Assembly (NCBI GenBank): GCA_016185345.1
Contig: JACPNS010000014.1
Location: 1 to 64,000, forward strand
Direction of reading: 5' to 3'
Origin: Solirubrobacterales bacterium
GTDB lineage: Bacteria > Actinomycetota > Thermoleophilia > Solirubrobacterales > JACPNS01
Length of the DNA stretch: 64,000 bases
Below are positions 1 to 64,000 of the stretch, piece after piece (within the stretch, counting starts at the first letter, position 1; each line of letters begins with the position of its first letter). Both the position numbers and the translations under genes were made by a program. The notes under the pieces are model-generated. The model saw only the letters and a list, made by a program, of their open reading frames with translations. It had not been told where the DNA came from and searched no databases.

Positions 1-64
1 CGAGCTGCTCGGTTGCGCAACGATCGACCCGGCGAAGGACTACCAACCGATGCGACCGCCGTGA
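1..64 (+). CDS. IS481-family transposase, C-terminal end (partial)
   Basis: The window opens inside a reading frame (first full codon at base 2) that ends at TGA 62-64. The visible tail reads ELLGCATIDPAKDYQPMRPP. IS481-type transposases commonly end in a GELLREL-x-LDP-x-RDYQP-like stretch, so the GxLL...IDPxKDYQP pattern points to the end of such an integrase-core transposase. Everything upstream is outside the window, so intactness cannot be judged. The long palindrome just downstream fits an insertion-sequence edge. The family call rests on about 20 residues. Confidence 0.6.
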   Translation, partial: ELLGCATIDPAKDYQPMRPP

Positions 65-113
65 CATCGGAGACAGATGTCTACGATGAGCCGAGACATC
101 TGTCTCCGATGTC
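63..113. repeat. 20-bp perfect inverted repeat, 11-base loop
   Basis: Bases 63-82 are the exact reverse complement of 94-113, with an 11-base loop. Each arm is itself partly palindromic (ACATC...GATGT), so the element is nested. It begins inside the transposase stop codon and lies 17 bases beyond the 3' end of the minus-strand tRNA-Ser. It could be an IS-associated end structure, a bidirectional terminator, or both. There is no T-run, so a canonical intrinsic terminator is not supported. Confidence 0.7.
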
Positions 114-129
114 CCGACACATCACAGAA

Positions 130-219
130 CGGAGAGGGAGGGATTCGAACCCTCGATGGAGCTATAAACCCCATACTCGCTTAGCAGGCGAGTGCGTTCA
201 GCCTCTCCGCCACCTCTCC
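130..219 (-). tRNA. tRNA-Ser (anticodon GCU)
   Basis: The minus strand folds as a class II tRNA. A 7-bp acceptor GGAGAGG/CCTCTCC, a D arm, an anticodon stem CTCGC/GCGAG with loop CTGCTAA (anticodon GCT), a long variable arm and a T arm GAGGG-TTCGAAT-CCCTC are all present. The discriminator is G. CCA is not encoded. The long variable arm and the anticodon both indicate serine (AGC/AGU codons). A second serine tRNA lies about 4.8 kb away and serS lies at 10.3-11.5 kb. Confidence 0.95.
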
Positions 220-235
220 CGGAGAAGGCAGCAGT

Positions 236-652
236 TTATATGCGCGGCCGTGCTTGCTCGGGCTCCTGCTTGAAGAGCCACCAAAGCGCCAGCGCCGGGA
301 CCACCAGCGGGAGCCATCCGTAGTCGCGTCCGTAGAAGCTCCATACGGTGCCGACATCAAAGGAGCTGTCGCCGAGCGTCGTGATCGTGCCGATCGTCAG
401 CACGCCGATCAGCTCGATCGTGCATGCGACTTTTCCAACCTTCACGCCCACGGCGTCGCCGCGCCAAATCGCCCAGACCGCGGCGAGGTAGACCATGGCC
501 GCCGCGAGTGAAAACGAATAGGGCACCGGCGCCTCATCAAACTTGAACACCAGCTCGTACGTAGAGCGACCGACCGCGGCGAGAGCGAGCAGGGAATAGG
601 CCCCGAGCAACGCCACTTGTGCGTCCCCGCGTAATTTTCTCGATCGCGTCAA
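236..652 (-). CDS. Small integral membrane protein, unknown function
   Basis: 138 residues with about four hydrophobic segments (roughly 13-32, 45-63, 72-92 and 107-127), a basic N-terminus (MTRSRKLR) and a charged C-terminal tail, so probably a four-helix inner-membrane protein. No catalytic motif is seen and I do not recognise a named family, although small actinobacterial membrane proteins of this layout are common. It is divergent from the oxidase gene starting at 697, with only 44 bases between the starts. The ATG at 652 is the natural start. Confidence 0.7.
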   Translation of the reverse strand: MTRSRKLRGDAQVALLGAYSLLALAAVGRSTYELVFKFDEAPVPYSFSLAAAMVYLAAVWAIWRGDAVGVKVGKVACTIELIGVLTIGTITTLGDSSFDVGTVWSFYGRDYGWLPLVVPALALWWLFKQEPEQARPRI

Positions 653-696
653 AGCGCTCGCACGTTAGTGCAGCCGGATGCTTAGACTGGACGCCA

Positions 697-2019
697 ATGG
701 CGAAGCAGATACGCAACTGGTCAGGCTTGCAGCGGTTCACGCCGCAACATTTTGTAGAGCCCGCGACCACTGGACAAGTGGTCAGAGCGGTCGAGGCGGC
801 GCGCGCCCGTAGCCACCGCATCCGCGTGCGCGGCAACTTGCACAGCTTCAGCGAGATCGTCAAGACCGACGACACGCTGATCTCATTGGCGGCCATGAGC
901 GGCGTGATCGACGCCGATCGATCGAGCGGCCTCGTGCGCGTTCGCGCCGGGACATCGATCTACAACTTGAGCCGCGCCCTGGATGCGATTGGCCTGGCGA
1001 TCCCCAATCTCGGCGACATCGACGTGCAGAGCATCGCGGGAGCCGCCGCCACGGGGACCCACGGGACCGGCCTGCACTTCGGAAACATCTCGGCGCAGGT
1101 GATGGCAGCGCGAGTGGTTACGGCGGACGGCGAGGTTCGCGAGATTGACGAATCCGACCCGCAAGCACTCAAGGCTGCTCGGGTTTCGCTCGGCACGCTC
1201 GGTGTGATTACGGAACTGACGCTGCAATGCGTTCCAGCGTTCCGGCTTGATCGCCTGGATCTGCCGCGCCCGATCGGCGAGACGCTTTCGCAGATCGACG
1301 AACTCTGCGCCGGCTTTGACCACTTTGAGTTCTACGTACTGCCGTACTCGGATCTGTCACTGCAGAAGCGCATCGATCGCTCCGACGCTCCGGCCAAGCC
1401 GCTGCCGGCCGCGAAGAAGTTCTTCAGCGATGTCGTGATCGAGAACGTCGCTTTCGGCGCGACAGTGAAGGCGGGCAAGCTGGTCCCGAAGGCAATCCCG
1501 CCGATCGCGAAGGGACTCGCCAAGGCGTTCTCGCCCGAGCGCCGGCTCGACAAGTCATTCGACGCCTTCTCGACCGTGCGGCTCGTGCGCTTCAACGAGC
1601 TCGAATACGCGATCCCGCGCGAGAACCTTGCCGAGGCCGTCGAGCGCATAATGGCGATGATCCAGGAACACGGCTACCCCGTGAACTTCCCGATCGAGAT
1701 CCGCGTTGGTCAGGCCGACGAGGCGAGCTACCTCTCAACCGCCGCCGGACGCGAGACCGGCTACATATCGGTCCACATGGCCAAGGGCATGGACTACGAG
1801 CCCTACTTCCACGCAGTAGAGACGATCATGGACGGCTACGAAGGCCGCCCGCACTGGGGCAAGATGAACTGGCAAACGGCCGACAAGCTTGCTGCGCGCT
1901 ATCCCGGCTGGAGCGACTTCCAGGCGGTACGCGCCTCGATGGACCCCGAAGGCGTCTTCACCAACGAATACACCGACCGCGTGCTCGGCCCGATAGTCGC
2001 CGTTCCATCGCAAGGCTGA
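697..2019 (+). CDS. FAD-linked oxidase, D-arabinono-1,4-lactone / alditol oxidase type
   Basis: 440 residues of the VAO/PCMH flavoprotein superfamily. The N-terminal FAD_binding_4 region contains RVRGNLHSFSEI, in which His49 sits where related gulonolactone and arabinonolactone oxidases attach FAD covalently. It is followed by IAGAAATGTHGTG, a typical FAD-pyrophosphate loop. The C-terminal ALO domain ends with the HWGK-type motif (PHWGKMNW) and an MDPEGVFTNEY segment typical of the family. The enzyme should oxidise a sugar lactone or polyol with oxygen as acceptor; the substrate is not decidable. The ATG at 697 is preferred to an upstream in-frame start at 619, which would overlap the divergent gene and add a non-homologous leader. 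Confidence 0.85.
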   Translation: MAKQIRNWSGLQRFTPQHFVEPATTGQVVRAVEAARARSHRIRVRGNLHSFSEIVKTDDTLISLAAMSGVIDADRSSGLVRVRAGTSIYNLSRALDAIGLAIPNLGDIDVQSIAGAAATGTHGTGLHFGNISAQVMAARVVTADGEVREIDESDPQALKAARVSLGTLGVITELTLQCVPAFRLDRLDLPRPIGETLSQIDELCAGFDHFEFYVLPYSDLSLQKRIDRSDAPAKPLPAAKKFFSDVVIENVAFGATVKAGKLVPKAIPPIAKGLAKAFSPERRLDKSFDAFSTVRLVRFNELEYAIPRENLAEAVERIMAMIQEHGYPVNFPIEIRVGQADEASYLSTAAGRETGYISVHMAKGMDYEPYFHAVETIMDGYEGRPHWGKMNWQTADKLAARYPGWSDFQAVRASMDPEGVFTNEYTDRVLGPIVAVPSQG

Positions 2020-2036
2020 TAGCTAAGCCCCATTAA

Positions 2037-2083
2037 GCCCCAACATACGTCCTGCCGAGGGTCGGCAGGACGTATGTTGGGGC
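2037..2083. terminator. Convergent bidirectional hairpin, 21-bp perfect stem
   Basis: Bases 2037-2057 pair perfectly with 2063-2083 around a 5-base loop. The hairpin lies between two convergent genes (stops at 2019 and 2107), which strongly suggests transcription termination in both directions. On the plus strand it is followed by AAAAA rather than U, so minus-strand transcripts enter it through UUUUU. It is not a textbook intrinsic terminator. Confidence 0.7.
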
Positions 2084-2106
2084 AAAAAGACGCTCATTTC
2101 GTCGCG

Positions 2107-3327
2107 CTAGAGAAACGCGTGGCCTTCGCCGCGATACGTCGCGACCTCATCGATGATTTCCGTTCCCTGCACAAGCAACAAGGAGTTGAACCGCTCGCAC
2201 AACTCGCCGGCCTTCGTGTGACGGAAGTACGCCCTGTCGCCCACACGCAACGCCCCGGCAGCCCGACCAAGCAGCGGCGTCTGAACCTCTCCGGCACCTT
2301 CATTCGCATCAAACTTCAGTCCCACGGGCAGATACGGCGAAGGCATCCGATCCTTCGCGCCAACTCCACTGGCCAGATACCCGCCGCCCAAGGCAGTCGC
2401 CACAGACGCTGTGGGCTTCCGCACGACCGGAAGAGCAAAGATCGCCGCAGGCTCCAATCGAAAAGATGTGTACGTGTCAAACAGCGTCGGGGCGAAAAAT
2501 CCAGAACCGGCGGCGATGTCGGTGACGGCTTCTTCCTTGCTCGTCGTGTGCAGGCTCCCGGTGCCGCCGCCGTTGATGAACTCGAGCGGCGAGATCTTGC
2601 GCACGGCGTCAACGACCTTTCCGCGTCGATCGGCCAGCTCGGCAATCGAGCGCTTCTGGATCTCGCGGATCGCGCGGTTCTTCGCCCTGTTGATCGCGCC
2701 CGGCGCGTTGTCACCAAGCCCAGCGATCTGCCCCTCGTAAAACATCATCCCGACGAGCTTTGAACCGGCGCGCCGATCGATCTCGCGCGCGAGGCCAGCC
2801 GCATCTTCAGGCGTGTGAATCGGCGATCGCTTCGGCCCAAGCTTCACGCGGTCGCCCGCAGTCCAATACGCGCTGTCCACGTCGATCGCCACGCGCACGG
2901 GCGCGCCGCCGCCGTGGATTTCGTCGATCAGGTCGAGATGTGCGGGGGAGTCCACGACGATCGCTGGCGCAGAGTCGGGATGTTCGGCGGTGTGGGCCGA
3001 AAGGGCGGCCAGCGCTTCGAGATCCACGCTCGGGTAGGCGAGCAGCAGATTCTCGAAGCCCTGCTCGGCAAGCCAGAGCGATTCGGCGAGTGTGAATGTG
3101 AGTTGACCGTTGTAGCGGCCGTCGCTCTCGAGGATCCGCCGCACGAGCGGCGCGCAGCGCAACGACTTGCTGGCGACGCGAATCGGCACACCATTGGCGC
3201 GCTCAAGCATCTGCCTCGAGTTGGCCCACATCGCGTCGAGATCGACAAACGCAAAGGGCGAACCGCGATCGGAAAAGAGCTCTTCGTAACGCGCCAGCCG
3301 CGCGGCAGGATCTAGCGCCGTTGTCAT
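2107..3327 (-). CDS. PLP-dependent amino acid deaminase/aldolase (alanine racemase N-domain fold)
   Basis: 406 residues. The N-terminal half is an alanine racemase-type TIM barrel: the likely PLP-binding lysine is in RVASKSLRC near residue 54, and a FINGGGTGSL phosphate-binding loop follows. The C-terminal part resembles the D-serine dehydratase/D-threonine aldolase-like domain, ending in GEGHAFL, where the His is a candidate metal ligand. Relatives cleave or deaminate beta-hydroxy D-amino acids; the exact substrate cannot be read. The gene stands alone, convergent with the FAD oxidase and divergent from msrA by 57 bases. Confidence 0.8.
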   Translation of the reverse strand: MTTALDPAARLARYEELFSDRGSPFAFVDLDAMWANSRQMLERANGVPIRVASKSLRCAPLVRRILESDGRYNGQLTFTLAESLWLAEQGFENLLLAYPSVDLEALAALSAHTAEHPDSAPAIVVDSPAHLDLIDEIHGGGAPVRVAIDVDSAYWTAGDRVKLGPKRSPIHTPEDAAGLAREIDRRAGSKLVGMMFYEGQIAGLGDNAPGAINRAKNRAIREIQKRSIAELADRRGKVVDAVRKISPLEFINGGGTGSLHTTSKEEAVTDIAAGSGFFAPTLFDTYTSFRLEPAAIFALPVVRKPTASVATALGGGYLASGVGAKDRMPSPYLPVGLKFDANEGAGEVQTPLLGRAAGALRVGDRAYFRHTKAGELCERFNSLLLVQGTEIIDEVATYRGEGHAFL

Positions 3328-3384
3328 CAGGCGCAGTCTAAGTGTTGACGGCCATTGGCCCTGCTCCTCGCAGTATTTTTAACC

Positions 3385-4053
3385 ATGAACTTTTTCACGC
3401 GACGTTCCCCCGAAATGCCGGCCGAAAGCCAAGCCCTGCCGGGCCGCGACGCTGCGACAAACCCCGGCGATCGCCACTTCGTAAACGGCAATCCGATCAA
3501 GGGTCCATTCCCTGCGGGCCTTGAACTCGCCGTCTTCGGCAACGGCTGCTTCTGGGGTACTGAGGAAGATTTTTGGCAGATCGATGGCGTCTTCAGCACG
3601 GCGGTCGGTTACGTCGGCGGCTTCACGCCAAACCCGAGCTACGACGAAGTATGCAGCGGAATGACCGGCCACACCGAGGCAACTCTGGTGGTCTTCGATC
3701 CCAACAAGGTCGGCTACGAACAGCTGCTCAAAACCTTCTGGGAGCACCATGACCCAACCCAGGGCATGGGCCAGGGCAATGACATCGGCACGCAGTACCG
3801 CAGCGGCATCTACCCCACAACTCCCGAACAGCGCAAGATTGCCGAGGCGTCACGTGATCGCTACCAGCCGGCCCTCACCGCCCGACGGTACGACGAAATA
3901 ACGACCGAGATCAAGGACATCGATTTCGATCGCGATTTCTACTACGCCGAGGAGTACCACCAGCAGTACCTGGCGAAGAACCCGAACGGTTATCGCTGTC
4001 ACAGCGCCACCGGCATCGAGTATCCGCTGGGCGCCGCCGAGGCAGTCGCTTAA
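3385..4053 (+). CDS. msrA: Peptide-methionine (S)-S-oxide reductase
   Basis: 222 residues. The MsrA signature GCFWG is present with catalytic Cys55, followed by GYVGG, TGHTEA and the HHDPTQ and YRSGIY segments of the family. A C-terminal GYRCHSATG supplies a likely resolving cysteine. It repairs methionine-S-sulfoxide using thioredoxin. The ATG at 3385 is chosen over an in-frame TTG at 3355; either way there is an N-terminal extension of about 45 residues before the catalytic core, longer than in minimal MsrA. Confidence 0.96.
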
Positions 4054-4339
4054 CGCGTTCTTTCCGGCTCGGCGACTTCTTCTGCGAGCCTTGTGGGCGA
4101 GCATCGACGTCGCGTGTCGATGATCCGCTCATACCCGTCGGGGGTGTAGAGCGAACCAGCCCCGGCCGGGAGATCGACCCCCGTCAGTTCGTCCCGGCCA
4201 GGGCGGTTGCAGTTGGACGTGGCCGTCGAACTGGCTCGCGAGGACAAAATGCGGTTTCAGCACGGTCGCCCGTGTCCTTGCCTGAGACACACAGAAAACG
4301 CCTCGTCAGCTAATTCCTAGCCACGTGGTCGGCATTGTA

Positions 4340-4353
4340 TTAGGTCTCCCTAA
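4340..4353. promoter_or_regulatory. Iron-box-like site (TTAGG-N4-CCTAA), orphan
   Basis: TTAGGTCTCCCTAA matches the TTAGG-N4-CCTAA portion of DtxR/IdeR operators. A 22-base segment around it matches the site upstream of the efe genes (5184-5197) at 19 positions. No gene starts close by in either direction, so it may be a leftover operator of a lost gene. Confidence 0.45.
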
Positions 4354-4362
4354 CTATTTGCC

Positions 4363-4382
4363 AAAACTTCGTAAAAAGTTTT
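4363..4382 (-). terminator. AT-rich hairpin after the 97-aa gene
   Basis: AAAACTT (4363-4369) pairs with AAGTTTT (4376-4382) 11 bases beyond the stop of the minus-strand gene ending at 4393. The stem is only 7 bp and AT-rich, so termination activity is uncertain. Confidence 0.3.
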
Positions 4383-4392
4383 CGGTCGCAAG

Positions 4393-4686
4393 TTAGAGCC
4401 GGTGCGACTCGCGTTCGCGCGCGATGTCCCTGGCGCGGTCTTCTTCGACGTCGGGATCCGGGCGTCGCTGGCGGGAAGCGCCGTTGGACGCTGCGTGTTC
4501 GCGCACTGACGCGTCGATCGATGAGTGATCTGAAGACAACACGTCGATGCCGCCTGCGTCTCGGCGATCCTCGGCCTGTCGGCGGCGCTTCTCGAACTGG
4601 CGCGTGTTGGCCGTCATGTAGATCGCGACGATCGCGATCGCTGCTGCGGACACGACTGCCAAAGCGACTATCTCTGTTGTTCCCAT
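4393..4686 (-). CDS. Small single-pass membrane protein, unknown
   Basis: 97 residues. One N-terminal hydrophobic segment (about residues 6-24) is followed by a long, highly charged cytoplasmic tail rich in Arg, Glu and Asp. No family is recognised. Its ATG lies 9 bases after the stop of the degenerate DsbA/FrnE remnant on the same strand, so it may once have been the second gene of that transcript. A purine-rich GGTAGAAG upstream could serve as a weak ribosome-binding site. Confidence 0.5.
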   Translation of the reverse strand: MGTTEIVALAVVSAAAIAIVAIYMTANTRQFEKRRRQAEDRRDAGGIDVLSSDHSSIDASVREHAASNGASRQRRPDPDVEEDRARDIARERESHRL

Positions 4687-4695
4687 GCCCGGCTT

Positions 4696-4936
4696 CTACC
4701 CAGCGGGTGAAAGGTCCGAACTGATCACGCTGAAATATTGATCGACGCTTGCCGCACCGGGGATCGCATATTTGTGATTGATCACCGCAAACGGCACGCC
4801 GGTGACTCCAATCAGTTGAGCCTGCGCTTCGTCCGCGCGCATGAAGTCGGCGAAGGCGTCGCCTCTGAGCATGCCTCGTCCTCTGCGAGTCCGGCCAGCC
4901 TCGAATCCATTCCACGTCGGCCCAGACCGCGATCAA
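4696..4936 (-). pseudogene. DsbA/FrnE-type thiol oxidoreductase remnant
   Basis: The last part of this minus-strand stretch translates to MRADEAQAQLIGVTGVPF, then AVINHKYAIPGA, then a short tail to TAG at 4698-4696. This is the typical C-terminus of FrnE/DsbA-family proteins (EAQxLGVxGVPxFVInxKYAixGA). Just upstream, another frame carries DSRLAGLAEDEA, another piece of the family. The N-terminal MIAVWADVE resembles the family start, but the CPWC active site and about 140 residues are missing. The pieces lie in different frames, so the gene has suffered a large internal deletion plus at least one frameshift. It abuts the tRNA-Ser(UGA). Confidence 0.65.
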
Positions 4937-5013
4937 ATGTCGATCAGCTCGACGATTCAGAGGGGGAACCGGTCTCCATTCGGCTGGCGATGGATGAAGG
5001 CAACCGCCGAAAG

Positions 5014-5100
5014 CGGAGGGTGAGGGATTCGAACCCTCGAACGAGTTACCCCGTTACTGGTTTTCAAGACCAGCGCATTCAACCGCTCTGCCAACCCTCC
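5014..5100 (-). tRNA. tRNA-Ser (anticodon UGA)
   Basis: The minus strand gives acceptor GGAGGGT/ACCCTCC, anticodon stem CTGGT/ACCAG with loop CTTGAAA (anticodon TGA), a long class II variable arm, and T arm GAGGG-TTCGAAT-CCCTC. Discriminator G; CCA is not encoded. It reads UCA and related serine codons. Confidence 0.95.
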
Positions 5101-5183
5101 GCTGGGAAGATTACTTATGGGATCGTGTCTGCCCGGTTCAAATCGCAGATCGCGAATAACCCATTACACTGCTCGGAATTGCA

Positions 5184-5197
5184 TTAGGCATCCCTAA
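5184..5197. promoter_or_regulatory. Iron-box-like operator upstream of the efe genes
   Basis: TTAGGCATCCCTAA fits the TTAGG-N4-CCTAA core of DtxR/IdeR-type iron-dependent repressor sites. It lies about 90 bases upstream of an iron-transport gene pair, which makes iron-dependent repression plausible. No repressor gene is in the window. Confidence 0.55.
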
Positions 5198-5288
5198 CTG
5201 CCTTAGTGCCGAACGTTCCCTGACCCCCGGACCGTTTTGACCCCATGAACCTGCCGCCGCGACGCGGCATCCCGGAGGTATTCCGAAG

Positions 5289-6392
5289 TTGAACTCGATA
5301 TTCGCTCGTACTCGTTTCCTGTCTCTATGTGTGATCGCCGCCGCCGCGCTCACCTTCGCCGGCTGCGGTGACGACAAGGACGAGTCCGCCAGCTCGTCTG
5401 GCGCCACTGCCGCAACCGGCGAGTACTCAAACATCAAGCAGTACCTGCTCGATCACACTGGCCCGCTCAACCAGTCGATCTCGACGCTCTCGACCCAAGC
5501 AGACGCTTACTACGAGCTGGTCAACAAGGCAGGCTCCTGCGAAGCCGCTCTCAGGAACGACCGCGCCGCGGTTGAGAGGTCGGTCAAAGAGATGCAGGCG
5601 ACTTGGAGGAAGGCCAACCCGCAGTACGAAGAGGCCGAGGGCGTTGTCGCCGGAGTACCCGAGCTCGCCGACTACGACGTGATTCTCGACGCCGGTGCTT
5701 CCAAGGAAGACGATCCCGAAGGCGCCGTGCCGTTCAACGTCACCTACAAGGACGGCACCGTGCTCAAGCAGCCGGGCAACTTCTTCTTCCTCACGGAGAC
5801 TTCGCTGTGGGGCACCGAGGACAAGTTCACCTGCCCTGAGGTGGAGGCCGACCTCAACGGTGACGGCAAGGTGGAATTCCCGGAAGCGCTTCCGAACCCG
5901 GAGCACATACAAGCCTCGGCCGCTGAGATGAAGAAGTACACGACCGAGCTCAACGGCGCAGCCGAGAAGTGGCAGCCCACCGAGAGCGACGTCTTCACCT
6001 CGCTCGTGGTGATGACCCCAACGATGGCCGAGTACTTCGGCGCATGGAAGAACTCGCGCTTTGTTGCCGGCGCCGACGCCAAGGAAGCAGGCTTCGTCGG
6101 CTCTTCTCGCCTGAACGACATCGCTGACATCCTTGCCGGACTCGTTCTCGTCTACGACAACATCGAGCCGCAGATCGCCAAGAAAGACCCGGCTCAGGCG
6201 AAGCAGACCGGCGAAGATCTGGCTGGACTGCGCGACTACGTCGTGAAGATCCGCGACAAAGAAGCCGGTGGCAAGACATTCACCGCCGAACAGGCCGAGA
6301 CCTACGGAGCAGAGGCTCAGGAGCGCGCAGAGCGCATCGCCGGCCAGGTTTCTCAGTCTGCGTCGAAGTTGGGCGTAGAGGTCCAGGACTGA
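5289..6392 (+). CDS. Lipoprotein of an iron uptake system, EfeO/imelysin-like
   Basis: 367 residues. A signal peptide ends in the lipobox LTFAGC (Cys26), followed by an acidic GDDKDES linker, so the protein is membrane-anchored and extracytoplasmic. The helical body contains NFFFLTETSLWG and repeated long amphipathic helices, as in EfeO/imelysin-type proteins. I do not see the HxxE motif of M75 members, so the family call is mainly from context: the next gene, 4 bases on, encodes an FTR1 iron permease. The start is TTG at 5289, with a strong GGAGGT 9 bases upstream. An iron box precedes it. Confidence 0.65.
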   Translation: MNSIFARTRFLSLCVIAAAALTFAGCGDDKDESASSSGATAATGEYSNIKQYLLDHTGPLNQSISTLSTQADAYYELVNKAGSCEAALRNDRAAVERSVKEMQATWRKANPQYEEAEGVVAGVPELADYDVILDAGASKEDDPEGAVPFNVTYKDGTVLKQPGNFFFLTETSLWGTEDKFTCPEVEADLNGDGKVEFPEALPNPEHIQASAAEMKKYTTELNGAAEKWQPTESDVFTSLVVMTPTMAEYFGAWKNSRFVAGADAKEAGFVGSSRLNDIADILAGLVLVYDNIEPQIAKKDPAQAKQTGEDLAGLRDYVVKIRDKEAGGKTFTAEQAETYGAEAQERAERIAGQVSQSASKLGVEVQD

Positions 6393-6396
6393 TCGC

Positions 6397-8904
6397 ATGA
6401 TCGCGCTGCGTCGCACACGTTGGATGGCTGGCTCGTCTCTCGCGCTCTGCTTGATTGCTGTGCTCTTGGCGATCTCGGGTGCGGCGTTCGCAAAATCGTC
6501 CGAAGTGCCGGTCTGGGAGGCTGGAAGCCACGTGCGTGAGTCGCTGTTTGACGCTCGCTCGGACCTTGCCTTCGGCGATCGCGCCGCGGCCGCCGCGAGC
6601 GTCCGCAAGGCGAAGCGCACCTACGACCGTTCGCTCAGGCGCCGAATTGGGGACGCCAACCGGGGGGCCGATCGCGCCGCGCAAAAGGCACTCGCAGCAG
6701 CCAGGGCCGCCGTGGCCGCGGGGAACGTCGATGCCGCCGCAGCCGCACAGGGAGCCGCCTGGGCAGCGATGCTCCGCGGCGCCTCGAGCGCGGCCGCTCA
6801 GTCTGCCGGAGATGGCGATGCCGCCCTCGCAAACGAATGGCTTCTGCTGCGCGACTTTCGCACGGCCACCAGGTACACGCGTCCCAGCACCAACGCGACG
6901 GACGCGATCAGCCAGCTGGAGAGCAACAAGATCACGCCGGCCGCCGCGCGGCTCGCCGTTGAAAAGGACTTGCTTGACACGTACCAAGCGCGGCTGCGCG
7001 AACTGGTTGCCGACGTCGATACGGCGCAGGAAAAGAAGTTCAGCGCAAAATCAGTCGAAGCCGCTGCTCAGGCAGACGGCTATTGGCAGATATTGCGCCC
7101 GCGCTTCCGGAACGAACTAGGAGTCGAGCGACTTAAGTCTGCAGATGCCACCTTCGCGGCGTACATCGCAGCGGTGCGCAGCGGTGACGTTCGCGCGACC
7201 AAGCGCGCTAAAGCGAAGATTGACCAGGCATTTGACGGGTTCGTCGCCGCGCCTTTCACCGCCAAAGAAGAGGCCCGTCGCGCGCAACAGCTCTTCCGCT
7301 TCCTCGAACTCGTCCCGTTCGAGTACGAGCAGGGCGTCGAAGATGGCCGCGTCACGGCCGACTTTGAGATCCAGGAAGGAGTCGGCTTCCGAAACGGCGC
7401 TGAACAGGCGTTTGCCGACCTCAAGGGCAAACTAGCGCGCAGGGATCCAGAGCGCACGGCGAAAGTCGCCGTTGCACTTGAACAACTTCGCGTGATCCTC
7501 AGGAACACCCAACAGGGTGGCGAGATCGCACCTGAGAAGGAGGTCGCGCAGATCACCAGCAACGCGATCGCCGAGCTGAAGGCCGAGGCGCCGTCTGCCT
7601 GGAGCGCGAAGACCGACGAATCGGAGTTTGACCTGATCAACCTCACGCTTGATCGCATGGACGCCGCGATCAATCAAGGCCAGTGGGAGGCCGCCGAGCA
7701 GGCGCGCCTCGAGACCTATGCGTTCCTCGAGTTCGGTCCCGAGCTGAAACTAAAGGCCTTTGACCCGAACCTCTCACTGCAGCTGGAAGGACTGATCTGG
7801 TATGGCGCGCAGGGCCAAAAAGGCCTCGCAGCGCTGATCGCAAATCGCGCCGATCGGCAGCAGGTACGCCCGACCCGCCTGGCTCTTGACAAGGCGCTGA
7901 CGCAGGCGCAGGCAACTCTTGGGGAAGACCAGTCGGCAGTCACGGCAGTCGTCAACGGAGCGATTCTCGTCTTCCGCGAAGGCCTCGAGGCAGTCCTGAT
8001 CCTTGCCGCAATCACTGCGAGCATGCTGGGCGCGATGGCAAAGCGTAAGCGCGCCGTGCTGTGGGGCGCGGCGCTTGGTCTTGTGCTCAGCATCGTCACC
8101 TGGGGCGTCGCCCAACTGGCGCTCGGTCAGCTCGGCCAGTACGGCGAGAAGCTCGAGGCGGTGATCGGAATCATCGCGATCTTTGTGCTGCTGTACGTGA
8201 TGAACTGGTTCTTCCACAAGGTCTACTGGACCGAACACATCCGCAAGTTTCACGATCGCCGCCGAAAGCTCGTTGGCGACACCGAGGGCGAAGAGGAAGA
8301 AGAGACCGAAGCGCGCGTCGGTTTCTGGAGCGGTCAGGCCGTTGGCTTCGCGCTACTCGGACTTTCAAGCGTCTACCGCGAGGGATTCGAAACAGTTCTC
8401 TTCCTGCAGTCCTTGCAGCTCGCAACCGACACCTGGACCGTCGTGATGGGCGCGCTGCTCGGCCTTGCGCTGACGCTCGTCGTCGCCGTCATCACCTTCA
8501 AGCTACAGCGCAAGCTGCCCTACAAGCGCATGCTGATCGTGACCGGAGTGATGCTCGCGGTCGTGCTCTTCGTGCTCGTCGGCAACACCGTGCGCTCACT
8601 TCAGGGCATCGGTTGGATGCCGGTCACGCCGCTTGACTGGGAGCCGCCGTTGTGGGTTGGCACGTGGCTGGGGATCTTCCCGAGCTGGCAGTCGCTGGGA
8701 TTGCAGGTCTTCTCAGTGACGCTGGTTGTCGGCAGCTACTTCTTGGCCGAGGAACTGCGCGTCAAGGGGCCGGAGCGCCGCGCGGCTCGGGCCGACGCAG
8801 CCAGAGAAACCGCCGCAGCCCTAGCGGCTGAGTCCGGCGAAGAGTCGACAGCCAGAGCTGCCGCAGAGCAGGCCGAGGCGCGCGAGCGCGAGCCCGTCGC
8901 CTAG
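6397..8904 (+). CDS. efeU: FTR1-family high-affinity iron permease with large ectodomain
   Basis: 835 residues. A signal sequence (1-32) is followed by an extracytoplasmic, Ala-rich helical region of about 480 residues, then an FTR1 permease domain of about seven helices. Both FTR1 signature motifs are present: FREGLE (residues 526-531) and YREGFE (660-665). These carry the acidic residues used to pass ferric iron. An acidic cytoplasmic loop (GEEEEET) lies between them, and the tail is Ala/Glu-rich. The gene follows the EfeO-like lipoprotein by 4 bases, with AGGA as ribosome-binding site. No efeB peroxidase gene follows. Confidence 0.88.
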   Translation: MIALRRTRWMAGSSLALCLIAVLLAISGAAFAKSSEVPVWEAGSHVRESLFDARSDLAFGDRAAAAASVRKAKRTYDRSLRRRIGDANRGADRAAQKALAAARAAVAAGNVDAAAAAQGAAWAAMLRGASSAAAQSAGDGDAALANEWLLLRDFRTATRYTRPSTNATDAISQLESNKITPAAARLAVEKDLLDTYQARLRELVADVDTAQEKKFSAKSVEAAAQADGYWQILRPRFRNELGVERLKSADATFAAYIAAVRSGDVRATKRAKAKIDQAFDGFVAAPFTAKEEARRAQQLFRFLELVPFEYEQGVEDGRVTADFEIQEGVGFRNGAEQAFADLKGKLARRDPERTAKVAVALEQLRVILRNTQQGGEIAPEKEVAQITSNAIAELKAEAPSAWSAKTDESEFDLINLTLDRMDAAINQGQWEAAEQARLETYAFLEFGPELKLKAFDPNLSLQLEGLIWYGAQGQKGLAALIANRADRQQVRPTRLALDKALTQAQATLGEDQSAVTAVVNGAILVFREGLEAVLILAAITASMLGAMAKRKRAVLWGAALGLVLSIVTWGVAQLALGQLGQYGEKLEAVIGIIAIFVLLYVMNWFFHKVYWTEHIRKFHDRRRKLVGDTEGEEEEETEARVGFWSGQAVGFALLGLSSVYREGFETVLFLQSLQLATDTWTVVMGALLGLALTLVVAVITFKLQRKLPYKRMLIVTGVMLAVVLFVLVGNTVRSLQGIGWMPVTPLDWEPPLWVGTWLGIFPSWQSLGLQVFSVTLVVGSYFLAEELRVKGPERRAARADAARETAAALAAESGEESTARAAAEQAEAREREPVA

Positions 8905-9284
8905 ACCCACAACGTCTCGACGTCGTACTTTGAAATCACTTTGTCGGACGTGATGATCGGGAGATCTTCGGAGACCGCCTGAGCCACAAGCATCCGGTCG
9001 AACGGATCACGATGTATGGCGGGAAGCTCACCTACTGCTTCGGCGTGGTGCGCCGACATCGACATCGTTGACATCCCGGCGTGTTCGAGCATGTGAACGA
9101 GATTTGACGGGGCGTCGAGCTTGCCCAAGCCACGCTTGATCGCGATCTCCCAGACGACCGCGGCGCTGACCACGACATTCATGGTCGGCAGCGCGAGCAT
9201 GTCCATGACCTTTCTTGGCAGCACCTGGTCCTGGCCCGCGGCCATCCACCAGAGCAGTGCGTGCGTGTCGATCAGCGCCGTCAA
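8901..9284 (-). CDS. vapC: PIN-domain ribonuclease toxin, VapC family
   Basis: 127 residues. The PIN-domain acidic residues are visible: Asp6 in LIDTHALLWW, a Glu in VVWEIAIKRG, and Asp in HRDPFDRMLVAQA. It should act as an Mg-dependent RNase that cleaves a specific RNA. The TTG start overlaps the antitoxin TGA, so translation is coupled. The 3' end overlaps the end of efeU by 4 bases. Confidence 0.9.
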   Translation of the reverse strand: MTALIDTHALLWWMAAGQDQVLPRKVMDMLALPTMNVVVSAAVVWEIAIKRGLGKLDAPSNLVHMLEHAGMSTMSMSAHHAEAVGELPAIHRDPFDRMLVAQAVSEDLPIITSDKVISKYDVETLWV

Positions 9285-9517
9285 CGAATGCCGAATGCGT
9301 CGGCGATGTCGTCCGGCAGTTCGTCGAAGTCTTCGCGGATCTCAACCTTGCCTTCCCAGACGCCGCGCAGAAGTGCGAAGTTGTTCGTCTCGGCTTCCGG
9401 CACAAGTCGCACCGCGCGCTTGCCGCGGCGCGTGAGCACAACTTCCTCGCCAGCCATCGCCCGCTCGACCAGGCGTGAGAGGTTCGTTTTCGCTTCATGC
9501 ATGCCAAATTCAGCCAT
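9281..9517 (-). CDS. vapB: Antitoxin of the VapBC pair, Phd/YefM-like fold
   Basis: 78 residues. The N-terminal MHEAKTNLSRLVERAMAGEE and VLTRRGKRAVRLVP are characteristic of Phd/YefM-type DNA-binding antitoxins. The C-terminal acidic half (EIREDFDELPDDIADAF) would bind and block the toxin. The ATG at 9517 is preferred to a TTG two codons upstream. A palindromic operator lies 18 bases before the start. Confidence 0.88.
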   Translation of the reverse strand: MAEFGMHEAKTNLSRLVERAMAGEEVVLTRRGKRAVRLVPEAETNNFALLRGVWEGKVEIREDFDELPDDIADAFGIR

Positions 9518-9534
9518 GCACAAAGTCTAACGCG

Positions 9535-9575
9535 AACTAGCTAGGAAATCTAGCTAGTTGATTTGGCAACTAGCT
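9535..9575. promoter_or_regulatory. Palindromic operator of the vapBC module
   Basis: AACTAGCTAG (9535-9544) and CTAGCTAGTT (9550-9559) form a perfect 10-bp inverted repeat with a 5-base spacer. A third half-site, AACTAGCT, follows at 9568-9575, running into the stop codon of the upstream response-regulator gene. The position directly before vapB fits autoregulation by the antitoxin or the toxin-antitoxin complex. Confidence 0.65.
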
Positions 9576-10253
9576 GTTGGGCAGAACAGCGCCATTGTCG
9601 GCGCCGCCCGTCGCTTCTTCCTCGTCTTCAAGCTCAGGAGCATCAACGAGGTAGCGGAAACGAACGGCAAGGGCGACTGCCTGCGTGCGGGTGTCTACCT
9701 CGAGCTTGCTGATCGCGTTGCGCACATGGGTGTGCACGGTCGCGGGGCTGAGTGATAGCTCGTTGGCAATGTCCTTAGCGCGCTTGCCCTCGGCGAGTAG
9801 CTGGAGTATCTCGACCTCACGCGGGCTCAGAGCCTCGAGGTTTGAAACACCGGGCGAGGGTGCGTCAAAACCGCCGTTGACGAATGTGCCGCCGCCGGCG
9901 ACCGTGTGAACTGCTTCGTGCAGCTCCTGGGCGCTTGAAGACTTCAGGACGTAGCCAGTGGCACCGGCGCGCAGGGCGAGTGCGAGCAGATCGGGCTGGG
10001 GGTGGGCGGTGAAGATGATGACCTTCGTGCCCGGAGACTGTTCGATTATTGCCTTGGTCGCCGCGATGCCATCAATTGCAGGCATTTCGACGTCCATGAT
10101 CACCACTTCGGGCTTCTCGGACTTGGCAAGGTCAATCGCCTCAAGACCGTTCGCGGCCTCACCAACGACCTCGATGTCGTCGTTCTCGAGCAGGCGCAAT
10201 TTGATTGCGTCACGCACGATGTGGTGGTCGTCAGCGATTAGTACCTTGGTCAT
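9570..10253 (-). CDS. NarL/FixJ-type response regulator
   Basis: 227 residues. The receiver domain (1-120) has the acidic pair in IADDHH, the phospho-acceptor Asp in VVIMDVEMP, the Thr/Ala switch region IIFTAHP and the Lys in YVLKSSS. The C-terminal LuxR-type HTH (about 140-205) reads LSPREVEILQLLAEGK...VHTHVRNAISKL. An acidic tail ends the protein. No histidine kinase is adjacent, so it is an orphan here. Its ATG overlaps the serS stop (ATGA), so it is co-translated with serS. Confidence 0.92.
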   Translation of the reverse strand: MTKVLIADDHHIVRDAIKLRLLENDDIEVVGEAANGLEAIDLAKSEKPEVVIMDVEMPAIDGIAATKAIIEQSPGTKVIIFTAHPQPDLLALALRAGATGYVLKSSSAQELHEAVHTVAGGGTFVNGGFDAPSPGVSNLEALSPREVEILQLLAEGKRAKDIANELSLSPATVHTHVRNAISKLEVDTRTQAVALAVRFRYLVDAPELEDEEEATGGADNGAVLPNS

Positions 10254-11497
10254 GATTCTCCGATCGTGGATGGCGCTCCAAAGTTCTGGAGCAACTCAGG
10301 GATTGTTACTACCCCGTTTTCGCCCTGATGATTTTCAAGTATTGCAATTATTGTGCGTCCAAGCGCTGCTGCAGTGCCGTTCAACGTATTCGCCGTGACC
10401 GGCGAGCCTCCGCCTTCGGGCCGCACACGGATGCCCAAGCGTCGTGCCTGATAATCCGTTGTATTAGAACACGACGTCAATTCTCGGTACTGCTGCTGGC
10501 TCGGAAGCCAAGCTTCGATATCAAACTTTTTAGCAGCCGAGGAGCCAAGGTCGTCCACCGCGATGTTCACGACGCGGTAGGGAATCGCCAGATCCTGCAT
10601 GATCGACTCCTCGATTGCGAGGATGCGTTCGTGCTCTTCCTCGGCGTTGTCCGGCTCGCAGAAGACGAACATCTCGACCTTCTCGAACTGGTGGACGCGG
10701 AAGATTCCGACCGTGTCCTTGCCGGCAGCGCCGGCCTCGCGCCGGAAGCACGGGCTGATCCCGGCGTAACGCAGCGGTAGGTCTGCGGCGTCGAGAATTT
10801 CGCCGTCGTGAAGACTGGCCAGAGCGACCTCGCTCGTTCCGGTGAGGTAAAGCTCGTCTTCTTCGACGCGGTAGATCTGTTGCTCGGTGTCCGGGAACAT
10901 GCCGGTGCCGTAGAGCGCGCGCTCGCGCACCAGCACTGGCGGGATGACGGGGGTGAAGCCCTCGCCGGAAAGCTTGTCCACCATGAACTGGACGATCGCC
11001 AGCTCGAGCCGCACGAGGTCGCCCTTCAAATATGAGAAGCGCGAACCGGCGACCCGGGCGCCTGCCTCGAGGTCGATCATCGAGCCGGCGAGCTCCATGT
11101 GGTCAAGCCCGCTCGGCGCGCCTTCGCCCCAGCGGCTGATTTCGGTGTCCTCGTCGGCGGCGGTCGGGTCTGGAGGATTGGGCAGGCTGCCCTGCACGGT
11201 GGCGAGCAGCTCTTCAATGTTTGCGAGTTCTTCTTTGAGCTGCTTGTTCTCGGCCGAGATTGCCTTCATTTCTTCGATCGCTGCGCTGGCGTCGGTGCCC
11301 TCGCGCTTGGCGCTTGCGATTGCGTCGTTGGCGGCGTTCTGTTTGGCCGAGAGCTCTTCCGATCGCGGCAGGATCTCGCGGCGGCGAGCGTCGAGCTCCA
11401 GCGCTTCGGTCAATCGGTTCTGTGAGCCGTCCTTGCGACGCGCCAGCGCATCAAGCACTGGCTGCGGGTCGTTGCGGATCGCCTTCAGGTCGAGCAT
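10250..11497 (-). CDS. serS: Seryl-tRNA synthetase
   Basis: 415 residues. An N-terminal coiled-coil tRNA-binding arm (about 30-105) is followed by a class II catalytic core with motif 2 (SPCFRREAGAAGKDTVGIFR) and motif 3 (NGTAAALGRTIIAILENHQ). TSEVAL and ELTSCSNTTDYQARR are family hallmarks. It charges tRNA-Ser; two tRNA-Ser genes are in this window. It is the first gene of a transcript continuing into the response regulator. Confidence 0.97.
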   Translation of the reverse strand: MLDLKAIRNDPQPVLDALARRKDGSQNRLTEALELDARRREILPRSEELSAKQNAANDAIASAKREGTDASAAIEEMKAISAENKQLKEELANIEELLATVQGSLPNPPDPTAADEDTEISRWGEGAPSGLDHMELAGSMIDLEAGARVAGSRFSYLKGDLVRLELAIVQFMVDKLSGEGFTPVIPPVLVRERALYGTGMFPDTEQQIYRVEEDELYLTGTSEVALASLHDGEILDAADLPLRYAGISPCFRREAGAAGKDTVGIFRVHQFEKVEMFVFCEPDNAEEEHERILAIEESIMQDLAIPYRVVNIAVDDLGSSAAKKFDIEAWLPSQQQYRELTSCSNTTDYQARRLGIRVRPEGGGSPVTANTLNGTAAALGRTIIAILENHQGENGVVTIPELLQNFGAPSTIGES

Positions 11498-11549
11498 CAG
11501 GTCAACGTATACCTACCGCGTCGGCGCTCAGGCGCCTTGCGGTAAGCGC

Positions 11550-11936
11550 TCAGTCCGGGTTGCGGCCCGAGTACTTCGCGAGGAAGGTCGCGACTGACTT
11601 GGCTTCTTCGCCGGTGACGATGTTTCCGGGCATGATCGATCCGGAGAATCCGCCCTGGCGGATCGCGGTGATGGCCGACTGATAGTCCTCTTTGCGCTGA
11701 TCGAAGTTCGGCCCGTTTGTGCGGTCCTTCGAGTTCACTTCACTGGGCGGCCTTGAACCCTGCGTTCCTGCGTAGGAGAGGGTGTGACAACCGGCGCACT
11801 TCGCGGCGAAGACTTGAGCGCCGACGCCGGCTGCGGTGTTGGATGACACCCTGACACCCTGGCGGCCGCAGCCGGACGCTACCGCGGCGACCGCGAGTAG
11901 GGCGAGTACAGCGAAAATTCTCGTGCTGTTGAACAT
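11550..11936 (-). CDS. Cytochrome c-type lipoprotein
   Basis: About 128 residues. A lipobox VASGC follows a hydrophobic signal. A single haem c site is visible as CAGCH (KCAGCHTL), with SIMPGN supplying a probable axial Met. The protein is therefore a membrane-anchored monohaem cytochrome c on the outer face, probably an electron carrier. The ATG at 11936 begins a proper signal peptide; an upstream in-frame start at 11978 would prepend a non-signal segment. It is divergent from the flavin reductase gene. Confidence 0.85.
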   Translation of the reverse strand: MFNSTRIFAVLALLAVAAVASGCGRQGVRVSSNTAAGVGAQVFAAKCAGCHTLSYAGTQGSRPPSEVNSKDRTNGPNFDQRKEDYQSAITAIRQGGFSGSIMPGNIVTGEEAKSVATFLAKYSGRNPD

Positions 11937-11989
11937 CGGCGGGCATAATACGCGACCGAAAAGCGAATGCTGGTTCAATTACACGCGGA

Positions 11990-12481
11990 ATGGCCGACGA
12001 AGCGGAAATCAAGCGTTTCAGAAGCGCGATAGGACAGTTCGCCACGGGCGTCTGCGTCGTGACTTCGTTCTCCGAAAACGGCCCGACGGGAATGACCGCG
12101 AACGCGATCACCTCGCTGTCTTTGGACCCCCTGCTGATGATCGTCTGCTTTGATCGCACCGCTCGCACGCGCGTTGCGGCCGAGGCCAGCGGGCGAGTGG
12201 CAGTCAACGTGCTCGCGGACGAGCAGGAAAGCCTCTCGAAAACGTTCGCGTCGAAGGCGACCGAAGAAGAGAAGTTCGCCGGAGTCGCCTGGAAGGAACG
12301 TGCAGGCGCCCCGGTGCTGGAGGGATCGATCGCCTGGTTCGCCGGCGCGCTCACCGATCTACGCCCTGGCGGCGACCACGAGATCGGCATAGTCGCGGTC
12401 GAAGACTTCGGCGCCGGACAGGGCGAGCCGTTGCTCTACTACCGCGGCACCTACGTGCAGATGATGGGCGAGCGGCCCTAG
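11990..12481 (+). CDS. Flavin reductase family protein (HpaC-like)
   Basis: 163 residues with the flavin reductase-like domain: FATGVCVVTS and GMTANAITSLSLDPLLMIVC are typical of FMN-binding, NAD(P)H-dependent flavin reductases that feed two-component monooxygenases. No monooxygenase is adjacent, so the partner is unknown. It ends convergently with the next gene, overlapping by 4 bases. Confidence 0.85.
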   Translation: MADEAEIKRFRSAIGQFATGVCVVTSFSENGPTGMTANAITSLSLDPLLMIVCFDRTARTRVAAEASGRVAVNVLADEQESLSKTFASKATEEEKFAGVAWKERAGAPVLEGSIAWFAGALTDLRPGGDHEIGIVAVEDFGAGQGEPLLYYRGTYVQMMGERP

Positions 12482-12972
12482 CCCCAGATGTGGCCGCTCG
12501 TCGTCCCGGCGCGAAAAGCCAGGCCGGCGATGATCAGGCAGCCGAGCGCCATGACCCGCGTCTCGGCGATGAAGATGCCCATCGCGAGATCCTGCGCCTC
12601 GTCTTCAGGCAACTTCTCGTAATCGATATCGCCGATCACCTGCTGGGCGGCGCCGACGCGCATCATTTCTGAGATCAACATCAGCGGCAGCGGGAGCAGC
12701 CCGTAGAGGTAGTGCAGATCCGAGCCGGCCTTCCTATCGCTGAGAAGTAACGAGACGCCGAGGATCGTCTGAATGATGATTGCGCCTTGTGCGACGCGCA
12801 GCATGTACCAGAAGGAGACGCTCGGTCTGCGCTTGAGCCATGCGTATACACCCCACAGGCCGACCAGCAGGTTGAGCGCGACGACGGCGATCCCAAGGAC
12901 TAGATGAACGTTGGCCACGGCGCGAAGCCTACGCGGTTCGGCGGGCACCACAAAGCCATTAGTTTGCGCCAA
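12478..12972 (-). CDS. Four-helix membrane protein, unknown
   Basis: 164 residues with four hydrophobic segments (about 22-45, 55-78, 86-106 and 135-155) and a conserved-looking acidic loop YEKLPEDEAQDLA. No catalytic signature is seen. The family is not recognised. It is divergent from the nuo operon, sharing the 118-base region before nuoA. A respiratory role could be guessed from location only. Confidence 0.65.
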   Translation of the reverse strand: MAQTNGFVVPAEPRRLRAVANVHLVLGIAVVALNLLVGLWGVYAWLKRRPSVSFWYMLRVAQGAIIIQTILGVSLLLSDRKAGSDLHYLYGLLPLPLMLISEMMRVGAAQQVIGDIDYEKLPEDEAQDLAMGIFIAETRVMALGCLIIAGLAFRAGTTSGHIWG

Positions 12973-13090
12973 AGTGCACTATGTAACACGTTGTCACAAT
13001 GTCATATGATGGGAAAGCGGTTGTGGTTCCTGCTGCGATCGCGACTTCCCACCCCCGCGGTGACTCACAAACTGGGAAAGGTCAAGAAGA

Positions 13091-13468
13091 TTGCTGAATA
13101 ACTACCTGCCAGTTCTGGTCTTCCTCGTCCTTGGCCTTGTCGTGGGAACTCTCTTCACGATCGGCAACATCTACGTCGGACCGAAGAGGCCCAAGTCATG
13201 GACGCCGACCAAGCAGGCCCAGCAAGATCCGTATGAATGCGGGCTTCCATCCGAGGTCCAGGGCGGCTTCCGCTTCGGAATCAGCTTCTACCTGGTCGCG
13301 ATGCTCTTCATCCTTTTTGACGTCGAAGTCCTGTTCCTCTATCCCGTGGCCGTTCAACTCGAGGCCTTCGGAACTTTCGCGCTGGTCGAGACGCTGACCT
13401 TCAGCGCGCTTCTGTTGATCGGCTTTGTCTACTCATGGCGCCGCGGCGCACTGGACTGGAAGCTTTGA
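13091..13468 (+). CDS. nuoA: NADH-quinone oxidoreductase subunit A
   Basis: 125 residues with three transmembrane helices; the loop after helix 1 contains YECG and the second helix begins in [10 protein letters not shown], both diagnostic of NuoA. It is a membrane-arm subunit of complex I near the quinone site. The TTG start at 13091 follows AAAGG. This is the first gene of a complete 14-gene nuo operon; the 118-base upstream region contains an imperfect dyad (around GTAACACGTTGTCAC) but no clear promoter. Confidence 0.95.
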
Positions 13469-14223
13469 GCGAGGGTCTTCCAACCCCCGCGTACACGACC
13501 CAACCCGGCTCCGCCGAGGAGTTCCGCGCGCGGCAGATGAAGGCGCGCGACATGCTGCGCGGCGACATCGAGGGCGCGGATTTCGAGCGCTACGTCGAGG
13601 ACGCGGTCGGTCTGACCACGCTCGACCGGGCGCTCAACTGGGCGCGCTCGCAAACCGTCTTCCCGATGACTTTCGGCCTCGCATGCTGCGCGATCGAGAT
13701 GATGTCGATCGTCAACGCACGCTACGACGTCGCACGCTTTGGCTCTGAGGCCTTCCGCGCGTCACCGCGCCAGGCCGATCTTTTGATCCTCTCGGGCCGC
13801 GTTTCGATCAAGATGGCGCCGGTCATCCGCCGCATCTATGACCAGATGCTCGAGCCCAAGTGGGTCATCGCGATGGGGGCCTGCAGCAGCAGCGGTGGCG
13901 TCTTCAGCAACTATGCGGTCGTCCAGGGCGCAGACAAGTTTCTCCCGATCGACGTGCACGTGCCGGGTTGCCCGCCGCGTCCGGAAGCATTGATGTACGG
14001 ATTGATCAAGCTGCAGCGCAAGATCAAGGGCAACCCCGACGACGGCTGGCGCGTACGTTATGGCGCCCACGGCACCGAGGAGTACCCGTACGGCGCCGCC
14101 GGCGCGCCGCCGGATGTCGACCTGCAAAAGCTGATCGCCGAGCGCAAGAAGCAGCTGGGCAACGGTCGGCCTCCCGGCTCAATCCTCTCTCAGGCAACGA
14201 CCGCAGGTGCCAGACATGCCTGA
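13465..14223 (+). CDS. nuoB: NADH-quinone oxidoreductase subunit B
   Basis: Holds the N2 [4Fe-4S] cluster of complex I. The ligand motifs are visible: [18 protein letters not shown] and VPGCPPRPE. An N-terminal extension of about 60 residues precedes the core. The TTG at 13465 overlaps the nuoA stop in the TTGA manner used throughout this operon; an upstream ATG at 13435 lacks a ribosome-binding site and would overlap nuoA by 34 bases, but cannot be excluded. Confidence 0.95.
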
Positions 14224-14737
14224 CGCGCCCGGACTCGAGCTTGTCGCCAACGCCGTTCGCGAGAAGATCTCGGCCGACGCCGTGATCGGAACGTCGTATT
14301 ACCGCGAGCAGGCCTGCCTTGAAGTTGCGCCCGAGCAGGTCATCCCGGTGCTCGAGTTCCTCAAGACCGATCCGGATCAGAGCTACACATTCCTTGCCAG
14401 CGTCCACGGCTGCGACTACCTGCCCGAGGCTCCGCGCCTCGGAGTGCACTACGAACTGCTGAACATGAAGAAGGTCGAACGCCTGCGCGTGAAAATCCGC
14501 CTGGGCGTCGACGCGCCAAACGTCAAGACCGCGATCCACCTGTTCCCGACGGCCGACTTCCAGGAGCGCGAGATCTACGACATGTTCGGCGTCGTTTTTG
14601 ACGGCCACCCCGACATGCGCCGCATCCTGATGCCCGAGGACTACGAGGGCTACCCCCAGCGCCGCGACTTCCCGCTTGGCGGCGAGCCCGTGATCTTCAC
14701 ACATAATGAGCCCGAAGGCCCGGGGTGGTACGAGTGA
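14216..14737 (+). CDS. nuoC: NADH-quinone oxidoreductase subunit C
   Basis: 173 residues of the 30-kDa subunit family, with the signature [38 protein letters not shown]. It is part of the hydrophilic quinone module next to NuoB and NuoD. The ATG at 14216 has AGGTG seven bases upstream and overlaps the nuoB stop. An in-frame GTG lies three codons earlier. Confidence 0.95.
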
Positions 14738-16080
14738 CCACGCCTCCAGAAGTCACGCCCAAGGACCCGCTCGGGATTCAGTACCGCGAGCGTGAGAAGT
14801 CGATCTCGCTGCAGTCGCTGACCGAGCAGATATCCGAGCAGCGCGAGGTGCGCCGCAGGGATCGCCCAGACGGCTGGTCTGTGACGAGCCAGGCTGAGAC
14901 AGTCGTCGAGCCCGAGACCGAACTGTTGACGATGAACATCGGGCCCCACCACCCTGCAACGCACGGTGTGCTGCGCCTGCTGACCACGCTCGAGGGCGAG
15001 ATCATCAAGTCGACGACCCCACTGATCGGCTACGTCCACACCGGCATCGAGAAGAACTGCGAGGACAAGTCGTACTGGAAGGTCATCCCGCTGATCGAGC
15101 GGATGGATTACGTCTCGTACTACTTCAACGCCCTCGGTTACTGCATGAGCGTCGAGAAGCTGCTCGACGAAGAGGTGCCCGAGCGCGCCCAGTGGCTTCG
15201 CGTCATTCACCTCGAAATGTGCCGAATTCACAGCCACATGGTCTGGCTCGGAACGAGCGCCCTGGACCTCGGCGCGATCTCGATGTTCTGGTACTGCTTC
15301 CGGGAGCGCGACAACATCCTCGACCTTTTCGAGATGTCATCCGGACAGCGCATGCACACGCGGCTGTTCCAGATCGGCGGCGTCGCCGAGGACATCCCAC
15401 TCGGATTCGCCGACAAACTGCGCGCCTGGGTCAAGCAGATGCCCGGGCGCACCGACCAGTTCGCAGACCTGCTGGACAAGAACGAGATATTCCTGCAGCG
15501 CATGAAGGAGGTCGGCGCCGTGTCCGAGGAGCGGCTGCTGGAACTTGGCGTGACCGGGCCGCTGCTGCGCGCGACGGGCAATCCGTGGGATCTGCGCAAG
15601 GCCGCCCCGTACTCAAGCTACGACAAGTTCGATTTCCAGATTCCGGTCGGTTCCGTGGGCGACAACTACGACCGTTACAAGGTCCGCCTCATGGAGATCT
15701 ACGAGAGCTGCAAGATCATCGAGCAGGCGCTCGAGGGCCTGCCTGAAGGGCCCTGGATAACCGACAACCGCAAAGTCGCGCTTCCGCCGCGTCACGAGCT
15801 GGCCACCTCGATGGAGGCCTTGATTCACCACTTCAAGCTCGTCACCGAAGGCATTCGCGTGCCCGAGGGTGAGGTCTATGTACCGATCGAGTCGCCACGC
15901 GGTGAGCTCGGTTGCTTTGTCGTTTCGGATGGATCGAGCAAGCCGGCGCGCGTGCACATGCGCGAGCCCTCGTTCGTCAATCTTCAGGCGCTCTCAGACA
16001 TGGTCAACGACACGTACCTCGCGGACATGATCGCCACGCTCGCGATGCTCGACCCGATCCTGGGAGGCATCGACCGATGA
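14734..16080 (+). CDS. nuoD: NADH-quinone oxidoreductase subunit D
   Basis: About 448 residues of the 49-kDa subunit, forming the quinone-binding pocket with NuoB. The hallmark NIGPHHPATHGVLRL follows an N-terminal extension of about 65 residues. MERMDYVSYY-like and DPILGGIDR C-terminal motifs are present. The GTG at 14734 forms a GTGA overlap with the nuoC stop; another GTG three codons upstream is less likely. Confidence 0.96.
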   Translation: MTTPPEVTPKDPLGIQYREREKSISLQSLTEQISEQREVRRRDRPDGWSVTSQAETVVEPETELLTMNIGPHHPATHGVLRLLTTLEGEIIKSTTPLIGYVHTGIEKNCEDKSYWKVIPLIERMDYVSYYFNALGYCMSVEKLLDEEVPERAQWLRVIHLEMCRIHSHMVWLGTSALDLGAISMFWYCFRERDNILDLFEMSSGQRMHTRLFQIGGVAEDIPLGFADKLRAWVKQMPGRTDQFADLLDKNEIFLQRMKEVGAVSEERLLELGVTGPLLRATGNPWDLRKAAPYSSYDKFDFQIPVGSVGDNYDRYKVRLMEIYESCKIIEQALEGLPEGPWITDNRKVALPPRHELATSMEALIHHFKLVTEGIRVPEGEVYVPIESPRGELGCFVVSDGSSKPARVHMREPSFVNLQALSDMVNDTYLADMIATLAMLDPILGGIDR

Positions 16081-16715
16081 GCGAACCGATCCAGGAAGCC
16101 CGCCGGTTTGAAGACACGATCCCGCAACTGGCCAACGTTGACGTGCCCGAGGCACTGCACGCCTGGATCGTCGATCGCATGGAGCTGTATCCCGACAAGA
16201 AGTCGGCGATCATCCCGTGTCTGATGGCAGCGCAGAAGACGCACGGATGGCTCTCGCCCGAGGCCGTCGATCAGGTCGCGGCGGTGATGAAGCTGACGCC
16301 GGCGCAGCTCGTCTCGGTCGCAAGCTTTTACGACATGTTCGAGCTCGAGCCATCGGGCAGCCGCACGATCTACATGTGCACGAACATCAGCTGCATGCTC
16401 CGCGGCGCCGACCAGGTGATGGAGGAGCTCGAACAACAGGTCGGCGTGAGGAACGGCGGCGTGTCTGAAGACGGGATCTTCCTGCGCAACTTCGAGTGTC
16501 TCGGCGCCTGCGACATCGCGCCGATGGCGAGTGTCGACGGTCAGTTCATCGGACCGCTCACGGTCGCGGACGCGAAGACGATGGTCGAGGACATCCGCGC
16601 CGGTCGCGAAGTGCTCAGCGCCAAACACCTTTCCCGACGGCCGGTTGCAGCGACGCTCTGGGCGAACGGCGGACGCGCAGAGGGTTACGACGTCAGTGAA
16701 GGGGGCGAGGTCTAG
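16077..16715 (+). CDS. nuoE: NADH-quinone oxidoreductase subunit E
   Basis: 212 residues. A thioredoxin-like 24-kDa subunit with four cysteine ligands of the N1a [2Fe-2S] cluster: CTNISC and CLGAC. A C-terminal tail of about 40 residues (ending GYDVSEGGEV) extends beyond the usual core. Start ATG overlaps the nuoD stop (ATGA). Confidence 0.95.
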   Translation: MSEPIQEARRFEDTIPQLANVDVPEALHAWIVDRMELYPDKKSAIIPCLMAAQKTHGWLSPEAVDQVAAVMKLTPAQLVSVASFYDMFELEPSGSRTIYMCTNISCMLRGADQVMEELEQQVGVRNGGVSEDGIFLRNFECLGACDIAPMASVDGQFIGPLTVADAKTMVEDIRAGREVLSAKHLSRRPVAATLWANGGRAEGYDVSEGGEV

Positions 16716-18041
16716 ATGTCACTCAGCAACGAGTTGCTTTTCGACAACATCGATGAGCCGAACCTGAAGTCGATCACGGTCTACGAACGGCGCGGCGGGT
16801 ACGACGAGCTCAAGCGAGTGCTTCGTGAGCTTCCGCCCGAGGCGGTGCTCAACGAACTCCAGGCCTCAGGCCTGCGCGGCCGTGGCGGCGCCGGATTCTC
16901 GATGGGCACCAAGGCCGGCTTCCTGCCCAAGGGCGACATGGACAAGTACCTCTGCTGCAACGCGGACGAGTCCGAACCCGGCACCTTCAAGGACCGCGAG
17001 CTGATGCAGAAGAACCCGCACCAGCTGATCGAAGGGATGATCATCGCGAGCTTCGCCGCCGGAATAAACAAGGCATTTATCTACATCCGCGGCGAGTACG
17101 AAGAGCAGGCGGACGTGCTCGAGTCCGCCGCGAAGGAGGCCTACGAGAAGGGCTACCTCGGCGAGAACATTCTTGGCAGCGGCTTTGGCGTGTCGCTGGT
17201 CGTGCACCGCGGCGCTGGCGCCTACATCTGCGGTGAAGAGACGGCGCTGCTTGACTCATTGGAGGGCAAACGCGGCAACCCGCGCCTGAAGCCGCCCTTC
17301 CCGGCCAACGCCGGATTGTTCCAGGGTCCGACACTGATCAACAACGTCGAGACGCTCTCCAACGTCGCTCACATCACCAAGATGGGCGGGCTGAAATACG
17401 CTGAGATCGGCACCGAGAAGAGCACGGGAACGAAGCTCGTCTCGATCAGTGGCTGCGTGCAGAAGCCAGGCAACTACGAGGTCGATCTTGGAACGCCGTC
17501 GCGCGAGCTGCTGTTTGATCTGGCGGGCGGGCCGCTGCCCGGCCGCGAGTTCAAGGCATGGTTTCCGGGCGGTTCATCGTCGCCGGTGCTGACGCCGGCC
17601 GAGTTCGATCTGCCGTATGACTTTGATTCAGTCGCGGCCGCCGGCAGCATGCTCGGTTCTGGCGCGATCATCATGATCGACGACTCGGTTTCGATGGTCG
17701 ACGTTGCGCTTCGGACGGCGAAATTCTACAAGCACGAGTCCTGCGGCAAATGTACGCCGTGCCGGGAGGGCACGAGCTGGACCGTGAAGATGCTCCAGCG
17801 CATCGACGACGGGCTCGCCACGCCGATGGACCTCGACATCATCGAGAGCGTGTGCGAGCAGATCATGGGCAACTGCCTCTGCGTGCTCGGCGACGCGATG
17901 GCGATGCCGGTGTCGTCCATGGTCAAAAAGTTCCGTCCGGAATTCGAAGCTCACATCGAAGCCGCTCGGGCTTCTCGTACCCCGCTCGACGAGGCGACGC
18001 TCGCTGACGAGATCAACCTCAAGGAGCTCGCCGCTCACTGA
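16716..18041 (+). CDS. nuoF: NADH-quinone oxidoreductase subunit F
   Basis: 441 residues of the 51-kDa NADH-oxidising subunit. The NADH-binding GLRGRGGAGFSMGTK, the FMN region GAYICGEETALLDSLEGK, and the N3 [4Fe-4S] ligands in ESCGKCTPCREG are all visible. The ATG directly follows the nuoE stop. Confidence 0.97.
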   Translation: MSLSNELLFDNIDEPNLKSITVYERRGGYDELKRVLRELPPEAVLNELQASGLRGRGGAGFSMGTKAGFLPKGDMDKYLCCNADESEPGTFKDRELMQKNPHQLIEGMIIASFAAGINKAFIYIRGEYEEQADVLESAAKEAYEKGYLGENILGSGFGVSLVVHRGAGAYICGEETALLDSLEGKRGNPRLKPPFPANAGLFQGPTLINNVETLSNVAHITKMGGLKYAEIGTEKSTGTKLVSISGCVQKPGNYEVDLGTPSRELLFDLAGGPLPGREFKAWFPGGSSSPVLTPAEFDLPYDFDSVAAAGSMLGSGAIIMIDDSVSMVDVALRTAKFYKHESCGKCTPCREGTSWTVKMLQRIDDGLATPMDLDIIESVCEQIMGNCLCVLGDAMAMPVSSMVKKFRPEFEAHIEAARASRTPLDEATLADEINLKELAAH

Positions 18042-20659
18042 TGGCCACCGAGAATCTCCCACCTTCAAGCGCGCAGAAAGGCAGCGAGAACGCAACCTCG
18101 TCTGACGCGACCGTCGCGACCGAGACGGCTGGCCTGCAGTACAGGTCGAGCCACGTCGTCGTTGACGCGTTGCCGGCCGGATACTCGGCCAGGCCCGCTG
18201 GCGAGCCCGAGCGCGAAACGATCGTTTTCACGATTGACGGCGTCGAGGTCACGGCGCCCTCCGGCGTGATGCTGGTCGATGCCGCGAAGTACGGCGGCGT
18301 CGAGATCCCGGTCTTTTGTTACGAGCCAAAACTCGGCGCGCCGGTCGGCGCCTGCCGCATGTGCCTGGTCGAGATCGAGGGGATCCCCAAGCTTCAGACT
18401 GCGTGTTCGACTCCGGTCCGGGATGGCATGAGCGTGATCACGATGTCGCCTCGTGTGATCGAGGCGCAGAACTCGGTCGTTGAGTTCATCCTCGCCAACC
18501 ACCCGCTCGACTGCCCGGTCTGCGACAAGGGCGGCGAGTGCCCGCTGCAAGACATCTCTTATGGCTGGGGTCGCGGCAAGAGTCGCTTCACCGAGCCAAA
18601 GCGTCACTTCGAGAAACCCGTCGCGCTCAGCCCGAGCATCGCGATCGACCGCGAGCGCTGCATCCTTTGTTATCGCTGCGTGCGGTTCAGCCAAGAAGTC
18701 TCGGAGGACTACCAGTTGGTCCTTCTTGAGCGCGGTGCCGACGCACATGTGGGCACCTTCGATGGCACCGAGTACATCGCGCCGTTCTCGGGCAACATCA
18801 TCGAGCTGTGCCCCGTCGGCGCCCTGACCAGCCGCGCCTACCGCTTCCGCGCTCGCCCCTGGGACATCGAGCAGGGCGGCTCGGTCTGCTCGATGTGCCC
18901 CGGTCAGTGCAACGTCACCTACACCGTGCGAGATGAGAAGGTCATGCGCGTTCTGCAGCGCGACAACAACGCAGTTGACGACGGCTGGCTCTGCGACCGC
19001 GGTCGTTTTGCCTACCAGGCATGGGAGTCCAAGGCACGCATCACGCAGCCGCTCGTGCGCCAGGGCGACAAGCTTCTGCCTGCCCGTTGGGACTACGCGC
19101 TCGACGTCGCCGCTTCCGCGTTGAAGAAGGCCGGCGTCCGCAGCGCCGCTCTTGCCGGCGGCGGCACGACCAACGAAGAGGGCTGGCTGTTGCGCCGCCT
19201 TCTGATCGAAGGTCTTGGCTCGCGCAACATCGACTCACGCCGCGGCGGCAAGCTCAGCGCCGATGTTGCTCGCACCCTGACCGAGCCCGATGTGACTCTC
19301 AGCATCCCCGATGTGGAATGGGCCGACGCGATCCTCGTGCTCGCCACCGAGCTCGTTGACGAAATGCCGATCCTCGATCTGCGCGTGCGCAAGGCCGTGA
19401 ACCACCACGGGGCAAAGCTCGCCGTAGCAACCGCCCGCCCGAGTTCGCTCGACGACAAGGCGACGATCGCCGCGCGTTTTGCGCCGAAGGCCGTAGACGC
19501 ATTCGCGCAAGCATTGCTGCGCTCGATTGCCGGCGAGGACGTCGGCGATCTGCCGACCCGCGCGGGCGCGGACGGTGAAGAGATCGCCTCGATTGCCGCG
19601 CTGCTAACCGGTGCAGAACGCCCGGCGATTCTCTGGGGCGAGAAGGTCCTCTACTACGCCGCCGGCGCGGCCCCGGCGATGACGGTCGCGAACATCGTTG
19701 ACAAGCTCGGAGTCGCAAAGACACCGGGCGCAGGCCACATGCAGATCCCAGTTCAGGCCAACGGTCGCGGGCTGCGCGAGATCGGCTTCCTGCCAAACCT
19801 CGGACCGGCGCTGTCCGAAGAAGGCGACGGCAAATCCTCCGATGAGATCGCCGCAGCCTTGGGCGACGAGGTCAACGCACTGATCCTGATGGGCGTTGAC
19901 CCGATGGTCGACTACCCCAACGGCGCCGAGTGGGACCACGCCCTCGCAAAGGCCGGCACCGTCATTTCCTTCAGCACATGGCTTTCGGGCACCGCCGAAC
20001 GCCACGCCGACGTCGTCTTCCCGCTCGAAGTTGGGCCGGAGAAGGAAGGCACTCTGACCCACCCGGACGGCCGCCTCCAGCGCGTCCGCCAGACGGTCGA
20101 GCGCGCCGGAGAAGTCAACGCCGGTTGGTGGGCGATCGATCAGCTCGCATCACGAGTTGGGCTTGACCTCGGCGCCAAGGTCGTGCACCAGGTCACGGAG
20201 CAGATCGCTGACGGCGTGCCGATCTACGCCGGCATCACGCCGGAAGAAATCGGCGGCACTGGCGTGCGTTGGCAGGAACGCGCTGCTGCGACCAATCGCC
20301 TCGATCCCACGCGCACCACCTTTGATCTCGCTGAGCCCGCCGCAGCCGCTGAAGCCAACGGCCGTCTACGCCTTGGCACCTTCCGCTCACTCTGGGGCGG
20401 GGGCGACGTCGAGAACGCCGCCACGCTTGCACCGCTGGTCTCGCGCACGCGAGTCGAACTTTCACCCGCTGATGGAGAGCGCCTCGGCGTCAACACCGGC
20501 GACAGCGTCACGCTCAACACCGACTCCGGCGAAGTCACGGCGATCGTCGCACTGCGCGACTCGATCCCGACTGGATCGGCCTTCCTTCTCGATAGTCGCG
20601 ATGACGGCGTACGCCGCGCCGTTGCCGGGTCACCGGCGCTCGTAGAGGTGGTCAAGTGA
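18041..20659 (+). CDS. nuoG: NADH-quinone oxidoreductase subunit G
   Basis: 872 residues. An N-terminal [2Fe-2S] ferredoxin domain (CYEPKLGAPVGACRMC), the His-Cys motif HPLDCPVCDKGGECPLQD, a [4Fe-4S] set (CILCYRC...CPVGAL) and a further cysteine set in the molybdopterin-like region (CSMCPGQC...WLCDRGRF) give the usual iron-sulfur chain. A molybdopterin-oxidoreductase-like domain follows, and a C-terminal molydopterin-dinucleotide-type beta domain. The first 60 residues are an Ala/Ser/Thr-rich extension. The ATG overlaps the nuoF stop by one base. Confidence 0.96.
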   Translation: MATENLPPSSAQKGSENATSSDATVATETAGLQYRSSHVVVDALPAGYSARPAGEPERETIVFTIDGVEVTAPSGVMLVDAAKYGGVEIPVFCYEPKLGAPVGACRMCLVEIEGIPKLQTACSTPVRDGMSVITMSPRVIEAQNSVVEFILANHPLDCPVCDKGGECPLQDISYGWGRGKSRFTEPKRHFEKPVALSPSIAIDRERCILCYRCVRFSQEVSEDYQLVLLERGADAHVGTFDGTEYIAPFSGNIIELCPVGALTSRAYRFRARPWDIEQGGSVCSMCPGQCNVTYTVRDEKVMRVLQRDNNAVDDGWLCDRGRFAYQAWESKARITQPLVRQGDKLLPARWDYALDVAASALKKAGVRSAALAGGGTTNEEGWLLRRLLIEGLGSRNIDSRRGGKLSADVARTLTEPDVTLSIPDVEWADAILVLATELVDEMPILDLRVRKAVNHHGAKLAVATARPSSLDDKATIAARFAPKAVDAFAQALLRSIAGEDVGDLPTRAGADGEEIASIAALLTGAERPAILWGEKVLYYAAGAAPAMTVANIVDKLGVAKTPGAGHMQIPVQANGRGLREIGFLPNLGPALSEEGDGKSSDEIAAALGDEVNALILMGVDPMVDYPNGAEWDHALAKAGTVISFSTWLSGTAERHADVVFPLEVGPEKEGTLTHPDGRLQRVRQTVERAGEVNAGWWAIDQLASRVGLDLGAKVVHQVTEQIADGVPIYAGITPEEIGGTGVRWQERAAATNRLDPTRTTFDLAEPAAAAEANGRLRLGTFRSLWGGGDVENAATLAPLVSRTRVELSPADGERLGVNTGDSVTLNTDSGEVTAIVALRDSIPTGSAFLLDSRDDGVRRAVAGSPALVEVVK

Positions 20660-21672
20660 GCCCGTTAGCAACCGTCGGATTCGAGGTCTCGGTCTGGTCG
20701 CAGGTGATCGTCTCGTTCCTGATTTTCTTCGTCGTCTTCAACATGATTCCGATGGTGTTGCTGGTTGAGCGCAAAGTGCTCGGACGTTTCCAGGGTCGCT
20801 ACGGACCAAACCGCGTCGGTCCGTTCGGAATGTTCCAGCCGCTCGTAGACATCGCCAAGCTGGCGGCCAAAGAAGACTTCATCCCGCGCAACGCGAGCAA
20901 GATGATCTTCATCATCGCGCCTGTGATCTCACTCTTCACAGCGGTCGCGACGATCGCGATCCTGCCGTTCGGCAACACAGTTGAAGACGGCCTCTTCGGG
21001 GCCAACTACACGCTCTACGGAATCGACGTTTCGATCGGCGTGCTGTACGCGTTCGCCTTCGGCGCGATCGCCTTTTACGGCCTGATGCTCGGTGGCTGGG
21101 CTTCGGGCAGCAAGTACTCCTTCCTTGGCGCGATGCGCTCGGCGGCGCAGCTGATCAGTTACGAGCTGGCGGCTGGCCTCAGCCTCGTCGGCGTGATCAT
21201 GATGAGTGGCTCGCTCTCGATGACCGAGATCGTCAACCAGCAGACGGGTATGTGGTTCATTCTGCCGCAGTTCGTCGGGTTTCTCGTCTTCATGGTTGCG
21301 GCATTCGCCGAGACCAACCGCGCGCCATTCGACCTGGTCGAGGCGGATGCAGAACTCGTCGCCGGGTACCAGACCGAGTACGGGGGCATTCGATTTGCGG
21401 CCTTCATGCTCGCCGAGTACATGAACATGATCGTGCTCAGCGGCATCGGCGTGACGATGTTCCTCGGCGGCTGGCTCGGACCGGGACCCGACTGGCTCGG
21501 ACCGATCTGGGTACTCGTGAAGATCTTCCTGTTGCTGCTGTTCTTCATGTGGATCCGCGCGACGCTCCCGCGCCTCCGCTACGACCAGCTGATGAGTTTC
21601 GGCTGGAAGATTCTGATCCCGTTGGCGACGATCAACCTGATCGTCACCGCGGTCCTGGTGGTGTACCTGTGA
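20656..21672 (+). CDS. nuoH: NADH-quinone oxidoreductase subunit H
   Basis: 338 residues, eight-helix membrane subunit contacting quinone. Hallmarks RKVLGRFQGRYGPNRVGPFG and FAETNRAPFDLVEADAELV with YQTEYGG are visible. GTG start overlaps the nuoG stop (GTGA). Confidence 0.97.
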   Translation: MSPLATVGFEVSVWSQVIVSFLIFFVVFNMIPMVLLVERKVLGRFQGRYGPNRVGPFGMFQPLVDIAKLAAKEDFIPRNASKMIFIIAPVISLFTAVATIAILPFGNTVEDGLFGANYTLYGIDVSIGVLYAFAFGAIAFYGLMLGGWASGSKYSFLGAMRSAAQLISYELAAGLSLVGVIMMSGSLSMTEIVNQQTGMWFILPQFVGFLVFMVAAFAETNRAPFDLVEADAELVAGYQTEYGGIRFAAFMLAEYMNMIVLSGIGVTMFLGGWLGPGPDWLGPIWVLVKIFLLLLFFMWIRATLPRLRYDQLMSFGWKILIPLATINLIVTAVLVVYL

Positions 21673-22220
21673 GCCTTCCCGAAATCCACGTCTACGACCC
21701 GCAGGCCGACGCCTTCGAGGTCCAGCGCGGACCGGATGTCGGCGGCGCGGCGAGCGTCTATCGCGCCTTCGGCGAGACGCTGCGCGGCCTGAAGACGACG
21801 ATGAGCCGTCTGATCGAGGGTCCGGTCACGATCCAGTATCCAGAAGAGAAGACCCCGGTCTACCCGCGCTTCCGCGGCCGCCACAAGCTGCATAAGTTCG
21901 AGGACTCAGACCTCGAGAAGTGCGTCGGCTGTTCGCTCTGCGCCGCCGCATGTCCCGCGGACTGCATCCGCGTGGTCGCGACCGACAACGATCCGGCAAG
22001 TCCGACGAGCGCCGGCGAGCGCTACGCCGCGGTCTACGAGATCAACATGGCGCGCTGCATATTCTGCGGCTACTGCGAGATGGCCTGTCCGTTTGACGCG
22101 ATCACGCTAGGCCACGACTACGAGCTCGCGGACTACAACCGCTCGGACCTGATCTTCACCAAGGAGATGCTGCTCGCCGAACCGATCGAGCGCTCGCCGC
22201 TCCGATTGGAAGGCGAGTAG
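21669..22220 (+). CDS. nuoI: NADH-quinone oxidoreductase subunit I
   Basis: 183 residues. Two [4Fe-4S] ferredoxin motifs are present, CVGCSLCAAACPADC and CIFCGYCEMACPFD, binding clusters N6a and N6b. GTG start at 21669 overlaps the nuoH stop. The N-terminal 40 residues include an amphipathic segment. Confidence 0.97.
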   Translation: MSLPEIHVYDPQADAFEVQRGPDVGGAASVYRAFGETLRGLKTTMSRLIEGPVTIQYPEEKTPVYPRFRGRHKLHKFEDSDLEKCVGCSLCAAACPADCIRVVATDNDPASPTSAGERYAAVYEINMARCIFCGYCEMACPFDAITLGHDYELADYNRSDLIFTKEMLLAEPIERSPLRLEGE

Positions 22221-22810
22221 TGGTCGTCCAGGGCATTCTCTTCTTCATCGCGGCGGCTGGAGCAATCGGCGGCGCCGTTGCCGTTGTGCTGCTGCGCAAC
22301 CCGTTCTTCTCGGTGCTGGCGCTGGTCGTTCACCTTTTCGCGCTCGCCGTGCTGTTCCTACTGCTCTACGCGCAGTTCATCGCGGCCGCGCAGTTGATCG
22401 TCTATGCCGGTGCCGTGATGGTGCTGTACGTCTTCGTTGTCTCCTACGTCGGCGGTGCCGACGAGCCGATCGATCACGGCGGCGGGGTTCCGCGCGCACT
22501 TGCACCGATCTTCGCCGGCGCGCTGCTGGTCGTGCTTTCGCTCGCGCTGGCCGCCACCTCTCTGAAGCTGATTGACAGCAACGGCGTCAAGTTGCCGGAC
22601 GACGGAAATGCGTACGGAACCCCCGAGCAGATCGGTGAGCTGTTGCTGACCAAGTACCTCCTGCCGTTCGAGGTCGCATCCTTTCTGCTCACTGTCGCCG
22701 CAGTCTGCGCGGTCGTGCTCGCGCGCCGCCGCCGCGGACTGGAAGAATTGACCGACACAGAGTTGGAAAAAGCAGTGCCGCTGCTCGGCGAGGGGCTGGG
22801 CAAGCGATGA
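22220..22810 (+). CDS. nuoJ: NADH-quinone oxidoreductase subunit J
   Basis: 196 residues, five predicted helices; the conserved QFIAAAQLIVYAGAVMVLYVF of helix 3 is diagnostic. The cytoplasmic tail is charged. GTG start overlaps the nuoI stop by one base. Confidence 0.95.
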   Translation: MVVQGILFFIAAAGAIGGAVAVVLLRNPFFSVLALVVHLFALAVLFLLLYAQFIAAAQLIVYAGAVMVLYVFVVSYVGGADEPIDHGGGVPRALAPIFAGALLVVLSLALAATSLKLIDSNGVKLPDDGNAYGTPEQIGELLLTKYLLPFEVASFLLTVAAVCAVVLARRRRGLEELTDTELEKAVPLLGEGLGKR

Positions 22811-23112
22811 ACATCAGTTGGTATATCGCGCTCTCTGCCGTGCTCTTCGCGATCGGCGCCGGTGGTCTCGTTGCTCGGCGCAGCCCGCTCGTGATGCTGC
22901 TCTGCCTCGAGATCATGCTCAACGGTGCAAACCTTTCGCTGGTCGCCTTCGCCCGCATGTGGGGCGACGGTGGCGGCCAGATATTCGCGCTGATCGTGAT
23001 GGTGGTTGCTGCGTGCGAGGTCGTCGTCGGGCTTGGCCTGATCGTGGCGCTCTACAGAAATCGTCTGCCGATTGACATCGATGAGCTCGACAAACTGAAG
23101 GACCCGGCGTGA
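22807..23112 (+). CDS. nuoK: NADH-quinone oxidoreductase subunit K
   Basis: 101 residues, three helices. The membrane glutamates in CLEIMLNGANLS and AACEVVVGLGLIVAL are the conserved proton-path residues of NuoK/MrpC. ATGA overlap with nuoJ. Confidence 0.96.
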   Translation: MNISWYIALSAVLFAIGAGGLVARRSPLVMLLCLEIMLNGANLSLVAFARMWGDGGGQIFALIVMVVAACEVVVGLGLIVALYRNRLPIDIDELDKLKDPA

Positions 23113-25178
23113 TTGCAGCAGTCACGCCAATCCTGGCCCACGCGGCCGACTTCGCTGAGGGCGCTCGCCCGGTGGATCCGTCCCTGTGGGGCTGGGTGCT
23201 TCTGCTTACGCCGCTTGTTGGCGCGCTGGTTATCGGCCTCGGACACCGCATCTGGAGCGAGCGGGCTGCCGGCATGATTGGCACCTCAGCGATCTTCCTG
23301 GCTTTTGGTGCGGCGCTCATCGTCCTCGTTCAACTGCTCGGCATGGACGCGGAGGAGCGCCACATCCTTGCTGGCTTCAAGTACGCGCAGGCCTTCGGCG
23401 TGGACTTCCGCTTCGACATCTATGTCGACCAGCTGTCGGTGATGATGGCGCTGATCGTGACGGGAGTCTCGGCGCTGATCCACCTCTATTCAGTCGCCTA
23501 CATGAAGTCCGACGAGGGCTACCGGCGCTTTTTCGCCTACCTGAACTTCTTCGTCTTCTCGATGCTGTTGCTCGTGCTCGCGGGCAACATGCTGCTTCTG
23601 GTCATCGGCTGGGGCTTTGTCGGCGCGGCCTCGTATCTGTTGATCTCTTACTGGTACCGCAGGGAGAGCGCCACGAAGGCCGGCGCCAAGGCGTTCGTGA
23701 TGAACGTGATCGGCGACGTCGCCCTCGTGATCGCGGCCTATCTGCTCTGGAACGAACTCCAGACCCTGACCATTCCGACGCTTCTCGCCAACGCCGACGA
23801 CGCCTTCACGGTCGCACCATCGGCGACCTATACGGCGGTCGCGTTCCTCCTACTCGTTGGTGCCTTCGCCAAGTCGGCCCAGCTCCCACTGCACACCTGG
23901 CTTCCCGACGCGATGGAAGGGCCGACTCCGGTCTCGGCATTGATTCACGCGGCGACGATGGTCACGGCCGGGGTCTACCTGATCTGCCGCATGTACCCGT
24001 TCATCGAGATCTCGGACGCGGCCTCGCTGACCGCTGCTGCGCTGGGCACCGCAACGCTACTGATCGCGGCCACGACGGCGTTGGTACAGACCGACTTGAA
24101 ACGCATTATCGCCTATTCGACGATGAGTCAGATCGGATACATGATCGCCGGAGCTGGCGCGGCTGCCTACAGCGCGTCGATGTTTCACTTGATGACCCAC
24201 GCCATCTTCAAGGCACTCCTGTTCATGGGTGCCGGCTCGGTGATCGCGGCGATGGGCGGAATTCAGGACGTTCGCCGGATGGGCGGCCTGAGGAAGGCGA
24301 TGCCATTCACGTACATCGCATTCACGATCGGCGCGCTCGCACTTGCCGGGTTCCCGCTGCTCTCGGGCTTCTGGAGCAAGGACGAGATCATCTCCTTCAC
24401 GCTCAATCGCGGTGGCGCGTTCACGATCATTGCCGTAGGCATGTATATCGGTGCGATTTTGACTGCCTTCTATTCGATGCGCGCGGTCTATCTCGTTTTT
24501 CACGGTGACCCAGCGCCGGAGGCCAAGGAACTCGAAGGCGGCCACATCCCGCACGCCGACCCGGTCAACCCAGCCACCGGCGAACTCGAGACAACCGACG
24601 TCGGCTTCCCCGGACCAGACCACCAGATCGCCGAGCGCGAAGGCGAGATGAAGGTCGCGATGGGCACGCTTGCGTTCCTTGCACTCGTCGCGGGCCTCGT
24701 CCAGATTCCCGGCGTCACCGCCGGGGTCGAGCACTGGCTCGAGCCGGTCTTTGAGGACTCGCGTTACGCCGAGAGCATCCCGAGCTACACGACGCAGTGG
24801 GTCGGCCTTGGTGTTGGCGCGCTGATCGCCATCGCCGGGGTCTCGTTCGCCTACTGGGCCTACCTCCGCAACCGTGGCGTGACCGAGCGTTGGGCCGAGC
24901 GCTTCCCCGGCGTGAACGCCTGGCTGCTGAACGCCTGGTACTTCTACTGGCTCTACGACCGCGTGTTCGTCCGCCCGGTCGCGGCTTTTGCCGTCTTCTG
25001 CAACAAGGTGATCGAGCGTTACGTGGTTGACGGCATCGTCACCGGCACGTCGACGTTGGTCAAAGATGGCGCCGCGCGCGTTCGCACGATGCAGTCCGGA
25101 CTTGCTCGCGCCTACGCGCTGAGTCTGATCGGAGGCACGATCGTTATCGCTCTCTATTTCTTGGTGGTGTCCGGGTGA
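23109..25178 (+). CDS. nuoL: NADH-quinone oxidoreductase subunit L
   Basis: 689 residues, antiporter-like membrane subunit. The proton-channel stretch LPLHTWLPDAMEGPTPVSAL, and the Lys in TDLKRIIAYSTMSQIGYM, are present. The long C-terminal lateral helix region begins around residue 550. GTG start overlaps nuoK stop (GTGA). Confidence 0.97.
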   Translation: MIAAVTPILAHAADFAEGARPVDPSLWGWVLLLTPLVGALVIGLGHRIWSERAAGMIGTSAIFLAFGAALIVLVQLLGMDAEERHILAGFKYAQAFGVDFRFDIYVDQLSVMMALIVTGVSALIHLYSVAYMKSDEGYRRFFAYLNFFVFSMLLLVLAGNMLLLVIGWGFVGAASYLLISYWYRRESATKAGAKAFVMNVIGDVALVIAAYLLWNELQTLTIPTLLANADDAFTVAPSATYTAVAFLLLVGAFAKSAQLPLHTWLPDAMEGPTPVSALIHAATMVTAGVYLICRMYPFIEISDAASLTAAALGTATLLIAATTALVQTDLKRIIAYSTMSQIGYMIAGAGAAAYSASMFHLMTHAIFKALLFMGAGSVIAAMGGIQDVRRMGGLRKAMPFTYIAFTIGALALAGFPLLSGFWSKDEIISFTLNRGGAFTIIAVGMYIGAILTAFYSMRAVYLVFHGDPAPEAKELEGGHIPHADPVNPATGELETTDVGFPGPDHQIAEREGEMKVAMGTLAFLALVAGLVQIPGVTAGVEHWLEPVFEDSRYAESIPSYTTQWVGLGVGALIAIAGVSFAYWAYLRNRGVTERWAERFPGVNAWLLNAWYFYWLYDRVFVRPVAAFAVFCNKVIERYVVDGIVTGTSTLVKDGAARVRTMQSGLARAYALSLIGGTIVIALYFLVVSG

Positions 25179-26716
25179 ACCTCGGACTGACCATTCTTTT
25201 GATCATTCCGCTCGTCGGCGCATTGATCGCCTCGCTGATGCCGCAGAGGCAGATCGGCCCGGTCGCCGCGATCGTGACGTTGATCCAGATCGGGTTCCTG
25301 ATCCCGATCGTGATCGACTTCAAGACAGGGACCGACGTAACCGGCTTCGTCAATGAATTGTGGATTCCCGAGCTCGGCGTTCATTACTCGCTCGGGATAG
25401 ACGGCCTCAACCTGTTCCTGGTCTGCCTCGTCGTGCTGGCCTGGTCGGTGGCGACGTTCGCGGCGAGCCGCACCGAGGTTGATCGGCCGCGGATGTTCTA
25501 CGCAATGCTTGCGCTTGCCGAGGTCGGCACGCTCGGCGCGTTCCTCGCCCAGGACCTGATTCTCTTCGTGCTCTTCTTCGACCTTCTGCTCGTGCCGTTC
25601 TACTTCCTGATCGGAATGTGGGGTCAGGACACAGAACTCGGCAATGCCCGCAGGGCGACGGCGACCTTCATGATCTACACGCTCGCGGGCTCGCTGCTGA
25701 TGCTTGTTTCGGCGGTGGCGCTGGGCGTGCTCACCTCGAGCCAGAGCGGCGCGCCGCTGAGTTTCCAGTTCGTGGACCTGCAGGCCAACCTGGTCGACGG
25801 CAGCACGCAGAACTGGTTGTTTCTCGGCTTCATGCTGGCGTTTCTGGTGAAGATGCCGATTCCGCCGCTGCACGGTTGGATGCCGATCACCTACAAGACA
25901 ACGCCGCTACCGGTTCTGATCGTGCTCTCGGCGGTCGTCGCGAAGTTGGGTGCGTATGGATTTCTTCGCATCGCGATGCCGTTGATGCCGAACGCAATTG
26001 AAAGCTTTCAGGTGCTCTTGTTGTTGTTGGCCGTGGTAGCGATCATCTACGGCTCGGTGATGGCCTTCAGCCAGGACGACGCACGCATGGTCGTCGGATA
26101 CAGCTCGATCGCCCAGATCGGCTTCATCCTCCTGGGCATCTTCGTGATCGACGCCAAGGGCGCCGAGGGCGCGATCCTGCAAATGGTCAACCACGGCGTC
26201 GTCACGATCGGCCTTTTCCTGATCGTCGCCTTTCTCGGCGAGCGCGCAGGAAGCGAGAAACTCTCGAACATGGGTGGCCTCGCCAAGCAGGCCCCGGTGC
26301 TCGCCACGCTTTTCTTGATCGTCGCACTCGCGACACTCGCCATACCCGGCTCGGCGAACTTCGTTGGCGAGACCTACATCCTCTTCGGCGCCTTCCAGAC
26401 TGAGTTCATCTGGGGGGTTGTGGCGAGTCTTGGAGTGGTGCTGGCAGCGGCATACATGCTGCGGATGTTCCAGCGCTCGATGCACAATCGCGGCTCGGTT
26501 ACCGATCAAGAGACTGACCTGCGATCGCGCGAACTCGACGCCAGCGAGTTTGCCCTGCTGCTTCCGGTCGTGCTGGTCATTCTGGTCACGGCGGTCTACC
26601 CGCAGTTCGTCGTCGAGCGCGTCGAACCCAATGCCAGGCAGGCCGTCATCTTTGTGACCGAGACTCAACAGGGCCCGGCCGCTTCGCCCCTGCCAGATCC
26701 GGAAGCCGCTCAATGA
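25175..26716 (+). CDS. nuoM: NADH-quinone oxidoreductase subunit M
   Basis: 513 residues, second antiporter-like subunit. Signatures include MPIPPLHGWMPITYKTTP and AFSQDDARMVVGYSSIAQIGF, with an additional GIDGLNLFLV near residue 75. The usual Lys of the TDxKRLxAYSS motif is replaced by Ala-Arg here (DDARMVVGYSS), a modest variation. GTGA overlap with nuoL. Confidence 0.96.
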   Translation: MNLGLTILLIIPLVGALIASLMPQRQIGPVAAIVTLIQIGFLIPIVIDFKTGTDVTGFVNELWIPELGVHYSLGIDGLNLFLVCLVVLAWSVATFAASRTEVDRPRMFYAMLALAEVGTLGAFLAQDLILFVLFFDLLLVPFYFLIGMWGQDTELGNARRATATFMIYTLAGSLLMLVSAVALGVLTSSQSGAPLSFQFVDLQANLVDGSTQNWLFLGFMLAFLVKMPIPPLHGWMPITYKTTPLPVLIVLSAVVAKLGAYGFLRIAMPLMPNAIESFQVLLLLLAVVAIIYGSVMAFSQDDARMVVGYSSIAQIGFILLGIFVIDAKGAEGAILQMVNHGVVTIGLFLIVAFLGERAGSEKLSNMGGLAKQAPVLATLFLIVALATLAIPGSANFVGETYILFGAFQTEFIWGVVASLGVVLAAAYMLRMFQRSMHNRGSVTDQETDLRSRELDASEFALLLPVVLVILVTAVYPQFVVERVEPNARQAVIFVTETQQGPAASPLPDPEAAQ

Positions 26717-28251
26717 CCGCGTTGATCGCAGCAGCCAGCTCAGTGCAGGCCCCGTCGGTTGAGTGGAACTCGCTGACGCCCTATTTGATCCTCGCCGGCG
26801 GCGCGATCGTCACGCTTTTCGCCTCGCTGATCACCGGGCGGGTCGCGCAGCGCGGCATCGCTCCGTTGCTCGCCATCGCAACGCTGAGTGCCGCTGGCGT
26901 CGCGTTCGCCTTACGACTCAACGAGCCCGACTTCAGCGTGCTTTCTGGCGCGATTCGTGTCGATGATCTCGCGATCGTCTTCAACCTCATCTTCATCGCC
27001 TCAGCGCTCGTCTCGATCGCGCTTGCCTGGCGCTCCGAGACGCTGCAAAACTTCGGGCGCGGGGAGTTCTACGCGCTGCTGATCACGGTCGTTCTGGGCA
27101 TGGGGTTCCTCGCGTCGGCGCAGAACCTCGTCACGGTATTCCTGTCGCTCGAGCTCTTTTCAATCCCGCTATACGTGCTCTGCGCCGCCGACTTGCGTCG
27201 TGAGGGCTCGCTTGAATCCGGCATCAAGTACCTGATCATCGGATCGCTCGGCTCGGCGACCTTGCTCTACGGCCTCGCGCTCACGTACGGGGCAACTGGA
27301 TCGACCGACTTCGCGGGAATCAACGAGGCGCTGACCAGGAACGGTCTTGCCGATGACGCGCTTCTGCTGGCAGGCGTCGCGCTGACCTTCGTCGGCCTTG
27401 CCTTCAAGGCCTCTGTCGCCCCGTTCCACCAGTGGACGCCAGACGTTTACGAGGGCGCGCCAACCCCGATCACCAGCTTCATGGCGGTAGCGACCAAGGC
27501 CGCGGCCTTCGCGTTGATCCTGCGTTACACGGGCGAGGCGATCCTGCCGGTGGTCGATCACTGGCAGCCGGTGCTCGCAGCGCTCGCAGTTGTGACAATC
27601 GTCGTTGGAAACCTCGGCGCGATGGGTCAGAAATCGCTCAAGCGCATGCTCGCCTACTCGGGCGTGGCGCAGGCCGGATATCTGCTCGTCGGCGTGCTCG
27701 TCACGACCGGCTTCGGAGCCCGCGCGACGATCTTCTACATGATCGTTTACCTCTTCATGAACGTCGCGCCGTTCGCGGTCATCGCTGCGCGTGAGCGCGC
27801 TGGAGCAGGCGATGGTTTTGACGGCCTGCGTGGACTCGGCCGCGAGGCGCCTGCACTGGCCTGGTCGATGACGATCTCGATGATCGCACTCTCGGGATTG
27901 CCGATCACTGCTGGATTCATCGGCAAGCTGTTCTTGATCCAGGCCGCCGTTGACGGCAATTACGCGTGGCTCGCTGTGGTGATCGTCCTTGGGTCGGCGA
28001 TGTCTCTGACTTACTACTTGCGAGTGATCGCCGTGATGTGGATGGGCGCAGGCGCGACCGCCGCGAGCATCAAACCGGGCGACGCCGTGATCGCCGGCGC
28101 CGCACCCGAGGCAGACAGCTCCAAACACCCTGAACTTGTGGCGGTTGCCGTGCTCGCGGCGACGGCCAGCATCGTGTTCGGAGTCTGGCCAGAGCCGTTG
28201 CTCGATCTGGCGCGAGATGGCGCGATCGCATACCTCCAACTGGTCTCGTAG
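26713..28251 (+). CDS. nuoN: NADH-quinone oxidoreductase subunit N
   Basis: 512 residues, third antiporter-like subunit and last gene of the operon. SVAPFHQWTPDVYEGAPTP and KSLKRMLAYSGVAQAGY are diagnostic. ATGA overlap with nuoM. A short GC-rich hairpin follows the gene at 28336. Confidence 0.97.
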   Translation: MTALIAAASSVQAPSVEWNSLTPYLILAGGAIVTLFASLITGRVAQRGIAPLLAIATLSAAGVAFALRLNEPDFSVLSGAIRVDDLAIVFNLIFIASALVSIALAWRSETLQNFGRGEFYALLITVVLGMGFLASAQNLVTVFLSLELFSIPLYVLCAADLRREGSLESGIKYLIIGSLGSATLLYGLALTYGATGSTDFAGINEALTRNGLADDALLLAGVALTFVGLAFKASVAPFHQWTPDVYEGAPTPITSFMAVATKAAAFALILRYTGEAILPVVDHWQPVLAALAVVTIVVGNLGAMGQKSLKRMLAYSGVAQAGYLLVGVLVTTGFGARATIFYMIVYLFMNVAPFAVIAARERAGAGDGFDGLRGLGREAPALAWSMTISMIALSGLPITAGFIGKLFLIQAAVDGNYAWLAVVIVLGSAMSLTYYLRVIAVMWMGAGATAASIKPGDAVIAGAAPEADSSKHPELVAVAVLAATASIVFGVWPEPLLDLARDGAIAYLQLVS

Positions 28252-28335
28252 AGCCCCTCGTCCAGCCGCGTCCAATTGCGCGTAAATCCGCATGAATACT
28301 GTGGGTGCAAAGGTTAGGCATGTAACAAAATGCGC

Positions 28336-28365
28336 GCGGTGTGACACCGCTCTTGGACTTTCGTT
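28336..28365 (+). terminator. Candidate terminator of the nuo operon
   Basis: GCGGTG-TGA-CACCGC forms a perfect 6-bp GC stem followed by TCTTGGACTTTCGTT, moderately T-rich. It lies 85 bases after the nuoN stop. A second hairpin follows at 28365-28387 (TCTAGGGG against CCCC-A-TAGA, one bulge). The remaining bases of the 242-base gap before the GGDEF gene show nothing recognisable. Confidence 0.4.
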
Positions 28366-28493
28366 CTAGGGGCCATGACCCCATAGAAATTCTCCGAACG
28401 GCTGAGCCAAGCGGGTTTGCGCGTCAGGCACTGATTATGGAGACTCTCACCTGATCAAGCGATCGGTCCGATCGGGACGATAACCGCGGAAGA

Positions 28494-29375
28494 ATGAAGG
28501 AAACGATCAAGACTGCCGTGAGCCAGCACGCTGTTGGAGAGTCGCAGGAAGCTGCCGGAGCGGGGGGCCAACAGAAGGTCCTTCGCCTCGAGGACGCCGC
28601 CGACGTGAACGCCGAACTCGCAGAGATCGGTTTGTCCAGCAAGTCCGGCTGGTACGCGTCGATCCTGCTCTATGGCGTAGGCGGCGTTGTCACGGTCACC
28701 GTGAGCTTGCTGCGCCCGGACATCGTTCCGACCGGCGTCCTCTATCTCGGGATTTGCGCGATCATTCTCTCGGGGCTCTCGGCAGTGGGCGCGCGCTTCT
28801 TGACCAACGCCGACTGGGCGACGCATTTGCGCTTGATCGGCGGCCTGTTGATCTTCCTGATCGGTGCAGTCGTCGCTGGTCCATTGAGGCTCGCATTCAT
28901 CATGCTGCCCCTCTTCGTTTTGATCACACCAACATTCTTGTACGGTGCGCGCTTTGCGATCCCGTACGTGACAATCGTCACACCGATCGCCGTAGTGGCC
29001 ACGCTGGCAACGCCCGGACCTGGTCGCGTTGCGCATGGTGTGATCGCCGGCGGCACTCTGCTGATGGTCGTTATCTCGTTCATGGTCGCCGAGCATCGCA
29101 CACGCTCGCTGGCCCGCGCGAACCGCCGCCTCGCGTACACGGACCCATTGACCGGCATCGCCAACACGCGCCGCTTGCGCGAGACACTTGCCTTCGCTCT
29201 CTCGCGCCCGTTCGGGGACGGACAGCCCTTCGCGCTCTTCGCGATCGATCTTGACAATTTCAAGCTCGTGAACGACCAATTTGGTCACGTGACCGGGGAC
29301 GCAGTACTCTGCGCCGTCGCGGACGCGCTCGAATCAGAGGTCGGGGCAGACGACCTCGGCGCGCCGCGGCGGTGA
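28494..29375 (+). CDS. Tandem diguanylate cyclase, N-terminal part (frame-disrupted)
   Basis: 293 residues. About six transmembrane helices (47-220) lead into a GGDEF domain that starts normally (AYTDPLTGIANTRRL, FALFAIDLDNFKLVNDQFGH). The frame stops at 29373-29375, right where the GGDEF signature should be read. The signature RGGDEFSVLI continues in another frame from base 29365. Loss of one GC dinucleotide from the run GGCGCGCCGCGG would explain it: restoring it gives GARRGGDEF, like the second domain's VARRGGDEF. The open frame ending at 30789 is the rest of the same gene. Confidence 0.8.
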   Translation: MKETIKTAVSQHAVGESQEAAGAGGQQKVLRLEDAADVNAELAEIGLSSKSGWYASILLYGVGGVVTVTVSLLRPDIVPTGVLYLGICAIILSGLSAVGARFLTNADWATHLRLIGGLLIFLIGAVVAGPLRLAFIMLPLFVLITPTFLYGARFAIPYVTIVTPIAVVATLATPGPGRVAHGVIAGGTLLMVVISFMVAEHRTRSLARANRRLAYTDPLTGIANTRRLRETLAFALSRPFGDGQPFALFAIDLDNFKLVNDQFGHVTGDAVLCAVADALESEVGADDLGAPRR

Positions 29376-29385
29376 CGAATTCTCA

Positions 29386-30789
29386 GTGCTGATCCTGGAC
29401 CCAGCCGGCATGGACCTTAAGCGTCAGCAGGCTCGCCTGGGCAAAGCGATCGAGCGCGCCCGGCTTGCGACCTGCCCGCAGATCACGCCCAGCGGCAGCG
29501 TCGCTTTCGTGCTCTCGGAGGAGAACGACTCGATCTCATTGGTGCTGCAGCGCGCCGACGACATGCTTCACGCGTCAAAAGTGGCCTTCCACGCAGAACA
29601 CGGCGACCGCGAAACAGTGCGCGCGAGCCTGGATATCGGCGCCTCCACCGACAACAACCGCCGTAGAAAAAGCCGCGAGGCAGCTCTTCGCTCGGTTGCC
29701 GCAGCTGTCAGCCGCGCGTACAGTCGCCCGCGCAGCGGAAAGATGTCCCGCCGCAATCGGCGGTGGATGGCGCAGCTCAGGGAATGGTCTCGCGGGCTCG
29801 ACATCACCTGGGCGTACGTCGCGGCCACTTGTTTTCCGATTGGCATTGTCTCGTTCATTCTCGGTGCGAGTGGAGCGCTCGCGCCCGAGCCACGGCTCTA
29901 CAGCATGCCGGCCTCGCTCGCGATCGTTGGCATCGGAGTGTTTGCGCTGCACGCTGCGCGCAACGAGTTGAGCCGGCGCTGGGTGATCTGGGCCTTCATC
30001 GCCGTCACCGCGCTGATCAGCGGCGGGATCGCTCAGGCCGGCGCCACGGGTACCGCGCTGATCGACATCTACGTCGTGCTTGCCCTATACAGCTTCTACA
30101 TGATGCCCCCCCGCCAGGCCTTCCTGATGCTGGCGCTTTGTGCGGGATTGTTCCTCGGCTTCTCGCTGCTAGGCGACTACCCGAACGCCGGTATCCGCTC
30201 GGCGATCACGATCAGCGTGCTTACTGTTTCTGCGGCGATCGTCGTGAAGGTCCGAAGCGTGACGCTTCGTTTCGTGCGCACCAACCGCGAGCTTTCGGAA
30301 GTCGACGCGCTCACCGGAGTTGCGAACCTGCGCGCGCTGAAGCTGCGCGTCGAGTCGGTGATCGAACAGCGCACGGGAGCGACCGCCGACGAGTTCCCGA
30401 TGCTGATGACGATCGACCTCGACCGCTTCAAGCAGGTCAACGACCGCTACAACCATACGACGGGGGACCAGGTCCTCGAAGCCGTCGCCCGCGCGATCTC
30501 TGAGTGCGTACGGATCGACGAGATGGTCGCGAGGCGCGGCGGCGACGAATTCTTCGTGCTGTTCACGAACACGAGCCCCGAGCATCTTCAGAACGTCATG
30601 CCGCGTGTGCGCAGGGCAATCTCCCATGCCCGTGAACGCATCTGCCCGGATCTAACTCCGTCGGCGAGCCTCGGCTACGTCTCGTGGGAGCCCGGTATGG
30701 ACGCCGGAGCCTTTTTGGCGGCGGCCGACGGGATCATGCACGACGAAAAGATCGAGACGCGCTCCCGCGACTACGAACAGGTCGCTTGA
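29386..30789 (+). CDS. Tandem diguanylate cyclase, C-terminal part with second membrane-GGDEF module
   Basis: 467 residues from GTG 29386, in the frame that carries the first GGDEF signature. The first 90 residues finish GGDEF domain 1. A basic linker rich in Arg follows, then about six transmembrane helices (145-290) and a second complete GGDEF domain (DALTGVANLRALKLR, MTIDLDRFKQVNDRYNH, VARRGGDEFFVLF). Domain 2 should make c-di-GMP from GTP. The usual inhibitory RxxD before the motif reads RIDE, so product inhibition may be weakened. With the preceding piece it forms one polypeptide of about 765 residues with two membrane-GGDEF modules. Confidence 0.85.
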   Translation: MLILDPAGMDLKRQQARLGKAIERARLATCPQITPSGSVAFVLSEENDSISLVLQRADDMLHASKVAFHAEHGDRETVRASLDIGASTDNNRRRKSREAALRSVAAAVSRAYSRPRSGKMSRRNRRWMAQLREWSRGLDITWAYVAATCFPIGIVSFILGASGALAPEPRLYSMPASLAIVGIGVFALHAARNELSRRWVIWAFIAVTALISGGIAQAGATGTALIDIYVVLALYSFYMMPPRQAFLMLALCAGLFLGFSLLGDYPNAGIRSAITISVLTVSAAIVVKVRSVTLRFVRTNRELSEVDALTGVANLRALKLRVESVIEQRTGATADEFPMLMTIDLDRFKQVNDRYNHTTGDQVLEAVARAISECVRIDEMVARRGGDEFFVLFTNTSPEHLQNVMPRVRRAISHARERICPDLTPSASLGYVSWEPGMDAGAFLAAADGIMHDEKIETRSRDYEQVA

Positions 30790-30877
30790 AAAGTCGCAAA
30801 TAGCGTGAAACACTCCTGAGACTGTCCGGGCGGTCTGCGAAATTGAGCGCCCGCCGATGCAAGTTCAGGACCCAAAA

Positions 30878-32503
30878 ATGACCGACGATCAGATCGTCCG
30901 CGAAGTCTTTGATGCCAGCCAACGAGCTCAACTTGAGCCGTGGTTCACAAACTCCGACTTGCCCGTTTTCGGCCTCGTCAACTTGCCCGAAACGGTCAAG
31001 GGCGCGATGTTTGCGCGCTACTCGCGCTACCAGGGGTCACTCCGCCAGATGTTCCTCGACGAGTTCGCCCAGGACATGGACGCGCGCGCAGCGGCAATCC
31101 CCGGCGACATCGAGGGCGATCGCGCAGCGGCGCTCTACGAGCGAATCTTCCTGGGCTACGGCGACGACTCAGTCGCCCAACTCGGCGGCGCCCACGTTGC
31201 GATGGAGTGGGTATCCAACGTGATGACCAAGGTCGTCCAGCGCGGTCGGCTCGCTGCTTATCTGGAACAGTCCACGCGCTACATCGCCTACGACGCGCCG
31301 ATGCAGGGCGTCACGGTCGGGGGCAACGACGCACCGGGCTATCGCTACTACCGCGGCGCAGATCTCGGTCCCGCCTACGAAGAGACGATGGACTTCCTCT
31401 TCTCGACCTACTCGCAGTCGATCCCGAAAGTCAACGAATGGGTGGCCAAGGAATACCCGACGGCCGACGGCGAGGACCCAGCAGCCCACGCACGCGCCGT
31501 CAAGGCCAAGTCGCTCGATCTCATGCGCGGGCTTCTGCCGGCCGCGTCGCTCAGTCACATGGGCATGTTCGCCAGCGGCCAGGCATACGAGTCGTTGCTG
31601 CTCCATCTCTTTGCTTCGCCGCTCCCGGAGGCGCACCGCTACGGCACGATGCTGCTGGGCGAACTGCAGAAGATCATCCCAAGCTTCGTCCAGCGGATCG
31701 AGCGCCCCGAGCGCGGCGGCCGTTGGATTGACTACCTGAAGACCCTGAAGGACAACAGCTCCGAGTGGGCCGACAAGCTCGGCATCGGCGAGCCGCAATC
31801 CGACACCGAGACCGGCCCCTATGTGCGGCTGATGAGTCACGAGGGCGACGAGCGTCGCCTTGCCACAGCTCTGCTCTTTGAGGCTGGCACCGCTTCAGAA
31901 GTAGACACGGCAGCAGCCGTCGGCAACCTCGGCAGTGAGCAGCTTGCGGCGTTGCTCAGCGATCTTGTGGGCGACCGCGAGAACCGCCGTCACCGCCCGG
32001 GCCGTGGCTACGAGTCGCTCAGCTACCGCTTCGAGATCGTCAGCGACTATGGCGCCTTCCGCGACCTGCAGCGTCACCGCATGCTGACCTGCCAATGGCA
32101 GACTCTCAGCCCGCACCTCGGGGCCGAAGTTCCCGAAGAGCTTGACGCGGCGGGGGTCGGCGACGCGTTCCGCACGGCCCTCGAGGCAAGCCGCGCCGAG
32201 TATGAACGGTTGTCTGCCGCCGGACTTCACGATCAGGCGCCTTACGCGTTGTCGCTGGCCTACCGCCTGCGGTACATCCTTGATTTGAACGCCCGCGAGG
32301 CGATGCAGTTGATCGAGCTGCGGTCCGGCCGCGAGGGTCACCCCAGCTATCGCGCCGTCGCGCACGCGATGTGGGATCAGATCAACGCAGTCACGCCGGC
32401 CGTCGCGAGCGCGATGACCCACGTTGATCGCGAAATGGAGCCGCGCCTCGAGCGGCTGATGAGCGAGATACGGAACGAACGTCGAGCCAGCCGAATCCAG
32501 TAA
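30878..32503 (+). CDS. Double-length ThyX-like protein (FAD-dependent thymidylate synthase superfamily)
   Basis: 541 residues, about twice the usual ThyX length. The N-terminal half carries RGRLAAYLEQSTRY (122-135), close to the ThyX motif RHRxxSxxxxSxRY, and the C-terminal half carries a second, partly degenerate copy, RHRMLTCQWQTLSP (from 399). A late ELRSGREGHPSYRAVAHAMW resembles the ThyX C-terminal helix that ends the active site. This looks like a fused pair of ThyX folds. Whether it makes dTMP is not decidable. The ATG at 30878 has AGGA seven bases upstream; an in-frame ATG at 30857 lacks a ribosome-binding site. Confidence 0.75.
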   Translation: MTDDQIVREVFDASQRAQLEPWFTNSDLPVFGLVNLPETVKGAMFARYSRYQGSLRQMFLDEFAQDMDARAAAIPGDIEGDRAAALYERIFLGYGDDSVAQLGGAHVAMEWVSNVMTKVVQRGRLAAYLEQSTRYIAYDAPMQGVTVGGNDAPGYRYYRGADLGPAYEETMDFLFSTYSQSIPKVNEWVAKEYPTADGEDPAAHARAVKAKSLDLMRGLLPAASLSHMGMFASGQAYESLLLHLFASPLPEAHRYGTMLLGELQKIIPSFVQRIERPERGGRWIDYLKTLKDNSSEWADKLGIGEPQSDTETGPYVRLMSHEGDERRLATALLFEAGTASEVDTAAAVGNLGSEQLAALLSDLVGDRENRRHRPGRGYESLSYRFEIVSDYGAFRDLQRHRMLTCQWQTLSPHLGAEVPEELDAAGVGDAFRTALEASRAEYERLSAAGLHDQAPYALSLAYRLRYILDLNAREAMQLIELRSGREGHPSYRAVAHAMWDQINAVTPAVASAMTHVDREMEPRLERLMSEIRNERRASRIQ

Positions 32504-32538
32504 TCGGTATGCGGGCGTAGTATGCCGATACCGGTCCA

Positions 32539-32670
32539 AACTGCAGTTTCACCGGAAAGATCAAGCTGCCCAAATCGTTCAAGGGCAAGAAGAAGAAGTT
32601 CACGGTGTCAGTGCCGACCAACGCTGACGTGCTCGCTTACAAGAGCACGAAGACGCTCAAGCTCAAGTAG
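32539..32670 (+). pseudogene. C-terminal remnant of an RCC1-type surface protein paralogue
   Basis: This 44-codon open stretch begins NCSFTGKIKLPKSFKGKKKK and ends TKTLKLK-stop. It matches the end of the intact RCC1 protein that starts just downstream (CTYTGKIKLPKSLRGKKKRF...KKTLKLK). No start codon or upstream repeats precede it; a stop in the same frame sits at 32518. It is therefore the tail of a deleted paralogue, presumably lost by recombination between tandem copies. Confidence 0.85.
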
Positions 32671-32748
32671 CGCCGACGCCGAACGCAACCAACTGATCGT
32701 CCAGCGCCCGAGAGGGCAGTGTGTCTAATACTCGGTACGCTGATTGCG

Positions 32749-35397
32749 ATGCTTCGTCTCCGCCTCTATTGCTCTCTGGCGCTCCCGATCGCGCTTGTAT
32801 TCACCGCCCTCTACGGGGTTGGCTCTGCAGGCGCAGCGCCGTCGGTGCAGGTAGGCGTGGGTTTCGCCTGTTCGACCACGGCAGTGAACGGAGTTATCTG
32901 CTGGGGCGACAACACGGACGGACAGCTCGGCAACGGAAATGTCGGCGGCTGGTCGCTTGTGCCGGTGCCGGTGACCGGTCTCGATTCCGGTGTCATTGAC
33001 CTTGCGGTCGGAAGTGGCAACGCATGTGCAGCCCTGGTCTCGGGCAATGTCCGTTGTTGGGGTGACAACTCGCAGTCCACGCTTGGACAAACTTTTGCTT
33101 CGCTCAATCGCAGTGCGGTCCCGGTCACGATTCCCGGCGTCGCTGGCGCCTCGCGGGTGACCGTGGGCGGTTTAGGATCTGCCTGCGCGGTCGTCGCGGG
33201 CGGGCAGGTGATGTGTTGGGGAAACAACCTAGGGTCGGCCCTCGGTACTGGTGCCGGTGGAAATTCGGTGGCGACGCCTGCCCCCGTGCTCGGGATAGCG
33301 TCCGGTGCGACTGAAGTCGATCACGACGGCCGCCACGGATGCGCGGTGGTAAGCGGAGCACTTCGTTGCTGGGGCTACAACGACGCGGGCGTGATCATCA
33401 ATCCGGGCGCGGTTTCCTACAACTCCTCGCAGGCCGTGGCCGGTGTCACTACTGGTGTCGTGAATGTCACGGTTGGATACGAACAGACCTGTGTGATTGT
33501 GACCGGCGGCGTCGTTCGCTGCTGGGGTGAGGGCAGCATCGGTGAGAACGGCAACGGCGCCAGCACCGATCAGGTTCCTCCGGGAGTAGTGGCGATTCCC
33601 GCGGGCGCTTCGCAGCTCTCCACGGGGAACGGCCACACGTGCGCGCTGGTCGGTGACCAGGCGCGCTGCTGGGGCTTCAACTACTACGGCCAGGTCGGCG
33701 ACCCGGCGGCCAACTACAGCTATCCCTCGCCGATCGTCCCGCTCGGGCTCGGATCCGGCGTGAACTCGATCGACACCGGAAACAACAACACCTGCGCGAT
33801 CCAGGGCGCACAGGTCAAGTGCTGGGGGCAGTATGGGCTGGGCGTCCTGGGCAACGGCGCTTCATCGGCGTCGACGACGCCCTTCACGGTTCCAGGATTC
33901 TCCGCAGCAACGCGGGTGTCCACCAGCGCAGGCCACACTTGTGCAATCGAGTCGCCGCAGCTCAGGTGCCTGGGGGCAAATTCGTATGGCCAGCTCGGTG
34001 ACGGCTCCGGTCAGCCGCAGTGGCAGGCAGTTCCCTCGACGACGCTCAACACGATCGGGACGATCGCCCGAGTCGCAACCAACGAATCCACCACTTGCGT
34101 GCGCGTGACAATCAGCGTCACCAACTCTGCTCGCTGCATCGGAAACGACTGGCTCGGCCAGCTCGGTGACGACAACGCTGGATCAACTGGCGCAAATACC
34201 GTGACCCAACCGGTCGGGATGACGTCGCTCGTCACCCAGATGACGGGTTCGGATCGCGTCTTCTGCGCCGAGCGCAACGACGGACTCTTCTGCTGGGGTT
34301 CTAACTACCAATCGCGCCTTGGTCGCGGCACGGACTCGTCGGTCGAGGATTCCTACGGCATCCCCAGCAATCCCATCGGCATGACTTCGAACATTGGATC
34401 GATCGCAGTCAGCTCAGACCATGCCTGCGCGGCCTCGATGACCAATCTGTTCTGCTGGGGAAACAACGGCTTCGGGCAGTCGACGGGAACATCTACGGCA
34501 ATTGTCACGTCGCCAACCCTGTCCCCGATCACCACTGTCTTCGGCGGCGAGGGGCAGATCGCAGTGAGCGACGGGACGACATGCGCGATCGTCTCGGGCA
34601 GCCCCAGGCGGATCCGTTGCTTTGGCGAGGGCACGAGCGGCCAACTCGGAAACGGCGCGAGCGCCAACTCCACTTCGGCCGTCACGGTGACCCAGGCGGG
34701 CGGCGTTCAACTGGCAAACCCGGCGTTCATCGATGCGGCTGAGGACACGTTCTGTGCGATCGAAAGCTCGGTCGTCAAGTGCTGGGGCAGCGGCGGTCGT
34801 GGCGAGCTGGGCACGGGTTCATTCGCGAACTCGAACGTCGCCGTCACGGTTCCCGGCACCGAGGGCGCCACCGATATCGACGGCTGGGCCGACCATTTCT
34901 GCGCAACGGTCGCGGGCGCAGTGAAATGTTGGGGGATCGGAGACCAGGGCGAGATCGGCAACATGAGCGGCTACGGAATCACCACGCCAACTCTGGCCAC
35001 AAACGTCACTGCCGCGCTGTTCCCGCCGGCGAGCCCTCTGCCTCCGGCGGCCGTACCTGAGCGCCGGAAGGCCCGTTATGAGCTCAAGCTCACCGGCAAG
35101 GTCCGTCGAAGCGGAAAGAGCATCTATGCGCCGCTGCGACTGCGCTTCAAGGTGCCGACAGGCTTCACCTCCGCTCAGTCCTGCGGCGTCAGGCCAACGA
35201 TCTCCGTTCCGACTTCAAAGAAGAAGACCGCAAAGCTCAAGGTCAAGTTCAAGCCGGCCAAGGGTTACTGCACCTACACGGGCAAAATCAAGCTTCCGAA
35301 GTCGCTTCGCGGAAAGAAGAAAAGGTTCACCGTGAAATCTGCGGCAGGCGGTGCCACTACGGCGACCACCTACAAAAAGACGCTGAAGCTCAAGTAG
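32749..35397 (+). CDS. Secreted RCC1-repeat protein with Lys-rich C-terminal domain
   Basis: About 882 residues. A signal peptide (MLRLRLYC, then a hydrophobic core to GSAGAA) directs export. The body holds 14 RCC1-like repeats, each with a CWGxNxxGQLGxG-type motif. In every repeat a Cys about 8-17 residues before the CWG Cys is kept, giving 14 Cys pairs that could form disulfides outside the cell. Fourteen blades would make two seven-bladed propellers. The last 110 residues form a basic domain (KARYELKLTGKVRR to KKTLKLK) found also in a remnant upstream. A GTG at 32719 is an alternative start. Function is unknown; RCC1 propellers bind proteins. Confidence 0.85.
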   Translation: MLRLRLYCSLALPIALVFTALYGVGSAGAAPSVQVGVGFACSTTAVNGVICWGDNTDGQLGNGNVGGWSLVPVPVTGLDSGVIDLAVGSGNACAALVSGNVRCWGDNSQSTLGQTFASLNRSAVPVTIPGVAGASRVTVGGLGSACAVVAGGQVMCWGNNLGSALGTGAGGNSVATPAPVLGIASGATEVDHDGRHGCAVVSGALRCWGYNDAGVIINPGAVSYNSSQAVAGVTTGVVNVTVGYEQTCVIVTGGVVRCWGEGSIGENGNGASTDQVPPGVVAIPAGASQLSTGNGHTCALVGDQARCWGFNYYGQVGDPAANYSYPSPIVPLGLGSGVNSIDTGNNNTCAIQGAQVKCWGQYGLGVLGNGASSASTTPFTVPGFSAATRVSTSAGHTCAIESPQLRCLGANSYGQLGDGSGQPQWQAVPSTTLNTIGTIARVATNESTTCVRVTISVTNSARCIGNDWLGQLGDDNAGSTGANTVTQPVGMTSLVTQMTGSDRVFCAERNDGLFCWGSNYQSRLGRGTDSSVEDSYGIPSNPIGMTSNIGSIAVSSDHACAASMTNLFCWGNNGFGQSTGTSTAIVTSPTLSPITTVFGGEGQIAVSDGTTCAIVSGSPRRIRCFGEGTSGQLGNGASANSTSAVTVTQAGGVQLANPAFIDAAEDTFCAIESSVVKCWGSGGRGELGTGSFANSNVAVTVPGTEGATDIDGWADHFCATVAGAVKCWGIGDQGEIGNMSGYGITTPTLATNVTAALFPPASPLPPAAVPERRKARYELKLTGKVRRSGKSIYAPLRLRFKVPTGFTSAQSCGVRPTISVPTSKKKTAKLKVKFKPAKGYCTYTGKIKLPKSLRGKKKRFTVKSAAGGATTATTYKKTLKLK

Positions 35398-36751
35398 TCG
35401 CGATCGTTGCTTCCGGCTGAGGATCGGCGTCTGGCTCGTCTAGCGGTGTCAGGTCGATCGATCGCGCGCGCATAACACCGCCCTCGCGGGGCTGGAAGGC
35501 AACCCCGCGGAACCGCCAGCGCTCGTCCTTCGCTGTCGTCGGAACGATCTCGCATCTCGTCAGCAGCACGCGCAGCACGACATCCATTTCGAGCTTCGCG
35601 AACGCGGCCCCCGCGCAACGCCGCACGCCTCCGCCGAATGGAACCCACGAGTAGGTGTCCGGCGGCGCGTCGAGGAATCGGTCGGGGTTGAAGCGAGCTG
35701 GCTCGGGGAAAAGTGAAGCGTTTCTGTGCAGGGCATTGAAATCAACGATCACGTGCATGCCGGGCGGGAGTGTCCACTCGCCCAGCTCAAAGTCCTTGAC
35801 GACGTGGCGCGCCGTGCCGACGATCACCGGACGCGTTCTCTGGACCTCCCAGAAAGTCGCCTCACGCAAGCGAGAGCCGCCTAGCTTTGCCTCCTCGACG
35901 AGGCGTTCGAGCAACGCCGGATGACGACGTAGTCGCTCAACGGCCCAGGCCAGCGAAGACGCCGTCGTCTCATGACCGGCGACGAGGATCGTGAGCAGCT
36001 CATCCGAGATTTGCTCTCGGGTCATCTCGGCGCCGTCGTCGTAGCGCGCCTGTAGTAGAAGCGCAAGAACGTCTGAGCGATCCGCAAGGTGCTCGTCGGC
36101 GCGGTGCGTGGCCACGACGCGATCGATCGCGTCGTTGTACTCCGCGCGCAGCGCATTGAAGCGCACCCAAGGGCTCCGTCGCCCCCAATTCTTTTGCAGG
36201 AATGGCGCCGCGGCCAGCATCGAGCCGAGCTTGACCATCGGCGGCACGATTCGGCGCAGGTCCTCAAACTCGTCGTCCTCGGCGCCAAAGACAGCTCGCA
36301 GGATCGCGTTGAGCGTGATCCTTGTCATCGGTTCGAGCGTGCGAAAGTCATTGCCAGCCGGCCATGTCACCAATTCGGCGAGCACCTCCTCCTCGAAGAT
36401 TCGGGTGTAGGTGCCCATGCGCTCTCCGTGAAACGGCGGAAGGATCAGTCGTCGCTCGCGCAGGTGGAGCTCTTCATCGAGTGCGAAGATCGAGCTGTCG
36501 CCGAGCATTCGCTTGAGCGGATTTGTGTCGCCGGCGTGGAGCACGTCCGGCTTCGCGGTGAACACCTGCTTGGCCAACGCTGGGTCCGAGACTCCGACCG
36601 TTTCGCCAAAGCCCGGCACATAGGCTCGGATTGTCGGGCCGCGCTTCTTGTTGCGGCGCGAGACCAGATCTGGTCTCCCGGCGAGGAACGCCAAGGAAAT
36701 CGAAACGGCCGCGAATGGAACCTTCGGAGGGAGCTGCTCCGTCTTGCTCAT
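35390..36751 (-). CDS. Cytochrome P450
   Basis: 453 residues. The I-helix oxygen-activation motif AGHETTASSLAW, an EVQRTRP ExxR-type motif, and the haem-thiolate loop FGGGVRRCAGAAFA (Cys ligand) are present. It should bind haem and oxidise a hydrophobic substrate using an external redox partner, none of which is adjacent. ATG at 36751 is chosen; the frame stays open much further upstream only because it runs antisense to acs. It ends convergently with the RCC1 gene, overlapping 8 bases. Confidence 0.95.
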   Translation of the reverse strand: MSKTEQLPPKVPFAAVSISLAFLAGRPDLVSRRNKKRGPTIRAYVPGFGETVGVSDPALAKQVFTAKPDVLHAGDTNPLKRMLGDSSIFALDEELHLRERRLILPPFHGERMGTYTRIFEEEVLAELVTWPAGNDFRTLEPMTRITLNAILRAVFGAEDDEFEDLRRIVPPMVKLGSMLAAAPFLQKNWGRRSPWVRFNALRAEYNDAIDRVVATHRADEHLADRSDVLALLLQARYDDGAEMTREQISDELLTILVAGHETTASSLAWAVERLRRHPALLERLVEEAKLGGSRLREATFWEVQRTRPVIVGTARHVVKDFELGEWTLPPGMHVIVDFNALHRNASLFPEPARFNPDRFLDAPPDTYSWVPFGGGVRRCAGAAFAKLEMDVVLRVLLTRCEIVPTTAKDERWRFRGVAFQPREGGVMRARSIDLTPLDEPDADPQPEATIATT

Positions 36752-36817
36752 GCCGAGAGTCTGCCAGAAGCGAACCCATGCAACCCCGCTGAAACCCCGC
36801 TCCCGTAGGATGGCTGA

Positions 36818-38776
<1,959 letters not shown>

Positions 38777-38782
38777 CCAGTG

Positions 38783-39592
38783 CTACTGGTCTGACTTCTC
38801 GAACTCTTCGAGCTGTGCTTTGTCCGCGTCCGCGGCCCCGGTCTCGGCGACTTCGCGCCAGGACACCGGGCGGCCGAGTTTCCAGGCCGGCGGAGTCTGC
38901 GGACCGTCGCCGATCAGCATGATCGCCAGCGCGCCGATCCAGAAGACCTGAAGAAGTGCGGCAAGCGGCGGCGCTATCGCGTTCGCGAGGCCGATCGCGA
39001 TCGCGACCGAGCCGACAAGTCGCGTCAGCAGGCCGAGCCGCATGCAGTAAACGCCGGTCATCACCCACGCGATCGCAACCAGCAGCTGGGCGAACTGGTA
39101 AATCGTGGTCGAGAATTCGATCGCGCCGGCGTTGAGGAGATCGGTCGCGGCTTGAACGGTTTGAGCAGACCCGGCGGCGAACTTGTTCGCCGCCGAGATT
39201 TGTGTGAGCGTGTAGATCGGGTACACGATCGCAGCGAAGACCGGGCCGACGATCGAAACGATCAGCGCGATCTTGGGCACTGCCTCGGAGCGCGACCGCG
39301 CCGCGAGGATCAGATGTACAAGCACGTAGGCAACGAGCAGCGAGGCGATCGCAAGGAAGAAGCTCGAGAGCACGTACGGGAGCTTGTGATCAATGATCGT
39401 CTCAAGCTTCTTCTGGTTGTCGCGGCCCGATGCATCGCGCAGCGAGAGCCAGGTCGTGAAGATGAAGCCGGAGAGCATCGCGACGGTCAGAACCGATGCG
39501 AGAGCCACCATGCGTGAGCGCGCGCTCTCGACCTCAAGCTCGTTGTCGGTCATCTGCAGGGCGCCGGGAACTGCTGTTTGTGCATTTGTCAC
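38783..39592 (-). CDS. Six-helix membrane protein, unknown
   Basis: 269 residues with about six hydrophobic segments (28-50, 75-97, 107-128, 160-182, 190-205 and 210-228), a charged N-terminus and an acidic C-terminal tail (LEEFEKSDQ). No recognised motif. It is convergent with acs (6-base gap) and divergent from the ACT-domain gene. Confidence 0.65.
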   Translation of the reverse strand: MTNAQTAVPGALQMTDNELEVESARSRMVALASVLTVAMLSGFIFTTWLSLRDASGRDNQKKLETIIDHKLPYVLSSFFLAIASLLVAYVLVHLILAARSRSEAVPKIALIVSIVGPVFAAIVYPIYTLTQISAANKFAAGSAQTVQAATDLLNAGAIEFSTTIYQFAQLLVAIAWVMTGVYCMRLGLLTRLVGSVAIAIGLANAIAPPLAALLQVFWIGALAIMLIGDGPQTPPAWKLGRPVSWREVAETGAADADKAQLEEFEKSDQ

Positions 39593-39648
39593 GCGGCGAT
39601 CCTATCCGCGCGGCCTCTATGCTGGCCAGCAAGGAGAGAGGATCAAGC

Positions 39649-40188
39649 TTGAGTACTTACGCAATTGCGGTAGTTGGACGGGATCAGCCGGGAATCGCCG
39701 CGGCAGTTGTTCGCGCGCTTTACGAGTCGCGCGCCAACATCGAGGATTCGCGCATGTCGATCCTTGGGGGGCACTTCGCGATGATGCTGGTCGTTTCGAT
39801 CGAGGTCGATGCAGGCGCCGATGGGCTGAACGCAGAGCTGGAGAAAGTTCGGTCATCGATGAATCTGGAACACGCGCTCGCCCAGCAGATCGAGGATGCC
39901 GGCAGTGATGCGCGGCCGGCGCCGACCCATGTGTTGACTGTGTATGGCGCCGACCACCCCGGGATCGTCGCGGCAGTCTGTGATGCGCTCGCGGCGCGGG
40001 CGGTCAACATCGACGACCTCGCAACGCGCGTGGTTGGCAGTACGGAAGCGCCGGTCTACACGTTGATCTGTGAGCTGACGCTGCCTGGCTCATTGGAGCC
40101 CGCGGCTCTCAGCGCCGACCTGGATGGCGTTGCCGTTGACCAGGGCGTCGAAGTCTCGCTGCGCGAACTCGATCAAGACATTCTCTAG
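39649..40188 (+). CDS. Tandem ACT-domain protein, GcvR-like
   Basis: 179 residues consisting of two ACT domains. Each begins with a GxDxPGI motif (VVGRDQPGIAAAVV at about 9, VYGADHPGIVAAVC at about 95), the ligand-binding turn of amino-acid-sensing ACT domains. Relatives include the glycine cleavage regulator GcvR. The TTG at 39649 has AGAGAGG seven bases upstream and begins the first beta strand. It lies 7 bases before def, so both are probably co-transcribed. Confidence 0.85.
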   Translation: MSTYAIAVVGRDQPGIAAAVVRALYESRANIEDSRMSILGGHFAMMLVVSIEVDAGADGLNAELEKVRSSMNLEHALAQQIEDAGSDARPAPTHVLTVYGADHPGIVAAVCDALAARAVNIDDLATRVVGSTEAPVYTLICELTLPGSLEPAALSADLDGVAVDQGVEVSLRELDQDIL

Positions 40189-40195
40189 CGGTCAC

Positions 40196-40684
40196 ATGGC
40201 TGTCCGCAAAGTTCTGTTGTACCCGGACCCGGGGTTGAAACGAGTGTGTGTGCCCGCGCCTTCGGGGAATGAGCTGTCTTTGATCGTCGATGACTTGATC
40301 GACACGATGCGGAGTTTTCCGGGGTGCGTGGGGATTGCGGCGCCGCAGATTGGCTACTTCAGTCGTGTGGCTGTGATTGATCTTTCGGAGCACAGGAAGG
40401 CACCTTTGACCGTCCACGGGTTGACCGTGCTGGTTGATCCTGTAGTCGTGTCCGGTGAGGGGAGCGAAGTTGCTCGAGAAGGGTGCCTGTCGATTCCTCA
40501 GCTGACTGCGAACGTGCGGCGGTACGTGGATGCGCGGGTGGACGCGCGTGACGGCACGCTGGACTTCGAGGGATTCGAAGCGCGCTGCGTCCTCCACGAG
40601 ATCGACCACTTGGACGGCCTGTTGTTCCTGGACCGCGTGGACTCCCTGACCCAAGACGTCTTCCCCCGCAAACAACGGAAGTAA
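40196..40684 (+). CDS. def: Peptide deformylase
   Basis: 162 residues. All three metal-site motifs are present: GIAAPQIG, EGCLSIP (Cys ligand) and HEIDHLDG (two His ligands and catalytic Glu). It removes the formyl group from nascent proteins. ATG at 40196, directly after the ACT gene. The local sequence in the first 250 bases is less GC-biased at third positions than its neighbours. Confidence 0.96.
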   Translation: MAVRKVLLYPDPGLKRVCVPAPSGNELSLIVDDLIDTMRSFPGCVGIAAPQIGYFSRVAVIDLSEHRKAPLTVHGLTVLVDPVVVSGEGSEVAREGCLSIPQLTANVRRYVDARVDARDGTLDFEGFEARCVLHEIDHLDGLLFLDRVDSLTQDVFPRKQRK

Positions 40685-40709
40685 GCCAACAAAAACAGGC
40701 TTGAAACGG

Positions 40710-41513
40710 CTACTTGCCTACGGGCCAGACTCGGTCAAGCACTTCCAGCGTCACCTTCGTAGGCGTGACCTTGGCGCTGTAGGCGCCGATCTTGTTCACG
40801 GCCTTCGGAATGAACACCCGCTTCTGCTTGAACATCGCGTCAATCCCGGCACGGGCGCAGTCTTCGGCGCTCTGCCATGCCCAGTCGGGCGAGTCGTTCT
40901 CCAATGCCGCCTGGTTCTCGCCGAAGAACTCAGTGCGCGTCGGCCCGGGGCACAGCGCGGTGAAGCTTACGCCGGTTCCCTTGAACTCCTGCGACAACCC
41001 TTGAGAGAACGAAAGCACGTAGGCCTTGGTCGCGGCGTAAACCGCCTGTCGCGGCATCGGCTGGAAGCCAGCGGTAGAGGCGACGCTCATCACCGCGCCG
41101 GCCTTGCGTTCGAGCATTCCGGGCAGCACCATGTGGGTAAGCGCGGTCAGCGCCACAACGTTCACCTCGAGCTGCTGCATCTGCGTCTCAAGCGGGTCAT
41201 CGAGGAACGCTCCATCGGTGCCGACCCCGGCGTTGTTGATCAGGATGTCCACGTGGTCGCCGCGGGCCTCGATCGAATCGATCAGCTCCTGGCGTTGCGT
41301 TGCGTCTGTGACGTCACAGGCGACGGCGATCGACCGCACGTTGTGCTTGTCCTCGAGTTCGGCGGCAAGCTCGGTCAAGCGATCGATGCGGCGCGCGGCG
41401 AGAGTCACGTTGTGTCCGCGCTCGGCCATCTGCTTGGCGAATTCGAATCCGATTCCGGCCGATGCGCCGGTGATCAGACAGGTACCTGTATCTGACGGAA
41501 TAGGGATGCTCAT
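40710..41513 (-). CDS. Short-chain dehydrogenase/reductase
   Basis: 267 residues, classical SDR. Cofactor motif TGASAGIG, NNAG, and catalytic Ser...YAATK (SVASTAG, then AVYAATKAY) are intact. The basic ARR after the second strand favours NADP(H). Substrate unknown. ATG at 41513 is preferred over a TTG three codons upstream. Convergent with def. Confidence 0.9.
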   Translation of the reverse strand: MSIPIPSDTGTCLITGASAGIGFEFAKQMAERGHNVTLAARRIDRLTELAAELEDKHNVRSIAVACDVTDATQRQELIDSIEARGDHVDILINNAGVGTDGAFLDDPLETQMQQLEVNVVALTALTHMVLPGMLERKAGAVMSVASTAGFQPMPRQAVYAATKAYVLSFSQGLSQEFKGTGVSFTALCPGPTRTEFFGENQAALENDSPDWAWQSAEDCARAGIDAMFKQKRVFIPKAVNKIGAYSAKVTPTKVTLEVLDRVWPVGK

Positions 41514-41554
41514 CGGCCCCAATCTACCTGAGCCGAAGTAGCATCGAGCGCACT

Positions 41555-41818
41555 ATGGACGAATTCAATCTCTTCGGTGACCCCGACGAACTCCAGCGCC
41601 GCATGGCCGAGTTCGCCGAACAAATGCAGAGCGGCCAGCGCGTCGCCTGGGCCGACAACGCAATCAGCCTCGCCGTTGACATGACCGTTGCAGCGATCGA
41701 CAAGATCGACGCGAGCGGATCAAGCGATGAACAGGCGATGCAGATCCGCGACGCGATGCGAATGATATTCCCGGAGGCCGTAACGCTGGTCCGGGAAGCG
41801 CGCGAAGGCCTTCAGTAG
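41555..41818 (+). CDS. Small acidic helical protein, unknown
   Basis: 87 residues, mostly helical and acidic (MDEFNLFGDPDELQRRMAEF...), with no hydrophobic segment or recognised motif. It is flanked by divergent and convergent neighbours and is the only open frame there with normal codon use. Function unknown. Confidence 0.6.
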   Translation: MDEFNLFGDPDELQRRMAEFAEQMQSGQRVAWADNAISLAVDMTVAAIDKIDASGSSDEQAMQIRDAMRMIFPEAVTLVREAREGLQ

Positions 41819-41825
41819 AACCGGT

Positions 41826-42950
41826 TCAGTAGTCGCGCGGGTACTCCGGGAGATCCCGGTCGTACTCGAGTGTGGTCTGTGACTCGACCGTTGGGTGGTC
41901 CGGGTCCCACCGGTCGTCGCCGTAACTTTCGTGCTCGTAGGCCGCGCCTGCAGCTTCGGCCTCCTTCTCGGCCTTGCCCGCGCGCATCAGCGAGCGCCAA
42001 TCGGTCGTCTTGAAGACGAAGGCCAGCGCCACGAGTCCGAACGCGGCATTGAACACCGCGAATGCAAGCTGTTGTCCCACTGAGTAGGCCGCAATCGACG
42101 CACTTGACGCGACGCCCGCAAGTGCGGTGAAAAGCAGCGCCTGTTGGACGCCGGCGCCCTGCGGTGTCAGCGGAATCAAGCTCGACGCCACCTGGACCGC
42201 AATCACCGTCAGCACGATGTCAAGCGACGAGTCGATGTTGAAGGCCTTGAGCATCAGCCAGATGCTCGCGAGACGAAAGATCAGTGCAACGAACTGGGGC
42301 GCCGCCGCGCCGCGGAAGTACAGGTCGCGCGAGCGAAGCAGGGTGATCCCCTGACGTACGTTGGCCCAGAAGTCGCGAACGCGCACCGACAGATACGCAA
42401 ACAATGCAAGCAGGAGGATCGGCATGAGTGTCACGAAGAACACCGCAAAACGTGGGTGCTGCGCAAGGAAAGACAGGTCAAAAGCATTGAGCTTTGAGAG
42501 GTCTGGGAGCTCGGGGAAGACGCCTTGTGTGAACCCGTAGCCAAGGATCAGCACTCCGAGCGCCAAGTCGAACGGCAGGTCGACCGCAAACGATGAGCCG
42601 ACGGTCGAATAGTTCGAATTCTTGACGGTGTTCTTCCCCAGATAGAGCCGCACGAACGCTCCGGCGTGCGCAGGAACGACGCTCGAGATCCCGTTTCCGG
42701 CAATCTCGGCCGCCCAGATGCTGCGCCAAGGAAAGTTCTCTGAGGGATACGCAGCGCGAAGTCCGTTGTACCAGGCGCGCGTGCGAATCGAAAGGAAAAG
42801 CGCTTGACAGACAAGCGCGCCGACGAGCGGCAAAATGTGAATTGCCGAGACGCTGTCCAGGAATTGACCAACGCCGTCAAAGAACTGAGCGAATGATCCG
42901 TCGGCCAGGGGCACGGTGATCAGGTTCGGTGTTTTGATCAAGGCAGCCAT
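41826..42950 (-). CDS. Flippase-like / LPG synthase transmembrane-region protein
   Basis: 374 residues with about eight membrane helices. The segments SVVPAHAGAFVRLYL and SSLIPLTPQGAGVQQALL, with paired Pro/Gly motifs, fit the lysylphosphatidylglycerol-synthase TM family (PF03706, UPF0104), thought to move or bind lipids. It lacks the soluble synthase domain. The C-terminus is a cytoplasmic acidic tail with Tyr/Asp clusters. ATG at 42950 starts just before the first helix. Confidence 0.8.
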   Translation of the reverse strand: MAALIKTPNLITVPLADGSFAQFFDGVGQFLDSVSAIHILPLVGALVCQALFLSIRTRAWYNGLRAAYPSENFPWRSIWAAEIAGNGISSVVPAHAGAFVRLYLGKNTVKNSNYSTVGSSFAVDLPFDLALGVLILGYGFTQGVFPELPDLSKLNAFDLSFLAQHPRFAVFFVTLMPILLLALFAYLSVRVRDFWANVRQGITLLRSRDLYFRGAAAPQFVALIFRLASIWLMLKAFNIDSSLDIVLTVIAVQVASSLIPLTPQGAGVQQALLFTALAGVASSASIAAYSVGQQLAFAVFNAAFGLVALAFVFKTTDWRSLMRAGKAEKEAEAAGAAYEHESYGDDRWDPDHPTVESQTTLEYDRDLPEYPRDY

Positions 42951-43043
42951 CGGTGCAGTCCGGCATACCGTAGGCAGCCCTGCGGTCAAGGCGCCCAACA
43001 CTCTCGCACCACCGCGCGCCAAGCGGAAGCGTAGAATTGAGTA

Positions 43044-43616
43044 ATGGAAGTCACCTCGCACTCGTTGGGAACCGTGGCCAGGGTCGTCGCATGTGCCGCG
43101 ATGTCGACCCTTTTGCTCGCGGCGTTCGCGCAGACCGCACAATCAAAAGGCGAAACCAGAGCGATTCTTGATCGACCCGTACCGGCCGACTCCAAGCCGG
43201 GGTCAACGATCGAAGTCGCCTGGAAGCTCGAATCGAAAATCCGAGATCGCTACGAGCCATTTGGCGCCGGAGAGGTCTTTTTCCGCCTCGTTGGGAACGC
43301 CGCTGGAGACGCCTCCGAGGTGGTCGTCGACGGCCGCAGGTCGTTTTCGGCGCGCGTAAGAGTGCCTTTCAGCGGGATCAAAAAGGTCGAGATCGGCATA
43401 ATCGGCGTTCGCACGGTGAGCGGAAAAGAAGGCACGCGATCGGACGCTCTCATCCCAATCGTCGGCCCATCCCTGGAACGCTCGGCCGACGGATCCGGCG
43501 GACCGGAACAAAACCGCACTGCGCTCGTAGTCGGAGCAGTCAGCGGCGCCGCGCTGCTTCTGTTTGGCGCGACCTACTACCGCCGACGCAGCTCGCCAAC
43601 CCCGACAACGCGCTGA
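43044..43616 (+). CDS. Exported protein with C-terminal membrane anchor, unknown
   Basis: 190 residues. A signal peptide (about 1-33, ending around QTAQSKG) is followed by a beta-rich extracellular domain and a C-terminal hydrophobic segment (about 160-178) with a basic YYRRRSS tail. This gives a type I membrane topology. No domain is recognised. It is divergent from the flippase-like gene and 16 bases before an SDR gene. Confidence 0.65.
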   Translation: MEVTSHSLGTVARVVACAAMSTLLLAAFAQTAQSKGETRAILDRPVPADSKPGSTIEVAWKLESKIRDRYEPFGAGEVFFRLVGNAAGDASEVVVDGRRSFSARVRVPFSGIKKVEIGIIGVRTVSGKEGTRSDALIPIVGPSLERSADGSGGPEQNRTALVVGAVSGAALLLFGATYYRRRSSPTPTTR

Positions 43617-43632
43617 CGCATAGGATTCACCC

Positions 43633-44409
43633 GTGAGCTTCACGGGGAAACGCATTCTGCTGACCGGCGCTGCCGGCGGCCTGGGGGAGATCACGGCCAA
43701 GGCGTTCGCCGAGGCCGGCGCGACCCTGATCCTCAGCAGTCGCAACAAGCAGAAGCTCAACGAGATCGCCGCTGCGCTGCCGGGCGGCCCGCACGAAGTG
43801 ATCGCCGCGGATCTCTCGCAGCCGGGCGCGCCGCAAGACATCGTCGCCCGAGCCGGAAGGATCGACATCTTCGTCGGCAATGCGGGCAGGCCTGGAGGCT
43901 GGGCGCTCGACGAAACCGAGGCCGATGAAATCAGCTCCGTAATCCTCGTGAACTTCGAGGCGCCGATCCAGATGGTCAAGGCAGTCGTTCCGCAGATGAA
44001 GGAACGAAAGGCCGGTCAGATCGTCTTGATCGCATCTCTCGCGGGAAAGTTTGCGCTGCCTGACAGCACGATGTACTCGAGCACCAAGGCTGGCCTGCGC
44101 GCGTTCGGCTGGGCGTTGCGTCCGGAACTCGCGCGCGACAACATCACGGTCTCGGTGGTGACGCCGAGCTTCATCGGTGAAGTCGGAATGTTTGCCAAGC
44201 GCAAGCGCAAGGCGCCGCCAATGGCCGGCATCGTGCCGCCAAAGACCTACACAAAGACGCTGCTCGCTGGGGTCGCCAAGGGCAAGGGCGAGATACCGAT
44301 CGCAACGCCGCAGCTGCGTGTTCTCTCTCAACTCTCAGTTCTCGCGCCGCGAATCTTCGACTTCGCATTCCGGCGTTCCGCGCCGCAGCGCAAGCCAACC
44401 GACGAGTAG
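43633..44409 (+). CDS. Short-chain dehydrogenase/reductase
   Basis: 258 residues. TGAAGGLG cofactor loop, GNAGRPGG, Ser in LIASLAGKF and YSSTK catalytic pair are present. Two basic residues (SSRNK) after strand 2 suggest NADP(H). GTG start at 43633. Substrate unknown. Confidence 0.9.
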   Translation: MSFTGKRILLTGAAGGLGEITAKAFAEAGATLILSSRNKQKLNEIAAALPGGPHEVIAADLSQPGAPQDIVARAGRIDIFVGNAGRPGGWALDETEADEISSVILVNFEAPIQMVKAVVPQMKERKAGQIVLIASLAGKFALPDSTMYSSTKAGLRAFGWALRPELARDNITVSVVTPSFIGEVGMFAKRKRKAPPMAGIVPPKTYTKTLLAGVAKGKGEIPIATPQLRVLSQLSVLAPRIFDFAFRRSAPQRKPTDE

Positions 44410-44447
44410 GCGCGGGCCGAGCCCGCTCGCTTAAGCTCTGAGGCCAA

Positions 44448-46232
44448 GTGGAGCACGCAGATTCAATTTTGATCGCCGGTGCTCTACTCGCGCTCGCCAT
44501 CGCAACCACGCTTGTTGCCCGTCGCGCGAGAGTTCCGGGACTCGTGATTTTCTTGGTGCTCGGCATCGTCGTCGGCCCATCTGGTCTCGAAGTCGTCGAC
44601 GGCGTCGGTCTCGAAATGGCGCAGACCGTCGGCGTCATAGCACTAGCGCTGATTCTCTTTGAGGGTGGTCTTGCCTCTGGCTGGAAAGAGATCCAGCCAG
44701 TCTTCGGCGTCAGCTTCTCGCTGGCGACGGTCGGCACCCTATTGACGGCGGTCATCACTGGCCTCGGCACCGCCTACTTCCTTGACTACTCGACCCTGCA
44801 GGCGATGTTGATCGGCGGCATCGTCGCCAGCACCGACGGCGCTGCAGTGTTCGCCCTGCTGCGCGGATCGACCTTGAAGAAACGACTCGCGCGCACGCTT
44901 GAAGCCGAAGCCGGCCTGAACGATCCCGTGGCGATCCTGCTCGTGATCGGGTTCATCGACTGGATCACGTTGCCGAGCTACGGCGTGCCCGACATGGTTC
45001 TCCTTTTCATCGGGGAGATGGCGATCGGCGCGATCGTCGGTCTGGCAATCGGCTTCATCGGTGTTCGTGGGATCCGCGCCGTCGGGAATGTCACCTCCGG
45101 GCTGTATCCGGTTGCCACAGTCGCAATCGCCGCCTCAGCGTTCGGGCTGGCGCAGGTGATCCACGGCTCTGGCTTCCTGGCGGTCTACATCGCGGGATTG
45201 ATTCTCGGAAGCGCGCGGCTACCGGCAAAGCGCGCGATCACGGACTTCCACGACGGCATCGCCTGGGTCAGCCAGATCGCGGTCTTTCTCGTCCTCGGCC
45301 TGTTGTTCTCCCCGAGTTCGATGAAGTCGCTCTGGGAAGAAGCGCTCGTGGTCACGCTGCTCCTGATGTTCGTTGCCCGTCCGGTCGCGGTCTACGTCGC
45401 GACGTTTTTCGCCAAGTTTGAGTTCCGTGAGGTGGCGCTCCTTCAGTGGGCGGGAATGCGTGGTGCCGTTCCAATCGTGCTTGCGACATTTCCGCTGGTC
45501 GACGGCATTGCCGACTCGAACGCGATCTACAACATCGTCTTCTTCGTCGTGCTCGCGTCGGCGGTCTTCCAGGGCACCACGTTCGAGTTCTTTGCCACTC
45601 GCCTGAAACTCACAACGACCCACCGCGCGGTTCAGCCTCCGGTGATCCAGGCCGGCAACATCCGAAAACTCGGCGCGGAATTCTTTGAGTTCCCGATCCG
45701 AAAGGGCGATGCGATTGCGGGCCACGTCGTGCGAGAACTGCAGTTGCCCCGCGAGGCGCTCGTCAGCGTGATCGTGCGCGGTGACGAGGCGCTGCTTCCT
45801 CGTGGGTCAACCGAGCTTGAGGTCGGGGACCGGCTGCACATCTTGGTTCGCGGCTACCTGGTCAAACGAATCGAGGAACTCTTCGAACTCTGGCGAGAAG
45901 GTCCGATCGGCGAAGTTGAGCGCGAGTACGCGAGGCCGCTCGCGGGCCGTCCGGCGATTTTCTCGGTCAAGCCATGGGAGGCCGACGCCGGAGACCAGGG
46001 TGATCCTCAGGAGATCGGCGGCAGGGCCGTGGTGCGGCGCGTGCGAATTCGTCACGACCAACCGGGCGCGCTCGTCGTGCTTGAGGATGGCCGGTTTGCC
46101 GTGAGCAGTAGCGGACTCGTTGCTGCTGGGAGTCCGCCGCAGATCCGCGCCTTTGCCGTGCGCAGAATCGATCGCTCCCAGACTCGCTCTGAGCGGGCCT
46201 GGTGGCAGGAAGTCGCCGGAGCGGTCGCCTAG
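44448..46232 (+). CDS. Potassium/sodium-proton antiporter, CPA1 NhaP2-type
   Basis: 594 residues. The membrane domain of about 12 helices includes LFEGGLASG, GGIVASTDGAAVFALLR and EAEAGLNDPVAILLV, where the ND pair is typical of electroneutral CPA1 exchangers. A cytoplasmic TrkA-C-type domain (about 405-475) follows, as in NhaP2/CvrA K+/H+ antiporters, and then a further soluble tail of about 100 residues. GTG start at 44448. Confidence 0.88.
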   Translation: MEHADSILIAGALLALAIATTLVARRARVPGLVIFLVLGIVVGPSGLEVVDGVGLEMAQTVGVIALALILFEGGLASGWKEIQPVFGVSFSLATVGTLLTAVITGLGTAYFLDYSTLQAMLIGGIVASTDGAAVFALLRGSTLKKRLARTLEAEAGLNDPVAILLVIGFIDWITLPSYGVPDMVLLFIGEMAIGAIVGLAIGFIGVRGIRAVGNVTSGLYPVATVAIAASAFGLAQVIHGSGFLAVYIAGLILGSARLPAKRAITDFHDGIAWVSQIAVFLVLGLLFSPSSMKSLWEEALVVTLLLMFVARPVAVYVATFFAKFEFREVALLQWAGMRGAVPIVLATFPLVDGIADSNAIYNIVFFVVLASAVFQGTTFEFFATRLKLTTTHRAVQPPVIQAGNIRKLGAEFFEFPIRKGDAIAGHVVRELQLPREALVSVIVRGDEALLPRGSTELEVGDRLHILVRGYLVKRIEELFELWREGPIGEVEREYARPLAGRPAIFSVKPWEADAGDQGDPQEIGGRAVVRRVRIRHDQPGALVVLEDGRFAVSSSGLVAAGSPPQIRAFAVRRIDRSQTRSERAWWQEVAGAVA

Positions 46233-47140
46233 CGGGTCTTGCTGGTCTCGTTGGTCTCGCGCTCGCGCGGCGGTACGTGCCCGACCGTGTCGAGGTCGCG
46301 CGGCGTCTCGCGATGCTTCCCGAAGAAGTTGATCAGGTTGCGGTCCTTGCGGAAGACGCGGTAGGGCGTCGACTTCAGGTAGGTGCGTGCGACGAGATTG
46401 ACCTGCGTCTGAATGAACGCCGGAGGCGGCTCAACACCCATCACCTCGCGAAGCTTCGGGTCAAGCAGGCCAGAGAGCGATTGGCGCGCGAGCCACTCTC
46501 GGTTGGGCACCCAGGATGGGTACCAGCGGAGCCAGTCCTCGACCAACCCTTCGTAACAGCCGCGACCGTCGACCGTGTTGGCGTAGGTGGAATCCTCGTA
46601 GTCCAGCATCCAATCGAGAAATCCATTCCGCGTCGGCGCGGGCATTTCCAGGCCCATGTCTCGAGCGATCCCGCACCAGAAGTTCCACCGCGCCTCGCGA
46701 TCAACGGCGCTGAACGGATTGACGCCGAACTGCAATGCGAGCCGGTCGGGCTCGAGCATCACGGTGGCCAGCGTGTAGAGCTTCAGCTCATCGCTGATCA
46801 GGAAGCGGCTGTGGATCTCTTCCATGCGCTGGACTGCCGCGCGGCCCTCCTCTGACTTGTAGCCACGGCGGTAGAACTCAGTGAAGAAGATGATCGTGTC
46901 GTTGTTGCGCCTGCGCGGGTTGGTGGCGATGTCGCCGTTGCCTGAGCGATAGAGCACTTTTGCGATCGCCGGTACTGCCGCCTGGCGAGCAAAGGTGACC
47001 AGGTAGATCGAGTGTGCGAAGTAGGCGTCGGCAAACAAGACGTTCGAGACCTCTGCGGTGATCTCTTCGTCGTCGGCGACGGGGTCCAGCGAGTCGACGT
47101 AGCTGCGCAGCGCGCGGCCGGTTGTCCAGTTGTCGAACAC
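46229..47140 (-). CDS. Oxygenase MpaB / DUF2236 family protein
   Basis: 303 residues, all-helical. Segments such as ADAYFAHSIYLVTFARQAAVPAI, RNNDTIIFFTEFYRRG and NPFSAVDREARW fit the DUF2236/MpaB (latex-clearing-protein-like) family of haem or metal oxygenases. Substrate unknown. It ends convergently with the antiporter (4-base overlap). Two palindromes lie 24-68 bases upstream of its start. Confidence 0.75.
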   Translation of the reverse strand: MFDNWTTGRALRSYVDSLDPVADDEEITAEVSNVLFADAYFAHSIYLVTFARQAAVPAIAKVLYRSGNGDIATNPRRRNNDTIIFFTEFYRRGYKSEEGRAAVQRMEEIHSRFLISDELKLYTLATVMLEPDRLALQFGVNPFSAVDREARWNFWCGIARDMGLEMPAPTRNGFLDWMLDYEDSTYANTVDGRGCYEGLVEDWLRWYPSWVPNREWLARQSLSGLLDPKLREVMGVEPPPAFIQTQVNLVARTYLKSTPYRVFRKDRNLINFFGKHRETPRDLDTVGHVPPRERETNETSKTR

Positions 47141-47163
47141 TCGGACTCAACAGTAACAATCGA

Positions 47164-47208
47164 ACTGGCTAGTCAGCCAGTGAATGAGTTGGCTTGTCGA
47201 CAAGCCAA
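47164..47208. promoter_or_regulatory. Twin palindromes upstream of the MpaB-family gene
   Basis: ACTGGCT-AGTC-AGCCAGT (47164-47181) and the perfect 20-bp palindrome TTGGCTTGTCGACAAGCCAA (47189-47208) share TGGCT/AGCCA arms. They lie 24 and 49 bases before the start of the minus-strand MpaB gene, suggesting operators for a dimeric (TetR-like) repressor. No such regulator gene is adjacent. Confidence 0.55.
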
Positions 47209-47221
47209 ATTCGGCAGGCTT

Positions 47222-47335
47222 CTAAGAAGGGTCTGCGAGCGCCTTCAGCACAAGATCATCATGCTTCTTCGGCTGAACCTTCGGCAGGTACTCGGCGTTC
47301 TTCCCGCCGGGCGAGATGATGAACGTGCTGCGCTG
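47222..47335 (-). pseudogene. 3' remnant of a bcp-type peroxiredoxin gene
   Basis: The minus strand reads QRSTFIISPGGKNAEYLPK, then VQPKKHDDLVLKALADPS and stop TAG (47224-47222). The last 31 comparable residues match the intact Bcp at 49.7-50.2 kb at 22 positions by eye. The upstream part, including the active-site Cys, is missing; at about 47336 the sequence changes into a foreign methylase-like frame. This marks one edge of an accessory segment. Confidence 0.85.
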
Positions 47336-47338
47336 GAG

Positions 47339-47917
47339 ATTCGGGGCGGCCATGGGTCGCCGTCGCAGGATCAGCGCATCGGCACGGTTCCGTACATCAA
47401 GGTCTCTGATCTACGTGCCGGGATGATGAACATCAACCCGACCAACCGCATTCCTATTGAAGTCGCGCGGACATTTTGGAGAAGCGACCACTCCGGATTG
47501 CGGCCGTTCGTGCTCATCTGCCCTGAGCGAACTTCCAAAAACATCGGCGACTTCTGTGTCCTCATGCCTGGTCAAGAACAGGTCGTTTTGACCAAAGAGA
47601 TGATCGTCGTCCGAGCTGCTGAGAGTGCGCCCTTCGATCAGTTCTACTTGATGTGGGCGCTGACGCTGAGCATCGTGCGCGAGCAATGGAAGCGCGTGGT
47701 CTTCATGCAAACGAACCGCGAGGATGTTGGAAAGCGCTACAACGAGATCCGACTACCCGTACCCAAGTCGAATGACATTGCCACGGAAGTCTCGGAGTCA
47801 TTCCGGAAGTACTACTCGGAGGCTGCGAAGCTCCGCGAAGAGCTTGCGATCTATCTGGACGACGAGAAGGATCATCACTTCTTTATCTCCGGTGCCGAAC
47901 CGGAACTCGGCCCTTGA
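47339..47917 (+). pseudogene. 5'-truncated DNA methylase / HsdS-like specificity fragment
   Basis: From about 47339 the plus strand encodes GTVPYIKVSDLRAGMMNINP, SKNIGDFCVLMPGQEQVVLT and REDVGKRYNEIRLPVP, ending in DDEKDHHFFISG. The layout resembles a target-recognition domain at the C-terminus of N6-adenine DNA methylases or HsdS subunits (PYIKVSDL, then LPxP). No start codon, methylase catalytic motif or N-terminal part exists, because the frame runs straight into the antisense bcp remnant. It is about 190 codons long. Its composition is less GC-rich than the surroundings. Expression as a truncated protein is possible but unlikely. Confidence 0.6.
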
Positions 47918-47992
47918 GCCGTCGCAGCTTTCGCGCTAGCGAAATTTAGGTCACCGGTTCTTGGATCCAATCGACAAGTTCCACTAGCTCGG

Positions 47993-48382
47993 TCAAATGC
48001 GCTTCTTAACGCTCTTCGAGGCTGCGTCGTAGGTATCTGGAGGAATAACCGAACCGTGAGAGGGGTCGGCGATGGTGGGAGTGTGATCGACGCCGAACCC
48101 GAGTTCTCGTGGGATCCTCGCTGCAAACTCAACCAGGCCACAGCCCTCGTGCAATTCCGGATCGAGCACAGTAAGGGGCTCGGCGGGATCGGGGATAAGT
48201 CGGCGGAGGTGAACGGAGATCGCTTGATCTTCGCCGGTCGGCTTGAAAGAGGCCGTCGATGGTCGGCGCTTTCCGTTGTCGGTGCTCGTCGTCATGTCCG
48301 GATTGTTTGGAATCCGGTGGAGAAGTGCGTCTTCGTCGGCGATTTCGACAACGCCGGGGTTCTCGCCCTCTACAGGAGACAA
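47993..48382 (-). CDS. Third gene of the TIGR04255 cassette, unknown
   Basis: 129 residues, soluble, no signal or membrane segment. Central stretch ADEDALLHRIPNNPDM and DQAISVHLRRLIPDP, then FGVDHTPTIADPSHGSVIPP. I do not recognise a named domain; the DPSHGSV and ISVHL motifs look like conserved elements. It starts at TTG 48382, 4 bases after the stop of the preceding gene, so it is probably translated from the same mRNA. Role unknown; inferred to act with the two upstream proteins. Confidence 0.6.
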   Translation of the reverse strand: MSPVEGENPGVVEIADEDALLHRIPNNPDMTTSTDNGKRRPSTASFKPTGEDQAISVHLRRLIPDPAEPLTVLDPELHEGCGLVEFAARIPRELGFGVDHTPTIADPSHGSVIPPDTYDAASKSVKKRI

Positions 48383-48386
48383 TCGC

Positions 48387-48863
48387 CTAGTCGAGCGAGA
48401 AATTTAGGCGGTCTAGGGCCATCTCAAGAACGATGAAGTCGGCACGTTGATCCCCGTCAAACCGCCGACCAGTCACGCGATCGTTACCGATGAAAACTGG
48501 AATGTTCGAATGCGGTTCGAACTCGATCTCAAGGTCGAATCTATTCTGGGACCATTCGAGCTGGATGCCACCATCGGGAACTGGGACGATATGAGGCTGG
48601 GGGAGGCCGCGCCGAAGAGCCTCAACCGCGAAGTCGTACGCGGCACGAGCGGAGCCGTGGTCGATTGGGGTGGCCTCGTAAGTGTCCCATCCAGGCTCTA
48701 AGTCAAGAAGTTGAGAAATCTTTTCGAGCAGCGCTTTCCTCGCGTTCCGAAACGAGATCTGATGCTCTTGTGGCTCCCGTGTCTCGTCGTTCACGATTAC
48801 GACTGGTCGTGCGGATGAAGTGACGTCGGCGGACCAGGCTGATGGCGCGAATGTCGTATTCAT
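48387..48863 (-). CDS. Second gene of the TIGR04255 cassette, unknown
   Basis: 158 residues, soluble. LLDLEPGWDTYEATPID and PHIVPVPDGGIQLEWSQ followed by FDLEIEFEPHS are the notable stretches; a WDxYxAxPI...P-x-PDGGIxLEW pattern is, as I recall, seen in other sporadic small proteins next to TIGR04255 genes. Its ATG overlaps the TIGR04255 gene stop (ATGA), so they are translationally coupled. Biochemical function unknown. Confidence 0.7.
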   Translation of the reverse strand: MNTTFAPSAWSADVTSSARPVVIVNDETREPQEHQISFRNARKALLEKISQLLDLEPGWDTYEATPIDHGSARAAYDFAVEALRRGLPQPHIVPVPDGGIQLEWSQNRFDLEIEFEPHSNIPVFIGNDRVTGRRFDGDQRADFIVLEMALDRLNFSLD

Positions 48864-49645
48864 CGAGTTCTCTCCCAGTCGGTTTGGACTTGATCGCGTG
48901 TGATCGCAACTAGACAATCAACGGCATTGTCATGTGCGTGTTTGAGCGCGGTTAGAAAGTCTCCTTCTTTGACAAGCCTACGACAATTGACCTGAAATGC
49001 GACACCCTTTTGGCCCTTCGGTCCAGGCTGATCCGTCGCTGTCACCTTGATTCGTCCAGCGAATTCCTCCGCCTCCAGTAGTTTGAAAGCGAAGTCACAA
49101 CGCATTCCCTCGACGCCATCGAAAGGTGGCTCACCAGCGGCGGGCTCGATCATCCGGAGTAGTCCGGGAACAGCGCTTGTCGAGCCGGGCTCTGTCTCCA
49201 TCCAGTTCGCATAAATCAGCTCGACCAAGTCCGCTGGATTCTCCTTCCCGCCAAAGGTGCAACTCGTGGCAGCATTCACCTGCTGAATCAGTTCTTCGAG
49301 CTTGGGCTTCACGTTGTCGTACGACGGCTTGTCGTCCAATCTACGTTCGTGAATCGCGAGCCGATCATGCTGAACCTGCGCTCCCCACCGGCCGTCTTCC
49401 GAGTCGAGCGTGAGTCGGGGTGGCGGAGAGCCGAAGAAGAGGCCACCGACTTCCGTTCCGACGTTGGATTGAGGCGCTTCTGTCATTCGTGGGATCGCGG
49501 GTCCGAGGTCGGCACTTTTCCAATCTCCCAACTCGCGGATGATTTGAACCAGCGACTCAGAACCGAATCCGAGCACGGGTGCGAATTGGACGGCCGCAGT
49601 GACCTCTTGGACGGGCGGCTTGTCAAATTTCGCAGTATCGGCCAT
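48860..49645 (-). CDS. TIGR04255 family protein
   Basis: About 261 residues. The N-terminal DKPPVQEVTAAVQFAP is the hallmark start of TIGR04255, a sporadically distributed family of unknown function. The middle has RLTLDSEDGRWGAQVQHDRL, typical of its beta-sheet region, and the C-terminus has LKHAHDNAVDCLVAITRD. No catalytic motif is evident. ATG at 49645 is preferred; a GTG seven codons upstream is possible. First gene of a three-gene minus-strand cassette. Confidence 0.8.
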   Translation of the reverse strand: MADTAKFDKPPVQEVTAAVQFAPVLGFGSESLVQIIRELGDWKSADLGPAIPRMTEAPQSNVGTEVGGLFFGSPPPRLTLDSEDGRWGAQVQHDRLAIHERRLDDKPSYDNVKPKLEELIQQVNAATSCTFGGKENPADLVELIYANWMETEPGSTSAVPGLLRMIEPAAGEPPFDGVEGMRCDFAFKLLEAEEFAGRIKVTATDQPGPKGQKGVAFQVNCRRLVKEGDFLTALKHAHDNAVDCLVAITRDQVQTDWERTR

Positions 49646-49735
49646 ATATGCCAGATCGACGCCCACGCTCGTAAACCTTAAACGCGCGTCGCGCGAAAAC
49701 TCTACCTGCGGGCTACGACGTGAGTGCCAGCGCCG

Positions 49736-50200
49736 CTAACCCGCGAGCGCCTGAAGCACGAGGTCATCGTGTTTCTTCGGCTGGACTTTTGGGAGAACCG
49801 CTTTGATCCTGTCGTCCGGCGCGATTATGAAAGTCGTGCGCTGTACCCCCCAATATGTCTTGCCGTACATCGACTTCTCGACCCACTGGCCGTACTTCTC
49901 GGCGACCTTGTGGTCGGGGTCGCCGACGAGCGTGAAGGGGAGCTTGTACTTCGCCTGGAACTTCTTCAGCGCCTCGGGCGCATCCGGCGAGACGCCAACG
50001 ATCACGGCGCCGGCCTTCTCGTATTCCTTGAAGCGATCGCGGATGCCGCAAGCCTGGGTCGTGCAGCCGGGCGTATCGGCGCGCGGATAGAAGTACAACA
50101 CGAGCGTCTTGCCCTTGAAGTCGCTGAGCTTGACGGTCTCGCCGTCCTGGTTCTTCAGCGTGAAGGCGGGGGCTTTTGATCCTGGCTGCGGGGCTGACAT
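49736..50200 (-). CDS. bcp: Thioredoxin-dependent thiol peroxidase (BCP/PrxQ)
   Basis: 154 residues. AhpC/TSA fold with the peroxidatic motif YPRADTPGCTTQACGIRD; the peroxidatic Cys and a second Cys five residues on fit the PrxQ/BCP arrangement. GVQRTTFIIAP and the C-terminal VQPKKHDDLVLQAL are shared with the remnant at 47.2 kb. It reduces organic and hydrogen peroxides. It forms the right edge of the accessory segment and precedes no partner gene. Confidence 0.95.
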   Translation of the reverse strand: MSAPQPGSKAPAFTLKNQDGETVKLSDFKGKTLVLYFYPRADTPGCTTQACGIRDRFKEYEKAGAVIVGVSPDAPEALKKFQAKYKLPFTLVGDPDHKVAEKYGQWVEKSMYGKTYWGVQRTTFIIAPDDRIKAVLPKVQPKKHDDLVLQALAG

Positions 50201-50211
50201 CGGGCGAGAGA

Positions 50212-50601
50212 CTACAGCGATAGGCCGGTGGCATTTTCAGGGACTGCTGCGCCGGCGACGATCTGCCAGCGGTCATCCTCGTAAAGCCAAGTTCGGGTGT
50301 AGCGGTACGTGCCGATCACGGTCTCGCCGTTGGTCAGGACTTCCAGCTCGACCAAGAGGATCGTCAGCCCGGTCGTGCCATAGGCATGGGCCTCGATCTC
50401 GATCGGGTTCGACGCCTTGAATGTGACGAGCCCGGATTCGTACGACGCGAGATCGGCGGCCTTGTCGTAGACGGCGCCGTCTGGTCCGACGAAGCGCAGG
50501 TGATCGTGGAGCAGGCGTTCGAGCGCATTTGCGTCGTTTGCGAGCTGCGCGCGTTGCAGCGCGTGCTCGGCCTCCATCAGTGAGTCGTGGTCTGCAGCCA
50601 T
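50212..50601 (-). CDS. SnoaL/NTF2-like protein (DUF4440 type)
   Basis: About 129 residues with the cone-shaped alpha+beta fold pattern: helical N-terminus (LMEAEHALQRAQLANDANAL), DHLRFVGPDGAVYDKAADL, and C-terminal strands RTWLYEDDRWQIVAGAAVP. Such proteins bind small molecules or act as isomerases; no activity can be assigned. ATG at 50601 leaves 28 bases to the divergent RpiB-like start. It lies 11 bases upstream of bcp on the same strand and may be co-transcribed with it. Confidence 0.75.
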   Translation of the reverse strand: MAADHDSLMEAEHALQRAQLANDANALERLLHDHLRFVGPDGAVYDKAADLASYESGLVTFKASNPIEIEAHAYGTTGLTILLVELEVLTNGETVIGTYRYTRTWLYEDDRWQIVAGAAVPENATGLSL

Positions 50602-50629
50602 GTCCGCATTCAGCCTATATCTTCGGGCC

Positions 50630-51067
50630 ATGCGCATCGCGGTCTCGACGGACATGCTCAAAGGAGTTGCATTCGCGGTTGTCGAGCGACTTGAGGCGAG
50701 CGGGCATGAGGTGGTTCGGTTCGGCGCCTACGACCCGGCCGGCCGCGCGGACTGGGCGTGGGGTAGCGAAGCCGCCGCACGCGCGGTCGCCGGCGGTTCG
50801 GCCGACCAGGGAATCGTCTGCTGCTGGACCGGTACCGGTGCTTCGATCGCGGCGAACAAAGTCCGAGGCGTGAGGGCGGCACTGTGTGTTGATCCTGCGA
50901 CAGCCGAGGGCGCGCGCAGATGGAACGACGCCAACGTGCTGGCGCTCTCGCTGCGACTGACGAGCGAGCCGGTGCTTGCGGAGATCCTTGAGGCGTGGTT
51001 CGACGCGACTCCAAGTACGGAGGCTGGCGACGTGGCGAACGTCGCTCACCTCGATCAGATCGCCTGA
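50630..51067 (+). CDS. RpiB/LacA/LacB family sugar-phosphate isomerase-like protein
   Basis: 145 residues. MRIAVSTDM start, GIVCCWTGTGASIAANKVRG and RAALC with ARRWNDANVLALS are the conserved segments of the RpiB/LacAB fold. Typical members have a catalytic Cys in a CGTGxG-like loop; here the Cys lies in CCWTGTGAS. It may isomerise ribose-5-phosphate or another sugar phosphate. It ends back to back with the EamA gene. Confidence 0.82.
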   Translation: MRIAVSTDMLKGVAFAVVERLEASGHEVVRFGAYDPAGRADWAWGSEAAARAVAGGSADQGIVCCWTGTGASIAANKVRGVRAALCVDPATAEGARRWNDANVLALSLRLTSEPVLAEILEAWFDATPSTEAGDVANVAHLDQIA

Positions 51068-51937
51068 TCAAGCAGCCGCGAGCATCACAACGCCGACCAG
51101 CGCCATGACCACGCCAACGCGCTGACTCACCGCCAGCCGCTCATGCAGAAAAGCGAACGCCAGGATCACGGTGATCACTGGATAGAGCGAGCTGACCACG
51201 GATGTGATCGCGAGCTTGCCCTGCTGCGCCGCCGCAGCAAACGTGATGTTCGCCGTCACGTCGAAGAATCCGATCGTGATCGGGAAGAGCCATTCCTTGC
51301 CGCGCGGGCGGGCGCCCCAGGTCGAGCGACGTGCGCCGGCAAGCAACACGATCGACACCACCAGCGCCAATGTCGTCAGCTTCAAGGTCGCCGCGGGCCA
51401 GTAGATCGACTCCTCACCGGCCTCCGCGATCAGGGCGAAGATCGTGCCGAAGCCGATCGCCGCGACTACCGCGAGCAAGATCGACCGACGGTGCGTGGAC
51501 TCGTCGACCCCCGTCGTTTTGGCCATATCCTGCTCTCGCGAAGCCAGGATCACGCCGACGATGGCGACGATGATCGCGAAGATCGCAAAAAGCGTCAGTG
51601 ATTCACCGCGACCGATCACGCCCCACAGCACCGGGATCGCAGATCCCGTCGCCGTGATCGGCGCGACGATGCTCATCGTGCCGATCGCGAGCGCCTGGTA
51701 GAACGCGGCCAACGCAACAAGCCCAGCCACACCGGCAAACGCGGCCAGGATGAAATGCTCCTGAGTGGGTGCCGCATCTCCGCTGACCACGGTGGCGGTG
51801 CCAGAGACAAGCAACCCGCCGAACGCCGAGGCAAGCAGCACCCAGAGCAACGCAAAACGCCGTGAGGCGACGCCACCGAGGTAGTCACCGGTGCCCCACG
51901 AAACTGCTGCCGAGAGGGCCAGCACGATGGCGATCAT
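51068..51937 (-). CDS. EamA/DMT-superfamily transporter
   Basis: 289 residues, ten predicted helices formed by two EamA repeats (about 1-135 and 155-289). Motifs LSAAVSWGTGDYLGG and SSLYPVITVILAFAFLHERL are typical of the drug/metabolite transporter superfamily. Substrate unknown. ATG at 51937 has AGGAGC 7 bases upstream. Confidence 0.9.
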   Translation of the reverse strand: MIAIVLALSAAVSWGTGDYLGGVASRRFALLWVLLASAFGGLLVSGTATVVSGDAAPTQEHFILAAFAGVAGLVALAAFYQALAIGTMSIVAPITATGSAIPVLWGVIGRGESLTLFAIFAIIVAIVGVILASREQDMAKTTGVDESTHRRSILLAVVAAIGFGTIFALIAEAGEESIYWPAATLKLTTLALVVSIVLLAGARRSTWGARPRGKEWLFPITIGFFDVTANITFAAAAQQGKLAITSVVSSLYPVITVILAFAFLHERLAVSQRVGVVMALVGVVMLAAA

Positions 51938-51950
51938 CTGAAGCTCCTGG

Positions 51951-53852
51951 CTAGGAGTTTTCCGCCACGACGGCGTCGGCCGCGACAGTCTCGCCGCGCA
52001 ACTGCGCGCCATCGATCGCGCCGGCAACACTCGCCGCCTTGTCGCTCGGCACCTGCATCAGCGTGTAACGGCTGAGCACGCGCACGCGACGCACATCGCT
52101 GCCAGTCAAGTCGCTCTTGCTCGTGACCAGTTCGATCACGTCGGCCGGCTCGACCCCCCGCGTCGTTCCGCCGTTGACGATCAGCAGACTGAAGTCGCCA
52201 TCGAGCTCGGTCTGGTTGGGCTTTATGTGACGTGGGTGGCGAAGCTCGGCGGGGGCCTCTTCGGCCTTGGGCTCGGCCTCTTCAGGCTCCGCTGCTTCCG
52301 GCTCGGCTTCAGCTTCAGTCACGGCCTCTTCGGTCTTGCCGGCCGGCGGGCCCCATGAGAACGGCGCGGGCTTGTCCTCCTCGGTCGAGCGGCCCGGGAT
52401 CACTCCGGCGCCGGCTTCAGGCTCATTCTCGTCGTCAGCCGTCGGCGGCTCGGGCGGCTCCGTGATCTCCGGAACTGGCTGATCGCCGACTGCTTCGGCG
52501 GGGATGATCTCTTCGAGCACGGCTTCGGGAACGATCGGCTCCTGATCAGAGCCGTCCTGGACGAGCGGCGACACCTCGGTCGCAGGTTCTTCGGTCATAC
52601 GCGACCGCGGTCGGCGCTCGCGCGGCTTGCGCTCGCCCTTGGTCTCAGTCTTTTCTTCGACCTTCTCCTCGGGCTTCACGTCTGCGCTCGACTCCATCTC
52701 GGCAGGCGCCTGCGGCTGCCTCATCGGCTCGGCGGCGCCCTTCGGCGTCCACTCAGGCACTTCTACATTGATGTGCTTCTCGATCGCCTTGAAGTCTTCC
52801 TTGTCACGCGACTCGACCAATGTGATGGCGCGGCCTCCACGACCGGCGCGACCGGTGCGGCCGATGCGGTGCGTGTAGATCTCGGCACTGTTTGGCAAGT
52901 CGTAGTTGATCACGTGGGTGACGTTCTGAACGTCAAGACCACGCGCGGCGATGTCGGTTGCGACGAGCACCGGCACGCGGTTGTCCTTGAACGCGATCAT
53001 CACGCCGTCGCGGGAACCCTGCGACATGTCGCCGTGCAGCGCTCGTACGCGCAGGTTCGGCTTGCGGCGGTCGAGGTCGCGGGCCAGGCGGTCAACGCCG
53101 ATCTTGGTGCGGCAGAAGATGATCGACTGCGTCGGGCGCTCGGCTTCGAGCACCTCGATGATCGCGTCGATCTTGTCGTTGCGAGCGGCCGACTTCTGGA
53201 AGTGCTCGACCGTGTCGATCGTGAGCGTGGATGCCTTGACCTTGATCGTCACGGGATCGTGCAGCTGCTCTGAGGCAAGCTTGGCGATCGCCGGCGGCAT
53301 CGTTGCGGAGAACAGCGCGGTCTGACGACCACGCGGGCACTTGTTCAAAATCTTCTCGACGTCCTCGAGGAATCCGAGGTCGAGCATCTCGTCGGCCTCA
53401 TCCAGAACAACGAAGCGCGCGTCGTGGAACATCAGCGAGTGGCGCGAGTGAAGGTCCATCACGCGGCCGACGGTTCCAACGACCACCTGCGGGCCGGACT
53501 TCAGCCGATCCATCTGCTGGCGGATCGGCGCGCCACCGAACGTGGCAAGCACGTCGATGCCGGCCACCGCACCGTATGCACGGAGCGACTGCGCCACCTG
53601 AATGCAAAGTTCACGGGTCGGGGTGAGCACAAGTGCCTGCACCTCGCGACGCTCGGGGATGATCGACTGCAACATCGGCAATCCGAATGCGGCGGTTTTG
53701 CCTGTACCTGTCTGGGCCTGTCCAATTACGTCGGAGCCTTTCAAAAGCTCCGGAATTGCCTGCTCCTGGATCGGGGTGGGGTCTGTGTATCCCACCTTTG
53801 CGAGAGCATCAGCGAACTCGGCCTTGAGTCCTAAGTCTTTAAATTTCGTCAT
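51951..53852 (-). CDS. DEAD-box RNA helicase with DbpA-type RNA-binding tail
   Basis: 633 residues. All core motifs are present: Q motif (GYTDPTPIQEQAIP), AQTGTGKT, PTRELC, VLDEADEML, SATMPP, ATDIAARGLD and HRIGRTGR. After about residue 375 comes a long acidic, Pro/Glu-rich low-complexity linker (about 170 residues), then a C-terminal DbpA-like RNA-binding domain (SLLIVNGGTTRGVEPADVIELV...). It remodels RNA, probably rRNA or cold-stabilised mRNA. Start ATG 53852 is divergent from the PfkB gene by 36 bases. Confidence 0.94.
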   Translation of the reverse strand: MTKFKDLGLKAEFADALAKVGYTDPTPIQEQAIPELLKGSDVIGQAQTGTGKTAAFGLPMLQSIIPERREVQALVLTPTRELCIQVAQSLRAYGAVAGIDVLATFGGAPIRQQMDRLKSGPQVVVGTVGRVMDLHSRHSLMFHDARFVVLDEADEMLDLGFLEDVEKILNKCPRGRQTALFSATMPPAIAKLASEQLHDPVTIKVKASTLTIDTVEHFQKSAARNDKIDAIIEVLEAERPTQSIIFCRTKIGVDRLARDLDRRKPNLRVRALHGDMSQGSRDGVMIAFKDNRVPVLVATDIAARGLDVQNVTHVINYDLPNSAEIYTHRIGRTGRAGRGGRAITLVESRDKEDFKAIEKHINVEVPEWTPKGAAEPMRQPQAPAEMESSADVKPEEKVEEKTETKGERKPRERRPRSRMTEEPATEVSPLVQDGSDQEPIVPEAVLEEIIPAEAVGDQPVPEITEPPEPPTADDENEPEAGAGVIPGRSTEEDKPAPFSWGPPAGKTEEAVTEAEAEPEAAEPEEAEPKAEEAPAELRHPRHIKPNQTELDGDFSLLIVNGGTTRGVEPADVIELVTSKSDLTGSDVRRVRVLSRYTLMQVPSDKAASVAGAIDGAQLRGETVAADAVVAENS

Positions 53853-53860
53853 ATAGACCT

Positions 53861-53880
53861 GAGGGTATCTAGCTACCCTC
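53861..53880. promoter_or_regulatory. Inverted repeat in a 36-base divergent promoter gap
   Basis: GAGGGTA-TCTAGC-TACCCTC is a perfect 7-bp inverted repeat centred in the only non-coding bases between the helicase and PfkB starts. Position suggests an operator or overlapping promoter elements; neither gene shows a strong ribosome-binding site there. Confidence 0.45.
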
Positions 53881-53888
53881 TCCCGCCT

Positions 53889-54827
53889 ATGAGCCTCGCA
53901 GTAGTTGGATCCATCGCATTTGACGCAGTCAAGACCCCGTTCGGAGAGCGCGAACGCATGCTCGGCGGTTCCGCCGTGCATTTTTCGCTCGCTTCGAGCT
54001 TCTTCACTGACGTTTATCTCTACGGCCCGGTCGGCGACGACTTCAGCGACGAGGAGTACGCGATCCTCGAGAATCGCGGCGTCAACACCGACGGAATCGA
54101 GAGAATTCCGGGCGGCAAGACCTTCTTCTGGAAGGGCCACTACGAGTTCGACCTCAACACGGCCCACACCGACGACACCCAGCTGAACGTCTTCGAGACC
54201 TTCGAGCCCAAGCTCAACGACGCAGCCAAGGAAGCCGACGTTCTCTTTCTGGCCAACATCGAGCCCGGCCTGCAGCGCGCAGTTCGCGAGCAGTGCCCCG
54301 ACGCGCGCTTCGTGGCGCTCGACAGCATGAACCTCTGGATCGACATCGCCAAGGACTCATTGATCGAGACGATCAAGGGCGTCGACGGCGTGTTCATGAA
54401 CGACGCCGAGCTCCGCGCCCTCACCGGCCAGAGCAACATGATCAAGGCCGCACGCGAAGTGCTCTCCTGGGGCCCGCGCATCGTGGTCGCCAAGCAGGGC
54501 GAGTACGGCGCTGCGCTGATCACTGAAGACAGCTTCTTCTCGATCCCCGCCTACCCGCTCGAAGACGTGATCGACCCGACGGGTGCAGGTGACTCGTTCG
54601 CCGGCGGCTTCCTCGGATACGTCTCTCAGCACCTCGCAGAGGGCGGAGACCTCGACGAAGACGCCTTTCGTCGCGCGATGACCTACGGCTCGACGATGGC
54701 CAGCTTCAATGTCGAGAACTTCGGAACCGAGCGCGTTCGCGCGCTCAGCGCCGACGAGATTGTCGACCGCTTCCAGGGCTTCATTTCGATCACGCGTTTC
54801 GAAGAAGTCGCCGCAACGCTCCGGTAG
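53889..54827 (+). CDS. PfkB-family carbohydrate kinase
   Basis: 312 residues. N-terminal MLGGSAVHFSLA sugar-binding GG motif and the C-terminal DPTGAGDSFAGGFLGY anion-hole/catalytic Asp motif define the ribokinase family. VVAKQGEYGA lies in the ATP-binding region. Substrate may be a sugar or nucleoside; not decidable. Followed by two small membrane-protein genes. Confidence 0.92.
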   Translation: MSLAVVGSIAFDAVKTPFGERERMLGGSAVHFSLASSFFTDVYLYGPVGDDFSDEEYAILENRGVNTDGIERIPGGKTFFWKGHYEFDLNTAHTDDTQLNVFETFEPKLNDAAKEADVLFLANIEPGLQRAVREQCPDARFVALDSMNLWIDIAKDSLIETIKGVDGVFMNDAELRALTGQSNMIKAAREVLSWGPRIVVAKQGEYGAALITEDSFFSIPAYPLEDVIDPTGAGDSFAGGFLGYVSQHLAEGGDLDEDAFRRAMTYGSTMASFNVENFGTERVRALSADEIVDRFQGFISITRFEEVAATLR

Positions 54828-54854
54828 GCAGCTTCAGCCGGTAAAATCCGCGCC

Positions 54855-55115
54855 GTGGACCTCTTTTTCATCTTCATGGTCGTCGTTGCAGTCAAACTGC
54901 CCGTCGTTTGGTGCGCTTGGTACATCTTCAAGATCATCCACGATGTACCCGAGCCAGAGATCGAGCGGGGCGGCGGCGATTTTGTCCTGGCGGATTTTGA
55001 GGCAGGGCCTCGTTTGCGTGGTCCGCACGGCGGCGAGCCGCTGATCAGCGGGAAGTCCCGTCGCAGGGACAAGGGTCACGGCGAGGTCGCTCCGCTGACA
55101 CAGCGAATCACGTAG
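54855..55115 (+). CDS. Small single-pass membrane protein, unknown
   Basis: 86 residues: an N-terminal helix (FFIFMVVVAVKLPVVWCAWYIF) and a cytoplasmic Gly/Arg-rich tail. GTG start at 54855. The neighbour at 55132 is a second small membrane protein in the same orientation. No family recognised. Confidence 0.6.
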   Translation: MDLFFIFMVVVAVKLPVVWCAWYIFKIIHDVPEPEIERGGGDFVLADFEAGPRLRGPHGGEPLISGKSRRRDKGHGEVAPLTQRIT

Positions 55116-55131
55116 TAACCTCTCGCCCCAG

Positions 55132-55413
55132 ATGTTCACCCCGTACTACATCCTCGCCGTCGGATTTGGCCTGTTCGCAGTCGTCGTATCCGTGATCGGC
55201 ATGAAGCGACCCAACGACTTCCCCGGCAAGTTCACGCCGCTGGTCGTCATGCTCGGGATTGCCTTCGGAATCGCAACCTTCGCGTTCGTCTGGAGGGGCG
55301 GCGAAGCAGAGGTCGATCGCCGCGCAAAAGAAGACGCCGAGAAGGCTCAAAAAGAAGCCGAGACCGGAAGCACCAAGTCGACGCTACCCGAAGGCGCCAA
55401 GCTGCCCTCCTAG
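55132..55413 (+). CDS. Small two-helix membrane protein, unknown
   Basis: 93 residues. Two hydrophobic helices (about 5-24 and 34-53) are separated by a GMKRPNDFPGKFTP loop and followed by a charged Lys/Glu helix (EVDRRAKEDAEKAQKEAE). Conserved-looking but not recognised. ATG at 55132, convergent with the TetR gene (4-base overlap). Confidence 0.65.
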   Translation: MFTPYYILAVGFGLFAVVVSVIGMKRPNDFPGKFTPLVVMLGIAFGIATFAFVWRGGEAEVDRRAKEDAEKAQKEAETGSTKSTLPEGAKLPS

Positions 55414-56051
55414 CGCGCGACTGCTTGATCTGCGCCGTGCGCGAGCGGCGCGATGTACTGCTTTGCAAATTCGCGAACGTCTTCCTCTGAGTCGAGCCTG
55501 CCTACCGTCTCCGGCGCAACCGTCAGCGAGACCGCAAGTCGCGCGATCAGCTCACCGGACATCGCAGCGTCGAACTGGCCCACCGACAGCCGTCCCGCGT
55601 GGACGGCCTCATTGAACCGTTCCATCATCAACTCACGTGCGTGGTCGATCGCCTCTCCCGATTCAAGCGTGGATCGCACGATCTGCGTGTTGTTGCTCGC
55701 GACGACCGCGCGAAACACCGGGTGCTCGCGAAGCGACACAAGAGCATTCGCAAATCCGATTGCCAGTCGATCGTCGAAAGATCCGGCCCGCGAAGCCGCT
55801 TCATCGGCCTTGGCGAAAATTGTTTCGAGTTCGCGGGTCGTCCACGCGCGGATCAACTCGTCCTTGCTCGCGAAGTAGCGGTAGAGACTCGCCCTCGACA
55901 CGTGCGCGCGGGAGGCGATTTCCCCCATTCTTATGCGCTCTGGACCTACTCTGACGGCTTCGTCACCGGCAACTCCAAGGATTCGGTCGATTGCGGCAGC
56001 CCTGCCGTCAGACGGCGGGCGCGGGGCGATTTCTGTACTTGGGCTTTGCAT
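55410..56051 (-). CDS. TetR-family transcriptional regulator
   Basis: 213 residues. The N-terminal HTH is clear: ERIRMGEIASRAHVSRASLYRYFASKDELIRAW. The C-terminal ligand domain is variable. It is divergent from citrate synthase across a 121-base gap containing a weak dyad (GCGAT-N6-ATCGC at 56102-56117) and two imperfect direct repeats (CTGATACATA/CTGATGCATA), possible regulator sites. Target unknown. Confidence 0.9.
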   Translation of the reverse strand: MQSPSTEIAPRPPSDGRAAAIDRILGVAGDEAVRVGPERIRMGEIASRAHVSRASLYRYFASKDELIRAWTTRELETIFAKADEAASRAGSFDDRLAIGFANALVSLREHPVFRAVVASNNTQIVRSTLESGEAIDHARELMMERFNEAVHAGRLSVGQFDAAMSGELIARLAVSLTVAPETVGRLDSEEDVREFAKQYIAPLAHGADQAVAR

Positions 56052-56172
56052 AGTCTCAATTGCGTACTACCCGCTTCCGGGAAGTTTCGACCATTGGCGA
56101 CGCGATCGGTACATCGCCTGATACATAATCTGATGCATACAAAGAAAACGCGATACGGGAGCTCCCTGAAAA

Positions 56173-57519
<1,347 letters not shown>

Positions 57520-57527
57520 GTCACCGA

Positions 57528-57872
57528 TTGAAAGTTCGCGTGACCGGTAAGGTCGCGAAGTTCAGTTTTGTATCTGAAGATGAGCTCTTTGTCAAGTTGA
57601 CGGATGAGCTCGGCACGCAGATCGACGACACGCGTGGCCTCGGCGGAGTCAGCTCGCCGCTGCGCGACTACGAGGCGATCGAGCTCGTTCACTCTCGGCT
57701 TGAGGTGATCGTCTCGGATGGTCTCTTCAAGAAGCGTCGCGGCGGCATCGACGTGCGGCGCGACGGCTCGACTGAAGGCTGGCTCGGAGGCGCTTCGAAG
57801 GCGTTGATCGAGCCCCGCCCGGGCGAGACGCTGCCCGACGCTTTGCGCCGGGAAATAGACTCAGCTGTATGA
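57528..57872 (+). CDS. Small soluble protein, unknown
   Basis: 114 residues, no signal or membrane segment. Central SRLEVIVSDGLFKKRRGGID is the most distinctive stretch. TTG start at 57528, 8 bases after the gltA stop. Overlaps the next gene start by 4 bases (ATGA). Family not recognised. Confidence 0.6.
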   Translation: MKVRVTGKVAKFSFVSEDELFVKLTDELGTQIDDTRGLGGVSSPLRDYEAIELVHSRLEVIVSDGLFKKRRGGIDVRRDGSTEGWLGGASKALIEPRPGETLPDALRREIDSAV

Positions 57873-58210
57873 GTCAAGAGAAAAAGCGCTGGTCAAAGGT
57901 CACGCTTCCCGCTGGTACTGCGGACCCGATCGAGGTCTACGTGAACAGCATCACCCAGAGGCCCGACGAGGACTACGAGCGCGAGGGCGACTCGCTCTAC
58001 TTCTTCCGCCCTATCCGCAACGAAGAGAAGCTCGGATTCTTCCGCTGGCTGATCCTCTTCATCGGGATCGCCGGCAGCTACAAACAAAATGACTCAGTGG
58101 ATGTCGGCAGCCCCAGCGGCCATTTTGTCAATCTGCCGATCATCCAGATCGAAGTGCCGACAGACGAAGAACGTGGGATGCTGATCGGCTCCTACTCACC
58201 CGGAGGCTGA
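57869..58210 (+). CDS. Small protein with one hydrophobic segment, unknown
   Basis: 113 residues. A central hydrophobic stretch (FFRWLILFIGIAGS, about 58-71) lies between a charged N-terminus and a polar C-terminus. ATGA overlap with the previous gene; metF begins 4 bases after its stop, so it may be part of a gltA-metF transcript. Function unknown. Confidence 0.6.
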   Translation: MSQEKKRWSKVTLPAGTADPIEVYVNSITQRPDEDYEREGDSLYFFRPIRNEEKLGFFRWLILFIGIAGSYKQNDSVDVGSPSGHFVNLPIIQIEVPTDEERGMLIGSYSPGG

Positions 58211-58214
58211 CCAG

Positions 58215-59123
58215 ATGGCTCGGATCGATCAGATCATCGAACAGGCCGGCGATGAGCCGGTTTTCTCTTTTGAGTTCTTTCCGCCCAAGACCGACGACGG
58301 CATGACCAACCTCTTCGACGCGGTTTCAGAGCTACGCGAGCTTGAACCGTCGTTCGTCTCGGTGACCTACGGCGCTGGCGGATCAACCCGTGATCGCACG
58401 ATCGCGATCATCGGCCGGATCAAGAACGAGCTCGGCATCGAGACGATGGCGCACTTCACTTGCGTCGGATCGACCGTCGAGGAGTTAACGGACACTCTGA
58501 ACGCGATCGTCGAGACCGGCGTCGAGAACATCATCGCGCTGCGCGGCGACCCGCCCCAGGGCGAGACCGCCTTCACGCGCACCGAGGGCGGCCTCGGAAA
58601 CGCCGACGAGCTGACGAAGCTGATCGTCGACAACTACGACGTTTGCGTCGCTGGCGCTTGTTATCCCGAGGTGCACCCAGAGGCAATGTCGGCCGAGACG
58701 GATCTTGGATTCGCCAGGCAGAAGGTCGAGAACGGCGCGAGCTTCCTGGTCACGCAGCTGTTCTTTGACAACGACGCCTACTTTGATTACGTCGACCGCG
58801 CTCGCGCTGCCGGCATCGACGTGCCGATCGTGCCAGGCATCATGCCGATCGGTGGCTACGAGCAGATCAAGCGGTTCACCAGCATGTGTGGCGCGACGAT
58901 CCCAGAGCGTCTGATGAAGGAGCTCGACGCGCGTAAAGACGATCCAGAAGCGATTCAGGATCTTGGTGTTGCCTACGCGACGCTGCAGTGCGCGGATCTG
59001 CTCAGTCGCGGCGTGCCGGGGATTCACTTTTACACGCTCAACAAGTCGCCGGCCACGCGGGCGATTTTGAGTTCTTTGCGCGCCGCGCGTCCTTGGGACC
59101 GCGCGCTTACACCTTCCACTTGA
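58215..59123 (+). CDS. metF: Methylenetetrahydrofolate reductase
   Basis: 302 residues, full-length bacterial MTHFR. FSFEFFPPKTDDGM with the catalytic Glu, SVTYGAGGSTRDRT, ALRGDPP and a PGIMPIGGYEQIKRF segment are diagnostic of the FAD-binding barrel. It reduces 5,10-methylene-THF to 5-methyl-THF for methionine synthesis. ATG at 58215. Confidence 0.97.
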   Translation: MARIDQIIEQAGDEPVFSFEFFPPKTDDGMTNLFDAVSELRELEPSFVSVTYGAGGSTRDRTIAIIGRIKNELGIETMAHFTCVGSTVEELTDTLNAIVETGVENIIALRGDPPQGETAFTRTEGGLGNADELTKLIVDNYDVCVAGACYPEVHPEAMSAETDLGFARQKVENGASFLVTQLFFDNDAYFDYVDRARAAGIDVPIVPGIMPIGGYEQIKRFTSMCGATIPERLMKELDARKDDPEAIQDLGVAYATLQCADLLSRGVPGIHFYTLNKSPATRAILSSLRAARPWDRALTPST

Positions 59124-59634
59124 CGCTGCAGCCGACCGGTTCGGTCTCCTGCACCACCGGCGTATTCCCGGCAAGTAGCGCGTCCAACGCGTCACGGATC
59201 CAACTCGCATTCTTGGATTCATCCTCGTAGTCGGCGTCCGGCGCGCCGCGATAAGCGAGTTCGTTGTCGGAGTTGAAGATGAAGACGTCGGGCGTGGTTT
59301 TGGCGCCGTAGGCCTTAGCCACTTCTTGTGATTCGTCGCGCAGGTACGGAAAGGACCAGGAGTTCTCCTCGTGGCGAGTCTTCATGTTCTCAAATGAGTC
59401 TGCCGGCTTGATGCTCGCGTCGTTGGGATTGATCGCCAGGAACCGGACGCCGTCGTGGCGGTAATCGCGACCGAGCTGAAGGAGGCGGTCCTCCCATGCC
59501 AGCGAGTATGGGCAGTGATTGCAGGTGAATATGACCACGGTCGCGTTCTCATCCTCGCCGCCGTAGGCGTGTTGGTGGCCGTCGGTCCCGGGCAGGACGA
59601 AGCTCGGGGCGCTGTCGCCGATCTGGAGTGACAT
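59107..59634 (-). CDS. Thioredoxin-like / AhpC-TSA family protein
   Basis: 175 residues. TFTCNHCPYSLAWEDRL carries a CxxC-type motif (CNHC) in a thioredoxin-like fold, with ATVVIFTCNHC and KTTPDVFIF typical of extracytoplasmic-style thioredoxin proteins. No signal peptide. It overlaps the metF 3' end by 17 bases, convergently. First of three minus-strand genes in the opposite order (60272 to 59107). Confidence 0.85.
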   Translation of the reverse strand: MSLQIGDSAPSFVLPGTDGHQHAYGGEDENATVVIFTCNHCPYSLAWEDRLLQLGRDYRHDGVRFLAINPNDASIKPADSFENMKTRHEENSWSFPYLRDESQEVAKAYGAKTTPDVFIFNSDNELAYRGAPDADYEDESKNASWIRDALDALLAGNTPVVQETEPVGCSVKWKV

Positions 59635-59949
59635 TCAGGTTCCTTTCAGTTTGGCGATCGCGTCGCGCAGGTCGTCTGGGTCGGGGAGTGGCGATGCTCT
59701 GCCGTCTCGCCTGAAGTAGACGCGGCAGTCAAGTCCAAATGGAGTGTCGCCGGGATCGACGATGTCCTTGCCGTCGATGCGGATCGTTGGCGAGCCGATG
59801 AAGTGGTCGCGCCGCGCGTCGGCTTCGGTCTTCACCTCGTTGACGCGCAGCTGGTCGCGCGCGATCTGGAACTCATCAAGCAGCTCGGTCAGATCAGACA
59901 GGGCGCGAGGATGCGACGGGCAGCCCTCCCAGAAAAGGAAATCGATCAC
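59635..59949 (-). CDS. Thioredoxin-domain small protein (CPSHP motif)
   Basis: 104 residues. LFWEGCPSHPRAL has a single-Cys-type motif and FIGSPTIRIDGKDI a conserved cis-Pro-like strand. The C-terminus has LDCRVYFR. Relatives are annotated as thioredoxin-family or DUF2703-like proteins, sometimes linked to metal handling. It stops 1 base before the neighbouring thioredoxin-like gene start and overlaps the upstream gene by 4 bases. Confidence 0.75.
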   Translation of the reverse strand: MIDFLFWEGCPSHPRALSDLTELLDEFQIARDQLRVNEVKTEADARRDHFIGSPTIRIDGKDIVDPGDTPFGLDCRVYFRRDGRASPLPDPDDLRDAIAKLKGT

Positions 59950-60272
59950 TCGGCCACGAAGGGCGTGCGCTCTGGCGTGACCGGAGCGAGCGGTCGCTCT
60001 GCGGGCTGCTCAAGCGGGATCTGCTCGGGCGCCTCGATGAACTCTTCAAGTGCTTCTTCGATTCCGTTGGCGGAGCCGTCGCACTGGATGCGGAAGCGCT
60101 CGGGCTGGATGTCGTCGGCGGCGATGACGGGCACGCCACTGATGTCCTCCCAGTCAAAGCGCTCACGGTCGAAGTTGCTGATCAGGATCGCCTGCGCCGG
60201 CATCGGGCAGGAGGCGTCGTGGTGGGCGAGGCCCTTGACGATGTTTTCGAGCATTTTGGCTTCGAGCGACAT
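59946..60272 (-). CDS. Small acidic protein, unknown
   Basis: 108 residues, Glu-rich C-terminal half ending PERTPFVAE. DDIQPERFRIQCDGSANGIEEALEEF is the central stretch, with one Cys. ATG 60272 is chosen over an upstream start at 60341 that would run into the divergent gene. ATGA overlap with the CPSHP protein gene. Function unknown; the operon suggests a redox role. Confidence 0.55.
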   Translation of the reverse strand: MSLEAKMLENIVKGLAHHDASCPMPAQAILISNFDRERFDWEDISGVPVIAADDIQPERFRIQCDGSANGIEEALEEFIEAPEQIPLEQPAERPLAPVTPERTPFVAE

Positions 60273-60313
60273 TTCCCAATTGATTTTACGAAAAGTCGTA
60301 TGCTCGTGGCCTG

Positions 60314-62035
60314 ATGGCACGGAGGCTGGCCACCACCGCACTGCTCGCAGTGTGTTCCCTTTTCGTCTTTTCGACGGCTGCGTCGGCTAAATCGCTGTGC
60401 GTGGATACGGCGCCGCCCCAGTTGGCCGGGTGCGACCAATCGTTTTCATATGACGCGGCGGGTCTCGACGCCGCGGTCGACGACGCGAACTCTTCAGTCG
60501 GTGACGATGTCGTGAGGGTCGCCGCGGGAGACCTGATCCTGAACTCGGCCGTCACGGCGACGATGCAACCCGGTCTTGGCGCGACGCGCATCGTCGGCGC
60601 GGGCCGCGATCAGACGAAACTCCAGCTGCAGACGTCGGACCTGTTCTTCACCGGGATCAGCTTTGATGCCACGGCTCAGCCGAGCAGTTCCATTTCCGAG
60701 CTAACCGTCGCGGTGCCGTCGGGCAATGCGGCGATCACTGGCATCAACGTGAGAAGCGGCACTCTCAGCAGAACGCGGTTCGCGGTGACCGGCACCGACG
60801 ACTTCTTTCACGCCGGCCTCGTCTCTTCGGGCAGCGGCGCCACAACCATCAGCGAGAGCGAGTTTGAACTCTTCGGCGGGGACGCCGCCGGCGTTGCGGC
60901 CGTCGTCGCTGGTGCCGATGTTGTCCTTTCGAAAGTCAGCGTCAAGGGCGCGTCGCCGATGATGAACGGCCAGCGGGGCGTCGTGTCCAACGGCACAGAC
61001 CCCAACGTGCTGATTGACGCGAGCCGGTTCGAGAACCTCGATCCCGCGCTGCAGGTCGAGAAGGGCAACGTGAAGGTCCTCGATTCTCTGATGCTCAATC
61101 CCCCTGGCGACAGCGACACCGCAATTCAGTTCGCGTCCAGCGGCGCGACCGACGCCGAGTTGATCACCAGCGGCCTCACCGTCGTCGGCGCCCGAACCGG
61201 CGTGGACATCGCGACGGCCACGCCCTCGCCGAACGTGGACATCAACAACTCGATATTTCAGACCGCCGGCGCTGGCGCTGCCGACATCGCCTGCGCTGGC
61301 TCCGTTGGGTTTGAGCCTGACGTGACCGTGCGCGTCAGCATTCTTTCCATGGGTCCAAGTCCTCCATCGTGCAACTACAACGCGATCGGGACGATCGATC
61401 GCCTCGCGACGCCACCGGTCTTTGCCGGACCTGCGGATTTCCGCCCCGCAGCGGGCTCGCCGCAGATCGACGCCGGCGAAGTCATCTATCCGACGATGAT
61501 GGGCGATCCCTCGTCGCTGGTGGACCTTGCCGGGGCGACGCGTCTGGTCGACGGCAATAGCGACGGCACGGCGAGGTTGGACATCGGTGCTTACGAATAC
61601 CAACTGTCAGTCGCGCCGATCGCCGGTCCGGTTCCGCCAGCCCCCAAACTTGCTCTGAGCTTCGGCAAGGTCGTCGGCAAGTTCAAGATCAAGAGAAAGC
61701 CCGCGATCTTCACGCTCACGACGGCGAAGAAGAAGCCGCGGCTACCGGTCACCAGCAACCTTGCGACACCCGTCGAACTGACGCTCGCTCGTTCGCAGGC
61801 TGGCTACATATCGGGCAAGAAGTGCGTGAAGAAGAAGCCGACCACCGGCAAGAAGAAGCGCTGCGACATCCCTCTGAAGGGAAAGCTCACCTTGAAACTT
61901 CCGACGGGAACCTCATATTTCACCTTCAGTGGCAAGTGGAACAAGAAGAAGCTCAAGCCGGGCAAGTACGCGCTGACGCTCCGCGCCCCGGGCAGCAAGG
62001 ACTCGATCAAGTCCGTGCTGGACGTGATCCGCTAG
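60314..62035 (+). CDS. Secreted right-handed beta-helix protein with Lys-rich C-terminal domain
   Basis: 573 residues. Signal peptide MARRLATTALLAVCSLFVFS to about residue 26. Residues 60-420 are repetitive, Gly/Asn/Asp-rich beta strands typical of a parallel beta-helix of the pectate-lyase-like group, with a QIDAGEVIYP and DIGAYEY choice-of-anchor-like ending. The last 130 residues are basic (KFKIKRKP, KKPTTGKKKRCDIPLKGKLT, KPGKYALTLRAPG), similar in style to the RCC1 protein's tail. Surface location is likely; substrate unknown. Confidence 0.8.
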   Translation: MARRLATTALLAVCSLFVFSTAASAKSLCVDTAPPQLAGCDQSFSYDAAGLDAAVDDANSSVGDDVVRVAAGDLILNSAVTATMQPGLGATRIVGAGRDQTKLQLQTSDLFFTGISFDATAQPSSSISELTVAVPSGNAAITGINVRSGTLSRTRFAVTGTDDFFHAGLVSSGSGATTISESEFELFGGDAAGVAAVVAGADVVLSKVSVKGASPMMNGQRGVVSNGTDPNVLIDASRFENLDPALQVEKGNVKVLDSLMLNPPGDSDTAIQFASSGATDAELITSGLTVVGARTGVDIATATPSPNVDINNSIFQTAGAGAADIACAGSVGFEPDVTVRVSILSMGPSPPSCNYNAIGTIDRLATPPVFAGPADFRPAAGSPQIDAGEVIYPTMMGDPSSLVDLAGATRLVDGNSDGTARLDIGAYEYQLSVAPIAGPVPPAPKLALSFGKVVGKFKIKRKPAIFTLTTAKKKPRLPVTSNLATPVELTLARSQAGYISGKKCVKKKPTTGKKKRCDIPLKGKLTLKLPTGTSYFTFSGKWNKKKLKPGKYALTLRAPGSKDSIKSVLDVIR

Positions 62036-63303
62036 GCGACGCTGTCGACGAGTTCGCCGTGCTGCTCGTGCAGCTTGCGCGCGCGTAGCTCGCCGAGCTC
62101 GACCGGGTCTCCGCCAAGCACGATGGCGTGCTCGCAGGCCGCGATGCAATCGGCGATGCTGCCGGTGCGGTCGAGGGCGTGGGCGAGGGCCGTCCACACC
62201 AGCGGGTCCGTGTCATCGACCCGCTGCGCCGCGCGCGCGGACTCGAGCGAAGCTGTCTGATCGCCGAGCAGATAGTCGGCAAGCGAGAGGTCCAGCAAAA
62301 TATCGATCGTGACTCCGGGAATGCGACGCGCGCGGGTCAGCGCCTCACGGGCAGCCTCAGGCTGCAGCAGTCGCAGCCTCAGGGCACCCAAGCGGCCCCA
62401 GGCAGCGCCGTCGCGGGGGTTGGAGGCACATTCACGCTCAGCGGCCTCGGCGGCCAGCTCGTGGAGTCCCATGGCCTCATAGAGGCGGGCGGCGTAGCGA
62501 TGCGGGGCGGGGCGACCGGGCTCGACGCGCACCCACGCCCGGACCGACCGGGCGGCCGCGGCCATGTTGCCCGACTGCCAGAAGGAGACGGTCATCAGGC
62601 GATGGATTGTGGGATCGCTCTCGTCTGCGTCGCGGGCGAAAATCAAGCGCTCTGAGGCCAGCGCGTAGTCGCCCTCGGCCATCGCGTGCTCTGCGGAAAG
62701 CAGGAAACGCCGCGCGCGGTCCTTGGCCTCATCCGGCTTGCCGAACTCGACGAAGTCGAGCGTGCCGGCAGGCACCGTGCGCACGCCGACCTCAAAGTCA
62801 ACGCGAGCCCACTGGAGCATGCCGTCGCCTTCGCCGGTGAAGTAGATGCCGAGGATGCTGCCGACGCCCCACTCGGGGTAGGCATTGCAGCGCGCGTAGC
62901 GGTAGACGACGCTGTGGTCTGGAAGCTGCGAGTGGAACGGGTCGTGCTTCTGACGGTCCTCGTTCTGCTCGGCCTGGCGCTGGGCCTCTTCATAGGCGCG
63001 GCGGCCTTCATCGGCGCGACGCTTTCGCGCGGCCTCGGCGCTGGCGCGCAGTGCGTTGGCCGTGATCGACCCGCGCGGCATCGTGACGAGCAGCGACTCG
63101 AGGTCGTCTGCGGCCTTGTTGAGAACCTTCAGATGGTCCTCGTGGGCCTGGCGCTTTCCGGGTGGCGCGATGTCCGGATGCCACCGCTTGGCCATGGTCT
63201 TCTTGGCCTTGTGGACGTCTTCCAGTTCAAACGGAGCCTCCAGCTCGAGCAGCATTGCGAGCTGTTCGATGTCGAGTACTGCCGATGACGGGACGTAAGC
63301 CAT
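62032..63303 (-). CDS. J-domain protein with TPR C-terminus
   Basis: 423 residues. An N-terminal J-domain-like helix pair has HPD at residues 42-44 (KRWHPDIAPPGKR), the motif that stimulates Hsp70 ATPase. A middle region with SVVYRYARCNAYPEWGVGSI follows. The C-terminal half (about 210-420) is TPR-like helices (AARLYEAMGLHELAAEAAERE). There is no G/F or zinc region, so it is a class III J protein. No dnaK lies adjacent. Start ATG at 63303. Confidence 0.75.
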   Translation of the reverse strand: MAYVPSSAVLDIEQLAMLLELEAPFELEDVHKAKKTMAKRWHPDIAPPGKRQAHEDHLKVLNKAADDLESLLVTMPRGSITANALRASAEAARKRRADEGRRAYEEAQRQAEQNEDRQKHDPFHSQLPDHSVVYRYARCNAYPEWGVGSILGIYFTGEGDGMLQWARVDFEVGVRTVPAGTLDFVEFGKPDEAKDRARRFLLSAEHAMAEGDYALASERLIFARDADESDPTIHRLMTVSFWQSGNMAAAARSVRAWVRVEPGRPAPHRYAARLYEAMGLHELAAEAAERECASNPRDGAAWGRLGALRLRLLQPEAAREALTRARRIPGVTIDILLDLSLADYLLGDQTASLESARAAQRVDDTDPLVWTALAHALDRTGSIADCIAACEHAIVLGGDPVELGELRARKLHEQHGELVDSVA

Positions 63304-63362
63304 AAGGAGGCATTTTACTCCGCCCTGTGACTTCGGCGTCCGTGGGTAGTCTTGTCGGCCAG

Positions 63363-64000
63363 ATGAACATCACCTCAATCGGATCAGCTCAGCCACCCAC
63401 ACAGCAGAAGAACCGCCGCGTCGCATTGGTCGCCGGCGGCGCTGGCGGAATCGGCGTTGAAGTGGCCAAAGAGCTTCTGCTGGACAACATGGCGGTCGCG
63501 ATCGCCGACGTCGATCCGCAGAAGGCCGCGGCCGCCGCGACCGACCTGATGCAGGCCGTCAGCGGCGCGGAAGTGATCTGGGTGGACATGAACATCACTG
63601 AGCAGTCGTCGGTGACGCGGGCGATCGCAGAGGTAGAACAGCGCCTTGGGCCGATCGACGCGATGATCAACGCGGCAGGCTGGAACCATGCAATGAGCCT
63701 TTTGAAGTCAGACGAGCAGTACTGGCGCCAGATGATCGACATCAACCTCCTGGGCGGCATCCGCCTGACGCACGCGGTGCTCGGCGGAATGATCGAGCGC
63801 GGCTACGGACGCATCGTGCACATCGCGGGCGAAGCCGGTCGCGCTGGCGTCAGCGAGCAGTCGCTGATGAGCGCGGCCAACGGCGGCACGATCGCATTCG
63901 TCAAGGCAATGGCGCGCGAGGTGCTAGACAAGGGCGTCACGGTGAACTGCCTCTCGCCCGGGCCAACGGCAACGCCGATGCTCGACCAGATGATTCAGTA
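63363..64000 (+). CDS. SDR-fold protein, truncated by the window end, catalytic residues replaced
   Basis: At least 212 codons from ATG 63363, still open at the window edge. The cofactor loop VAGGAGGIG and INAAG are present. In the catalytic region the usual Ser reads Gly (HIAGEAGR), and the Tyr-x3-Lys positions read Met169 and Asn173 (MSAANGG). The frame otherwise aligns normally (IAFVKAMAREVLDKGVTVNCLSPGPT). It is therefore probably a non-catalytic SDR or one with altered chemistry. GTGs at 63327 and 63342 are alternative starts. Confidence 0.85.
   Translation, partial: MNITSIGSAQPPTQQKNRRVALVAGGAGGIGVEVAKELLLDNMAVAIADVDPQKAAAAATDLMQAVSGAEVIWVDMNITEQSSVTRAIAEVEQRLGPIDAMINAAGWNHAMSLLKSDEQYWRQMIDINLLGGIRLTHAVLGGMIERGYGRIVHIAGEAGRAGVSEQSLMSAANGGTIAFVKAMAREVLDKGVTVNCLSPGPTATPMLDQMIQ

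What the first reader, a model, noticed from the sequence alone, without database searches (positions are those of the whole stretch)
47993..49645. Three-gene TIGR04255 cassette: candidate undescribed system
A TIGR04255 protein, a WDTYEA/PDGGIQLEW protein and a third small protein are translationally coupled (ATGA overlap, then a 4-base gap) in an accessory segment beside a methylase fragment. None has a known activity. Sporadic distribution, compact coupling and defence-like surroundings suggest an immunity or stress cassette.
Basis: partly seen in the sequence, partly recalled or inferred. Interest (0 to 1): 0.8.

Follow-up and report, generated by a model that had tools for sequence, protein, structure and literature searches.

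The report
Mobile three-gene toxin-like cassette
Three tightly linked bacterial genes form a real, recurring mobile unit that looks like a defence or self-poisoning cassette: a shared first gene that elsewhere is paired with different toxin-like genes, and here a last gene predicted to fold like enzymes that use NAD; no function has been shown.

Summary
A (TIGR04255-like, 48860-49645 -), B (48387-48863 -) and C (47993-48382 -) are coupled (ATGA, then a 4-nt gap). The same A-B-C order recurs in six other genomes of the phylum, three viral/prophage contigs and a Mycobacterium paragordonae plasmid, often beside integrases or a relaxase. It lies in a low-GC island bounded by a 101-nt duplication of the bcp 3' end. 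In a sister species the same site holds a restriction-modification-like insert; in another it is empty. Not wholly undescribed: B matches the C-terminal domain of PADLOC candidate PDC-M32A, and C relatives match PDC-M32B; here TIGR04255 replaces the M32A N-domain. New here: TIGR04255 is usually the constant first gene of coupled three-gene cassettes whose genes 2 and 3 are exchanged (HTH + 'SQTCD' protein; X + HEPN; X + HicA-like; B + C). A C homologue folds with high confidence (pLDDT 93), and its best PDB matches are KptA/Tpt1 ADP-ribosyltransferase-fold enzymes (weak E-values). Best reading: a tripartite toxin-antitoxin-like, probably abortive-infection, module with C as effector. Function is untested. 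The window's C looks slightly degraded (arginine to histidine, lost terminal strand).

The parts
48860..49645 (-). Gene A: divergent TIGR04255 family protein, 261 aa, ATG start (in-frame GTG at 49666 possible)
   Evidence: NCBIfam TIGR04255 28.6 bits (cut-off 30), model 1-251/252; AF2 model pLDDT 73, order beta-helix-three strands-helix, twice
48387..48863 (-). Gene B: WDxY / VPxxxGG(I/V)QxEW domain protein, 158 aa; ATGA overlap with A
   Evidence: PADLOC PDC-M32A C-terminal domain, E 1.4e-10; profile found in 11 of 397 phylum genomes
47993..48382 (-). Gene C: predicted ADP-ribosyltransferase-fold protein, 129 aa, TTG start; near-invariant Arg is His22, terminal strand missing
   Evidence: C family profile E 3.3e-31; homologue model pLDDT 92.9 with KptA/Tpt1 as best PDB matches; residue comparison; read-through shows no homologous tail
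47345..47836 (+). Remnant of a type I specificity / target-recognition domain gene (N-terminal part missing; frame stops at 47917)
   Evidence: PADLOC Specificity_I models, best E 6.2e-5, residues 119-269 of the ORF 47012-47917
47235..47335 (-). Left boundary: partial duplication of the 3' end of the peroxiredoxin (bcp) gene
   Evidence: 101 nt, 72% identical to 49743-49843, blastn E 3.7e-12; translates to the bcp C-terminus in the same frame
49743..49843 (-). Right boundary: 3' end of the resident bcp gene (49736-50200 -)
   Evidence: Reference copy of the repeat

Best explanation
The cassette is one version of a modular, mobile, three-gene toxin-antitoxin-like system, most likely used as abortive infection or element-protection cargo. 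Gene 1 (A, TIGR04255) is the constant component. Genes 2 and 3 are an exchangeable pair, and gene 3 is the toxic effector. Here gene 3 (C) has an ADP-ribosyltransferase-like fold and would act on NAD+, either by hydrolysing it or by attaching ADP-ribose to RNA or protein. A and B would hold C inactive and release it when infection or competing DNA is sensed. Shown: the genes, coupling, recurrence, mobility, and homology of B (and of C's relatives) to PDC-M32. Predicted: C's fold; HEPN and HicA-like gene 3 elsewhere. Inferred only: toxicity, neutralisation by A/B, the trigger, and the phage phenotype. The window's own C may be impaired.
For: Recurrence: A-B-C in the same order in G025, G179, G168, G130, G264 and G337, in viral contigs L064, L069 and L074, and on a Mycobacterium paragordonae plasmid beside mobF and a type IV coupling gene. 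Decayed A followed by B and C in G056. C's profile hits 8 of 387 genomes and every C lies directly after a B. Modularity: most other TIGR04255 genes in the sample start a coupled cassette with a different gene pair; gene 3 is HEPN in L024 (PDB HEPN 9xbd E 3.3e-4) with its 49% identical relative in L006, and weakly HicA-like in L021 (Pfam E 0.045). C fold: pLDDT 92.9; nearly all top PDB matches are KptA/Tpt1, then AvrPphF; invariant S56 and H109, near-invariant R22. Defence and mobile context: integrases adjacent in four cassettes, a HigB-like toxin gene near L074's; the bcp-3'-end site holds a type II methylase insert in G400 and is empty in G398.
Against: No phenotype is known for any member. 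Foldseek E-values for C are weak (best 0.017, TM 0.47). C lacks the catalytic glutamate of classical ADP-ribosyltransferases, and the window's C has His where 12 of 13 have Arg and lacks the last strand. HEPN occurs in only two related cassettes and the HicA call is marginal; the commonest gene 3 ('QGD...SQTCD') has no known fold. B also occurs alone in many phage contigs, so B is not exclusively a defence part. A's fold is not settled.
Confidence: 0.5

Rival explanations
1. It is a variant of the candidate defence system PDC-M32 that acts without being a toxin-antitoxin system: B and C form a nucleic-acid or NAD-metabolite processing pair, and A and the M32A N-domain are interchangeable sensors that recruit it to invading DNA or RNA.
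For: B is the C-terminal domain of PDC-M32A and C relatives match PDC-M32B; L056 and L085 show the fused form. KptA, the closest fold to C, repairs RNA ends using NAD+ (PMC9503650).
Against: Gene 3 in sister TIGR04255 cassettes is HEPN-like or HicA-like, which are toxin folds; C lacks KptA's N-terminal lobe.
Confidence: 0.25
2. It is a stabilisation (addiction) module of mobile elements with no dedicated anti-phage role.
For: Adjacent integrases, phage structural genes and a plasmid relaxase; sporadic distribution.
Against: In the window it is on a small island without integrase, at a site that carries a restriction-modification-like insert in a sister species.
Confidence: 0.15
3. A, B and C are a housekeeping or stress-regulation operon unrelated to conflict.
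For: No direct defence data; HTH proteins are partners in other TIGR04255 cassettes.
Against: Found in few genomes, absent by profile from the four other held genomes of the genus (a negative without internal control), decayed copies, mobile carriers, different GC.
Confidence: 0.07

Closest known systems
PDC-M32 (PADLOC phage defence candidate, genes M32A and M32B)
   Same: B is homologous to the C-terminal about 110 residues of M32A; the C family includes M32B-like proteins directly downstream of B.
   Different: In the window B is a separate gene, the M32A N-terminal domain is absent, a TIGR04255 protein takes its place, and window C itself is below M32B detection.
TIGR04255 family (sporadTIGR04255)
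   Same: Full-length alignment; first gene of a coupled three-gene cassette, as in most members examined.
   Different: Score just below the curated cut-off; paired with B + C rather than with the commoner HTH + 'SQTCD' pair.
KptA/Tpt1 and other ADP-ribosyltransferase-fold proteins
   Same: Predicted fold of a C homologue; conserved Arg on the first strand, Ser on a later strand.
   Different: C is a single small domain with a conserved His instead of the usual Glu, no sequence match, and weak Foldseek E-values.
RES-Xre and DarTG type toxin-antitoxin systems
   Same: Small coupled modules whose toxin has an ADP-ribosyltransferase-like fold (established knowledge).
   Different: Three genes, no macro domain, no Xre antitoxin in this version, and no Pfam RES match in C.

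Membership tests
TIGR04255 | Score over the curated 30-bit cut-off | tested here: not met
   28.6 bits, E 1.1e-6
TIGR04255 | Full-length alignment and homology to members above the cut-off | tested here: met
   Model 1-251/252; E 3.8e-10 to the A gene of L031, which is above the cut-off; iterated profile joins both groups
PDC-M32 | M32A: N-terminal domain fused to the B domain | tested here: not met
   Only positions 258-332 of 375 match, in gene B; gene A has no PADLOC match
PDC-M32 | M32B gene directly downstream | tested here: inconclusive
   Window C gives no M32B match, but L056's downstream protein matches M32B (E 9.5e-8) and joins the C family
ADP-ribosyltransferase fold | Three-dimensional fold | tested here: inconclusive
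   Homologue model pLDDT 92.9; best matches KptA/Tpt1, prob 1.00 and 0.95, but E 0.017 and 0.041
ADP-ribosyltransferase fold | Catalytic motif (R-S-E or H-Y-E, or KptA's R-H-R-R) | tested here: not met
   Family has R..S..H; window has H..S..H
Type II toxin-antitoxin / abortive infection | Toxicity of one gene, neutralised by the other(s); phage protection | not testable with these tools
   Needs expression and phage challenge
Mobile or defence island | Boundaries, empty site and alternative cargo at the same site | tested here: met
   Repeat of the bcp 3' end, empty in G398 (93 bp), restriction-modification-like insert in G400

The most novel reading that the evidence does not exclude
TIGR04255 proteins are the shared regulatory or neutralising core of a large, so far unrecognised class of tripartite systems in which gene pairs 2+3 are swapped between unrelated effectors (HEPN, HicA-like, ADP-ribosyltransferase-fold, 'SQTCD' proteins), and the stand-alone B proteins of phages are stolen antitoxins used against the B-C version.
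Probability: 0.3. Interest if true: 0.85.

Novelty: new variant of a known kind. Interest (0 to 1): 0.6.

Why it matters
TIGR04255 is a sporadic family for which I found no paper in the library. Seeing it as the constant first gene of cassettes with interchangeable toxin-like partners gives the family a testable role, and it links a computational defence candidate (PDC-M32) to an NAD-enzyme-like fold. If right, many 'hypothetical' gene triplets on phages, plasmids and islands become readable as one modular conflict system.

Tried and rejected
Pfam, NCBIfam and PDB sequence searches with A, B and C profiles gave nothing useful. The single genome-contig scan was lost to a pattern with one codon too few between VP and GG; its three hits (L060-L062) are at the level expected by chance and were ignored. 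A corrected pattern was used on viral contigs. A as a TBP-like saddle: the A model shows beta-helix-three strands-helix twice and viral matches include a B263R homologue and a TFIID-like protein, but TM is at most 0.54, no TBP appears among the listed PDB hits, and hhalign finds no internal repeat; kept only as a lead. Homology of the window's specificity fragment to the G400 methylase: none. Cassette in other members of the genus: none found by profile, a negative without internal control.

Full report
Observation. BLASTP finds the A gene of another A-B-C cassette (26% over 272 residues, E 3.8e-10), and an iterated profile joins this subgroup with ordinary TIGR04255 proteins. The neighbouring methylase fragment is the C-terminal, target-recognition part of a type I specificity-like gene.

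Recurrence. In about 397 genomes of the phylum, TIGR04255 occurs in 31 and B in 11, with 9 genomes shared (p about 2e-9; dropping one doubtful B leaves 8 of 10, p about 2e-8). Profiles built from the first loci confirmed A, B and C in the same order and strand in G025, G179, G168, G130 and G264 (G264 was not in the starting alignment). G337 carries a canonical TIGR04255 followed by B and C, and G056 an internally deleted A followed by B and C. The C profile hits 8 of 387 genomes, each time directly after a B. Viral contigs L064, L069 and L074 carry full cassettes, and a Mycobacterium paragordonae plasmid carries TIGR04255, B and C between mobF and a type IV coupling gene.

Mobility and site. 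Tyrosine integrases adjoin the cassette in L035, L036, L037 and L069; L102 places it before a phage tail gene, L074 near a HigB-like toxin gene, and L069 near a ParB/N6-N4 methylase gene. In the window the segment has GC 0.55-0.58 between flanks of 0.62-0.67 and is bounded by a 101-nt, 72% repeat that is a duplicated bcp 3' end (47235-47335 and 49743-49843). In sister species G400 the same place holds about 4.2 kb flanked by a 128-nt, 95% duplication of bcp's 3' end, with a type II methylase (PADLOC E 2.5e-106) and two further genes. In G398 only 93 bp separate bcp from the next gene. The bcp 3' end is therefore an insertion site that takes defence-type cargo.

Relation to PDC-M32. All seven B proteins tested match the C-terminal third of PADLOC's PDC-M32A. 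In L056 the fused M32A-like protein is followed by a protein that matches PDC-M32B (E 9.5e-8) and that the C profile also finds. The window cassette is thus a three-gene relative of PDC-M32 in which TIGR04255 stands in for the M32A N-terminal domain. PDC-M32 is only a candidate; the one paper found lists it in Sinorhizobium prophages (PMC12429752).

Modularity. Looking downstream of about 30 other TIGR04255 genes showed coupled second genes, most often at the ATGA offset, and in most loci a coupled third gene. The pairs differ: an HTH protein with a 'QGD...SQTCD' protein is commonest; L006 and L024 have a 174-186 aa protein with a HEPN protein (the L024 one matches PDB HEPN at E 3.3e-4; the two are 49% identical); L021 has a 143 aa protein with a 72 aa HicA-like protein (Pfam E 0.045); L029 has a DUF7689 protein third. 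The third slot is thus twice a known toxin-type fold (one of them a weak call), which is why C is proposed as the effector.

C. A homologue (L069) was folded with 13 sequences at pLDDT 92.9 and pTM 0.86. Foldseek against the PDB returns KptA/Tpt1 tRNA 2'-phosphotransferases in all of the first eight ranks and AvrPphF ninth, best E 0.017, probability 1.00, TM 0.47. This is consistent but below strict significance. The family keeps Arg on strand 1, Ser on a later strand and His in a PAH motif. KptA and RES belong to the NAD+-using ADP-ribosyltransferase superfamily (PMC9503650). In the window the near-invariant Arg is His22 and the reading frame ends before the last strand, with no homologous tail after the stop, so this copy may be weakened.

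A and B. The A model (pLDDT 73) shows the order beta-helix-three strands-helix twice. Weak structural matches include START/Bet v 1 proteins and viral TBP-like proteins, but none is good enough to claim. B has no structural match and was not folded. B also occurs alone as a small protein in many viral contigs, which allows the untested idea of phage-borne antitoxin mimics.

Verdict. A real, mobile, recurring three-gene cassette; probably a toxin-antitoxin-like or abortive-infection module; partly anticipated by PDC-M32. The new elements are the TIGR04255-first architecture with exchangeable toxin-like partners and the predicted ADP-ribosyltransferase-like fold of C. Function is inferred, not shown.

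Noticed in passing
L113 2386-6606 (G400, same genus): About 4.2 kb insert at the bcp 3' end flanked by a 128-nt, 95% duplication, with a type II DNA methylase, a 439 aa protein that looks PLD-nuclease-like by eye (no Pfam match) and a 319 aa protein with no Pfam match.
   Followed up: partly
L073, L080, L086, L088 and about 15 other viral contigs: The B domain occurs alone as a small protein (about 80-130 aa) in phage-like contigs, without A or C; possible anti-defence mimic.
   Followed up: partly
L004, L012, L013, L020, L025, L026, L028 (downstream of TIGR04255): Commonest TIGR04255 cassette: HTH protein then a protein with a conserved 'QGD...(S/T)QTCD' type motif; the gene-3 proteins tested have no Pfam, NCBIfam or PADLOC match.
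   Followed up: partly
L104 3944-5249 (Acetobacter persici plasmid pAC1084_1): Tandem duplicated B domain protein overlapping an SspB-annotated (ClpXP adaptor) gene.
   Followed up: no
L055 7031-8480 (G056): Decayed A (internal deletion joining its start to its end) followed by B and a C-like frame.
   Followed up: partly
window 46229-47140: MPAB/Lcp-type oxygenase family gene next to the island; found in 3 of the 4 other held genomes of the genus, in two pieces in G398.
   Followed up: no
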